A stretch of 42,726 nucleotides of DNA from Actinomycetota bacterium (GTDB taxonomy: Bacteria; Actinomycetota; Acidimicrobiia; Acidimicrobiales; Ilumatobacteraceae). The notes under the pieces are model-generated. The model had not been told where the DNA came from. It did no database searches and saw nothing but the letters and a program-made list of their open reading frames with translations. Where the stretch lies: assembly GCA_030685215.1 (NCBI GenBank), contig JAUXQB010000227.1, forward strand, positions 1 to 42,726, written 5' to 3'. This document shows positions 1 to 42,726 of the stretch, one piece after another. Both the position numbers and the translations under genes were made by a program. Within the stretch, counting starts at the first letter, position 1. Every line of letters begins with the position of its first letter.

Positions 1-774
1 CGCGCCGGCCCGTCCACGCTCGTCACCGCCGACGGTCTCACCGTGCTCGTCGACTGCGGCCGCGGCGTGCTGATGCGGCTCGTCGCCGCAGGCGTGCTGC
101 CGCCGTTCCTCGACGGCATGTTGATCACCCATCTGCACAGCGACCACATCACCGACCTCGGCGATGTCATCACCACCCGTTGGGTGATGAGCCCGCAACC
201 GCGCCCGTTCACCATCTACGGGCCGCCCGGCATCGACGACGTCGTGCGCCACACGCTCGCGTCGCTGGCGCCCGACGTGCAGTACCGGCTCGACCACCAC
301 GACGACCTCACCGAGGGCCCGTCGGTCACCACCGTGGTCGTGAACCCTGGTGACACGTTCACGCTCGGTTCGGCCACCGTCACGGTTGGCGCCACCGACC
401 ACAAGCCAGTGGAGCCCACCGTCGCGTTCCGCATCCAGGTGGGTGGCACGTCCGCCGTGCTCGGCGGCGACGGCATCCCCTGCGCCGGGCTCGACCAGCT
501 GTGCCTCGGCGCCGACGCCTACGTGCAGACCGTCATCCGCGACGACCTGGTGAAGCTGGTGCCGAACGCGCGGTTCACCGACATCCTCGACTACCACTCG
601 TCGGTGGAGCAGGCCGCGCAGACCGCCACCAAGGCCGGCGTCGGCACCCTCGTGCTCACGCACTACGTGCCCGCCATCCAGCCCGGCCAGGAGGACGAGT
701 GGCGCGCCATCGCCGCCGCTCACTTCGCCGGGCCGATCGTGCTCGGCGACGACCTCACCGCCGTCGACCTCTAG
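1..774 (+). CDS. MBL-fold metallo-hydrolase, RNase Z/arylsulfatase-like (5' end outside window)
   Basis: The reading frame is open from base 1, so the start codon lies to the left of the window; 257 residues are visible. The visible N-terminus (GPSTLV...LLVDCG-type) matches the first strands of the metallo-beta-lactamase fold. The metal motif HxHxDH is seen as THLHSDH, with further ligand-type residues in ATDHKP, LGGDG and LDYHSS and a late THYVP. This pattern belongs to the RNase Z / AtsA-like branch, which hydrolyses phosphodiesters or sulfate and other esters with two zinc ions. No signal peptide can be judged. It lies 37 bases before the dehalogenase gene and is probably the operon's first or an early gene. 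The substrate cannot be told from sequence; true tRNase Z is unlikely from context. Confidence 0.85.
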   Translation, partial: RAGPSTLVTADGLTVLVDCGRGVLMRLVAAGVLPPFLDGMLITHLHSDHITDLGDVITTRWVMSPQPRPFTIYGPPGIDDVVRHTLASLAPDVQYRLDHHDDLTEGPSVTTVVVNPGDTFTLGSATVTVGATDHKPVEPTVAFRIQVGGTSAVLGGDGIPCAGLDQLCLGADAYVQTVIRDDLVKLVPNARFTDILDYHSSVEQAAQTATKAGVGTLVLTHYVPAIQPGQEDEWRAIAAAHFAGPIVLGDDLTAVDL

Positions 775-811
775 TCCGCCGTCCCACCACCTCGCACACC
801 CTGGAGCCACC

Positions 812-1762
812 ATGCAGATCCTGCGCACGCCCGACGATCGGTTCGTCGACCTGCCCGACTTCCCCTACGAGCCGCACTACGCCGAGATCGCGGCCGTCCC
901 GGGCGACGCGACCGCCGGCACCCTGCGCGTGCACTACCTCGACGAAGGCCCCCGCGACGCGGCGCCCGTGCTGCTCATGCACGGCGAGCCGTCGTGGAGC
1001 TTCCTGTACCGGCACATGATCCCCGTACTCGTGGCCGCCGGGCACCGCGTGGTCGTGCCCGACCTGGTCGGCTTCGGCAGGAGCGACAAGCCTGCCGACA
1101 CCACCGACTACACCTACGCCCGGCACGTGGAGTGGATGCAGGCGCTGCTGTTCGACCACCTCGACCTCACCGGCATCACGTTCTTCGGGCAGGACTGGGG
1201 TGGTCTCGTCGGACTGCGTGTGCTCGCCTCCCAACCCGATCGCTACTCGCGTGCCGTCGTCGGCAACACCGGCCTGCCCGAGGGCGACGGCAAGCTCAGC
1301 GAAGCGTTCCTGTCGTGGCAGAAGTTCTCGCGCGAATCACCCGTGTTCCCCATCGGCAACATCGTCAACGGTGGGTGCGCCAGCGACCTCTCCCCGGAGG
1401 TCATCGCCGGCTACGACGCGCCGTTCCCCGACGACACTTACAAGGCCGGCGCACGCATCTTCCCGTCGCTGGTGCCCAGCCTCGTCGACGACCCGGGCGC
1501 CGCCGAGAACCGCGAGGCATGGAAGGTGCTCGAACAGTGGACCAAGCCGTGGCTCTGCGCGTTCGGCGACAAGGACGCGGTCACCCGTGGGGGAGAAGGC
1601 CCGTTCAAGCGGCGCATCCCGGGCGCGGCCGACCAGCCGCACACCACCATCGTCGGTGGCGGGCACTTCCTGCAGGAGGACAAGGGCGCCGAGCTCGCCG
1701 AAGTGATCGCCGCGTTCATCGAGAGCACGCCCGTCGCCGACTCGGGTGAGGGCAGCGACTGA
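812..1762 (+). CDS. haloalkane dehalogenase (alpha/beta hydrolase)
   Basis: 316 residues, the usual length for haloalkane dehalogenases, which hydrolyse carbon-halogen bonds to alcohol and halide in the cytoplasm. Family marks are visible: HGEPSW at 57-62 (oxyanion region), the nucleophile elbow GQDWGG with Asp128 as nucleophile and Trp129 as first halide-binding residue, a cap with Trp169 that could be the second halide ligand, GDKDAV near 252-257 giving the likely catalytic acid Asp255, and GGGHF with catalytic His285. The pattern fits the DhlA-like subfamily HLD-I. Start ATG at 812 follows the MBL gene, and the stop shares one base with the next gene's ATG (TGATG), so translation is probably coupled. 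The natural substrate is unknown. Confidence 0.88.
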   Translation: MQILRTPDDRFVDLPDFPYEPHYAEIAAVPGDATAGTLRVHYLDEGPRDAAPVLLMHGEPSWSFLYRHMIPVLVAAGHRVVVPDLVGFGRSDKPADTTDYTYARHVEWMQALLFDHLDLTGITFFGQDWGGLVGLRVLASQPDRYSRAVVGNTGLPEGDGKLSEAFLSWQKFSRESPVFPIGNIVNGGCASDLSPEVIAGYDAPFPDDTYKAGARIFPSLVPSLVDDPGAAENREAWKVLEQWTKPWLCAFGDKDAVTRGGEGPFKRRIPGAADQPHTTIVGGGHFLQEDKGAELAEVIAAFIESTPVADSGEGSD

Positions 1763-2157
1763 TGTACGGCAGCATCCGCCACGAGATCTGCATCGATCGC
1801 TCCGCTGCCGATGTGTGGGCGCTGGCAGGCGATGCGGCGGCGCTGCACCGCTGGTTCCCCGGCGTCGTCGACTGCACGGTCGACGGCACCAACCGCGTCA
1901 TCGTCACCGGCTCGGGCATCCCGATGCCGGAGGAGATCCTGATGTGCGACAACACGCAGCGCCGCTTCCAGTACCGGCTCACCACACCGATCTTCAAGCA
2001 CCACCGCGGCACCATCGACGTCATCGCCACCGGCGACGACACGTGCATGGTCGTGTACAGCACCGAGGCCGACCCGCGAGCGATGGCGCTGGTCATCGGA
2101 GGCGGCACGTTGGGTGCCCTCAAGGAACTGAAGCGACAGATGGAGGAGTCCCACTGA
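1762..2157 (+). CDS. SRPBCC (START/Bet v 1-like) family protein
   Basis: 131 residues beginning MYGSIRHEICIDRSA, the classic first strand of a Bet v 1-like/polyketide cyclase-like ligand-binding fold, followed by DVWALAGDAAALHRWFPGV and later alternating strands ending in an amphipathic helix (ALKELKRQMEE). Such proteins bind hydrophobic small molecules or act as cyclases or lyases; nothing here fixes the ligand. It is embedded in the operon with one-base TGATG overlaps on both sides (1760-1764 and 2155-2159), so it is likely made in step with the dehalogenase and the sulfatase and may act on the same compound. No signal peptide or membrane segment is seen. Confidence 0.75.
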   Translation: MYGSIRHEICIDRSAADVWALAGDAAALHRWFPGVVDCTVDGTNRVIVTGSGIPMPEEILMCDNTQRRFQYRLTTPIFKHHRGTIDVIATGDDTCMVVYSTEADPRAMALVIGGGTLGALKELKRQMEESH

Positions 2158-3692
2158 TGGGCCGCAAGATCCTGTTCATCACCACCGACCAGCAGCGCTA
2201 CGACACGCTCGGCTGCAACGGCGGCACCATCGCACGCACACCGGTCATCGACGCGGTCGCTGCCGCCGGCGTGCGCTTCGAACGTGCCCACCCGCAGAGC
2301 GTGGTGTGCATGCCGGCGCGCAGCACGATGCTCACCGGCCAGCACGTCAGCACGCACGGCGTGTGGATGAACGGCGTGCCCCTGCCCGAGGAGGCACCGT
2401 CCGTTGCGGAGGTGCTGCACGACGCCGGCTACCGCACCGCCATCATCGGCAAGCCGCACTTCGAACCGTTCCTCGACCCGTTCGCTCGCTTCGCCGAGAA
2501 CGGTTTCGCGGCCAAGGGCACGTTCGGCCCGCACCGCGGCTTCGAGCACTTCGAGTCCGCCACGCATGGCGCCGCCGGCCCGCTGCACTACGCCCGCTGG
2601 CTGCTCGCCAACCACCCGGAAGCGGTCGGCATGTTCTACCCCGTGCTCGACAACTCGCTGGAGGTGAACGCGATGGGCGGCGGCGACACGGGCGCGCCGC
2701 AGGCGTGGGTGAACAACATCCCCAAGGAGTGGTACCACACCGACTGGGTGGCCGATCGCACGATCAGCTGGCTCGACTCGCTGGGCGCCGACGACGACTG
2801 GTTCTGCTGGATGAGCTTCCCCGACCCGCACCACCCCTGGGATCCGCCGGCCAGCGAGATCGGCCGCATCGACTGGCACGACGTGCCGCTGCCCGCCGGC
2901 TACATCGCCGACGCCGCCGAACGTGAAGCCGTGCTCGACGCCAAGCCGCGCCACTACCGCGCCTGGTACGACGGACGCCTGGTCAGCAACTACGAGGCAC
3001 CGGCGGCATGGGTTCCCGCCACGCTCACGCCCGACCAGATCCGCGAGGTCACCGCGCTCAACGCGGTGGAGTGCGAGCTGATCGACGAGGCCATCGGCCG
3101 CGTGCTCGCCGCCGTCCGCGCGCGCGGGTGGGACGACGACCTCGACATCGTGTTCACCACCGACCACGGCGAACTGGGCGGCGACTTCGGCCTGATGTTC
3201 AAGGGGCCGTACCACGTCGACGGGCTGATGCGGCTGCCGTTCATCTGGCGCCCGGCCCCGTCGGCCGGAGTGGCACCCGCCGTGGTCACCAAGCCGGTCG
3301 GCCACGTCGACCTCGCGCCCACCTTCTGCGCCATCGCCGGCCTCCCCGCGGCGCCCTGGATGGAGGGCACTGCACTGCCCGTCGACGACGCCGACGCCCA
3401 GGCCCGAGGATTCGAACGCGTGCTCACCGAATGGGACAGCGACCTGTTCGGCGTGGGCGTGCACCTGCGCACCATCACCCGCGACGGTTTCGTGTGCACC
3501 ACCTACATGCCCGGCACCGCGCACGACGGCAGCGAAGGTGAGCTGTACGACCTCGCCGACGATCCGCTGCAGCGCGTCAACCGCTGGGACGACCCGGCGA
3601 TGGCCCCGCTCCGCGGCGACCTGCTCGCCGACCTCTGGGACCACCAGCCGCCGATGAAGTCGCCGCTGCCCACCATCGAAGCCCCCGTCTGA
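2157..3692 (+). CDS. type I sulfatase (formylglycine-dependent)
   Basis: 511 residues from the ATG at 2157, whose first base is the last base of the upstream stop; the open frame runs further 5' but that part overlaps the SRPBCC gene. The N-terminus ILFITTDQQRYDTLGC gives the metal-binding Asp11-Gln12 pair. CMPARSTMLTG at 51-61 fits the CxPxR sulfatase signature with Cys51 as the residue converted to formylglycine. A later TTDHGELGGD carries metal ligands and FKGPYHVDG the family lysine/histidine region. These enzymes hydrolyse sulfate esters (or phosphonate esters) with a calcium ion. There is no signal peptide, so it acts in the cytoplasm, and the modifying enzyme must be encoded elsewhere. 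It is the last gene of the operon. Confidence 0.85.
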   Translation: MGRKILFITTDQQRYDTLGCNGGTIARTPVIDAVAAAGVRFERAHPQSVVCMPARSTMLTGQHVSTHGVWMNGVPLPEEAPSVAEVLHDAGYRTAIIGKPHFEPFLDPFARFAENGFAAKGTFGPHRGFEHFESATHGAAGPLHYARWLLANHPEAVGMFYPVLDNSLEVNAMGGGDTGAPQAWVNNIPKEWYHTDWVADRTISWLDSLGADDDWFCWMSFPDPHHPWDPPASEIGRIDWHDVPLPAGYIADAAEREAVLDAKPRHYRAWYDGRLVSNYEAPAAWVPATLTPDQIREVTALNAVECELIDEAIGRVLAAVRARGWDDDLDIVFTTDHGELGGDFGLMFKGPYHVDGLMRLPFIWRPAPSAGVAPAVVTKPVGHVDLAPTFCAIAGLPAAPWMEGTALPVDDADAQARGFERVLTEWDSDLFGVGVHLRTITRDGFVCTTYMPGTAHDGSEGELYDLADDPLQRVNRWDDPAMAPLRGDLLADLWDHQPPMKSPLPTIEAPV

Positions 3693-3747
3693 CCCGTCTG
3701 GTCACATGAGTCCCACGGGGAATGTGGGATTCGTAGGACCAGACGGG
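3693..3747. terminator. bidirectional terminator-type palindrome
   Basis: Immediately after the sulfatase stop, an 11-base perfect arm pair (CCCGTCTGGTC at 3693-3703, GACCAGACGGG at 3737-3747) encloses a 7-base asymmetric internal loop, a second 6-base stem (TCCCAC/GTGGGA) and a 7-base apical loop. It lies between converging genes and would serve both strands. There is no clear T-tract. Confidence 0.7.
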
Positions 3748-3761
3748 GAACTTGCGGGGGA

Positions 3762-4436
3762 TCAGACGGCGCGGCGGGGCTCGCCGTCGTCGGCGACCAC
3801 TCGGAGACCGAACGGGTCGCGCGCGACCGCGGGTCGACGCCTCGGCCCGGGAACGGCGAGCAGCCAGATGAGCGCGACGCTGAGCAGCTCGGGGACGTGC
3901 AGCGCTTCGTCGACCAGCGGCACCGACCCGGTGGCGAGGTCGACGACCGCGGTGACGAGCAACGCTCCGGCGAGCACCGCGGCCACCGGGAGCACGGTCC
4001 GGGCGCGGGCCGGGCGCACGACCACCACGAGCAGCGCGACCGCGTAGGCCAGGCTGAACGCACCCAGGTGACGGGCATCGTGCGCGCCCTCGTTGCCCTC
4101 GCCGAGCACGAGTGCCGGGGCGGAGAGCACGATGATCTCGACGGCCACGGCCGCGAGCAGGATGCGCACGATGCTCCATCGCCCGGCGCGATCGAGCACG
4201 GCGTTCGACTTGGCGACCCGCCGTGACATGTCGGGCATCGCGACCGCCGGCTGCACGAGCAGTCGTCGTCGGCTGCCCTCGATGGCTGCCGCGAACGCCT
4301 GACATCCACTGCAGTGGGCGAGGTGCGCGTCGAGCAGGCGCGGGTCAACTCCCGTGTCCTCGCCGTCCGCCCTCGCCGAGATGGCCTCGCGCCATTGCGT
4401 GCACTGCATGTGCGTCAGGTCGCCGCTCGATGCCAT
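3762..4436 (-). CDS. zf-HC2 anti-sigma-like membrane protein
   Basis: 224 residues from ATG 4436 (an alternative ATG at 4409 would remove nine residues). The N-terminus MQCTQWREAISARADGE and the HLAHCSGC motif (HxxxCxxC) match the zinc-finger anti-sigma domain (zf-HC2). After a linker there are about four hydrophobic segments, so the protein is an integral membrane protein with a cytoplasmic N-terminal sigma-binding domain and no large extracytoplasmic sensor. The open frame extends further upstream, but that part runs antisense through the sigma gene. Its partner is probably the ECF sigma factor that starts 51 bases away on the other strand; a divergent rather than co-operonic pair is unusual. 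The signal sensed is unknown. Confidence 0.72.
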   Translation of the reverse strand: MASSGDLTHMQCTQWREAISARADGEDTGVDPRLLDAHLAHCSGCQAFAAAIEGSRRRLLVQPAVAMPDMSRRVAKSNAVLDRAGRWSIVRILLAAVAVEIIVLSAPALVLGEGNEGAHDARHLGAFSLAYAVALLVVVVRPARARTVLPVAAVLAGALLVTAVVDLATGSVPLVDEALHVPELLSVALIWLLAVPGPRRRPAVARDPFGLRVVADDGEPRRAV

Positions 4437-4487
4437 CCGGTTCCCCGATGCTTGGTGAAGTCGTTCCGTGATGGGCATGATGGGATC

Positions 4488-5012
4488 GTGAGATCGACCG
4501 ATCCACTCCGCGACCTGTTCGACGCCGCCCGCGAGGGCGACGATCGTGCGGTGCGCGAGCTGGTCACACGCACTCAGCCGGTGGTATGGCGGGTGTGTTC
4601 GGTGCTCGGATCCGTGGGCGAGGAGGAAGACCTCGTGCAGGAGACCTACCTGCGCGCGCTCCGCTCGGCGGCCGGCTATCGCGGTGAGGCGCCGGTGCAG
4701 GCATGGTTGTTGGCCATCGCCCGCAACGTGTGCGCCGACCACGTGCGCCGCCGTGCCCGCCAGCGGCGGCTGGTCGACCGCCTCGCGCGCACCAACCCCA
4801 CCGACGCTGCGCCTCCGGCCGAGTCGGTGCACCAGCTGCTGCTGCACCTGTTGCCCGAGCAGCGCGAGGCCTTCGAGCTGACGCAGCTGGTGGGGCTGTC
4901 GTACGAGGAGGCGGCCGCGGTCATCGGCTGCCCGGTCGGCACGGTCCGGTCGAGGGTCGCCCGTGCTCGCGCTCATCTGCTCGAGGCCGTGCGGCGCACC
5001 GACGCGGTGTGA
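4488..5012 (+). CDS. ECF RNA polymerase sigma factor
   Basis: 174 residues from GTG 4488; codons upstream in the same frame would overlap the divergent anti-sigma gene and do not look like sigma sequence. Region 2 is seen as LVTRTQPVVWRVCSVLG followed by EEDLVQETYLRALRSA and the AWLLAIARNVCADHVRRRARQ helix region. Region 4 is seen as LLPEQREAFELTQL, SYEEAAAVIGCPVGTVRSRV and ARAHLLEAV, a complete helix-turn-helix for the -35 element. There is no extra C-terminal domain. It should redirect RNA polymerase to a small regulon when released by its anti-sigma factor, likely the divergent membrane protein. It converges on the kinase-like gene with only 16 bases between stops. Confidence 0.9.
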   Translation: MRSTDPLRDLFDAAREGDDRAVRELVTRTQPVVWRVCSVLGSVGEEEDLVQETYLRALRSAAGYRGEAPVQAWLLAIARNVCADHVRRRARQRRLVDRLARTNPTDAAPPAESVHQLLLHLLPEQREAFELTQLVGLSYEEAAAVIGCPVGTVRSRVARARAHLLEAVRRTDAV

Positions 5013-5028
5013 CCGCGGCCGGCGCCCT

Positions 5029-5922
5029 TCAGCGCTCGTACGTGGTGCGCTCAGGCAGCAGTTGCTCGTAGCTGCGACCGGTGTGGTTGAGCCACCAGCG
5101 CTGGCCCTTCTTCAGCTTCAGCACCATCGGCAGCAACTTCCTGTCGTTGTCGAGCATCTCTTGCGCGGTCTCGCGGCGAAGCTGCACGCCCAACCGGTCG
5201 TTGATGGTGCGGATGGCCGGATCGACCCAGTCGTCCAGACCTTCCTTGAGCATGTTGGCGAGCATGTCGCCGAGCGCGCCTTCCGGAGTGGTGAATCGGA
5301 GGACGAGCGAGGTGAGCTCGCGCTTCAGGTAGAAGCGGGTGAGCACCGGATACTCCTGCAGGAACGCGTGCGAGTCGTAGGTGAGCTCGGAGCGCGACTC
5401 GTCGAGCACGAAGGGCGAGGTGAAGTCGAGCTGCGTGGCCGTGGAACCGTCCCACAGCCAGTTGGCCATCTGGCAATCGAAGCCGACCGTGGGTGCGCAG
5501 ACGCGAGCCGCAGCGTCGGCGACGGCCAGCAACAGCGGATGACCTTCCTCGGGCGAGGTGGTGCGCAGCACGTTGGTGCCCAACTGGCGGGCGTCGGCGA
5601 TGGGCTGCTGGTGGTACACCACCGCGCGGCCGTCGCTGCGCACGTGGAGGTGCAGGGTGGTGGGCAGCACGGCCACGTCGGCCACTCGTAGCCGCTGGAA
5701 GAACTGCTCGCAGACGTCGATGTACTGCCGTGCTCGTGCCTCGTCGCGGAACGGCGGCACCCGCTTGAGTGCACTCGACGGCTGCTGCGACGGCCACGCC
5801 ATGACGAGGCTGATCTCACCGTGGCCCAGCAGCTGCAGTGCATCGGTGTTGCGTCGTCGGATGGCGTGACGCACCGCCGCTTCAGCGGCAGCGAGGTCGA
5901 TGGTCTCCGCGGGTTCGCTCAC
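5029..5922 (-). CDS. kinase-like protein of unrecognised family
   Basis: 297 residues from GTG 5922, which overlaps the upstream stop in a GTGA tetranucleotide; that decides the start. I do not recognise a named family. The layout resembles a small protein-kinase or aminoglycoside-kinase fold: LLGHGEISLVMAW at 31-43 looks like a glycine-rich loop, Lys53 in ALKRVPPF like the beta-3 lysine, Asp149-x4-Asn154 in FDCQMANWL like the catalytic loop, and LDFTSPF with Asp166 like the DFG metal site. The C-terminal third is helical and charged and ends in YEQLLPERTTYER. It has no membrane segment. Tight coupling to the diguanylate cyclase gene suggests a role in the same signalling pathway; the kinase reading is inference from motif order. 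Confidence 0.75.
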   Translation of the reverse strand: MSEPAETIDLAAAEAAVRHAIRRRNTDALQLLGHGEISLVMAWPSQQPSSALKRVPPFRDEARARQYIDVCEQFFQRLRVADVAVLPTTLHLHVRSDGRAVVYHQQPIADARQLGTNVLRTTSPEEGHPLLLAVADAAARVCAPTVGFDCQMANWLWDGSTATQLDFTSPFVLDESRSELTYDSHAFLQEYPVLTRFYLKRELTSLVLRFTTPEGALGDMLANMLKEGLDDWVDPAIRTINDRLGVQLRRETAQEMLDNDRKLLPMVLKLKKGQRWWLNHTGRSYEQLLPERTTYER

Positions 5923-7358
5923 GGGGCGGCAGAGTACCGCCCGTTCGCGCCGTGTCGCCCGTCGGATGCGGAGGCGATCACCGTCAGGTTCCGGCCGGCG
6001 TGCTTCGCGCGGTAGAGCGCGGCGTCGGCTCGTGCGTAGAGATCGTCGACCTCGCCGCCCTCGTCGAGCGCCACGCCGATCGACACCGGAGTGCCCACCC
6101 TGCGAGCGGCCTCCTCCATGCGGCCGGCCACTGCCACCGCCTCCTCGCGGCTCGACACGGCGACCACGGCGGCGAACTCGTCGCCTCCGATGCGGAACAG
6201 CGCGTCGTCGCAGCGAATGGCGGTGCTCATCGCGTCCGCGAGCTCGCGGAGCACGCGGTCGCCGTGCTCGTGACCGAACGTGTCGTTGACGGTCTTGAAG
6301 TGGTCGACGTCGATCGCAAGCACCGCGCACATCCCGTCGACCTTGCGCACGCTGAGCAGTCGCTCGCCGAACGCCACGTGGTGGCCGAGCCCGGTGAGCG
6401 GGTCTCGGCGCGCCAGGTCGCGCAGCAGGGCCAGGTGCCGGGCGTTGCTGAGCGCGCTGCTCACCAGACTGCCCAACAGCTCCAGTTGCTCCACCAGCTC
6501 GGCGCTGGGCGTGGCGGAGGTGCGATCGGCCACGACGAGGAAGCCGAGCTGCTCGCTGCCTCGTTCGAGCGCGATGACGAGCAGCAGACCCAGCCCCGCG
6601 TCGCGGAGTCGCTCGAACCCGGCGAACGTCTCGCCGCCCGTGTCTCCCAACGTGTAGCAGGCCTTCGGACCGTCGACCCAGCCGCCGATCTCGTTCAGCG
6701 TCTCGGAGGGCAGCCGCATCAGTTCTTCGCCGAGATCGCCCTTCACCGCCACGACGCTGAAGCCGGTGCGGGAGTCGCCCACCGCCACCATTCCTGACTC
6801 TGCCCCGGAGAGCTGCGCGGCGATGTCGAGTGCTTCGGTGAACAGGCGCTCGTCGTCCTCGATCTGCACGATCCTGGTGGCCTGGTCGGCGAGGTACATC
6901 CAACCGGTGGGCTCGGGCAGGCCGCCGAGCTCGGTCAGCCGCTGCGCGAACATCGATGCGTACTCGGCGGCCACGTGCGCGGTGTCGTCCGCGAGGGGCG
7001 ATTGCGACTCGATGTTCAACGCCCCGACGACCGTGCCGTCGACCGCGATCGGCACGCACACCTCGGCGACCACCGACGGCGCTGCCTTGAGGTAGATCTC
7101 GCTCTGGGCCACTTCCACCACGTGCGGCTGGCCGGTGCGCACTGTCGCCGCGATCACACCGGACACCGACGGGAACCCGTCGAGCACCTGCGAGTAGCCG
7201 ATCGCTGCGAAGCAGCGCAGCCGATCGGAGCGGCACAGATACACGCTGACCAGGTGATATCCATGTTCGCGCAGTGCCTCGCACACCACCTGGGCGGCCG
7301 CGGCGATGCTCGCAGTGCTGCTCAGTCGTGTTCGAACGTCCGCCCGGTCGAAATCCAT
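5919..7358 (-). CDS. diguanylate cyclase with two GAF domains
   Basis: 479 residues. Residues about 10-145 and 160-310 read as two GAF-type sensor domains (for example VCVPIAVDGTVVGALNIES in the first, LGFLVVADRT in the second). The GGDEF domain begins near RRDPLTGLGHH (318-327), with DVDHFKTVNDTFGH for metal and substrate and the catalytic GGDEF at 391-395. An inhibitory I-site RxxD (RCDD, 382-385) sits five residues before it, so product inhibition by c-di-GMP is expected. There is no signal peptide or membrane segment, so it senses a cytoplasmic small molecule. ATG 7358 follows the phosphodiesterase gene by 39 bases and its stop overlaps the kinase-like gene by four bases. Confidence 0.9.
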   Translation of the reverse strand: MDFDRADVRTRLSSTASIAAAAQVVCEALREHGYHLVSVYLCRSDRLRCFAAIGYSQVLDGFPSVSGVIAATVRTGQPHVVEVAQSEIYLKAAPSVVAEVCVPIAVDGTVVGALNIESQSPLADDTAHVAAEYASMFAQRLTELGGLPEPTGWMYLADQATRIVQIEDDERLFTEALDIAAQLSGAESGMVAVGDSRTGFSVVAVKGDLGEELMRLPSETLNEIGGWVDGPKACYTLGDTGGETFAGFERLRDAGLGLLLVIALERGSEQLGFLVVADRTSATPSAELVEQLELLGSLVSSALSNARHLALLRDLARRDPLTGLGHHVAFGERLLSVRKVDGMCAVLAIDVDHFKTVNDTFGHEHGDRVLRELADAMSTAIRCDDALFRIGGDEFAAVVAVSSREEAVAVAGRMEEAARRVGTPVSIGVALDEGGEVDDLYARADAALYRAKHAGRNLTVIASASDGRHGANGRYSAAP

Positions 7359-7397
7359 CGACGGTGTATCGGCACACGGAGAGTGGTTGTTGAGAGT

Positions 7398-9347
7398 TCA
7401 GCGGGAAGTGACACTCGTTCCGTACAGGGCGCGTCGCACGTCGAAGACCCGCTCGCTGCCGTCGAGCAGCAGTTCTCGATCGTTGCGGCCGTCGGCGTGC
7501 ACCGTGACGACGATGTCGGCACCCGTCAGATTGCTGGGCGTCGCGAAGCCGAATCGACCATTGACATCGGTGGTACCGCTCGCCAGCGGCGACCGGGCAC
7601 CTGTGTCGGCGATGGTGCTCACCGACACCTCGGCACCCTCGTACCACGGCCGCTCGCCGGAGCCATCGACGTCGTTGTGCGCCACGATCACACGGCCGGT
7701 ACGACCGTCGGGGGCGCGTTCCACGACCACCGCCAGGTCGTGCAGCCAGATGAGCGGCTCGGCCACCTCGGCGGCGAGCCCGGCGGCGAGCACGTGCGCC
7801 GTGGGGTTCGCGCGCAGCGACACGTCCTGCGGTGCCATCCCGTGGTCGGCCGACACCACGAACAACGTGTCGTCGAACAGGCCGAGCTCGTCGAGCAGTG
7901 CGAGCACCCGACCGATGCGCAGATCGGTCTCGGCCAGCGCGTCGGCGAGGCCCTCACTGTGGGGGCCGTACTCGTGCCCGGCACCGTCGGTGAGCGCGAG
8001 CTCGTGGTACACGAACAGCGGCGGCGGCTGATCGGTGCGGGTGAACAGCTCGACCACCTGCGCGACGCCGCGCGTGTCGAGCACCGACTCGCTGGCCACC
8101 GACGGGTGCTCGGCGGGCCAGCGTGAGTTCATGTCGCTCGCGAACTCGGCGGTGAGCTCCTTCACCCGCGCTCGATCACAGAGGTTGCGGCCTTCGAGCA
8201 CGGCGTGCCGAGCAGACCGACCGAACGGGGCGTGGATGGCCGCGGTGATGCAGTGTGGATGCACGCGGTGGAACGCTTCGTAGATGCTCTCCACCGCGCT
8301 GCTCGCATAGCCCTCGGTGCCCATCGAGAGGCCCTGTGGTGAGACGGTGCGACCTTCTTCACGCAGGTAGTACGACGGGTTGACCACGTCGTGGTGCCCT
8401 CCCCAGGTGCCGGTGCAGATGGCCGTGTGGCTGGGCCATGTGATCGACGGGAAGTTGACGATGGACCCGCCGGCCAGCACTGCGGCGCGGTTGCGCAGCC
8501 GCCGCAGGTTGGGCAGCGCCGCCGGGTCGCGAGCGAGTCGATTGTCGAGCTCGGTCTGGTGCATGCCGTCCATCAGGAACACGTAGAGACGACTGGGCCG
8601 ACCCGCGTCGAGAGCGAGCACTTCCTCCACGACGCGCCCGTCCTGACGCGCCAGGTACACGTCGGGAGGAACGCCGCGCTCGCTGCTGTCGCGCCCGGTG
8701 GCATCGCTGCCGTCGACGAAGGGGAAGCCGAGCGCGGCCAGGCAGGTGGGTGCGATGTCGATGGCGCGCGCCGCGACGGAGTGGCGACCGATGGCGACCC
8801 CTGGCCCGCTGAACCAGAGTGGAGCACGAGCCTGACGGACGTGCAGCGCGCCGTGCGTGCCGGGCTGCGCGCCGGAGCACCAGTCGCGAGGCGACACCGC
8901 CAGGTCGGGCGCGTTGGGCGAGTCGAACAGCTGGGCCACGCGTTCGTAGCCGAACGGGTACGACTGCTGTTCGGGTGCGATGAAACGCCGGTGCGGATCG
9001 TCGGCATCGAAGCCGCCGGCCGCACTCGCCGCGTGCTCGTCGGCCAGCGTCGCCAGCGCCAGCGGGTCCTGGTTCTCGAGTGGATTGCTGCCGACCACCT
9101 CGAGCACCGGGAAGCGGAGTGTGCCGTCGTCGGCGATGTGTCGCTGGAAGCGAACCATCCCACGGGTGGACCATGCTTCGTATGCGGCCGGCTGGTCGCC
9201 GTGCGCCGCTCGCCAGGTGAGCACCAGATCCACCTGATGGCCCACGCCGTCGGGTGCCAGCAGCGCGTGGATGGCTCGGTTACCCGAGTGGAACTGGTCG
9301 GGGGAGAGGCCTTGGCCGGCCAGTCGTTCGGGTCCGTGGACGATCAC
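7398..9347 (-). CDS. alkaline phosphatase superfamily phosphodiesterase with permuted halves
   Basis: 649 residues from GTG 9347. The second half carries the usual start of a nucleotide pyrophosphatase/phosphodiesterase core: YVFLMDGM (Asp260), FPSITWPSHT with Thr303 as nucleophile, LTDGAGHEYGP (Asp454, His458) and SADHGM (Asp501, His502). The part that normally follows ADHGM, including a GTHG histidine ligand (His165) and the closing APLWFSGPGV and RAIDIAPTCLAALGFP strands, is instead found at residues about 35-215, before the nucleophile. All expected metal ligands are therefore present but in circularly permuted order. The C-terminus (about 545-649) looks like a beta-sandwich of the transthyretin/Ig type (TTDVNGRFGF). 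No signal peptide is seen. Probable substrates are phosphodiesters or nucleotides. Confidence 0.82.
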   Translation of the reverse strand: MIVHGPERLAGQGLSPDQFHSGNRAIHALLAPDGVGHQVDLVLTWRAAHGDQPAAYEAWSTRGMVRFQRHIADDGTLRFPVLEVVGSNPLENQDPLALATLADEHAASAAGGFDADDPHRRFIAPEQQSYPFGYERVAQLFDSPNAPDLAVSPRDWCSGAQPGTHGALHVRQARAPLWFSGPGVAIGRHSVAARAIDIAPTCLAALGFPFVDGSDATGRDSSERGVPPDVYLARQDGRVVEEVLALDAGRPSRLYVFLMDGMHQTELDNRLARDPAALPNLRRLRNRAAVLAGGSIVNFPSITWPSHTAICTGTWGGHHDVVNPSYYLREEGRTVSPQGLSMGTEGYASSAVESIYEAFHRVHPHCITAAIHAPFGRSARHAVLEGRNLCDRARVKELTAEFASDMNSRWPAEHPSVASESVLDTRGVAQVVELFTRTDQPPPLFVYHELALTDGAGHEYGPHSEGLADALAETDLRIGRVLALLDELGLFDDTLFVVSADHGMAPQDVSLRANPTAHVLAAGLAAEVAEPLIWLHDLAVVVERAPDGRTGRVIVAHNDVDGSGERPWYEGAEVSVSTIADTGARSPLASGTTDVNGRFGFATPSNLTGADIVVTVHADGRNDRELLLDGSERVFDVRRALYGTSVTSR

Positions 9348-9392
9348 GCGCCGAACAGTAGCGGCGTCACGAGTGACGGCCGGGAGCGGCGA

Positions 9393-9797
9393 TCAGTAGT
9401 GACGCAGCTCGACGAGGGCGCCGTCGGGATCGCGCACGTAGATCGACGTGCCGTTGCCGCGTGCGCCGTAGCGGGTGACCGGACCGTCAACCACGTCGAA
9501 GCGTCCGGAACCTGCCAGCGCGGCGAGGTCGAGGGGCTCGACGACGAGGCAGAAGTGGTCGAGCCGCCCGTCGTCGATGGCGCCGTCGCCGAGTGCAGCA
9601 TCGTCGGCGCGGACGAGATCGAGAATGGTGCCGCAGTCGACTCGTACCGACGGGAACGGCACACTTCCGGCTCGCCACTCGGCCACACGCACCGGCTGCA
9701 GCCCGAGGATGTCGACGTACCACGCCAACGTGGTGTCGACGTCGGCGCACTTCAGCACGATGTGGTCGAGCGCGATCACGCGCGGCGCAGAGCTCAT
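9393..9797 (-). CDS. VOC family (glyoxalase/dioxygenase-like) protein
   Basis: 134 residues from ATG 9797. It contains two beta-alpha-beta-beta-beta units of the vicinal oxygen chelate fold: LDHIVLKCADVDTTLAWYVDILG in pattern at the N-terminus with His12, and GRLDHFCLVVEPLDLAAL for the second unit. The end SIYVRDPDGALVELRHY carries the typical glutamate metal ligand. It fits small glyoxalase/bleomycin-resistance/dioxygenase-like proteins that bind a divalent metal. In-frame upstream methionines exist, but the chosen start aligns with family length. It lies 45 bases ahead of the permuted phosphodiesterase on the same strand and may lead that operon. The substrate is unknown. Confidence 0.82.
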   Translation of the reverse strand: MSSAPRVIALDHIVLKCADVDTTLAWYVDILGLQPVRVAEWRAGSVPFPSVRVDCGTILDLVRADDAALGDGAIDDGRLDHFCLVVEPLDLAALAGSGRFDVVDGPVTRYGARGNGTSIYVRDPDGALVELRHY

Positions 9798-9926
9798 CGA
9801 CCGCGAGCGTAGATCGTCGGGAACCATCCGGCGATGCGCGGCGTCGAACGCACTGACGGCGTGAACAACCGTCAGATCGATGGCATGCACGCCGTCGACG
9901 ACACATACCTCGGGGGAGGACCACTG

Positions 9927-11471
9927 ATGAAGTACCGCACGATGGCCTGCTGTGCCGCGCTCATGGTTTTGAGCGTCGCATGCGGAGACGACCAGGAATC
10001 CGGCAGCGATTCGAGTTCCCGGACGCAGTACCAGGCGCCGGCCGACGCAACATCCGACGCGACATCCGAAGCGTCGTCCAACACGACTGCCGGCGCCGAG
10101 TACGCGCCGGAGTCCACCGCGCCGGCGGCGATCAACCCGGTCACCGATGCTGCGGACGACGCGCTCTCGACGTTCGCGATGGATGTCGACACCGGCTCGT
10201 ACACGCTGACCCGTGCCTCGCTGGAAGCCGGCGTGGTGCCCGACCCCGCGAACGTGCGCACCGAGGAGTTCGTCAACTCGTTCGACCAGGACTACGACCA
10301 GCCCGAGGACGGACCGCTGGCCGTGACCGTCGATGCCACCTCGGCGCCATTCCTCGACGACGACGCTCGCGTGGTGCGCGTGGGTGTGCAGGGACGATCA
10401 CTCGACGACGAGCAGCGCCGCGATGCGAACCTCACGTTCGTCATCGACATCAGCGGCTCGATGGCAGACCCGAACAAGTTGGAGGCCGTGCGACCCGCAC
10501 TCCGCGGGTTGGTCGAGTCACTGCGACCGACCGACCGGGTGAGCATCGTCGTCTACTCCGACAGCACCCGGGTGCTGCTGTCGTCCACACCGGTCAGCGA
10601 ACGGCGGACCATCGACGACGCGATCGACGAGCTGCAGCCCGAGGGTTCCACGTTCGTGCAGGCCGGTCTCGAGCTGGGGTACGAGCAGGCGCAACTCGCC
10701 TACGACCGTGAGCGCATCAACCGCGTGATCCTGCTCTCCGACGGGGTGGCGAACGTGGGCGCGACCGGCCCGGAGGCCATCCTCGAGATCATCGGCGACG
10801 GCGCCCGCGACGGCATCGATCTGGTCACGGTCGGCTTCGGCCTCGGCGAGTACAACGACTCGCTGATGGAGCAGCTGGCCGACCAGGGCGACGGCTTCTA
10901 CGCATACGTCGACAGTGAACGGGAAGCCGTGCGGCTGTTCTCGCACGATCTGACCGGCACGCTGCAGACCATCGCCCGTGAGGCCAAGGTGCAGGTGGAG
11001 TTCAACCCGGACACGGTGCGCACCTACCGGCTGGTCGGCTTCGAGAACCGTCAGGTGGCCGACGACGACTTCCGCGCCGACTCCGTCGACGGCGGCGAGA
11101 TCGGTTCCGGTCACACCGTGACCGCGCTGTACGAGGTGACGCTCGTCGAGGGTGCGGATGCGGGGAGCGACGCCTGGCTGGCGCGCGCGACGGTGCGTTG
11201 GTTGCACCCCGACACGCGCGAGCCCAGCGAGACCGGTGCCCTCCTCGACGCGCAGGACGTGTCGCAGCGATTCGGCGACGCGCCGCCGCGGTTGCAGCAG
11301 GACATCCTCGTGGCCGCGTTCGCCGAGCGGCTCCGTGGCAGTGGCTGGAGCGACCTGCTCTCGCTGCGTTCGCTGAGCGAGAACGTGCACGTGCTGGCGG
11401 ATCGCCTCGACGATCCGGAGCTGCAGGAGCTGGCCGATCTCGTCGACGTTCGTCGCGATCTCGACGACTGA
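9927..11471 (+). CDS. VWA-domain lipoprotein (YfbK-like)
   Basis: 514 residues from ATG 9927, preceded by a strong GGGGGAGGA ribosome site. The N-terminus is a lipoprotein signal with lipobox LSVAC (Cys19), then a Ser/Thr/Ala-rich linker to about residue 75. STFAMDVDTGSYTLTRASLE and the following EEFVNSF match the N-terminal domain that precedes VWA in YfbK-like proteins. The VWA domain starts near 168 with an intact MIDAS DxSxS (DISGS, 174-178) and the later LSDGVAN. The C-terminal region (about 350-514) fits DUF3520. It is expected to be anchored to the outer face of the membrane and to bind a divalent cation and a protein partner; no partner is evident nearby. The upstream gap to 9797 is the divergent promoter region. 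Confidence 0.88.
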   Translation: MKYRTMACCAALMVLSVACGDDQESGSDSSSRTQYQAPADATSDATSEASSNTTAGAEYAPESTAPAAINPVTDAADDALSTFAMDVDTGSYTLTRASLEAGVVPDPANVRTEEFVNSFDQDYDQPEDGPLAVTVDATSAPFLDDDARVVRVGVQGRSLDDEQRRDANLTFVIDISGSMADPNKLEAVRPALRGLVESLRPTDRVSIVVYSDSTRVLLSSTPVSERRTIDDAIDELQPEGSTFVQAGLELGYEQAQLAYDRERINRVILLSDGVANVGATGPEAILEIIGDGARDGIDLVTVGFGLGEYNDSLMEQLADQGDGFYAYVDSEREAVRLFSHDLTGTLQTIAREAKVQVEFNPDTVRTYRLVGFENRQVADDDFRADSVDGGEIGSGHTVTALYEVTLVEGADAGSDAWLARATVRWLHPDTREPSETGALLDAQDVSQRFGDAPPRLQQDILVAAFAERLRGSGWSDLLSLRSLSENVHVLADRLDDPELQELADLVDVRRDLDD

Positions 11472-11488
11472 CGTGCGATGATCCGAGG

Positions 11489-12460
11489 GTGATCGTCGAC
11501 AGTGCCCTCTACGTGGATGGTGTGCGCCGGCCTGGTCGGTTCGACACGTCCGATTCGCTGGCCACCGCTGCAGGCGGTTGCTTCAGCTGGACCGGACTGT
11601 TCGAACCGACCAAGGCCGAGTTCGACGAGATCCGTCGCCACGTCGACCTGCACGACCTGGTGGTGGAAGACGCGCTCAACGCGCATCAGCGGCCCAAGCT
11701 CGAGCAGTACGGCGAGGCACTGTTCCTCGTGCTCAAGACGGCCAAGTACGTCGACCACACCGAGGACGTCGAGTTCGGCGAGATCCAGGTGTGGGTCACC
11801 CCACGTGCGGTCCTGCACGTGCGTCACAACGCGCCGTCGAAGCTGGTCGGTGTGCGCGCCAGCCTCGAGGCCACGCCGGAACGGCTGCGCTGTGGGCCGG
11901 GGTCGGTGCTGCACGCCATCGTCGACCAGGTGGTCGATGGCTACGAGCCGGTCATCGACGGTCTCGAGCAGGACGTGCGCGAAGTGGAACGAGAGGTGTT
12001 CAACCGCCACCTCGGCCACAACCCCGTGGAGCGTGTGTACGGACTCATCAGGACCGTGCTCGTCCTGCAGGACGCGCTCACACCACTCGTCGGTCCGCTC
12101 GGCGATCTCTCCACGAAGTCGTACCCCACGATCGACCCGGCGCTGCGCGAGTACTTCCGCGACGCCCACGACCACCTCGTCGCGGTCGTCCAACGAGTGG
12201 GCACGCTGCACGATCTGCTCACCGGCATCCTCGCCGCCAACCTCACCAGAGTGTCCATCCGCCAGAACGAGGACATGCGCAAGATCTCGGCGTGGGTGGC
12301 CATCGCAGCGGTGCCGACGATGATCGCCGGCATCTACGGCATGAACTTCGAACACATGCCCGAGCTCGGCTCCACCTGGGGTTATCCGATCACGATGCTG
12401 GTGATGTTGGGTGCGTGCGTCGGCCTGTACCGCAAGTTCAAGAGCTCGGGATGGCTCTGA
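11489..12460 (+). CDS. corA: CorA-type magnesium/cobalt transporter
   Basis: 323 residues from GTG 11489, 17 bases after the lipoprotein gene. A long soluble N-terminal domain (KAEFDEIRRHVDLHDLVVEDAL, typical of CorA) leads to a helical stalk and two C-terminal membrane segments. The pore signature GMN is at 284-286 in IYGMNFEHMPEL, and the cytoplasmic tail is basic (YRKFKSSGWL). Length and topology match family members, which form pentameric channels for magnesium and sometimes cobalt or nickel. Nothing regulatory is visible in the short gap, so it may be co-transcribed with the VWA lipoprotein. Confidence 0.93.
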   Translation: MIVDSALYVDGVRRPGRFDTSDSLATAAGGCFSWTGLFEPTKAEFDEIRRHVDLHDLVVEDALNAHQRPKLEQYGEALFLVLKTAKYVDHTEDVEFGEIQVWVTPRAVLHVRHNAPSKLVGVRASLEATPERLRCGPGSVLHAIVDQVVDGYEPVIDGLEQDVREVEREVFNRHLGHNPVERVYGLIRTVLVLQDALTPLVGPLGDLSTKSYPTIDPALREYFRDAHDHLVAVVQRVGTLHDLLTGILAANLTRVSIRQNEDMRKISAWVAIAAVPTMIAGIYGMNFEHMPELGSTWGYPITMLVMLGACVGLYRKFKSSGWL

Positions 12461-12534
12461 ACCGGAGAGGCGAAGGCGGAAGCGGGCATCGATTCGTGTA
12501 GTTTCTGCGCACCCGACCTGAAGGAATCAGTTCC

Positions 12535-12852
12535 ATGGCAACCGCCCGCAAGCTCACCCCGCTCCAGGAAGTCGAAGCCCGCCGCGCCGCGGCCGCTGCC
12601 GAGAAGCCCAAGCGAGTGATCTCGGAAGAGGAGAAGGCCCTCCGCAAGGAGCGCGTGGCCAAGGCCAAGGACGCGTTGGCGCGCTCCGTGGGCATGAAGG
12701 GCGACCACGTCGCACCGGCACGCGCCGCGTTGAAGACCTACCTGCAGAAGCTCAACGAGCCCAAGCAGCCCGACGACGCACAGTTCGAAGTGCTCGTCGC
12801 TGGTCCGTTCACGGCGCCGCCGAAGAAGAAGACCAACGACCGCCGGTTCTGA
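12535..12852 (+). CDS. small basic Ala/Lys-rich hypothetical protein
   Basis: 105 residues from ATG 12535 with an AAGGAA ribosome site about ten bases before it. The protein is very rich in Lys, Ala, Arg and Glu, mostly predicted helix up to residue about 45 (EVEARRAAAAAEKPKRVISEE in pattern), then a second charged stretch ending PPKKKTNDRRF. There is no signal peptide, membrane segment or known motif. Codon use is the same as its neighbours, which supports a real gene. It could be an RNA- or DNA-binding accessory protein, but that rests only on charge. It converges on the monooxygenase gene with 12 bases between stops. Confidence 0.7.
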   Translation: MATARKLTPLQEVEARRAAAAAEKPKRVISEEEKALRKERVAKAKDALARSVGMKGDHVAPARAALKTYLQKLNEPKQPDDAQFEVLVAGPFTAPPKKKTNDRRF

Positions 12853-12864
12853 TCGAGCGCCGGG

Positions 12865-14664
12865 CTACCTGAACTCGAGCCCGTCGAACGTTCCGGTGCC
12901 GCGCCAGTCGGCGAGGTACTGCCAGTAGGCCACCGGTCCGGCGGGGTAGCCGCTGCCGTTCAGCCGTTCCTTGTGCCCCATCGGCTTGCCCTCGTTGTTG
13001 TAGTAGCCGGGTGTGCAGTCGGGGTTGCCCATGAACGCGCGCGTGCTGCTCTCCAGCAACTGCACCCATGCGGCTTCGGCCTCGGCCGACACCTCGACCT
13101 GCTCGGCACCCTGCGCGAGCGCGTGGTTGACGATGGTGGCGATGGTGGTGCCCGCCTCGGTGAGGTTCTGCGTGATGTTGGAAATGAGATTGGCGCCCTG
13201 ACTGGGCCCGACCACGAACAGGTTCGGAAAGCCGTGCACGTGCATGCCGTGCTTGCTGTGCATGCCTTCGGCCCAGTGCTCGGTGAGGGTCTCGCCGTTG
13301 CGGCCGATGGTCTCGAAACCCGACCGACGAGCGGCGGTGGTGCCCACCTCGAACCCGGAGGCGAAGATGATGCAGTCGAGCTCGTAGTGCTGGTCGCCCA
13401 CCCACACGCCGGTCTCGTCGATGCGGTCGACGCCCTTGCCATCGGTGTCGACGAGGATCGTGCCCGGCTCGTTGTACGCCTGCAGGTACTCGTCGTGGAA
13501 GCACGGACGCTTGCACAGCTGCCGGTACCACGGCTTCAACGCCTGTGCCGTGGCAGGGTCGGCGACGATGGCATCGACCCGCGCGCGGATCTCCTCCATC
13601 TTCTCGTCGTCGCTGTCCTCGTACGCCTGCAGCATCGTCTCCGGCGTGAACTCCGCACCCTCCACACCGAGGTTGGCGATGACTCGGTCGCGGATGCGTT
13701 TGGAGATGTCGGTCCATCCGTCGTGCACCAGGTCTTCGTCGGCGAAACCGCCGGTCTGCAGCGTGGCGAAGTTGGTGAGCCACCGCTGCTGCCAGCCCGG
13801 TTCGAGCGTCGCGAACCACTCGGGGTCGATGGCGTGGTTGTTGCGCACGTCGATGCTCGACGGCGTGCGCTGGAACACGAACAGCTCGCGTGAGTCGCGA
13901 GCGAGCGCGGGGATGCACTGCACCGACGTGGCACCGGTGCCGATGATGCCGACCCGCTTGTCGGCGAGGTTGGCCAACGGCGCGCCACTCGGGTCGCCGC
14001 CGGTGTAGTCGTAGTCCCACCGGCTGGTGTGGAAGGCATGGCCGGCGAACGACTCGATGCCGGGGATGCCGGGCAGCTTCGGCCGGTGCAGCGGCCCGGT
14101 GCCCATCGAGACGAACCGTGCGCGGATGGCGTCGCCGCGGTCGGTGTGGATGATCCACCGGCTCGCGTCGTCGTCCCATTCGAGGCTGGTGACCTGCGTG
14201 GAGAGCAGCGCGTTGTCGTACAGCCCGAAGTGCGTGGCGATGCGCCGCGCGTGACCGAAGATCTCGGGTGCGTACACGTACTTCATGCTGGGCATGTGCC
14301 CCGTTTCCTCCAGCAGCGGGAGGTAGACCATCGCGGCGGTGTCGCACATCGCGCCCGGGTAGCGGTTCCAGTACCACGCGCCCCCGACGTCGCCGCCGCC
14401 TTCGATGATGCGCACGTCGGTGATGCCAGCCTGCTGCAGCCGAGCGCCGGTGGTGAGCCCGGAGAACCCGCCGCCGATGACGGCGACCGTGACCTCGTCG
14501 AACAGGGGCTCGCGCTCGACCCGTTCGGTGTACGGATCTTCCAGCAGGTGCGCGAACCGGCCGGTGGGTTGCAGGTACTGCTCGTTGCCGTCGGGTCGCA
14601 GTCGCTTGTCGCGCTCGGCTCGGTACCGAGCCCGCAGCGCGTCCTTGTCGATGGTCGTCGTCAC
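12865..14664 (-). CDS. flavin-binding Baeyer-Villiger-type monooxygenase
   Basis: 599 residues from GTG 14664 (the open frame extends further 5' but without homology-like sequence). An N-terminal extension of about 55 residues precedes the FAD Rossmann motif VIGGGFSGL (GxGxxG at 64-69). GDVGGAWYWNRYPGAMCD follows, typical of BVMOs. The fingerprint FxGxxxHxxxW is exact (206-216, FAGHAFHTSRW), and the NADPH Rossmann motif GIIGTGATS is at 239-247. Such enzymes insert one oxygen next to a carbonyl, turning ketones into esters or lactones, or oxidise heteroatoms. Length and the N-terminal extension resemble the cyclopentadecanone/steroid monooxygenase group. It stands alone, behind an unusually long and repeat-rich upstream gap. 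Confidence 0.9.
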   Translation of the reverse strand: MTTTIDKDALRARYRAERDKRLRPDGNEQYLQPTGRFAHLLEDPYTERVEREPLFDEVTVAVIGGGFSGLTTGARLQQAGITDVRIIEGGGDVGGAWYWNRYPGAMCDTAAMVYLPLLEETGHMPSMKYVYAPEIFGHARRIATHFGLYDNALLSTQVTSLEWDDDASRWIIHTDRGDAIRARFVSMGTGPLHRPKLPGIPGIESFAGHAFHTSRWDYDYTGGDPSGAPLANLADKRVGIIGTGATSVQCIPALARDSRELFVFQRTPSSIDVRNNHAIDPEWFATLEPGWQQRWLTNFATLQTGGFADEDLVHDGWTDISKRIRDRVIANLGVEGAEFTPETMLQAYEDSDDEKMEEIRARVDAIVADPATAQALKPWYRQLCKRPCFHDEYLQAYNEPGTILVDTDGKGVDRIDETGVWVGDQHYELDCIIFASGFEVGTTAARRSGFETIGRNGETLTEHWAEGMHSKHGMHVHGFPNLFVVGPSQGANLISNITQNLTEAGTTIATIVNHALAQGAEQVEVSAEAEAAWVQLLESSTRAFMGNPDCTPGYYNNEGKPMGHKERLNGSGYPAGPVAYWQYLADWRGTGTFDGLEFR

Positions 14665-14896
14665 GTGGGAAACCGTACGGGAGCGGCTGACCGGTGAGCG
14701 GATCGGGAGTACCGGCGGAGTGACCGGGCGCCGCACGGGAGGTATCTCCTCGTCTCGGACCGGTGCGCAACCAACGTGGCTCTCCTCACGTTTGTGTGGG
14801 TGACCGACCCGACGCCGGGGTCGAGGCAGGCCACGGCGGTGACCGGCGCGGTTCGGACGCCGCACGCGAGGTGCCACCTCCTTCTCTCGGACCGAT

Positions 14897-14934
14897 GACA
14901 ACGTTGGTTGCGCGCCGGAGCAACCACCGTTGTC
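14897..14934. repeat. hairpin with 15-base arms
   Basis: GACAACGTTGGTTGC (14897-14911) and GCAACCACCGTTGTC (14920-14934) are inverted repeats with one mismatch around an 8-base loop. The left arm also pairs with GCGCAACCAACGT at 14765-14777 (13 bases, perfect against 14901-14913), so two alternative pairings exclude each other. Confidence 0.65.
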
Positions 14935-14967
14935 GTTCTACCAGTGCCTGTTGGTGGCTGCGAACGG

Positions 14968-15024
14968 CATCCGAGTGCCAGCCGACCATCCGAGTGCCAG
15001 CCGACCCTCCGAGTGCCAGACGCA
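14968..15024. repeat. 19-base tandem repeat, three copies
   Basis: Copies at 14968-14986 and 14987-15005 are identical (CATCCGAGTGCCAGCCGAC); the third, 15006-15024, keeps TCCGAGTGCCAG with changes at the ends. A partial inverted copy (ACTCGGATGG) follows near 15044. Function unknown; too few and too contiguous for a CRISPR array. Confidence 0.75.
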
Positions 15025-15101
15025 CCCCCGTCGGGACGCTCCCACTCGGATGGACCTCAACTGCTCACCATCGCCCGGAGCGGCGCGTCCCGAGACGCGA
15101 A

Positions 15102-15130
15102 GCGGCCGGGCCCGGATCGGACCCGGCCGC
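15102..15130 (-). terminator. hairpin terminator after the wall-anchored protein gene
   Basis: GCGGCCGGG (15102-15110) and CCCGGCCGC (15122-15130) form a perfect 9-base stem with an 11-base loop, starting 24 bases after the minus-strand stop at 15154. There is no long T-tract, which is common for high-GC bacteria. Confidence 0.6.
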
Positions 15131-15153
15131 AGCGTCAGCTCATCGTCGGCGGA

Positions 15154-15924
15154 TCACGCCGTTCGACGGCCGAGCGCCATGATCGTCAGGCCGCCCAGCA
15201 TGGTGAGCGCCCCGAGGAGCAGGATCGGCGACGTGCTGGCGCCTGTCGTCGGCAGCGTGCCGCCCTGGTCACCGAGCGCTGTCGTGCTGGTGACGGTGGT
15301 GGTCGGCCCGCCACTCGCCAGCGACGTGGTGGTCGCCGGCAACGTGGTGGTGGGACCGCCGCTCTCCCACGAGGTCGTGGTGACCGCCTCGGTCGTCGTC
15401 GTCACCGCCTCGGTGGTCGTCGTCGGCGGCTCGGTGGTCGTCGTCGGCGGCTCGGTGGTGGTGGTCGGCGGTTCCGTGGTGGTGGTCGGCGGCTCGGTGG
15501 TGGTGGTCGGCGGTTCGGTGGTGGTGGTCGGAGGCTGCGTGGTCGTGGTGGTCACCGGTGGAACGCACTCGTTGTTCCACATCGCCTGGCCGGCGGTGGT
15601 CCAGTTGAGACCGAACGGGATCACCCACGGGATCGGCGGGATGATGTCGCCCCACGTCTTCCCATCGGCCTTGGCACCGGGGTACCAGACGGCCACATCA
15701 CCGACGTGGTGCGAGTGGTCGTTCTGTCCCCAACCATCGACCGCGTCGTACGGCACCTCGATGTAGTTGTAGGGGTTCGTGTCGGTCGCCGCGTTGGTCG
15801 CGTGGCAGATCATCACCTTCGAATGAGTTGCTTCCGCCGCCTCCGGCGCGAGCAACACTGCACCCATCATCATTGTCAGACCGGCGATCGCTGTCGTCGC
15901 TCCAATTGCTAGACGGCTGCTCAT
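15154..15924 (-). CDS. sortase-anchored Thr-rich surface protein (LPTTG)
   Basis: 256 residues from ATG 15924, chosen because GGAGGAG lies 5-6 bases before it and a signal peptide follows at once (hydrophobic core near 10-30, likely cleavage around AEA-THS). Residues about 35-125 form a small domain starting KVMICHATN with NPYNYIEVP, WGQNDHSHHVGD and two cysteines, a pattern I associate with actinobacterial surface proteins of unknown function. Then comes a stalk of seven-residue TTTTEPP units, a Gly/Ser/Thr spacer, the sorting signal LPTTG, a hydrophobic helix and the tail RRTA. It should be linked to the cell wall by a sortase encoded elsewhere. It has its own candidate promoter and terminator. 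Confidence 0.85.
   Translation of the reverse strand: MSSRLAIGATTAIAGLTMMMGAVLLAPEAAEATHSKVMICHATNAATDTNPYNYIEVPYDAVDGWGQNDHSHHVGDVAVWYPGAKADGKTWGDIIPPIPWVIPFGLNWTTAGQAMWNNECVPPVTTTTTQPPTTTTEPPTTTTEPPTTTTEPPTTTTEPPTTTTEPPTTTTEAVTTTTEAVTTTSWESGGPTTTLPATTTSLASGGPTTTVTSTTALGDQGGTLPTTGASTSPILLLGALTMLGGLTIMALGRRTA
15383..15550 (-). repeat. eight 21-base coding repeats (TTTTEPP stalk)
   Basis: Eight contiguous 21-base units inside the surface protein gene. On the plus strand the core unit is GGCGGCTCGGTGGTCGTCG-like; variation is mostly at third positions. They encode five TTTTEPP, one TTTTQPP-like and two TTTTEAV units. Copy number may vary between strains. Confidence 0.85.
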
Positions 15925-16012
15925 GACGCTCCTCCGTCCTCTCATGCCACTCTTCGTGGCCCACGACCATCGTACGTGAGCCTCACGGAGAGTGGTGTGA
16001 GTCATTGGTCAC

Positions 16013-16040
16013 ATTCTGGAGAACCGCATGATATGGTCAA
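16013..16040 (-). promoter_or_regulatory. candidate housekeeping-type promoter of the surface protein gene
   Basis: On the minus strand TTGACC (16040-16035) and CAGAAT (16018-16013) are spaced by 16 bases, matching five and four of six consensus positions. It lies about 90 bases before ATG 15924 and just past the hairpin that ends the upstream gene. Confidence 0.4.
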
Positions 16041-16057
16041 GGTCGACCACGTTGGGT

Positions 16058-16102
16058 GGTGAGTCCCGCCTTCGTAGTGGCGGCAGGGACGCCTCACTCA
16101 CC
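16058..16102 (-). terminator. hairpin after the Kelch-like gene
   Basis: GGTGAGT (16058-16064) pairs with ACTCACC (16096-16102), and inside it GTCCCGCC pairs with GGC...GGGAC with a small bulge. It starts 23 bases beyond the stop at 16125 and separates that gene from the surface protein promoter. Confidence 0.5.
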
Positions 16103-16124
16103 TCATCTCACCCACCCAGAGGGG

Positions 16125-17327
16125 TCACGTCGGAGGAGGGGGCACCCACAACCACGCGTCGGCGAGCAGCGGCGACTCGGTGTCATTGCCGCCCGTGTCG
16201 ACCACCGTCGACCAGTCCTGCCCGCCGAACACGAGCAGGCCGTGCCGGCCGCCGGCGATGGCGGGCCAGTCGCGACCGTCGACCAGGGCCATCGGGAGCC
16301 AGACGCCCGCGCGCGCGTCCCACACCGGCCCGTCGCGGCCGGTGATGTGCGTCCCTGCGCCGGTGATCAGCCCGATCGCAGTGGTCGTGCTGCCCGAGCC
16401 CTCCGGCAACGTCGGCAGCGCACTCCAGGCGAGCGTCCCGGCGTCGAAGACGCCGCCTGCCGAGCCGTCGTACGCGTAGGGACTGAACAGCAGGGTGTCG
16501 CCGACCACCGAGCTGCGCACGCCGCGCACCGCCCCGGTCGTGAGGGTGACCCAACCGGACTCGTCGTCGGCCAGGCGCAGGATGGTGGCCGCGTGCTGCT
16601 CGTCGGTGGCGACGAGCAGCAGGCCTGATGGGGTGTCGTAGAGCCAGCGGGACACATCGTCGGGCAGCCCGTGATCTGGCAGCTGCGACCATGTGCCGCT
16701 CGTCGGTTCGAGCATCCACTGGTCCGAACCCGCGATCATCCCGTCGACGGGGAACACCACCAGACGATCGCGATGCGCCAGCATGGCGAGACCGAGGTTG
16801 TCCGGCAGATCGCCGATCTCGGTCCAGGTGTCGGCGACCGTGGAGTAGCGCAGCAGACGCATCTCGACGCCGAACTCGGGAAAGCCCGACAGCAGGTAGA
16901 TGTCGTCGCCGATCACGGCAGTGCTCGCGTTGGCCACGTCGATCGGCGCATCGGCCATTGCGCGCCAGGTGCCACGGACCACGTGGTACGCCGCGCCGTC
17001 TCGGAACACGCGGCCGACGAGCGGGCAGTTGTCGCCCGGCCGGCACACGTACTCGCTGCCGCCGAACACGTAGACCTCGTCGCCGACCACCGCGGTGACC
17101 GCGAATGTTCGCGGGTCGAGCGGAGCGTCGGGCAGGCGATTCCAGCCACTGGCGTAGATCATCGGGGGAGTGGTGGTGGTCGAGGTGACGGAACTGTCCG
17201 GTGCCGAGGAAGTAGTCGGTTCGCTCGCCGACTCACCCAGGTCTCGTCGCACCAGCACGGCGGCGACCACCGCAGCGGTGGCCACCATGAGCCCGACCGA
17301 GAGGGCAGTACGGGTACCGGTTCTCAT
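16125..17327 (-). CDS. membrane-anchored Kelch-like beta-propeller protein
   Basis: 400 residues from ATG 17327, which overlaps the upstream stop as ATGA. A signal anchor (TALSVGLMVATAAVVAAVLV) is followed by a Ser/Thr-rich linker (SVTSTTTTPP) and then repeated Kelch-type blades: WNRLPDAPLDPRT...GDEVYVFGGS, WRAMADAPIDVAN...GDDIYLLSG, WTEIGDLPD...RLVVF, WSQLPD, and a final GLLVFGGQDW. Two cysteines (VCRPGDNCP) may form a disulfide in the first blade. Kelch propellers bind proteins or sugars, or carry galactose-oxidase-like activity; the copper ligands of galactose oxidase are not evident. It is likely exported and tethered. It is translationally coupled to the DUF1801-YwqK gene. Confidence 0.82.
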   Translation of the reverse strand: MRTGTRTALSVGLMVATAAVVAAVLVRRDLGESASEPTTSSAPDSSVTSTTTTPPMIYASGWNRLPDAPLDPRTFAVTAVVGDEVYVFGGSEYVCRPGDNCPLVGRVFRDGAAYHVVRGTWRAMADAPIDVANASTAVIGDDIYLLSGFPEFGVEMRLLRYSTVADTWTEIGDLPDNLGLAMLAHRDRLVVFPVDGMIAGSDQWMLEPTSGTWSQLPDHGLPDDVSRWLYDTPSGLLLVATDEQHAATILRLADDESGWVTLTTGAVRGVRSSVVGDTLLFSPYAYDGSAGGVFDAGTLAWSALPTLPEGSGSTTTAIGLITGAGTHITGRDGPVWDARAGVWLPMALVDGRDWPAIAGGRHGLLVFGGQDWSTVVDTGGNDTESPLLADAWLWVPPPPT

Positions 17328-17905
17328 GGCTGCTTCGATGCGACGAACTGGGTCTCCTTGACGAGTGCCCCGCTGCGATCGAACGTGCGCCACGAGCCCG
17401 TCTGCTCACCCGTCCTGAAACTGCCGCTGCGCATGAGCGACCCGTCCTTGCGGTAGAACGACCAGGCTCCGTGCATCGCCCCGTTGCGCAGCATGCCCTT
17501 CAGCTTCAACGCACCGTTGTCGTAGAACTCGCGCGCGAAGCCCTTCGCCGCGTCGCTGTCGGTGATGGCCTGCAGCTTGGCCGCGACGACGAGGCGAACG
17601 ACCCCGATGGGGAGCGGACGGTCGATCGGGAACCGGAGCGTGCCCTTGTCGATGTCGTACCCGTCGAGGTGGGACGCAATGCCGTCGAGCGCGATGCCGC
17701 TGTGCGGGAAGAGCGAGCAGTGCCGCACGAAGCCGGCATAGCTGACCACAGAGGTGCCGTCGACCTGGAACGTGGGCATCGCGTAGGTCATGCACTCGGT
17801 GGCAGCGGGCAGCACCCGGCGCAACGTGGAGCGGACCGCGAGCAGCGTCGCGCGTTGCGGCAGCGGCTGCGCGGCCAGGTAGGCATCGATGGGGTCGGCG
17901 GCCAT
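17324..17905 (-). CDS. DUF1801 (YdhG-like) domain fused to YwqK/MORN-like repeats
   Basis: 193 residues from ATG 17905. Residues about 5-115 match the DUF1801/YdhG pattern: IDAYLAAQPLPQRATLLAVR, then ECMTYAMPTFQVDG, LFPHSGIAL and KGTLRFPIDRPLPIGVVRLV. This family has a frataxin-like fold and is sometimes called an iron chaperone, without firm proof. Residues about 128-190 hold three YwqK/MORN-like strands (FYDNGALKLKGMLRNG, SFYRKDGSLMRSGSF, RTFDRSGALVKETQF). The fusion is uncommon to my knowledge. There is no signal peptide. Its stop overlaps the start of the Kelch gene by four bases; its own start faces SelO across 45 bases, a divergent promoter gap. Confidence 0.78.
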   Translation of the reverse strand: MAADPIDAYLAAQPLPQRATLLAVRSTLRRVLPAATECMTYAMPTFQVDGTSVVSYAGFVRHCSLFPHSGIALDGIASHLDGYDIDKGTLRFPIDRPLPIGVVRLVVAAKLQAITDSDAAKGFAREFYDNGALKLKGMLRNGAMHGAWSFYRKDGSLMRSGSFRTGEQTGSWRTFDRSGALVKETQFVASKQP

Positions 17906-17950
17906 CGCCCGAATGTAGCGCTCCGCGCGCGTCGGTAGCCTCGAAGGACC

Positions 17951-19456
17951 ATGGACGTCACGCCCAACGACATGCCCAACGTCACGACCGCCACAGAGTT
18001 GCACCTCGACAACTGGTTCGTGCGCGACCTCGAGGGCATGTACGAGCCGTGGACCGCCACGGTCGCCTCGGCGCCACGACTGCTCGTGCTCAACCGGGCG
18101 CTGGCCACTGAACTGGGCATCGACGCCGAGTGGCTCGCATCGCCCGACGGCGTGGCCACGCTCGTCGGCAACGCGGTGCCGGCCGGGGCGACTCCCGTCG
18201 CGCAGGCCTACTCGGGCCATCAGTTCGGCGGTTTCTCACCGCGCCTCGGTGACGGTCGCGCGCTGCTGCTCGGCGAGTTGCTCGGGCCCGAAGGTGAGCG
18301 GCGCGATCTGCACCTGAAGGGCAGCGGCCGCACGCCATTCGCTCGTGGTGGCGACGGCAAGGCGGCCGTCGGCCCGATGCTGCGCGAGTACCTGATGGGT
18401 GAAGCGATGCACTCGCTCGGCATTCCAACCACGCGAGCGCTCGCGGTGGTCGCCACCGGCGACCCGGTGGTGCGCGACACCGTGCTGCCCGGCGCAGTGC
18501 TCGCCCGCGTCGCCGCCAGCCACCTGCCCGTGGGCACCTTCCAGTACGCGGCGGCGCATCTCGACACCGCCACCGTTCGGCGCGTCGCCGACCACGCCAT
18601 CGCCCGCCACTACCCGCACGTCGCCGCAGCCGCGAACCCGTATCTGGCGCTCCTGGAAGCAGTGGTGCGGGCGCAGGCAGAGCTGGTCGCACGTTGGATG
18701 CTCGTCGGGTTCATCCACGGTGTGATGAACACCGACAACACCACCATCTCCGGCGAGACCATCGACTACGGGCCGTGCGCGTTCATGGATGCCTACGACC
18801 CGGCGACCGTGTTCAGTTCCATCGACCATGGCGGAAGGTACGCGTTCGGCACGCAACCGCAGGTGGTGCAGTGGAACCTGGCCCGGCTGGCCGAGACTCT
18901 GCTGCCGCTCGTCCACGAGCAGAGCGACCAGGCGGTCGAGCTCGCCCTGGAAGCCCTGCGCCGCTTCCCCGCCGACTTCGACGAGGTGTGGTCGGCAGGC
19001 ATGCGCGCCAAACTCGGCCTCGCGCACCCTGCCGACGACGGCCAGCTGGTGAACGATCTGTTCGTGCTGCTGCACGCGCAGCAGATCGACCACACCACGT
19101 TCTTCCGGCTGCTCTCCTCGGCCGCATCGGGCGATGCACAGCCGGTTCGCAGCCTGTTCGACGATCCCGGAGCGTTCGAGTCGTGGTCGGCGGCGTGGAC
19201 GGACCGTCTCCATCAGGAGCGGCGCCCGAGTGCCGAGGTGGCCGCCGGCATGAACCTGGTCAACCCGGTGTACATCCCGCGCAACCACCTCGTCGAGGAG
19301 GCGCTCGACGCCGCGTCGACGCACGACGACCTCGCGCCGCTGCGTCGCCTGCTCGACGCGATCACGCAACCGTTCACCGAGCGGCCGGGCTTCGAGGCGT
19401 TCGCCGAGCCGGCACCGGCGTCGTTCGGGCGCCACCAGACCTTCTGCGGCACCTGA
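17951..19456 (+). CDS. selO: SelO family protein adenylyltransferase (YdiU)
   Basis: 501 residues, the usual length. SelO is a pseudokinase-fold enzyme that transfers AMP from ATP to hydroxyl side chains of proteins and is linked to redox stress. Marks: [19 protein letters not shown] at 87-104, [20 protein letters not shown] with Lys123 for ATP binding, HGVMNTDN at 256-263, and [10 protein letters not shown] with Asp272 as metal ligand. The C-terminus is FCGT with a cysteine, the position of the selenocysteine region in eukaryotic relatives. ATG 17951 was used; an ATG at 17972 is a possible alternative. It is divergent from the DUF1801 fusion. Confidence 0.93.
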
Positions 19457-19631
19457 CCCGTCGGCAAGGTCGCACCCGGCCGAGTCGATCGGTCCGTCGC
19501 AGGTCAGCGGTGGCGAGCGTGAAAGATCGATTGAAAGGTTGGCGTCGGCGCTCATCCCGGCAGAGCGCGATGCCGATGATGCTTGCGGAGACCCCGTCTC
19601 CGACGTGGTCTCGTGAGGATCGGAAAGGTCG

Positions 19632-20888
19632 ATGAACACCGCAGTGAGGGTCCCGTTCGAGCAGCGCCGCGACGAGATGGCTGCGGAAGTGCTCGACCTG
19701 CTCCCTGAGCGGGTCGTGCGCTATCGGCTGCCCGACTTCACCATCGTGTACTGCAACTCGGCGTGGGCTGCGTTCAACAAGCTGTGTCCGGCCGACGTGG
19801 TCGGTCGTTCGCTGCGCGAGTTCCTGTCGGACCACGGCAACGCGGGCCTCGAGCTCGCGGTCAGCCGGCTCAGCGCGGAGACGCCCGTGTTGGCCGACCC
19901 GGTCGCCCGCCAGGACCTCGACTCGCCCGACAGCTGGATGCAGTGGGTCGACCGGCTGCTGCCCTGCGGCGAGGTCATCGCGACCGGTCGAGACGTCAGC
20001 GCCCAGTATCTCGCCGAACGTCAGCTCGCCGAGAGCGAGGTGCGATTTCGTGACCTGGCCGACCACTCGGCCGATGTGGTGTGGCGCTTCCGTGGGGAGC
20101 CGCATCCGCACTTCGACTACATGAGCCCGTCGGTCGAGCGCGTGCTGGGGCACCCTCCCGAGTACTTCCTCGACGACTTCCGCCGATTGCTCGACATGGT
20201 CGACGAAGAGGGTCGCCAGCTGATCTTCGGTGCGCTGCGGGGCGAGCCACTGCCGGATCGATGCGACTTCCGCTACCTCCGCGACGACGGTGCCATCGTG
20301 ATCGGCGAGATGCACGCAACCGCCATCCCGAACGGGTTGCAGGGCGTGAGCCGCGACGTCACCCAGTTGCGTGAGTTGCAGGCAGAGCTGCAGGCGCTGG
20401 CACTGCACGATCCGCTCACCGGTCTCGCCAACCGCCGCCTGCTCGACGAGCTGCTCGCGGCTGCGTTGGCGCGAAATGAGCGCACCGGGGCCGAGGTCGC
20501 CGTGGCGTACATCGATCTCGACGACTTCAAGATCGTCAACGACACGTTCGGGCACGATGCCGGCGACCTGGTGCTCCGCGAAGTTGCTCGCCGCCTCCTC
20601 GACACCGTCCGCAGCGCCGATGTGGCTGCCCGGGTCGGTGGCGACGAGTTCGTGGTGGTGCACGATCTGGGTGCGGGGGAGCGGACGAACCTGGCGCAGC
20701 GCATCGAGGCGGCGCTGGCCGACCCGTACGACCTCGGCGGCCTGCTCGTGACCTGTCGTGCGAGTGTCGGACAGACGGACACCCGCCATGTCGGGGCCGA
20801 TGCGGCGGCACTGATCGCCGGCGCGGACGCCGACATGTTCGAGGTGAAGCGCGCCCGCGGTTGGGTGCCGCACCCGCTCGCCGGATAA
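19632..20888 (+). CDS. diguanylate cyclase with PAS sensors
   Basis: 418 residues from ATG 19632. Residues about 20-125 read as a first PAS domain (RVVRYRLPDFTIVYCNSAWAAF), and about 135-245 as a second PAS with PAC (FRDLADHSADVVWRF, FDYMSPSVERVLGH, ending GVSRDVTQL). After a coiled linker (LRELQAELQALA) the GGDEF domain follows with HDPLTGLANRR, DLDDFKIVNDTFGHDAGD and GGDEF at 336-340. An I-site RSAD lies five residues before (327-330). No membrane segment is present. It should make c-di-GMP in response to a cytoplasmic cue; the cofactor of the PAS domains cannot be read. It leads a short plus-strand run followed 110 bases later by the STAS gene. Confidence 0.9.
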   Translation: MNTAVRVPFEQRRDEMAAEVLDLLPERVVRYRLPDFTIVYCNSAWAAFNKLCPADVVGRSLREFLSDHGNAGLELAVSRLSAETPVLADPVARQDLDSPDSWMQWVDRLLPCGEVIATGRDVSAQYLAERQLAESEVRFRDLADHSADVVWRFRGEPHPHFDYMSPSVERVLGHPPEYFLDDFRRLLDMVDEEGRQLIFGALRGEPLPDRCDFRYLRDDGAIVIGEMHATAIPNGLQGVSRDVTQLRELQAELQALALHDPLTGLANRRLLDELLAAALARNERTGAEVAVAYIDLDDFKIVNDTFGHDAGDLVLREVARRLLDTVRSADVAARVGGDEFVVVHDLGAGERTNLAQRIEAALADPYDLGGLLVTCRASVGQTDTRHVGADAAALIAGADADMFEVKRARGWVPHPLAG

Positions 20889-20998
20889 TTGCCCCGCAAT
20901 GGACCAGAGAGGTCTACGATGCAGTCGAGCGTGCACATCGTGCATTCGATCGCGTTGCTCCGGACCCTGGTTGCGCCTCTGACGTCAGGAGGTTCGCC

Positions 20999-21322
20999 GT
21001 GCTGGATCTGGTTCCCCGCCTCGACGCGGTGGGCGATGCCTTCTCGTTGCGAATCACGGTCGATGGCGGGTGCCGTGTGGTGCACGTGACGGGCGAGCTC
21101 GACATGGCGAGCCGCGTCGCGATGGTCGACGGCTGCACTGCCGGCGACTCGCTGGAGGTCGTGGTCGATCTCGCTGGAGCGACGTTCATGGACTGCTCCG
21201 GCTACGGTGCGTTGGTGAGGGCGACGGGCGTGTTGCGCACACGTGGCGGATCGCTGACGCTCACCGGTGAGGTGGGCGAGCCCGCTCGCCTGCTGTCCCT
21301 GCTCGACAGGAAGGAACACTGA
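20999..21322 (+). CDS. STAS-domain anti-sigma-factor antagonist-like protein
   Basis: 107 residues from GTG 20999; AGGAGG ends six bases before it, which decides the start over the longer open frame. The protein is a single STAS domain: RVVHVTGELDMASRVAM, LEVVVDLAGATFMDCSGYGALVRA with Ser67 at the position phosphorylated in SpoIIAA/RsbV, and GGSLTLTGEVGEPARLLSLL. Such proteins bind anti-sigma kinases when unphosphorylated and so release a sigma factor. No kinase or sigma gene lies beside it. Its stop shares one base with the next ATG (TGATG), so it is made together with the RsbRD-like protein. Confidence 0.88.
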   Translation: MLDLVPRLDAVGDAFSLRITVDGGCRVVHVTGELDMASRVAMVDGCTAGDSLEVVVDLAGATFMDCSGYGALVRATGVLRTRGGSLTLTGEVGEPARLLSLLDRKEH

Positions 21323-21777
21323 TGCCGTCAGTGCTGGAAGTGCTCGACAACGAGAGTGACCGAATTCTGGAGCGGGCACTCGACGAACTGGTCCGATCGA
21401 ACGAGGTGCACTACGCAGACCTCGGACCGGAACTGGCCCGCACGCGCCTCGCCGACCTGCTCGCCCTGGTGACCTCCAGCATCGCCCAGCGCGACCTCGT
21501 CCCTATGATCGAGTACTCCACGACCGTCGCCGACGAGCGCTTCGACGCCGGGTTCGACATTCGAGAGGTGCAACGAGCGTTCCACGTGCTGGAGGAAGCG
21601 ATCTGGGAGCGAGTGGTCGACACCGTGGAGCCGAGCGACCTGGCCGAAGCGATCGGGCTGGTGGGCACGGTGCTCGGTGCCGGCCGCGATGCGCTGGCTC
21701 GCGAGTACGTGTCGCGCGCATCGAAGCAACACGTCACATCGCTCGATCTCGGTGCGCTGTTCCGCGGCGGACGCTGA
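21322..21777 (+). CDS. RsbRD N-terminal-like sensor protein
   Basis: 151 residues, all helical. The pattern ESDRILERALDELVRSN, ARTRLADLLALVTSSI, MIEYSTTVADERFDAGFDI and EVQRAFHVLEEAIWERVVD resembles the N-terminal regulatory domain of RsbRD-type stressosome or co-antagonist proteins, here free-standing and without its own STAS domain. That domain is encoded by the gene just upstream with a one-base overlap, so the pair may work as a split RsbRD. It probably senses a signal and passes it to a partner-switching module. The family call is moderately sure; the ligand is unknown. It converges on the GGDEF-EAL gene with 13 bases between stops. Confidence 0.72.
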   Translation: MPSVLEVLDNESDRILERALDELVRSNEVHYADLGPELARTRLADLLALVTSSIAQRDLVPMIEYSTTVADERFDAGFDIREVQRAFHVLEEAIWERVVDTVEPSDLAEAIGLVGTVLGAGRDALAREYVSRASKQHVTSLDLGALFRGGR

Positions 21778-21790
21778 CCGCGTCTGCTGA

Positions 21791-24544
21791 TCAGTCCGCC
21801 GGCGACCCGACGTCGAGCTCGACGCCCACCGCGCGCGGAGTCAGCTGCATCAGGAGTTGCTGCGCCTCCTCGGGGTTCAGTGGCGACGAGAACAGGAAGC
21901 CCTGAGCCAGGTCGCAGTTCTCGCTGCGCAGCTGATCGCGCTGTGCCGTCAGCTCCACGCCTTCGGCGACGGTCTCCAACTCGAGCGTGTGCGCGAGATC
22001 GAGCAGGCCGCGCACGATCGCCGGCACCTGCGTGCGGTCGCTGATCATGCTGATGAAGGACCGGTCGATCTTTAGGATGTCGACCGGGAACTGGCGCAGA
22101 TAGCTCAGTGACGAGTAGCCCGTGCCGAAGTCGTCGATGGCCAGCCGTACGCCGAGCGCGCTCAGCTCCTTCAGTCGCTCCGATGCGGCGCGGGCGTCGT
22201 GGATGAGCGTGGTCTCGGTCATCTCGAGCACGAGCGACGATGGTTCGATACCCGAGTCGGCCAACGCCGAGCGGACGGCCGCGACCAGCGTCGGCGACGC
22301 GATCTGCCGCGCCGACACGTTGACCGCCATGGAAAGGCTGTGGTGCTGCGGGTGGTCGCGGTGCCAACGGGCAAGTGTGCTGCACGCTTCGTCGAGCACC
22401 CACTTCCCGATGGGGATGATCAGGCCGGTCTCCTCGGCGATCGGGATGAAACGATCGGGTGCGATCAGCCCGACCGTCGGGTGGTTCCACCGCAGCAGCG
22501 CCTCGAAGCCGACGATCTCCTCCGTCTCCAGCAGGATGACCGGCTGATAGACCAGCGCGAGCTGGCCCTCGTCGAGTGCGCGGATCAGGTCGTTTTCCAG
22601 CTGCAGGCGCTCGACCGCGGCGGCCCGCATCTCCGGGTCGTAGGTCACCCACCGGGCCTTGCCCGCGGTCTTCGCGCGGTACATCGCCACGTCGGCGTCG
22701 CGCAGCAGTGACGTCGCGGTGGACTCTGCGTCGCCGGCGGCGATGCCGATGCTCGCCGAGACGGTGACGGACTGATCGTCGAGCGCGATCGGATCCGCGA
22801 GCAGCTGCAGGATCCGCTCGGCCACGCCGATCGACTCCTCGACGGCGTTGGTGCTCTGCTCGATGAGGATCGCGAACTCGTCGCCGCCGAGTCGCGCCAC
22901 CGTGTCGCCGGCGCGGACGGCGTGCGAGAGCCGCGAGGCGACCTCGCGGAGCAACTGGTCGCCCACGCCGTGGCCGAGGCTGTCGTTCACGGTCTTGAAG
23001 CCGTCGAGATCGAGGAAGATCACGGCAACGCTGAGCCAGCCGCGGGTGCTGCGGCGCAGCGCGTGCTCCACACGATCACTGAACAGGGCGCGGTTGGCGA
23101 GATCGGTCAGTCCGTCGTGGAACGCCAGGTGCGACAGCTCGGCCTCGGCCCACTTGCGATCGGTGATGTCGTGCAGGTTCACCACCGCGCCACCGACATC
23201 GGGATCGTCGGTGAGGTTGACGATGCGAGCGCCGAGCCACACGAGGTGACCGGCGCGGTGCTGAGCCCTGAGCTCCGTCTCGAACGTCTGACCGCTCGAT
23301 GTCCAGCAGCGTTCGAAGACCGCTCTGGCCTCTTCCTGATCATCGGGGGCGACGAGCGTGAACACGTCGGCGCCGGCGGTGGGCGCTTCCGGATAGCCGA
23401 GCAGCGCTGCCAGTTGCGGCGAGTCGTTGACGATGACGCCGTGCTCGTCGAGGAGGATGAGCGCGTCGGACGAGTTGACCGCCACGGCCCGCGCGTAGCG
23501 TTCCTGCGAACGAACGGCTGCCCGCGCGGTGCCCTCCGCCTTCAGGATCCGCGTGCCTCGTGCGAATGCCAGCGCCACCAGCATCACGGTCACGCCGTAG
23601 AGGAGGAACGGATTCGTTGGCTCGTCGCGGACGTGCCCGAGCACGGCGATCGCTCCCGGCACCAGCAGCGGCAGCAGGGCAATGGCGATGCCGCTGTGCT
23701 TCGTGCCTTCGTCGGTGATGCGCTGCGTGGCACGCCGGCCCGAGGCCGAGCGCTGGTGCCAGGTGGCGAACGCGAGCAGGATGCTGCCGACCATCCATCC
23801 CACGTTGAGCCACACCTCGAGCGTGCCTTCGGTGGCGAAGATGGTGTAGCCGAAGTCGGAGAGCAGCCAGCACGAGATGCCGCCACCGAGCAGGACGGCG
23901 TTCCAGCCGTGCAACCGTCGAGACAGTCCCGCGCGGATGACGAGTGCGAGGAGCACTGCGTCGAACGTGGGGTAGAGCGCCCACACCAATCGGTCGGCCG
24001 CGGGCACGGTGACGTCGGTGACGATGTCCTTGAACGCGAGCTCCCACTGCACGAGCATCGCCACGATGAACACCACCACGACGTCGACTACGCCGTCGTA
24101 GTCGACGCGCTCGGTCGCGCGCGGTGCGCGTAACAAGGCCCCGACGAGCGCGATGTACGACCCGAGCCAGAAGATGTCGGCCACGGACACGTTCGGTGCG
24201 CCGCTGTTCCACTCGATCCACTGCCACGTGACGTCGCCGAGAGCGGAGATCGCCACACCGATCGCGATGAGTGGGCCGGTGATGGAGAACGGACGATGGA
24301 GCGCGCCGACGAGCGCAGCGATGGCTGCGCCGACGAGCGCGGCGAGATACGTCCAGTCGCGGATCAGTCCGTCCGGGGCGAGGAGATGGGTCGCGATGAG
24401 GCCGCCGGCCAGCACGAGCGCAGCGGCCACATGGAGGGTGTGCGGGTGGGCGGGGGTCGAGGGAGCATCGCCGGAGCGGGCGATGGGTGCGTCGATCGTC
24501 GAGTGGGGGGCCCGGTCCAGGTGGTGGGGCGCATCAATGGTCAC
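21791..24544 (-). CDS. membrane PAS-GGDEF-EAL c-di-GMP protein
   Basis: 917 residues. A polar N-terminus (1-36) leads to about nine membrane segments between 37 and 330, a putative integral sensor. A PAS domain follows (about 350-465, ending in VVNLHDITDRKWAEAEL). GGDEF: HDGLTDLANR, DLDGFKTVNDSLGH, GGDEF at 553-557 with I-site RAGD at 544-547. EAL: EALLRW at 681-686, then AVNVSARQI, LEMTETTLI, DDFGTGYSSLSYL and KIDRSFI, so the catalytic set looks intact. Both synthesis and breakdown of c-di-GMP are possible, and which one dominates cannot be told. It is divergent from the glycosyltransferase gene across about 170 bases. Confidence 0.9.
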   Translation of the reverse strand: MTIDAPHHLDRAPHSTIDAPIARSGDAPSTPAHPHTLHVAAALVLAGGLIATHLLAPDGLIRDWTYLAALVGAAIAALVGALHRPFSITGPLIAIGVAISALGDVTWQWIEWNSGAPNVSVADIFWLGSYIALVGALLRAPRATERVDYDGVVDVVVVFIVAMLVQWELAFKDIVTDVTVPAADRLVWALYPTFDAVLLALVIRAGLSRRLHGWNAVLLGGGISCWLLSDFGYTIFATEGTLEVWLNVGWMVGSILLAFATWHQRSASGRRATQRITDEGTKHSGIAIALLPLLVPGAIAVLGHVRDEPTNPFLLYGVTVMLVALAFARGTRILKAEGTARAAVRSQERYARAVAVNSSDALILLDEHGVIVNDSPQLAALLGYPEAPTAGADVFTLVAPDDQEEARAVFERCWTSSGQTFETELRAQHRAGHLVWLGARIVNLTDDPDVGGAVVNLHDITDRKWAEAELSHLAFHDGLTDLANRALFSDRVEHALRRSTRGWLSVAVIFLDLDGFKTVNDSLGHGVGDQLLREVASRLSHAVRAGDTVARLGGDEFAILIEQSTNAVEESIGVAERILQLLADPIALDDQSVTVSASIGIAAGDAESTATSLLRDADVAMYRAKTAGKARWVTYDPEMRAAAVERLQLENDLIRALDEGQLALVYQPVILLETEEIVGFEALLRWNHPTVGLIAPDRFIPIAEETGLIIPIGKWVLDEACSTLARWHRDHPQHHSLSMAVNVSARQIASPTLVAAVRSALADSGIEPSSLVLEMTETTLIHDARAASERLKELSALGVRLAIDDFGTGYSSLSYLRQFPVDILKIDRSFISMISDRTQVPAIVRGLLDLAHTLELETVAEGVELTAQRDQLRSENCDLAQGFLFSSPLNPEEAQQLLMQLTPRAVGVELDVGSPAD

Positions 24545-24716
24545 ACGATGTCATCGGCAGCAAGAGGCTCCGCCATCAGCGAATTCATCGGAATCTCGCA
24601 TCAGCTCACGCTTCGCGGGTTTGTGAACGTTCGGGGTTGAGTCGAATGACCCAGTGACAGGCTTTGCCGGTGACCGCTACTCTCACGAACCACAGTTGGA
24701 CGAGAAGGCGGACGTC

Positions 24717-26009
24717 GTGGAAGTGAACGTGGAGAGTTCAGTCGACCCTGGTGCCGCCGTGACTCGACGCGCGGTGCCGTGGCCGTGGGTCGTCTTCGGG
24801 TTGGCGTCGGCCACCGGGCTGGCGATGGCGCTGGTCGTGTTCCGTGTGCAGAGCCTGGTCGACTCGAACATCGATCCCTACTTCTTCGGCGAGATGGGCG
24901 CGAGCATCGCCGACGGTCGGGGTTTCGAGGGGTTCGGCAGCCTGATCACGCGGCGGGCGCCGCTGTACCCGCTGATGATCGGCGGGGTGTACGCGATCTT
25001 CGGCGAACACGAGCGCCTGATCACCGTGCTCCAGGCCTTCATGTTCGCGGGCACGTGCGTGCTCGCGTACGACCTGGGTCGCCGCCTCTTCAACCAGCGC
25101 ACCGGGATCATCGCCGGTATCGCCTGCGCGTTCCACCCGATGCTGCTGCGGTACATCCCGAGTCTGCATCTCGAGACCCAACTCACGCTGCTGATGACAC
25201 TGGTCGTCTGGCTGATGGTCCGCTTCTACGAGCGTCCGTCGGTCCGCGTCGGCGCGTTCATCGGGCTGGCCGCCGGTGCTGCGGCGCTCACCAAAGCGGT
25301 GGTCGTGGTGTACCCCGTGCTCTTCGCGGTCGGCATCATCCTCACTGCCGTCGCCGCGCGCAAGCGTGGCGACGACGCGCCCACCCCGTGGCGTTCGCTC
25401 GTGGCGATGTTCGTGCTCATGGGTTGTGTGATCGCGCCGTGGACCATTCGCAACTACGGCACCACCGGTCATTTCGTGCCCATCTCGTCGGGCACCAGCG
25501 ACGCCTTCCTGCGTGGCTTCATCTTCAGCGAGTGGGACTACATCACGCTCCAGCGGCCGCCGTACACCGATGCGGAGAACGCCAGCAACGAGTACTTCCG
25601 CGCGCTCGCCGAAGCCGAAGGCACCGTGTGGGAACGCGACGACTACGAGACCGACCAGATCCTCAACGACGAGGCCCTTCGCCGGCTGCGCGCGGAACCG
25701 GGCGGCGTGGCGCGCAAGACGGTCGTCGGCATGTTCACGTTCTGGTACCAGTTGACGTCGCTGACGAACTCGCTCCTCGCGGGCTTCCTGGCGGTGGTGG
25801 CGTGGATCTTCGCGATCATCGGCTGGCGCCAGGCTCGCCGCGAGGGCCGGCCGGTGTGGCTGCTGCTGTTGCCGATCTTCTACCTCAACATCCTGTTGGC
25901 GCTGCTGCTGGCTCTGGGCAGGTACTCGGTGCCGGTGCTGCCGGCACTGATGGTGTTGGCCGCGTTCGGCGCCGACACGCTGTTGAAGCGTCGAGCGGAG
26001 AGAACGTGA
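24717..26009 (+). CDS. multi-pass membrane glycosyltransferase (GT39/ArnT-like, GT-C fold)
   Basis: About 430 residues from GTG 24717, preferred because AAGGCGG precedes it; a GTG at 24654 would add 21 residues. After the first membrane helix, an acidic extracytoplasmic loop (SNIDPYFFGEMGASIADGRGF, Asp53 and Glu59) is followed by RRAPLYPLMIGGVYAIFGEHERL, a layout typical of the PMT/ArnT group that uses polyprenyl-phosphate sugars. About 9-10 further membrane helices follow, with a soluble loop near 270-340. It should transfer a sugar on the outer face of the membrane. Its stop overlaps the HAD gene as GTGA. Acceptor and sugar are unknown. Confidence 0.82.
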   Translation: MEVNVESSVDPGAAVTRRAVPWPWVVFGLASATGLAMALVVFRVQSLVDSNIDPYFFGEMGASIADGRGFEGFGSLITRRAPLYPLMIGGVYAIFGEHERLITVLQAFMFAGTCVLAYDLGRRLFNQRTGIIAGIACAFHPMLLRYIPSLHLETQLTLLMTLVVWLMVRFYERPSVRVGAFIGLAAGAAALTKAVVVVYPVLFAVGIILTAVAARKRGDDAPTPWRSLVAMFVLMGCVIAPWTIRNYGTTGHFVPISSGTSDAFLRGFIFSEWDYITLQRPPYTDAENASNEYFRALAEAEGTVWERDDYETDQILNDEALRRLRAEPGGVARKTVVGMFTFWYQLTSLTNSLLAGFLAVVAWIFAIIGWRQARREGRPVWLLLLPIFYLNILLALLLALGRYSVPVLPALMVLAAFGADTLLKRRAERT

Positions 26010-26722
26010 CCGAGCAGGTCGTCGCGTCGGCGGTCCTGAAGGCCGTCATCCTCGATGTCGACGGCACGCTGTACCACCAGCCTCCTCTCCGTCGGGCGAT
26101 GGCGGCCCGACTCGCGAAGGCGCACGTGCTGCGCCCGCGACGCGGTCTGCGCACGATCAGAGCCATCTCTGCGTTCCGCGCCGCGCAGGAAGAGCTGCGC
26201 CACGCGCCCGCGTCGACGGATCTGCACACGGAGCAACTGTCGCTCGCTGCCGAGCGAGCCAACATCGCCGCCGAGGAGGTGGCCGGTCATGTCACTCGAT
26301 GGATGGACGACGGCCCCATCGATCTGGTGGCGCGCTTCGCGCGGCCGGGACTGCGCGACACCTTGCAGCAGATGCGGTCACAGGGGCTCCGGCTCGCCGT
26401 GCTCTCGGACTATCCGGCCACCGCCAAGCTGCAGGCGCTCGGCATCCTCGACCTGATCGACGTGGTGGTGAGCGCGCAGGACCCCGACGTGGGTGTCTTC
26501 AAACCGCATCCTCGAGGTCTCGAGGTGGTGCTCGCTCGCCTGGGTGTCGACGGCACCCAAGCGCTGTACGTCGGCGACCGGGTCGACGTGGATTCCGGGG
26601 CGGCCTCGGCCGCCAACGTCGCGTGTATCATCCTCGCACCTCGCCGTGCCGGCGACACCGACGCCGGCTATCGCAGGGCGACTTCCTTTCCGGAGATTCT
26701 GAGCTTGTTGGAGGGATCATGA
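26006..26722 (+). CDS. HAD-superfamily phosphatase
   Basis: 238 residues from GTG 26006, overlapping the upstream stop by four bases; the open frame to the left belongs to a shadow of the glycosyltransferase. Motif I is ILDVDGTLY (Asp17 nucleophile, Asp19 acid). A helical cap follows with an arginine-rich stretch (RPRRGLRTIRAISAFRAAQ). Motif II is LAVLSDYP, motif III FKPHPRG with the lysine, motif IV VGDRVDVD. This is a full HAD phosphatase set of the phosphoglycolate-phosphatase type. Lying between a polyprenyl-phosphate-dependent glycosyltransferase and a UbiA transferase with 4-base overlaps on both sides, it may remove the 5-phosphate from a polyprenyl-phosphate sugar phosphate; this is inference from context. 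Confidence 0.85.
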   Translation: MTEQVVASAVLKAVILDVDGTLYHQPPLRRAMAARLAKAHVLRPRRGLRTIRAISAFRAAQEELRHAPASTDLHTEQLSLAAERANIAAEEVAGHVTRWMDDGPIDLVARFARPGLRDTLQQMRSQGLRLAVLSDYPATAKLQALGILDLIDVVVSAQDPDVGVFKPHPRGLEVVLARLGVDGTQALYVGDRVDVDSGAASAANVACIILAPRRAGDTDAGYRRATSFPEILSLLEGS

Positions 26723-27720
26723 CGACGTCGGAGTCGACTGCGCGAGAGGCGCCCGCGACAGGCTCGTTGCCCCCGGGTCGACCGACGCTGCGTGGCCACA
26801 TCGCCATCATGCGCGTGGATCACTGGGTGAAGCAGGTCTTCGTGTTGCCGGGCATCGTGGCCGCGCTCAGCGACGGCACCAGCGACGTGCCCGGAGGTGC
26901 AGCCGGTCGCATCGTGTTCGGCATGCTCTCGGTGTGCCTGGTCTCGTCGAGCAACTACGTGGTCAACGAGGTGCTCGACGCGCCGTCCGACCTGTCGCAC
27001 CCGGTGAAGCGCAATCGACCTGTCCCGTCGGGCAAGGTGAACGTGCGCCTCGCCTACGTGCAGTGGATCGCGCTGATGGTGCTGGGCGTCGGCCTCGGCT
27101 TCATGGTGAATCGTCCGCTCGGGTTCACGATGGCGGCGTTGTGGGTGATGGGCTGCGTCTACAACATCAGGCCCGTCCGCTCGAAGGACCTGCCGTACCT
27201 CGACGTGCTGTCCGAGAGCATCAACAACCCGCTGCGCATGCTCGCCGGGTGGTACATGGTGGGCACCGACGCGTTCGCTCCGGCGTCGCTGCTCATCAGC
27301 TACTGGATGGTGGGCTGCTTCTTCATGGCCATCAAGCGGTACGCCGAGTACCGCGACATCGGCGATCCGGAACGGGCGAGCGCGTACCGGAAGTCGTTCG
27401 CCCACTACACCCTCGAACGGCTGCTGGTGTCGATCACCTTCTACGCGTCGGCATCGATGCTGTTCCTCGGCGCGTTCATCATGCGATACCGCCTCGAGCT
27501 CGTGCTCGCGTTCCCGTTGATCGCGCTGGTCATGGCCGTCTACCTCGGGCTTGCGTTCAAGCCCGAGAGCGCCGTGGTGAACCCGGAGAAGTTGTACCGC
27601 GAGCCGGTGCTCATGACCGCAGTGATCGCATGCTCCATCCTGATGGCAGTGCTGATGTTCGTCGACATCACGGCGCTCGACGAGATCTTCAAGCCGACCG
27701 GCCTGCGCATCCGTTCCTGA
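26719..27720 (+). CDS. UbiA-family polyprenyl transferase, phosphoribosyl-polyprenyl synthase-like
   Basis: 333 residues from ATG 26719 (ATGA overlap with the HAD gene). About eight membrane helices. The first Asp-rich motif is NEVLDAPSD (Asn83, Asp87, Asp91), followed by LSHPVKRNRPVPSGKV, which is very close in pattern to decaprenyl-phosphate 5-phosphoribosyltransferases. The second is the DLPYLDVLSESINNPLRMLAGW region. UbiA enzymes join a polyprenyl chain to an aromatic or, in this branch, a phosphoribosyl group from PRPP. The context with a phosphatase and a GT-C glycosyltransferase favours the sugar-carrier role over quinone synthesis. A MenA-like role is the alternative. Confidence 0.82.
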   Translation: MTTSESTAREAPATGSLPPGRPTLRGHIAIMRVDHWVKQVFVLPGIVAALSDGTSDVPGGAAGRIVFGMLSVCLVSSSNYVVNEVLDAPSDLSHPVKRNRPVPSGKVNVRLAYVQWIALMVLGVGLGFMVNRPLGFTMAALWVMGCVYNIRPVRSKDLPYLDVLSESINNPLRMLAGWYMVGTDAFAPASLLISYWMVGCFFMAIKRYAEYRDIGDPERASAYRKSFAHYTLERLLVSITFYASASMLFLGAFIMRYRLELVLAFPLIALVMAVYLGLAFKPESAVVNPEKLYREPVLMTAVIACSILMAVLMFVDITALDEIFKPTGLRIRS

Positions 27721-27815
27721 GTCTCCGCGAGGCACGCCACCTGATCTGCGTCGCGTGTCACCCGTTCGCGGGCCGACGACGTCTGTTGGTGTGACGACTC
27801 GGAAGGAGAACTCAC

Positions 27816-28430
27816 ATGAACAAGAGGTTGCTCTCATTGGCATGCGGGGCGGTGCTCGTCACCGGCCTCGTCGCGGTCACCGTCAACGACGTCGGTGCCC
27901 GCACTCGAACCGCAAGGGCCACGCTCGCCACCGCCGCCGGCGTCAAGGTCGGCTCGGTCGAGTTCAGGACCGATCGAGGACACACCGAGGTCCGTGTGCG
28001 CATCTTCGGCGCACCGGGAGTCGACGCGTTCCACGGGTTCCACATCCACGCGAACGACGTCGTCTCGCCGACGAACGGTGAAGGGTGCATCGCGGATCCT
28101 GCAGCCGCTGCCTCCACGTGGTTCGTGTCGGCCGACGGCCACTACAACCCGACGGCACAGACGCACGCGCACCACGTCGGCGACATGCCGGTGGTGTACG
28201 TGAACGCCGACGGCAGCGTCGACACTCGGTTCCGGATCGACCGGATCCCGTTGGGCGACCTGGAGAACAAGGTGGTCATCCTCCACGCCGGGCCGGACAA
28301 CTACGCCAACATCCCGCTCGGCACCGGTGCGAGTCAGTACACGGAGAACTCGCCGGACGCCAGCACCGCCACCGGTCGCACCGGCAACGCTGGCGATCGG
28401 CTGCTGTGCGGCGTCATCGCGGTGCGATGA
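27816..28430 (+). CDS. sodC: exported Cu-Zn superoxide dismutase family protein
   Basis: 204 residues from ATG 27816 with GGAAGGAG just upstream. A signal peptide covers about residues 1-28. The Cu-Zn SOD domain shows FHGFHIHAN (His76, His78), GHYNP (His109), HAHHVGDMP (His117/120, Asp123) and LHAGPDNYANIP (His157), plus Cys91 and Cys197 for the conserved disulfide. The expected copper and zinc ligands are thus all visible. It should remove superoxide outside the membrane. Its stop overlaps the next gene's ATG (ATGA), coupling it to a membrane protein. The conserved catalytic arginine seen near the C-terminus of classic enzymes is not certain here (RTGNAGDRLLCG could supply it). Confidence 0.88.
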   Translation: MNKRLLSLACGAVLVTGLVAVTVNDVGARTRTARATLATAAGVKVGSVEFRTDRGHTEVRVRIFGAPGVDAFHGFHIHANDVVSPTNGEGCIADPAAAASTWFVSADGHYNPTAQTHAHHVGDMPVVYVNADGSVDTRFRIDRIPLGDLENKVVILHAGPDNYANIPLGTGASQYTENSPDASTATGRTGNAGDRLLCGVIAVR

Positions 28431-29209
28431 TCGACGACGCTCCGATCGACGACAGTCGTTTCGACGACACCCGGGCACCGCTCGCGCTCCCCGCGCGCGG
28501 CGCCCGGGTGCGCGCCGATCTCGGCTTCCTGCTGCGATGGATGCTGCTCGGCGGGGCCGCCGGCGCGTGGGCCGGGTTGCTGGTGGGCGGTGTAGGAGGC
28601 CGGCTGGCCATGTTCCTGCTGCGGGTCACGTCGGCCGACTCGGTGCACGGTGTGGAGAGCGATGACGGCTTCCGGATCGGTGAGATCAGCGGCGCCACCG
28701 TGTTCCTGCTCGCGATCACGACCGTCCTCGGACTCTTCGTCGGCATTGTGTGCGTGTTGGCCCGCAGCCAGTTGCCGGGCCGCGTCGGTGCGCTGCTGAT
28801 CATCGCCGCCGGCGGGACGCTGGGTGCCGCTGCGATCATCGAGCCGCACGGTGTCGACTTCACGCTGCTGTCGCCGCTGTGGCTGGCGTGCCTGCTGTTC
28901 ATCGTCCTGCCGATGGCGGCGACAGCACTCATGTTGTGGCTGATCGCCAGGTGGCATCGCTGGTGGTGGGCACACCCGACCCGAACGGTCGTCGCCTCGC
29001 TGCCGTGGTTGCTGGCCATCCCGACCTTCGTCGTGTCGGCGCCGATGGTGGTCATCGGCATGGTGGCCGGGGGAGTCGCGCTCCGACTCGGCTTCCTGCG
29101 CGCCGTCGTGACCGGTCGGATCGGACGCGGGATCGCCGTTGCGGTGTCGCTCGTCATCGTCGGACTCGCATCGGTGGACCTCGTGAGCGACGTGTCGGAG
29201 ATCCTGTAG
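28427..29209 (+). CDS. multi-pass membrane protein, unknown function
   Basis: 260 residues from ATG 28427 (ATGA overlap with sodC); the longer open frame to the left is a shadow. A polar N-terminus (about 30 residues) is followed by about five to six hydrophobic helices, with Gly-rich first helices (MLLGGAAGAWAGLLVGGVGG) and a short extracytoplasmic loop carrying DSVHGVESDDGFRIG. I do not recognise the family. Coupling to an exported superoxide dismutase suggests a linked stress or envelope role but does not prove it. No catalytic or binding motif stands out. Confidence 0.75.
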   Translation: MIDDAPIDDSRFDDTRAPLALPARGARVRADLGFLLRWMLLGGAAGAWAGLLVGGVGGRLAMFLLRVTSADSVHGVESDDGFRIGEISGATVFLLAITTVLGLFVGIVCVLARSQLPGRVGALLIIAAGGTLGAAAIIEPHGVDFTLLSPLWLACLLFIVLPMAATALMLWLIARWHRWWWAHPTRTVVASLPWLLAIPTFVVSAPMVVIGMVAGGVALRLGFLRAVVTGRIGRGIAVAVSLVIVGLASVDLVSDVSEIL

Positions 29210-29254
29210 CCCCGATCCGTCGTCAGCCGTCGGAACGAGTGAAAGGCTGGCGCG

Positions 29255-30196
29255 ATGATCACGACCAGCGACGCCGACGCGATCGGGCGCGCGTTCGCAC
29301 TCGGACCCGACGCGGTGCTCACCGGTCCCGTCGCTCGCGGCGAGGTCGGCCAGATCTGGCGGCTCACGACGGCGACGGCTGACTGGGCGGTGAAGGAAGC
29401 GTTCGAGCCGCCGGCGGCCGCCGAGGCGGAGCACGATGCGGCATTCCAGGAGATGGTCGCGGCTGCAGGCGTACTGGTGCCGCTGGTACGACGTTCGATC
29501 GACGGACGTGTGCTCGTCGACATCTCCGGTTCGCTGGTGAGGGTGTACTCATGGGTCGATCTCGCCGGACGGGACACTTCGGTCGACCCCGTCGCGATCG
29601 CGTCGGTCGTCGCCTCGATCCATCGCGTCATCCGTCACGACGCCAATGGTGTGCACCCGTGGTACACCGATCCGGTCGGTGCCGACAGGTGGGACGAGCT
29701 GGTCGCGCAGCTCCGCCTCGCGGGCTCGCCATCCGCGGAGCTGCTGGCCGAGCATCGCGACGAACTGGTGATGCTCGAGTCGCTCCTCGAGCCACCGAGC
29801 GACCTGCAGGCATGCCATCGCGACCTGTTCGCCGACAACGTGCTCGCCACGCCGTCTGGCGAGCTGTGCGTGATCGACTGGGAGAACAGCGGGCTGGCCG
29901 ATCCCGGCCAGGAGCTCGCCGTCGTCGTGTTCGAGTACGGACGCGGTGACGCCGAGCGGACCCGCACGCTCCATCAGGCGTACGTGGAGCGCGGCGGGCC
30001 GGGACGGCTGCGCGCGCCAGGCGACTTCTCGATGCTCATCGCGCAGCTGGGCCACATCGGCGAAGTGTCGTGCCGGCGCTGGCTGGACCCCGCGCGCGTC
30101 GACGAGCGCGAGCGCAACCAGGCGCGGATCGACGAGTTCCTCGACGACCGGCTGACGATGGCGTCGATCCACGCCATCCTCGACGCGATCGGCTGA
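29255..30196 (+). CDS. APH-family phosphotransferase (aminoglycoside kinase-like)
   Basis: 313 residues from ATG 29255, with GAAAGGCTGG-type sequence upstream. The N-lobe has GEVGQIWRLTTATADWAVKEAF with a beta-3 lysine. The catalytic loop is CHRDLFADNVL (HxDxxxxN) and the metal site VIDWENSGLADP takes the place of DFG. The family phosphorylates small molecules such as aminoglycosides, choline, homoserine or sugars; most chromosomal members of this type are not resistance genes. No operon partner is clear: sodC's membrane partner lies 45 bases upstream on the same strand, and the alpha/beta hydrolase converges 12 bases away. Confidence 0.85.
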   Translation: MITTSDADAIGRAFALGPDAVLTGPVARGEVGQIWRLTTATADWAVKEAFEPPAAAEAEHDAAFQEMVAAAGVLVPLVRRSIDGRVLVDISGSLVRVYSWVDLAGRDTSVDPVAIASVVASIHRVIRHDANGVHPWYTDPVGADRWDELVAQLRLAGSPSAELLAEHRDELVMLESLLEPPSDLQACHRDLFADNVLATPSGELCVIDWENSGLADPGQELAVVVFEYGRGDAERTRTLHQAYVERGGPGRLRAPGDFSMLIAQLGHIGEVSCRRWLDPARVDERERNQARIDEFLDDRLTMASIHAILDAIG

Positions 30197-30208
30197 CCCG
30201 ACCGCAGG

Positions 30209-31048
30209 TCAGCGCGCGACGCGCACGAGGTGGGCTTCGACGGCGGCGGCCCACTCGGCGGGGTGCGTGAGCTGTGGTGAGTGGTAGGCGCCCGCGAAGA
30301 CGGTGAGGGTGCCGTCGGCGAGCTCGGCGACCAGTTCCGGCGCCTGGTCGACGAACGGGTGGTCGTGCTCACCGACGATGACGCTGACCGGGCAGGAGAT
30401 CTCGCCGAGGCGGTGGCGCACCGACGAGCCGCTGGGCTCGAACAGTGCTCGCCCGAGGGCCTTCATCGCATACGGATCGAACGCGGCGGCCATCTCGGCC
30501 TTCATCGCCTGCCACTCGGCCGGAGTGGCAGCGGCGATGAGTGGGTCTTCCGGATTGGGCATCATCGACAGATCGGGCAGTCCACCGGCCGGGTCGAAGC
30601 CCTCGATGAATGCGGCCATCAGCTCGGCGATCTCCGCCGATGGCGGCACGAACGACCATGCGCTGGTGTCCATCAGGATGAGCGACTGCACCAGATCGGG
30701 GCGGTCGAGCGTGACTCGCAGGCTGATCGCTCCACCCATCGAGTGCCCGAGCAAATCGACGGGCCTGCCGACCTCGCTGTCGATGAACGCGATCAGGTCG
30801 GCGGCCAGTCGGTCGAGGGAGTAGCGCTCGGTGGACGCCAGCTTCTGCGATCGACCGTGGCCACGATGGTCGACGGTGACGACGTCGCGGTCGGTGGCGA
30901 GCGGCTCGATGTGCAGCGCGAAGTCGTGCGACGACCCGGAGAACCCGTGGCACAGCAGCAACGGTGTGGCGTCGCCGCCCAGACCCCACCGATCCCACGC
31001 GAGCGTGACGTCGTCGATGGTGAAGCTGCGGGTCAGGTCGTCGATCAC
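30209..31048 (-). CDS. alpha/beta hydrolase
   Basis: 279 residues from GTG 31048. LLLCHGFSGSSHDF gives the oxyanion loop, VTVDHRGHGRS the next family motif, and LLGHSMGGAISLR the nucleophile elbow with Ser103. VIVGEHDHPFVDQ holds the likely acid and FAGAYHSPQLTHP the catalytic histidine. The fold and length match esterases, C-C hydrolases and dehalogenase relatives, but Ser as nucleophile makes it an esterase/lipase-type enzyme. There is no signal peptide. It is divergent from the Rrf2 regulator across a 211-base gap that holds two near-identical 50-base repeats. The substrate is unknown. Confidence 0.85.
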   Translation of the reverse strand: MIDDLTRSFTIDDVTLAWDRWGLGGDATPLLLCHGFSGSSHDFALHIEPLATDRDVVTVDHRGHGRSQKLASTERYSLDRLAADLIAFIDSEVGRPVDLLGHSMGGAISLRVTLDRPDLVQSLILMDTSAWSFVPPSAEIAELMAAFIEGFDPAGGLPDLSMMPNPEDPLIAAATPAEWQAMKAEMAAAFDPYAMKALGRALFEPSGSSVRHRLGEISCPVSVIVGEHDHPFVDQAPELVAELADGTLTVFAGAYHSPQLTHPAEWAAAVEAHLVRVAR

Positions 31049-31086
31049 GCGCCGACCGTAGTCGCCCCGCACGGCCGGCCGCCGCT

Positions 31087-31198
31087 CGCGTTCGCGCGCT
31101 GCCGCTCGCCTGCCGAGCGGAACTGCACACACGCGGCCGTTCCTCGTTCGCGTTCGCGCGCAGCCGCTCGCCTGCCGGGCGGAAGTGCACACACGCGG
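31087..31198. repeat. pair of 50-base direct repeats, 62-base period
   Basis: 31087-31136 and 31149-31198 match at 47 of 50 positions; each ends in GCACACACGCGG and contains GCCGCTCGCCTGCCG. They lie in the divergent gap between the alpha/beta hydrolase and the Rrf2 gene, ending about 60 bases before the latter's start. They may be regulator sites or a recent duplication. Confidence 0.8.
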
Positions 31199-31259
31199 GA
31201 GGGGGAGGAGGGGACCTTCGGCCCTGGTCGGCGGTCGAGGAATCGATGAGTCTCGGAGT

Positions 31260-31673
31260 ATGCGACTGGAGATCACACGACGGGCGGAGCTGGCGATACG
31301 GGCACTGGCACTGCTGGGCCGGTCGCCTGGCCGCGTGAAGGCGTCGGTGCTGGCCGACGACCTGGGCACGACGGTCGCGTTCGTGCCACAGGTGGTGGGA
31401 CCGCTGGTGCGGGCCGGCTGGGTCGGTTCGGACCCGGGACCGACCGGTGGCTATCGCTGCCAGGTGGCGCTGAGCGACGTGAATGTGCTGGAAGTGATCG
31501 AGGCGGTCGACGGGTTGACCGACATGGGCCGCTGCGTGGTTGCCGCTCGGCCCTGCCGAGCCGACGACCCGTGCGTGTTGCACGTCGCCTGGGGCCAGGC
31601 GCGCAGCGAACTGGTCGGCGTGCTGTCCGCGACACCCATGTCGGGTGTCGAGGCGATGAGTGTGACGAGATGA
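31260..31673 (+). CDS. Rrf2-family [Fe-S] regulator, NsrR-like
   Basis: 137 residues from ATG 31260, the usual start MRLEITRRAELAIRAL. The winged-helix region includes SVLADDLGTTVAFVPQVVGPLVRAGWV and the wing GPTGGYRC. Three cysteines, Cys92, Cys99 and Cys105 (C-x6-C-x5-C), occupy the iron-sulfur cluster position of Rrf2 proteins such as NsrR and IscR. The spacing differs slightly from both. The next two genes on the same strand encode an iron-sulfur repair protein and a truncated haemoglobin, so a nitric-oxide-sensing repressor of its own operon is the best reading. The binding site may lie in the repeat pair upstream. Confidence 0.85.
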   Translation: MRLEITRRAELAIRALALLGRSPGRVKASVLADDLGTTVAFVPQVVGPLVRAGWVGSDPGPTGGYRCQVALSDVNVLEVIEAVDGLTDMGRCVVAARPCRADDPCVLHVAWGQARSELVGVLSATPMSGVEAMSVTR

Positions 31674-31710
31674 GCCGGTGCCGTCGGTGCCGTCCGAGAA
31701 GGAGCAGAAC

Positions 31711-32433
31711 ATGGTGACCATCGATGTGTCGACGACCCTGGCGGCGGCAGTGGACGCGTGTCCCGCGCTCGCTCGCGAGTTCGAGCGCCGGGGACTCGAT
31801 TACTGCTGCGGTGGCAGCCGGACGCTGGGCGAGGCGTGCGAGGAGCTCGGCCTCGACCCGGTGGCGACGATCGCCGACATGTCGAGCGCGACTGCGATGC
31901 CAGGCGCGGCGGAGTGGACCTCGATGTCGGCCGACGAACTGGTCGACCACCTCGAGGCCACCCATCACCGCTACCTCTGGGACGAGATGCCCAGGGTGGC
32001 CGCGCTCGTCGAGAAGATCCTGGGCGTGCACGGCGAGCGGCACCCGGAGCTGAACGATGTCGCCGAGTGCTTCGGGCGAGTGTGCGCCGATCTCGGGCCG
32101 CACATGTTGAAGGAGGAGCGGATGCTCTTCCCGATGATCCGTGAACTGGCGACGTCTGCCGAGGCGCCCTCGTTCCACTGCGGCTCGCTGCGCAACCCGA
32201 TCTCGGTGATGCTCAGCGAACACGACGCAGTCGGCGACCTGCTCGCCAGGCTCCGCCAGTTGACCGACGGCTACACCCCTCCGGCCGACGGCTGCGGGTC
32301 GTACGTGGCCTGCTACGCGGCGCTCGCCGAGCTGGAAGCCGACACGCACCTGCACATCCACAAGGAGAACAACGTGCTCTTCCCGCTGGTGGTGCGCCTG
32401 GAGGCCGAACGCTCGGCGATGGTCGACCGATGA
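31711..32433 (+). CDS. RIC-type di-iron iron-sulfur cluster repair protein (YtfE/ScdA)
   Basis: 240 residues from ATG 31711, after GAAGGAG. The N-terminal ScdA domain shows LDYCCGGSRTL with the Cys32-Cys33 pair. The hemerythrin-like domain carries the di-iron ligands: THHRYL (His85/86), a histidine in VHGERH, HMLKEE (His131, Glu135), LSEHD (His171) and HLHIHKENNVLFP (His215, Glu219). This is the full pattern of repair-of-iron-centres proteins, which restore iron-sulfur clusters or remove NO after nitrosative stress. It sits 37 bases after the NsrR-like regulator and overlaps the haemoglobin gene by four bases (ATGA). Confidence 0.92.
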   Translation: MVTIDVSTTLAAAVDACPALAREFERRGLDYCCGGSRTLGEACEELGLDPVATIADMSSATAMPGAAEWTSMSADELVDHLEATHHRYLWDEMPRVAALVEKILGVHGERHPELNDVAECFGRVCADLGPHMLKEERMLFPMIRELATSAEAPSFHCGSLRNPISVMLSEHDAVGDLLARLRQLTDGYTPPADGCGSYVACYAALAELEADTHLHIHKENNVLFPLVVRLEAERSAMVDR

Positions 32434-32897
32434 CCACCGAGGGCGGCGACCCACCCTGCTGGAGTCACCTGCTCGACGACATCCGCGACGACATCGTCGA
32501 TCGTCACGACATCGAGCGGCTGGTGCGCAACTTCTACCGCGACGCCGCGATGGACGATCTGCTCGGCCCCGTGTTCGAAGCCGCGCAGGTGAACTGGAAC
32601 GCGCACATCGCGACACTCGTCGACTTCTGGGCCTGGCAGTTGCTGGGCGAGGCGGGCTACGAAGGGCAGCCGCTGCGCGCGCACGAACCGGTGCACCAGA
32701 GGACACCGTTGTCGCACGAGCACTACGACCGGTGGGTCGCGCTGTTCTGCAGCACCGTCGACGAGTCGTTCGAGGGCCCGGTGGCAGAGATCGCCAAAGG
32801 CCGCGGCCGCAAGATGGCGGCCGCGATGGAGCGGCTGATGGGCGGGGTGTCGGCCGGCGGCGGCGACGCTGCCGAACCCATCTGGCGACGAGGCTGA
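32430..32897 (+). CDS. group III truncated haemoglobin
   Basis: 155 residues from ATG 32430. The globin core shows LVRNFYRDA (B10 tyrosine, Tyr36), LGPVFEAAQVNWNAHI, DFWAWQLLGEAGYEGQP and the proximal histidine His85 in PLRAHEPV, then HYDRWVALFCSTVDE with the G-helix tryptophan. LLGEAGYEGQP and PLxxH are characteristic of group III (Ctb-like) globins. A C-terminal extension GGVSAGGGDAAEP is low-complexity. In this operon it would bind or detoxify NO together with the RIC protein. Its stop is four bases from that of the converging exporter gene. Confidence 0.9.
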   Translation: MTTEGGDPPCWSHLLDDIRDDIVDRHDIERLVRNFYRDAAMDDLLGPVFEAAQVNWNAHIATLVDFWAWQLLGEAGYEGQPLRAHEPVHQRTPLSHEHYDRWVALFCSTVDESFEGPVAEIAKGRGRKMAAAMERLMGGVSAGGGDAAEPIWRRG

Positions 32898-32901
32898 GGC
32901 G

Positions 32902-34482
32902 TCAGCCGACCTCGACGAGCTCGTCGGCGCGCACTGGCACCGCGTGCGTGACGCGAGCGGGCCCGCGGACGATGAGGTACACGAGCGCCACGCCGGCCAT
33001 GCCGACACCGAGCCACATCGACTGGGTCCAGCCGCTGACGAACGCGTGCTTGGCGGCGTCGATGATGGCCGGGCCCTGCTCGCCGGCGCGGCCCGCCACC
33101 GCGAACGCAGAGCCGATTCCTTCGCTGGCCGACTCCGCGAACTCGGGCGAGATGCCGACGAGGTTGGGCTCGATCGCAGAGCGATAGCCCGCAGTGAGCA
33201 CCGACCCCAGCAACGCGATGCCGACCGCGCCGCCCAACTCTCGCGACACGTCGTTGAGCGCCGAGGCGACGCCCTGCTTCTCCGCGGGCAACGTCTCGGT
33301 GATCGCTTCGGTGGACGGGGTCATCGTGAGGCCCATGCCGAGGCCGATGATGATGAGGCCGGGCAGCACCGACAGGTAGCCGCCCTCCACCGACGCCCGC
33401 AGCGCCATCGTCGTGAGGCCGAGTGCGAAGATGGCGACGCCGCTGGCCATCGTGTTGCGACGGCCGAGCCGGCGGGCGATCTTCGGTGCGATGGTGGACA
33501 TCGGCATCATCACCACCGTCATCGGCAGCATCGCGGCAGCCGACTTCAACGCGGTCCATCCGAGCACGGCCTGGAAGAAGGGGAACAGCACCAGGAACAC
33601 GCCGAACATCACCGCGAACACGATGAGGAGCGTCAACGAGCCGGCGGCGAGGCCGCGGTCGCGGAACGCGCTGATGTCGAGCAGCGGTTCGGCTTGGCGG
33701 CGCTCCCACGTCACGAACAGCAGGGCGCTGACGAGACCGACGATCATGGCCACCATCGTGAGCGGGTACGTCCAGCCCTTCTCCGGCCCCTCGTGGATGC
33801 CGAGCACGAGCCCACCGATGGCGAGCGCGGACAGCACGGAACCCACGGTGTCGAAGCGATGACCGGTGGCTTCCTTCGAGTTCGGCGCGTGCAGCGTGCT
33901 CATCACGGCCGACACGGCCACGAGCGCCAGCGGGAGGGCCATGACCCAACGCCACGTGAGCACGTCGATCATGAACGCCGATACGAACATCGCGATCATG
34001 CTGCCGCCGCCGGCGAACCCGGCCCAGATGCCGATGGCCTTCGCCTTGTCCTCCGGCGGGAAGCTGGAGGTGATGATGGACAGGGTGACGGGCATGATCA
34101 TCGCGGCGCCCGCACCGGCGACAACGCGAGCGACGATCATCGCCGAGGTGCTGGTGGCCAGCAGTGCGCCGACGGTGGCGAGGCCGAACACGACGAGACC
34201 CACCTGCAACACCGTCTTGCGCCCGAAACGGTCGCCGATGGCGCCGACCGGCAGCAGCAGCGCCGCCAGCGCCACGGTGTAGGCGTTGATGATCCACAGC
34301 ACTCCGCCCTGCGTGGCGCCGAGGTCGATGGCCATCTCCTGCTGAGCCACGTTGAGGCCCGACATGGCGGCGAGCACGGCGACCAGCGCGGTGATCATCG
34401 CGATGAGAATGTTGCGCTGTGCACGTCGGTCGACGGCGACCGTCGGGCGGTCGATCAGCAGCGCGGTGGGGGTGGCGCTCAC
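32902..34482 (-). CDS. MFS drug exporter, DHA2 (14-helix) family
   Basis: 526 residues from GTG 34482 with AAGGAG seven bases ahead. Fourteen hydrophobic helices can be traced. Motif A is seen as LLLPVGAIGDRFGRKTVL; the family motif C-like GAGAAMIMPVTLSII and the DHA2 pattern LNVAQQEMAIDLGATQGGVLWIINAY are present. Such pumps expel hydrophobic or cationic drugs using the proton gradient. The divergently transcribed TetR regulator starts 54 bases away with an inverted repeat between them, so drug-induced derepression is likely. The substrate cannot be predicted. Confidence 0.92.
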   Translation of the reverse strand: MSATPTALLIDRPTVAVDRRAQRNILIAMITALVAVLAAMSGLNVAQQEMAIDLGATQGGVLWIINAYTVALAALLLPVGAIGDRFGRKTVLQVGLVVFGLATVGALLATSTSAMIVARVVAGAGAAMIMPVTLSIITSSFPPEDKAKAIGIWAGFAGGGSMIAMFVSAFMIDVLTWRWVMALPLALVAVSAVMSTLHAPNSKEATGHRFDTVGSVLSALAIGGLVLGIHEGPEKGWTYPLTMVAMIVGLVSALLFVTWERRQAEPLLDISAFRDRGLAAGSLTLLIVFAVMFGVFLVLFPFFQAVLGWTALKSAAAMLPMTVVMMPMSTIAPKIARRLGRRNTMASGVAIFALGLTTMALRASVEGGYLSVLPGLIIIGLGMGLTMTPSTEAITETLPAEKQGVASALNDVSRELGGAVGIALLGSVLTAGYRSAIEPNLVGISPEFAESASEGIGSAFAVAGRAGEQGPAIIDAAKHAFVSGWTQSMWLGVGMAGVALVYLIVRGPARVTHAVPVRADELVEVG

Positions 34483-34510
34483 GGAACTCCTTCAGAGGTG
34501 GGAACTTGTG

Positions 34511-34534
34511 AAACGAAACAGTATCGTTGCGTTT
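34511..34534. promoter_or_regulatory. TetR-type operator between exporter and regulator
   Basis: AAACGAAAC (34511-34519) and GTTGCGTTT (34526-34534) are inverted arms with one mismatch around AGTATC. A shorter perfect pair AACGA/TCGTT is nested in it. It ends two bases before the TetR start codon, so binding would also block the regulator's own expression. Confidence 0.65.
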
Positions 34535-34536
34535 GT

Positions 34537-35169
34537 ATGAGTCCAACATCACCGGCGCAATCAGCGACAAGATCTCCCGCTGTGAGAGCCGTCGACCAGG
34601 ATCCGCGAGTGGTGCGCAGCCGAGCCTGCCTGCTCGCCGCGGCCACCGAGCTCCTCGTCGAGACCGGCGTGCGCGGCGTCACCGTCGATGCGGTGGCCGA
34701 GCGGTCAGGTGTCGCCAAGTCGACGCTCTACCGTCACTGGGGTTCCGTGCAGGAACTGCTCGTCGACGTGATGCGTGCCAACGTGCCGGAGCCCGAGCCG
34801 GTCGACCTGTCGCGCGGGTTCGACGCCGCGCTGCGCTGGTGGATCGACCGGGCGGTGGTGGCGTTGTCGGCCCCCGACTGGGCGCGCACGTTGCCCGCGC
34901 TGCTCGAACTGCGCACGCACTCACCGGAGATGGCCGAGCTGCTCGCCGCCGACTTCGACGACAAGCTCACCACGGTCGCCTCCATCCTCCACCTCGGCGC
35001 CCAGGAAGGCCGGCTGCCTGCCGGTCTCGATCCTCGCCAGATCACCCACACGCTGATCGGCCCGCTCGTGCTCGCCACGCTCAACGGCGACGTCGACCGC
35101 ATGCCGGCGCTCGCCGACTACGTGCTCGATCGCTTCCTCGTCTCATACCGCACAGGAGAAACCCGATGA
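34537..35169 (+). CDS. TetR-family transcriptional regulator
   Basis: 210 residues from ATG 34537; the much longer open frame to the left is antisense to the exporter. A Ser/Pro-rich leader of about 20 residues is followed by the helix-turn-helix region: RSRACLLAAATELLVETGVRGVTV, DAVAERSGVAKSTLYRHWGSVQELL. The C-terminal helical domain has ALRWWIDRAVVALS, ARTLPALLELRTHSPEM and a typical end VLDRFLVSYRTGE. The start is close enough to the operator that a leaderless or near-leaderless mRNA is possible. It overlaps the universal stress protein gene as ATGA. Likely represses the divergent exporter and itself. Confidence 0.9.
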   Translation: MSPTSPAQSATRSPAVRAVDQDPRVVRSRACLLAAATELLVETGVRGVTVDAVAERSGVAKSTLYRHWGSVQELLVDVMRANVPEPEPVDLSRGFDAALRWWIDRAVVALSAPDWARTLPALLELRTHSPEMAELLAADFDDKLTTVASILHLGAQEGRLPAGLDPRQITHTLIGPLVLATLNGDVDRMPALADYVLDRFLVSYRTGETR

Positions 35170-35615
35170 CCACCACACCGCCACGCCTCGCCCACATCGT
35201 CGTCGCCGTCGACGGCTCGCCCGAGTCGTTCTGTGCGCTCGAGCTCGCGGCCGCCATCGGTGGCCTGCAGCAGGCGGCCATCACCGTGGTGCACGTGCGC
35301 GAGAAGCTGCGTGCGTTCAGCCTCGGCCCTGCCGGCGCGATGGAGTACGCGCAGGCCGAGGACGAGCTCGACGCGCTCATCGACACCGAGTCGAACGCTC
35401 GTATGTCGGGGTACTCCGGCACCTGGACCCTCGAGGTTCGCACGGGCAACGTCAGCCACGAGGTGCGCGCGGTGGCCGACGAAACCGACGCCGATCTGGT
35501 GGTGGTGGGACACCGCAGTCACAGCCCCGTGCGCGACGCCATCCTCGGCTCCACGGCATCGAGCATCGTGCACCACAGCGGTCGTTCGGTGCTGGTGGCG
35601 GTGCCGCCGGCCTGA
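35166..35615 (+). CDS. universal stress protein (UspA family)
   Basis: 149 residues from ATG 35166, overlapping the TetR stop by four bases. HIVVAVDGSPESFCALELA is the N-terminal strand and loop, AITVVHV the second strand, and DADLVVVGHRSHSPVRDAILGSTAS the nucleotide-binding loop. The ATP motif G-x2-G-x9-G-S/T is near complete, with Ser in place of the second Gly. The end SIVHHSGRSVLVAVPP is typical. ATP binding is plausible. Co-translation with a TetR regulator is unusual; it may act in the stress response that the regulator controls. It converges on the P-type ATPase gene with two bases between stops. Confidence 0.9.
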   Translation: MTTTPPRLAHIVVAVDGSPESFCALELAAAIGGLQQAAITVVHVREKLRAFSLGPAGAMEYAQAEDELDALIDTESNARMSGYSGTWTLEVRTGNVSHEVRAVADETDADLVVVGHRSHSPVRDAILGSTASSIVHHSGRSVLVAVPPA

Positions 35616-35617
35616 CC

Positions 35618-38209
35618 TCACCCGGGCCTGCCGGCCGTCGGCGTGTGCCGGCGACGGCGGTGCTGCTTGTGCAGCGCATCGGCGGCGAGCAGCGCGGGCG
35701 GCGTCAGCACGGCCACGAACAGGGCGGCCGCCGGGGGCGCCGTGTGTTCGAGCAGCTCGGCGATCGGCCCGACGAGCAGGAACCCGGCCAGCAGCACCAG
35801 CTCGATCGCGACGGCACCGAGCAGCAGCCGGTTGCTGGTCCAGCCGAGCGAACCCGGCCGCCGCGTGGCGCTGCGACACGCGAACGCGTTCGCGGCCTGC
35901 CCGATCACGACCGCCGCGAACGCAGCACCCGATGCAGCGAGCAGTGCGTGGCCCGTGGGGAAGCTGTCGCCGGGGCGCCAACCGGCGACGACCAGTGCGA
36001 CCACGAAGGCCGTCATCTCCATCACCGCCTCGGTGGGCCCGAGCACGCCGAACACGCGGCGCAGGAGGGCGCCGTCGATGAGGTGTCGACCACGCGGCGG
36101 CTGCTCCAGCGCACCCGGGTTCGGTGCCTCGGCGCCGAGCGCGAGTGCCGGCAGCAGGTCGGTGCCGATGTCGAGGCAGAGGATCTGCAGCACGCCGAGG
36201 GCCAGTGGGAAGCGGCCACCGGAGAGCGCCCACACTGCGAACGGAGTGAGCTCGGCGACGTTGTCGGTGAGGTGGTAGGTGAGGAACCGGTGCACGTTGG
36301 AGAATGTGGCTCGACCCTGCTCGATGGCGACCACGATGGTGGCGAAGTCGTCGTCGAGCAGGACGAGGTCGGCGGCTTCGCGAGCGACGTCGGTGCCCGA
36401 GCGACCCATCGCGATGCCGATGTCCGCGGCGCGCAGTGCCGGACCATCGTTCACGCCGTCGCCGGTCATGGCCACCACGTGCCCTCTCGCCTGGAGTGCG
36501 CGCGTGATGCGCAGCTTGTCCTCCGGCGCGACGCGGGCCACCACCACGCCCTCGCGATCGAGCAGCGCGCCGAGCACCTGCTCGTCGGCCGGCAGGTCCT
36601 TGCCTTCGACGACGAGCCCATGGTGATCCGACAGGCCGACCTCCGCCGCGATGGCTCGCGCGGTGGCCGGGTGGTCGCCGGTGATCATCGCCACTCGGAT
36701 CCCGGCGCGGCGGCAGGCGGCGATCGCATCGGCAGCACTCGCTCGCGGCGGGTCCTGCAGGCCGAGCAGCCCCAGCAGCTCGAGCTGCTGCTCTGCGACG
36801 TCGGCGTCGCACTCGCCGGAGAAGTCGGAGACCGGTCTGGTGGCCACTGCCAGCACGCGCAGGCCGCGACCGGCCATCTCCTCGATGACGGAGAGTGCGC
36901 CGTCGGTCACCACGCAGCGCGGCAGCACCGTGTCGGTGGCGCCCTTGACGAACAGCCGGTCACCGATCACGAGCGACATACGCCGGCGCCGCGGGTCGAA
37001 CGGGAACCGTCGCAGCACTGGGTGGCGGGCGTCGTCGTCGGCGGTGTCGATGCCGAGGCGGCGCGCGAACGTGTCGATGGCCGCCTCCATCGGATCGCCT
37101 TGGGCGACCCACAGGCCGTCGCGCTGCACTGCGCGGCCGGTGGAGCATCGGGCCGCCGCAAGGGCGAGGGCGCGCAGTGCGGGGCCGTCGAGCTCGGCGC
37201 CGGCGAGCGGCTCGGTGGGGTCGTAGCCGGTGGTGTCGAAGTGCGTCGTGCCGGACGAGGTCCACACCTCGACCACCGCCATCTCGTTGCGAGTGAGGGT
37301 GCCGGTCTTGTCGGTGCAGATGAACGTGGTCGAACCGAGCGTCTCCACCGACTCCAGCCGCCGCACGAGTGCGTGACGCCGTGCCATTCGCTGCGCGCCC
37401 ATGGCCAGCGACAGCGTCACGGTCGGGAGGAGTCCCTCCGGGACCAACGCGACGGTGACACCGATGGCGAACAGGAAGCCGTCGGAGGCGGGTGAACCGA
37501 TGGCCAGCGAGATGCCGAAGAACGCGAGGCCGACGCCGACCGCGATGAAGGCGACCGTGCGCACGACCCGGTCGATCTCGTGCGCAAGCGGGCTGCGCGG
37601 TCGCGTGCCCAACTGCGTGAGCTGCGCGATGCTCGCGAGCCGCGTCGACGCGCCGATCGCGGTGACCACGGCTCGGCCCTCACCCTCGACCACGAAGGTG
37701 CCCGCGGGCAACGTGTCGCCCCGCGACATCGGCACCGGGACGCTCTCGCCGGTGAGCATCGACGTGTCGACGACCAGCGCATGCGCCTCATCGATGACCA
37801 GGTCGGCCGACACCCGGTCGCCGGCATCGAGCAGCACCACGTCGCCGGCCACCATCTCCGACGCGTCGATCTCCACGGGCAGTCCGTCGCGCACCACGAT
37901 CGCCCGCCGGGGCAGCAGGTCGCGGAGGCGCTCGGCGGCGTGCTCGGCGCGGCTCTCCTGCACGTACGCGAAGACGCCGTTGACGATGACCACCACGAAG
38001 ATCGCGACACCCAGTTGCGCCATGTCGGCGATGAACGCCAGCACGCCGGCGACCCACAGCAACAGCGCGAAGAAGTGGGTCATCTGTGCGACGAGGTGAC
38101 GCCATGCGGCGGGTCGCTTGGTCGTGGGCAACCGATTCGGCCCGTCACGCGCCAACCGGGTGCGCGCCTCGGCGGTCGACAGACCCGGAGCAGCACTCGT
38201 CGTGGCCAC
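35618..38209 (-). CDS. P-type cation ATPase, Na,K-ATPase-like (P2C-like)
   Basis: 863 residues from GTG 38209 (GGTGGAG before it); a GTG at 38230 would add seven. TGES is at 153-156, phosphorylation loop CTDKTGT with Asp300, VKGA in the nucleotide domain (Lys422), TGD at 510-512, GDGVND at 583-588. Ion-site helices read PEGLLPTVTLSLAMGAQRMARR (M4, in parts at 257-275), DNVAELTPF (Asn650, Glu653) in M5 and ILCLDIGTDLLPAL (Asp680, Asp684) in M6. These match Na,K-ATPase alpha chains more closely than Ca pumps. The N-terminal cation ATPase domain and about four C-terminal helices complete the P2 layout. There is no beta subunit gene nearby. The ion moved is not proven. Confidence 0.9.
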   Translation of the reverse strand: MATTSAAPGLSTAEARTRLARDGPNRLPTTKRPAAWRHLVAQMTHFFALLLWVAGVLAFIADMAQLGVAIFVVVIVNGVFAYVQESRAEHAAERLRDLLPRRAIVVRDGLPVEIDASEMVAGDVVLLDAGDRVSADLVIDEAHALVVDTSMLTGESVPVPMSRGDTLPAGTFVVEGEGRAVVTAIGASTRLASIAQLTQLGTRPRSPLAHEIDRVVRTVAFIAVGVGLAFFGISLAIGSPASDGFLFAIGVTVALVPEGLLPTVTLSLAMGAQRMARRHALVRRLESVETLGSTTFICTDKTGTLTRNEMAVVEVWTSSGTTHFDTTGYDPTEPLAGAELDGPALRALALAAARCSTGRAVQRDGLWVAQGDPMEAAIDTFARRLGIDTADDDARHPVLRRFPFDPRRRRMSLVIGDRLFVKGATDTVLPRCVVTDGALSVIEEMAGRGLRVLAVATRPVSDFSGECDADVAEQQLELLGLLGLQDPPRASAADAIAACRRAGIRVAMITGDHPATARAIAAEVGLSDHHGLVVEGKDLPADEQVLGALLDREGVVVARVAPEDKLRITRALQARGHVVAMTGDGVNDGPALRAADIGIAMGRSGTDVAREAADLVLLDDDFATIVVAIEQGRATFSNVHRFLTYHLTDNVAELTPFAVWALSGGRFPLALGVLQILCLDIGTDLLPALALGAEAPNPGALEQPPRGRHLIDGALLRRVFGVLGPTEAVMEMTAFVVALVVAGWRPGDSFPTGHALLAASGAAFAAVVIGQAANAFACRSATRRPGSLGWTSNRLLLGAVAIELVLLAGFLLVGPIAELLEHTAPPAAALFVAVLTPPALLAADALHKQHRRRRHTPTAGRPG

Positions 38210-38264
38210 GGCTCCACCGTGACACCGCACGGGTGTGCGGGCTAGAGGATTCTGGCAGCGGCGT

Positions 38265-38585
38265 TCAGCCGCAGGTCACGCACGTGTCGGCATCTGGCAG
38301 GGCTTCGAGGCGCTCTGCCGGGATGTCGTCGCCGCACTTCGCGCAGCGGCCGTAGGTGCCCGACTCGATACGGACGATGGCCTGCTCGACGTCGCGCACG
38401 TGCCCGCGGGCCACTTCCACCAGCGTGCGGGTGGCATCGCGATCTTCCTGGATGACATCGGGGTCGGCGAGCAACTCGTCGTACTCGGTGCTCAGCCGAT
38501 CGAGCTCGGTGCGCGCCTGACCGAGCTCGTGCCGCAACCCGGTGGCCGATGTGGCGGGTGTCTCTGAGGAAGCTGCGCTGTCCAT
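38265..38585 (-). CDS. DksA/TraR-type zinc-finger protein
   Basis: 106 residues from ATG 38585 (ATG 38597 would add four). A long coiled-coil-like helix (LRHELGQARTELDRLSTEYDEL) and EVARGHVRDVEQAIVRIESGTYGRC precede a C4 zinc finger C-x2-C-x17-C-x2-C (Cys81, 84, 102, 105). IESGTYGRCAKCG and IPAERLEALP are hallmark TraR/DksA sequence. In actinobacteria such proteins include RNA polymerase-binding RbpA-unrelated regulators and simple TraR-like proteins. The acidic tip of the coiled coil typical of E. coli DksA cannot be confirmed. It stands between two other minus-strand genes with its own gap on both sides. Confidence 0.88.
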   Translation of the reverse strand: MDSAASSETPATSATGLRHELGQARTELDRLSTEYDELLADPDVIQEDRDATRTLVEVARGHVRDVEQAIVRIESGTYGRCAKCGDDIPAERLEALPDADTCVTCG

Positions 38586-38662
38586 GGCGCTGACCATATC
38601 GCCGTGGCCGCTCGAACTGCCGTTCAGTTGTCGTGACGCTGCGTGGTGGGGGTGGCGTGACG

Positions 38663-39277
38663 TCAGAGGTCGATCTGCCCACGCAGCAACGATGCACCGG
38701 AATGCTTCGGGTCGCCGTCGTAGGGCTCGGTCGACACGTCGACGATGGGGTAGTCGGCGAGGCTGAGCCCCTGCGGGAACTCGTAGGTGCCGTCGGGGCG
38801 CACGGTGCCGAGCGACACCATGCCCGACACGTCGGCCTTGATCAGCCACACCTCGAGGAACTCGCCCGAGGCAGGGCGGGCGTCGCCGACGTCGACCCGG
38901 ATCACCTCGCCGGCGCTCGACTCCACCACGTCGGCCTGACCGCGCAGGCCGGGTGGTGCGCCGTCGAGGCCGTCGCTGGTGAGCTCGGTGGTCGCGAGCA
39001 CCACCTCGGCGTCGTCGCGCCACAGCAGGGCGGCGCCACCCACGCCGACGACCACGAGCGCGGCGGCCGCGCCCAGCCACCAACGACGTCGTGAAGTCGC
39101 CGCGGCAGGGTCTGGCCGCCGGGACTCAGTCGCGGAGACGGCCGCGTCGATCTTCGCCCACACCTCGGGTGGGGGAGCGACGAGATGCCCGTCGTCGGGT
39201 TGCAGATCGCGCAGAGCCGCCAGCATGTCGATCTCCTGATCGGTGTACGGGGAGGGGGAGTCGGTCGGGTCAGTCAT
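38663..39277 (-). CDS. RskA-type anti-sigma factor
   Basis: 204 residues from ATG 39277, eight bases inside the end of the sigma gene. A short cytoplasmic N-terminus (DQEIDMLAALRDLQPDDGH, PPPEVWAKIDAAV) that would bind the sigma factor, one membrane helix (WWLGAAAALVVVGVGGAALL), then an extracytoplasmic domain of RskA type (LRGQADVVES, FLEVWLIKADVSGMVSLG, DYPIVDVSTEPYDGDPKHSG, SLLRGQI). The end of that domain is the classic SxEP-xxGxPxxPSG-like motif. In mycobacteria RskA is cut by intramembrane proteolysis to free SigK. No zinc-finger motif is present. It is made together with the sigma factor. Confidence 0.85.
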   Translation of the reverse strand: MTDPTDSPSPYTDQEIDMLAALRDLQPDDGHLVAPPPEVWAKIDAAVSATESRRPDPAAATSRRRWWLGAAAALVVVGVGGAALLWRDDAEVVLATTELTSDGLDGAPPGLRGQADVVESSAGEVIRVDVGDARPASGEFLEVWLIKADVSGMVSLGTVRPDGTYEFPQGLSLADYPIVDVSTEPYDGDPKHSGASLLRGQIDL

Positions 39278-39842
39278 CGGCTCGGTCCACACATCTTCTC
39301 AGCCGCTCCAGTCCACGGCGGATGTCGCTCTTCACGGTGCCCAGGGGGAGGCCGGTGCGAGCGGCGATCTCGGCATGCGTGAGCTCTTCGTGGAAGGCCA
39401 TGGAGATCAGCCGCTGCATGCGCACGGGCAACTCGCCGAGAGCGTCGGCGAGCAGCATCCTGTCGGCGAGTGCGCCGACGGAGTCGGGCGACACGATCTC
39501 CGGAGCTGCCGCGTCGTGATCGTCGATCAGGTGCAGTTGGCGGCGGCGCAGCGTCTCGAGCACCTTGTTGCGAGCGATGCCGACCAGCCACCCGGCGAGC
39601 ACGCCCCGCTCGGGATCGAACCGGTGCCGCTGCCGCCACGCGGTGATGAACACCTCCTGGGTGACGTCGTTCGCCAGTTCCGCGCCGACCGAGCGCCGGC
39701 AGAACGTGTACACGAGGGGGCCGTGGCGGTCGTATGCGCGGCGGAGCACGTCGTGCGGTCCGTCACGGAACGCTGCGTCGAGGTCGGCGGGATCGGTGAG
39801 CATCGATGCGTGAGTGGTCAGGAGGCGGAGTGGCTCGGCCAT
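39270..39842 (-). CDS. ECF sigma factor, SigK-like
   Basis: 190 residues from ATG 39842. Region 2: LRRAYDRHGPLVYTFCRRSV, ANDVTQEVFITAWRQRHRFDPERG and LAGWLVGIARNKVLETLRRR. Region 4: LPVRMQRLISMAFHEELTHAEIAARTGLPLGTVKSDIRRGLERLRR. This is the SigK-type subgroup that pairs with RskA anti-sigma factors. A promoter matching the one in front of the divergent fasciclin gene ends about seven bases before the ATG, so the mRNA may be leaderless and the gene autoregulated. Its stop overlaps the anti-sigma gene by eight bases. Confidence 0.92.
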   Translation of the reverse strand: MAEPLRLLTTHASMLTDPADLDAAFRDGPHDVLRRAYDRHGPLVYTFCRRSVGAELANDVTQEVFITAWRQRHRFDPERGVLAGWLVGIARNKVLETLRRRQLHLIDDHDAAAPEIVSPDSVGALADRMLLADALGELPVRMQRLISMAFHEELTHAEIAARTGLPLGTVKSDIRRGLERLRRCVDRADD

Positions 39843-39849
39843 TGCACTT

Positions 39850-39883
39850 GTTCTTGGCGGTGAGTCCTCATGTTGGATGCAAC
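39850..39883 (-). promoter_or_regulatory. candidate SigK-type promoter of the sigma/anti-sigma operon
   Basis: On the minus strand GTTGCATCC (39883-39875), a 16-base spacer and GCCAAGAAC (39858-39850). The same -35 and nearly the same -10, with equal spacing, stand in front of the fasciclin gene on the other strand. The expected start of transcription falls at about the ATG 39842. Confidence 0.6.
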
Positions 39884-39920
39884 CCGCCTCGATTTCCACC
39901 CGTGCTCGAAGTCGAAAGTT

Positions 39921-39954
39921 GTTGCATCCGCGCGGGCCCGCCACCGCGAAGAAC
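39921..39954 (+). promoter_or_regulatory. candidate SigK-type promoter of the fasciclin gene
   Basis: GTTGCATCC (39921-39929), a 16-base spacer and GCGAAGAAC (39946-39954). This mirrors the minus-strand promoter; only the -10 differs by one base (GCGAAGAAC against GCCAAGAAC). Transcription would start near 39961, giving a leader of about 36 bases with a GAGGAGG ribosome site. Confidence 0.6.
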
Positions 39955-39996
39955 GGGGGACGAGTGATCCGCGCTCGTCACATCGAGGAGGCAACC

Positions 39997-40635
39997 ATGA
40001 AGCACTCACTGAAGAAGCGCTCGCTGCTCGCGGGCCTCTGCGCCGTGGCGGCGGCCGCGATCGCAGCTCCCGCCGGCGTCGTCGACGCCGCGCCGGCGAA
40101 CTCCGGCCGCCCGACGCTGGTCGGGCTGCTGCTCGCCGACGCACGGTTCGACGATGCATCCGGGTTCGATCGCTTCGCGTACGACTTCGACATCGTGACC
40201 GAAGCGCTGAAGCTGTTCCCCGACCTGGTCGAGGCGGCCAACAGCCCGGCGAGCAACCTGACGGTGTTCCTGCCCACCGACGCTGCGTTCCGTTCGCTGG
40301 TGAAGTCGCTCACGGGTGCTGCGCCGGCCGCCGAGGCCGACGTGTTCGCGGCCGTCGCCGGTCTCGGTGTCGACACGGTCAAGGCCGTGCTCACGTACCA
40401 CATCCTCGGCACGGTCGTGGACTACAAGACCGCGCTGAAGTCCGACGGCGCGGTGCTCACCACGCTCAACGGCGCGACGCTGACGGTCGACGTGCAGGGT
40501 CGCTGGTTGAAGACGGTCACGTTGATCGACAACGATCCGGACCTGCGTAACCCGAAGGTGATCTTCCCCAACCTTCGTGCGTCGAACGGCATCGCGCATG
40601 CCATCGACCGGGTGCTGCTGCCCATCGACGTCTGA
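39997..40635 (+). CDS. secreted fasciclin (FAS1) domain protein
   Basis: 212 residues from ATG 39997 with GAGGAGG five bases before. Signal peptide: MKHSLKKRSLLAGLCAVAAAAIAAPAGVVDA, split here as a basic start and an Ala-rich core, likely cut at VDA-AP. One FAS1 domain follows: FDIVTEALKLFPDLVEA, LTVFLPTDAAFRSLVKSL, VKAVLTYHILGTVVDYKTAL, LTTLNGATLTVDV and NGIAHAIDRVLLPI, covering the H1, YH and H2 family motifs. In mycobacteria the FAS1 proteins MPT70 and MPT83 belong to the SigK regulon, and here the SigK/RskA-like pair lies directly divergent. It probably acts in adhesion or envelope interactions. A strong hairpin follows. Confidence 0.92.
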   Translation: MKHSLKKRSLLAGLCAVAAAAIAAPAGVVDAAPANSGRPTLVGLLLADARFDDASGFDRFAYDFDIVTEALKLFPDLVEAANSPASNLTVFLPTDAAFRSLVKSLTGAAPAAEADVFAAVAGLGVDTVKAVLTYHILGTVVDYKTALKSDGAVLTTLNGATLTVDVQGRWLKTVTLIDNDPDLRNPKVIFPNLRASNGIAHAIDRVLLPIDV

Positions 40636-40644
40636 TCGCGAGTG

Positions 40645-40673
40645 CGCCGCGCCGGCAGCGTGCCGGCGCGGCG
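40645..40673. terminator. bidirectional hairpin terminator
   Basis: CGCCGCGCCGGCA (40645-40657) and TGCCGGCGCGGCG (40661-40673) form a perfect 13-base stem with a 3-base loop, extended by flanking TCGCGA sequences. It lies between the converging fasciclin and cupin genes. Confidence 0.8.
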
Positions 40674-40686
40674 TCGCGACCCCCGG

Positions 40687-41064
40687 TCAGTGCGTGTGTT
40701 CCTTGCCGTAGTTGCTCGCGCCCCACCAATCGACCACGACCACCGGCTCGTCGCCCACCACCCACGCATCGTGCCCGTGAGGGAGGGCGGTCACGTCGCC
40801 GGGGTGGGCGTCGAGCTCGGTGCCGTCGGCCATGAGCACGTGCAGCTGGCCGGCGACGTGGTACTGGAAGTGCGGTGCTTCGCAGAGGTCGGTGCCGGCG
40901 AGCGGCTTGACGTGGTCCGACCAACGCCAGCCGGGTTGCAGCGTCAGCAGGCCGATGTCGCTCCCGCCGATGTGGAGGATGTCGGCGCGGCCGTGACTGA
41001 ACTCGCGGGTCTCGTCGGGTGTGCGGAACGTCTTCTGCTCCGCTGCCTGCGTCTCGGTGGTCAT
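40687..41064 (-). CDS. cupin-domain protein
   Basis: 125 residues from ATG 41064 with AGGAGCAC upstream. The single beta-barrel shows a metal-binding-type first motif (GWRWSDHVKPL...CEAPHFQYHVAGQLHVLMADG) and a second (PGDVTALPHGHDAWVVGDEPVVVVDW). Histidines in HFQYH and HGHDA could bind a metal. The C-terminus GASNYGKEHTH ends in His residues. Small cupins act as isomerases, dioxygenases or sensors; this one has no catalytic signature I can assign. It is divergent from the BTAD regulator across 137 bases. Confidence 0.85.
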   Translation of the reverse strand: MTTETQAAEQKTFRTPDETREFSHGRADILHIGGSDIGLLTLQPGWRWSDHVKPLAGTDLCEAPHFQYHVAGQLHVLMADGTELDAHPGDVTALPHGHDAWVVGDEPVVVVDWWGASNYGKEHTH

Positions 41065-41201
41065 GTGTGCTCCTGTCGTTCTGTGAGTCGCTCTGTGTGC
41101 GACAGCTCGTCCGCTGTCGCACGCATGCATGATCGGCCCCGCGGTTTGCAGTCGGCCTGCAGCCGCCGACGTCCGTGCGGGCCTGCAGTACCGTGCACGC
41201 C

Positions 41202-42726
41202 GTGGATCGCCTGTCCGTTCGGGTGGTGGGCGTCTTTCGGGTCGAGGGCCTCGACGAGCATGCACTCGGCAGCCGCAAGGCGCGCACCCTGCTACGGGTG
41301 CTCGCGTGCGAACGGGGTGGGGCGGTGTCGACCGATCGCCTCGCCGACGCGTTGTGGGGCGACGAGCTGCCGTCGAAGCCGTCCGACCAGGTGAGCGTGC
41401 TCGTCAGCCGGTTGCGCGCGGTGCTGGGCCCACGCATTCCACGCTCCGACGCCGGTTACTCGTTGCAGTACGACTGGCTGGATCTCGACGAGCTGCTCGC
41501 GCGCAGTCGCGAGGCGGTGGCTCGGCTGGGCACCGGTCATCACGCGGCTGCCCGAGTGGCGTCGGCGGCGGCGTTGCGGCTGGTGCAGGGGCCGGTGCTC
41601 GCCGATGACGATGCGCTGTGGGCCCAGGGTGTGCGCGCCGAGATCGAGCGGGCGGTGGCCGATGCGCGGCTGGCGGGAGCGCGCGCCGCACTCGAGGTGC
41701 GAGCGTTCGAGGAAGCGACGGAGCTGGGCACGGCCGCGATGGTGAGCGACCCGTTCGACGAGGTGGCGCTGCGCGTCGTGATGCGTGCGCACGCGCATCT
41801 CGGTCGACCGGGCTCCGCGCTCGCGGTGTACACGGCGTTCAAGGAGCGCATCGTCGACGAGTTCGGTGTCGGCCCGACGGCCGAGACGGAACAGGTGCAC
41901 GACGCCATCGTGCTCGGCTCGGGCCACGACAACGACGAGCACCCGGCGGCGACGCTGATCGTCGGTCGCGACGGCGAACTGGCGGCGCTCGATGCCTGGC
42001 TGGCAGCCGCGGCCAGCGCGTCGACGCTGGTCGTGGTGGAGGGGGACCCTGGTATCGGCAAGTCCGCCCTCGTCGGCGAGTGGCGCCAACGGGCGGAGCG
42101 CAGCGGTGCCCACGTGCTGTTCGCCCGCTGTGACCAGCCCGGGCTGAGCCTGCCGTTGCAGCCGATCATCGACGCCGTCACCGACTGGGTCGCTCGCGTG
42201 CTGGGGCCGGATCAGGCCGACCTGCTCGTCGGTGGCGACCCCGTCCTGGCAGCGGCGCTCGGCCGTCGCGGCGCGGTGAGACCGGTCGACGGCGTGCGTG
42301 CGCAGGACTCTGTCGAGGCGCCCGAACTGGGTCGACGTCGATTGTTCGACGCACTGGGCGTGCTCGTGGATCGCGTCCGTGGTGATGCTGCAGTGGTGGT
42401 GATCATCGACGACGTGCACGAGGCCGACGCCGGCACGTTGGCGTTCCTCGCGTCGTACGTCCGCACCGCGAGGAACGCAATGGTGCTGCTGACCTCGCGC
42501 GACCCGCTGACGGCCACCGTCGGCGGCAACCGGCTCGTGCTCGGACCGATCGAGCGTGACGCAGCAGCGCAACTGGTGAGCGACGATGCTGTGTCGCGCC
42601 TGTACGACCGCAGTGGCGGCAACCCACTGTTCCTGCTGGAGCTCGCGCACGTCGGCGACGGTGAGCTGCCGACGTCGATCGTCGAGGCCGTGCGACGCCG
42701 GAGCGCCACACTCGGGCCTGCCGCGT
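41202..42726 (+). CDS. AfsR-like regulator with BTAD and AAA ATPase (3' end outside window)
   Basis: 508 codons are visible from GTG 41202 and the frame stays open to the right edge. The N-terminus VVGVFRVEGLDEHALGSRKARTLLRVLA, STDRLADALWGDELPSKPSDQVSVLVSRLR is an OmpR-like winged helix of the SARP/AfsR type, followed by a bacterial transcriptional activator domain (about 95-240; HLGRPGSALAVYTAFKERIVDEFG). The ATPase begins with VGRDGELAAL, Walker A GDPGIGKS at 281-288 and Walker B VVVIIDDVHEAD near 398-409; SGGNPLFLLELA is a later AAA/STAND motif. Such large regulators activate secondary metabolism or stress genes. The C-terminal sensor part is not visible. It may also control the divergent cupin. 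Confidence 0.88.
   Translation, partial: MDRLSVRVVGVFRVEGLDEHALGSRKARTLLRVLACERGGAVSTDRLADALWGDELPSKPSDQVSVLVSRLRAVLGPRIPRSDAGYSLQYDWLDLDELLARSREAVARLGTGHHAAARVASAAALRLVQGPVLADDDALWAQGVRAEIERAVADARLAGARAALEVRAFEEATELGTAAMVSDPFDEVALRVVMRAHAHLGRPGSALAVYTAFKERIVDEFGVGPTAETEQVHDAIVLGSGHDNDEHPAATLIVGRDGELAALDAWLAAAASASTLVVVEGDPGIGKSALVGEWRQRAERSGAHVLFARCDQPGLSLPLQPIIDAVTDWVARVLGPDQADLLVGGDPVLAAALGRRGAVRPVDGVRAQDSVEAPELGRRRLFDALGVLVDRVRGDAAVVVIIDDVHEADAGTLAFLASYVRTARNAMVLLTSRDPLTATVGGNRLVLGPIERDAAAQLVSDDAVSRLYDRSGGNPLFLLELAHVGDGELPTSIVEAVRRRSATLGPAA

Follow-up and report, generated by a model that had tools for sequence, protein, structure and literature searches.

Two divergent putative promoters connect an ECF sigma–RskA-type operon with a secreted FAS1 gene in an acidimicrobial genome

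The 42,726-nt stretch of DNA analysed here (the window) contains a three-gene locus that we interpret, with a probability of roughly 0.87, as an autoregulated module of an ECF sigma factor and an RskA-type anti-sigma factor that would also drive a secreted FAS1 (fasciclin) protein by means of two divergent promoters. The features on which this interpretation is based are listed in Table 1. P0001 has the ECF architecture, with profile matches to sigma regions 2 and 4 only, and it is paired with an adjacent RskA_C membrane protein, P0002, whose gene overlaps that of the sigma factor by 8 nt; the pair can therefore be classed as an ECF sigma factor with an RskA-type anti-sigma factor. The helix 1 motif of AS19-1, in the form quoted in an excerpt of PMC7406223, was not seen by eye in P0002. 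For P0003, the FAS1 protein, visual inspection indicates a signal peptide; a lipobox is absent. Among 20 FAS1 proteins encoded behind a comparable site in relatives, 18 match a lipobox pattern, L156 can be read by eye as one more lipoprotein, and L088 is neither. The surroundings of the locus include genes for a P-type cation ATPase (35618–38230, minus strand), a DksA/TraR-type zinc-finger protein (38265–38585, minus strand) and a BTAD/AAA transcriptional regulator (41175–42725, plus strand). A search of viral contigs found no relative of the window sigma factor.

Table 1. Genes and candidate regulatory elements of the locus, in window coordinates
Feature	Position	Strand	Basis or remark
RskA-type membrane anti-sigma gene P0002, 204 aa, no cysteine	38663..39277	-	PF10099, 52.3 bits (cut-off 29.4)
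ECF sigma factor gene P0001, 190 aa	39270..39842	-	Sigma70_r2 + r4; TIGR02937
Sigma gene start codon	39840..39842	-	10 nt past -10 hexamer; predicted leaderless or nearly so
-10-type element GCCAAGAAC, sigma-ward promoter; hexamer GCCAAG at 39858-39853	39850..39858	-	16 bases past -35
-35-type element GTTGCATCC, sigma-ward promoter	39875..39883	-	Exact 9-mer; 16.0 bits with relatives' matrix
-35-type element GTTGCATCC, FAS1-ward promoter	39921..39929	+	Exact 9-mer; 23.6 bits with relatives' matrix
-10-type element GCGAAGAAC, FAS1-ward promoter; hexamer GCGAAG at 39946-39951	39946..39954	+	16 bases past -35
Predicted FAS1 transcription start	39959..39962	+	Inferred by the 7-10 nt rule from leaderless sigma sites
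Shine-Dalgarno-like GAGGAGG upstream of FAS1 start codon	39985..39991	+	Sequence
Secreted FAS1 (fasciclin) protein gene P0003, 212 aa	39997..40635	+	PF02469, 62.7 bits (cut-off 22)

The gap between the sigma and FAS1 genes contains two back-to-back sites of the form TTGCATCC-N16-GC[C/G]AAGAAC, at 39882–39850 on the minus strand and at 39922–39954 on the plus strand. An initial reading made from the sequence alone (the sequence-only reading) had proposed two half-promoters here, and inspection finds them exactly as described, with GTTGCATCC, 16 bases and then a -10 element on each strand. The 9-mer occurs as two exact copies in the 42.7 kb of the window, both in this gap, and the 9-base inverted repeat to which that reading had drawn attention is indeed the two -35 elements on opposite strands. 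A search of the genome's own assembly (4.3 Mb in 340 contigs, 92% complete) finds TTGCATCC-N16-GCNAAGAAC in exact form only twice, at the two window sites, and the next best match has 2 mismatches. The more permissive TGCATCC-N16-SCNWAG is likewise exact at these two sites only.

Looser forms of the sites are not enriched. With up to one mismatch allowed, the window code is rarer in the genome than its reversed pattern (31 matches versus 79), and within the window the form with 2 mismatches gives 6 matches where 6.8 are expected. The signal thus depends on the exact sites and on the comparison with relatives. Loose sites on two further contigs of the genome (C152 and C168) were set aside, neither being convincingly upstream of a gene. 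Taken by themselves, the counts for looser forms would suit a chance likeness of two GC-rich stretches, but the exact forms are confined to this gap within the assembly and the placement of sites in relatives, described below, is far from chance; on this sequence evidence we regard an accidental resemblance as already refuted.

For the comparison with relatives, a protein search of the family covered 200 genomes, including the genome of the window, and 29 of these gave a match at E 1e-20 or better. The ortholog set comprises the 20 relatives at E 1e-39 or better, with nine weaker family matches (L036–L044) left out by score; one of the nine, L036, has a FAS1-like gene nearby. A scan of named genomes contributed the best 80 of 187 loci. 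Seventeen of 100 relative loci were near-identical to others and were dropped, and 83 relatives were kept together with the window.

The pattern TGCATCC-N15-17-SCSWA has 46 matches in the 546,559 bases of the 83 non-redundant relatives, compared with a mean of 2.0 and a maximum of 14 for 200 permuted patterns. Of the 46, 42 lie no more than 420 nt upstream of a sigma (15), FAS1 (20) or DUF4397 (7) domain, in 39 loci. The sites are conserved in many relatives. A strict on-target site is absent from the other 44 of the 83 loci, and 68 of the 83 have no strict site directly upstream of the sigma gene; some loci are truncated. The first scan used an AAGAA-like -10 element that missed most relatives, and this element was loosened after the upstream regions had been read by eye, so that the data themselves guided which letters of the pattern were fixed. 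Tests of placement, of presence and absence and of start-codon position are less dependent on that choice. When a matrix was built from 34 relatives' sites, with the window excluded, the two window sites ranked first (23.6 bits) and second (16.0 bits) of all window positions, and the third-best position reached 7.8 bits. The base following TGCATCC, which the pattern leaves free, is A or G in all 34 relatives' sites and is A in one window site and G in the other.

The sites also track the sigma factor. TGCATCCR-N15-SCGWA occurs 51 times in 20 genomes bearing the window-type sigma, versus 17 times for the reversed pattern, and 15 times in 20 family genomes without it, versus 17 for the reversed pattern; the latter 20 genomes were hand-picked and eight of them carry a weaker, paralogous match. 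Sites are thus enriched only in genomes where the window-type sigma is present. Across the phylum, the TGCATCC form was found in 3 of 26 loci outside the named set, two of the three preceding a DUF4397 gene, so the window code is little tested beyond Acidimicrobiia.

Gene order around the sigma gene varies among the 83 relatives. FAS1 lies upstream and co-directional in 34 and divergent in 1, DUF4397 is divergent in 11 and neither was found within 700 nt upstream in 37, of which 8 have less than 900 nt of sequence; the finder for both domains was trained on these loci. The DUF4397 identity was confirmed by Pfam in both of the two proteins tested. No DUF4397 gene was found in the genome of the window. 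In all 13 divergent gaps (the window, one FAS1 and 11 DUF4397), the top-scoring site on either strand exceeds the shuffled 99% level of 9.8 (26 of 26 sites). That level comes from 520 plain base-shuffled gaps, the largest score of which, 23.5, exceeds most of the real ones, and 5 of the 26 sites belonged to the training set of the matrix. A mirror-image pair of promoters thus seems to be the norm for loci with a divergent output gene.

These gaps also bear on an alternative reading of the dyad GGATGCAAC...GTTGCATCC, as the operator of a dimeric regulator and not a pair of -35 elements. In a repeat search, the dyad grows to arms of 22 nt (39875–39896 and 39908–39929) that are 73% complementary and separated by 11 nt, which speaks for an operator. 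Each half, however, is followed at exactly 16 nt by its own -10 element, strict sites in co-directional loci have no mirror partner, and the core-to-core distance of the TGCATCC-type sites ranges from 33 to 251 nt across the 13 divergent gaps. We consider an operator very unlikely, and read the dyad as a pair of candidate promoters.

The nearest neighbours of the window in the sigma tree are L076 and L077 (support 85/68, not strong). Both have strong sites in both directions and carry DUF4397 where the window has FAS1. Judging from such loci, the secreted output gene, FAS1 or DUF4397, seems to be exchangeable. L076 and L077 also have a second sigma/anti-sigma pair about 2–4 kb past the sigma gene, beyond the divergent DUF4397 gene. 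In other families of the phylum, a profile trained here identifies DUF4397-like genes near such sigma genes (L220–L224, L228, L230, L233–L235, L238 and L240), and a window-code site lies upstream of these genes in L224 and L228.

An in-frame ATG or GTG lies 7–10 nt past the -10 hexamer in 10 of the 15 sigma-proximal sites of relatives and in none of the 27 FAS1 or DUF4397 sites, where the distance to the start codon peaks at 31–42 nt. In the window, the sigma start codon is 10 nt past the hexamer. A simple binomial based on local start-codon density gives P of about 3e-9 for this spacing, a value that is too small because the relatives are not independent. The leaderless sigma mRNA suggested in the sequence-only reading is accordingly consistent with the geometry of the window and of 10 of the 15 relatives with a sigma-proximal site. 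Relatives without such a site point in the same direction: 47 of 67 have TANNNT 5–8 nt upstream of an in-frame sigma start, compared with a mean of 1.0 and a maximum of 3 in a plain base-shuffled control, in which start codons were scrambled as well and the control count was thereby lowered. (The 67 are the testable ones of 68 sigma genes, one having been dropped for its short upstream sequence.) The presence of a TANNNT box instead of the site in these 47 relatives implies that autoregulation is not universal, and together with the spacing at the sigma sites it makes the sigma mRNA look leaderless whichever class of promoter is used. This is only moderately surprising, leaderless mRNAs being common in actinobacteria.

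The sigma-ward promoter of the window is off consensus. The third base of its -10 hexamer (GCCAAG) is C, where 34 of 34 relatives' sites have G; the search pattern allowed either base. Autoregulation may consequently be weak. The deviation suggests that it is weaker than expression of the output gene, an arrangement by which runaway feedback could be limited. It would also fit an account in which the FAS1-ward site works alone, its sigma-ward counterpart being a decayed copy, and the sigma gene is expressed from an unseen housekeeping promoter; so would the TANNNT boxes of the 47 relatives. Yet the window start codon retains the 10-nt spacing characteristic of relatives, no TANNNT box was seen by eye 5–8 nt before the window sigma ATG, and strong sites face in both directions at the sister loci L076 and L077. 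We judge a decayed copy to be unlikely and favor two functional promoters, of which the sigma-ward one may be the weaker.

Two related questions are (i) whether the window sigma factor is SigK, as the sequence-only reading had it, and (ii) whether the sites could belong to another sigma factor. On the first, the SigK label fails. P0001 scores 89.3 bits on the NCBIfam SigK model (NF007228), for which the curated cut-off is 226, and the genome has a separate SigK gene on contig C223 (237.6 bits on the same model) beside its own RskA_C gene. In a maximum-likelihood tree of 108 sigma factors, rooted at the midpoint, the window falls in a clade of 60 rows on a branch with support of 100/99, and 30 of 30 SigK rows lie outside it. 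Alignment to 4nqw as a test for the redox cysteines places a Cys183 equivalent in P0001 and an alanine at the Cys133 equivalent. The remainder of the claim, a SigK–RskA–FAS1 circuit, survives in its gene set (ECF sigma, RskA_C and FAS1), in its conservation and in promoters that behave as those of one sigma factor.

The promoter sequences separate in a similar way. The mycobacterial SigK consensus is CCATCC...CCGAAT. The likeness to this motif noted at the outset holds for the general CATCC...SCGAA type, but the window has TGCATCC rather than CCATCC and N16 rather than N15; its sites, GCATCC-N16-GCGAAG and GCATCC-N16-GCCAAG, do not match the SigK form CCATCC-N15-SCGAA[T/C]. This form is present in 9 of 30 sampled SigK loci, and no FAS1 gene was found in the flanks (up to 1.5 kb) of the 30. 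In the genome of the window, CCATCC-N15-SCGAAY has five sites versus none for the reversed pattern. One instance of CCATCC-N15-CCGAAC is found 45 nt upstream of a start codon of SigK on C223, and another 49 nt upstream of the ATG of a contig C55 gene for a FAS1 lipoprotein; AGGAGG precedes this ATG. With the SigK code at both of these genes, the genome appears to run two sigma–FAS1 circuits. The two codes are related: their spacing differs by one base, and the -35 element has G in one and C in the other. Five contigs of the genome bear FAS1 genes (C55, C17, C134, C100 and the window), and the window code is absent from the first four among its 31 matches with one mismatch or better. A CCATCC-type match on C100 was rejected for its wrong orientation.

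On the second question, the genome contains at least two further sigma/RskA_C pairs (on C223 and C26), and the relatedness of the two codes could allow another ECF sigma, for example the true SigK on C223, to read the window sites in place of the neighbouring sigma. Site enrichment nevertheless tracks the presence of the window-type sigma, and the C223 SigK gene and C55 FAS1 gene carry their own, different code. Recognition by another sigma factor is thus quite improbable, and the neighbouring sigma is the preferred reader. The third pair of the genome is located at C26:2088–3261, and its sigma factor groups in the tree with one weak family match beside the window clade, in a poorly supported join (87/30).

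The sequences themselves establish the sites, how they are conserved and placed among relatives, and the distance to the start codon; the mechanism that we propose goes beyond this. Holoenzyme containing the window sigma would read TGCATCC-N16-SCGWAG in both directions. Leftward, it would transcribe sigma-rskA, giving positive autoregulation, with an mRNA beginning at the ATG or within a few bases of it; rightward, it would transcribe the secreted FAS1 gene with a normal leader, of about 35–38 nt if the predicted start is correct, and a Shine-Dalgarno sequence. The membrane anti-sigma RskA would hold the sigma inactive until an envelope signal releases it, whereupon sigma, anti-sigma and FAS1 would increase together. 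The FAS1 protein may then act in adhesion or another envelope function.

The regulon of such sigma factors may be somewhat wider in other genomes. The surroundings of 30 of the 51 sites in sigma-bearing genomes were read, and of 10 of the 15 in genomes without the sigma. Besides sigma, FAS1 and DUF4397 genes, some sites precede genes for a polyketide-cyclase-like protein, an epimerase, an MpaB-type oxygenase and an FtsX-like permease. Going by the controls, each genome would contain roughly one site by chance, and any single case therefore counts for little. FtsX-like permease genes stand behind a window-code site in three Ilumatobacter-type genomes (L113, L117 and L118; by Pfam in L113, the others being alike by eye).

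A broader reading, which we find somewhat better than evenly balanced, is that a non-SigK ECF clade, widespread in Acidimicrobiia, uses TGCATCC-N16-SCGWAG as a code of its own for a FAS1 circuit; that this circuit is parallel to that of SigK, which in the same genome drives itself and a different FAS1 gene through CCATCC-N15-CCGAAC; that the clade's sigma mRNA tends to be leaderless under either promoter class; that FAS1 and DUF4397 are swapped across a two-way promoter; and that in Ilumatobacter-type genomes further genes, an FtsX-like permease among them, may belong to the regulon. If so, a testable promoter code and a minimal regulon become available for an ECF sigma clade whose hosts have almost no genetics. 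Two sister sigma/RskA systems with offset codes and a FAS1 gene each, in one genome, would form a natural case for the separation of ECF specificities. The data further suggest that leaderless translation of the sigma gene persists across changes of promoter class, and that the roles of FAS1 and of the uncharacterised DUF4397 proteins are interchangeable.

Among solved structures, the best sequence match of P0001 is 2q1z, RpoE–ChrR (ECF11) of Rhodobacter sphaeroides, and a fasciclin gene appears in the stress table within an extract of PMC7074977. ChrR, however, is zinc-dependent according to an excerpt of PMC7406223, whereas P0002 has no cysteine and carries RskA_C. Another comparison is with mycobacterial SigK–RskA (sigK-rskA, mpt70/mpt83), with which the window shares an ECF sigma and an RskA_C membrane anti-sigma, a secreted FAS1 target, the CATCC...SCGAA promoter type and, going by an extract of PMC10540498, a small regulon. 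In M. kansasii, an excerpt of PMC9861118 describes light-induced FAS1 genes with putative SigK sites. The window differs in that its sigma belongs to another clade and, of the redox pair, has no equivalent of Cys133, its code is TGCATCC-N16-SCGWA rather than the CCATCC-N15-SCGAA[T/C] of SigK loci, and its FAS1 gene is divergent from the sigma gene.

The sequence-only reading had argued for a circuit outside mycobacteria. This part is not new, a FAS1-sigK-rskA cassette beyond mycobacteria being already in print: in a portion of PMC7509140, the mpt83-sigK-rskA cassette with its SigK site is described as conserved even in Gram-negatives, and Veyrier 2008 is cited there for the cassette outside mycobacteria, including Yersinia. 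The general circuit being known, the window system is a variant of it. It resembles that cassette, including the 2008 form as conveyed in the same portion of PMC7509140, in its FAS1-sigma-rskA set and conserved sigma site, and 34 of 83 relatives have the co-directional order; it departs from it in being divergent with a site on each side, and DUF4397 replaces FAS1 in 11 relatives. What appears to be new here is the promoter code, the divergent layout and the exchange of FAS1 and DUF4397.
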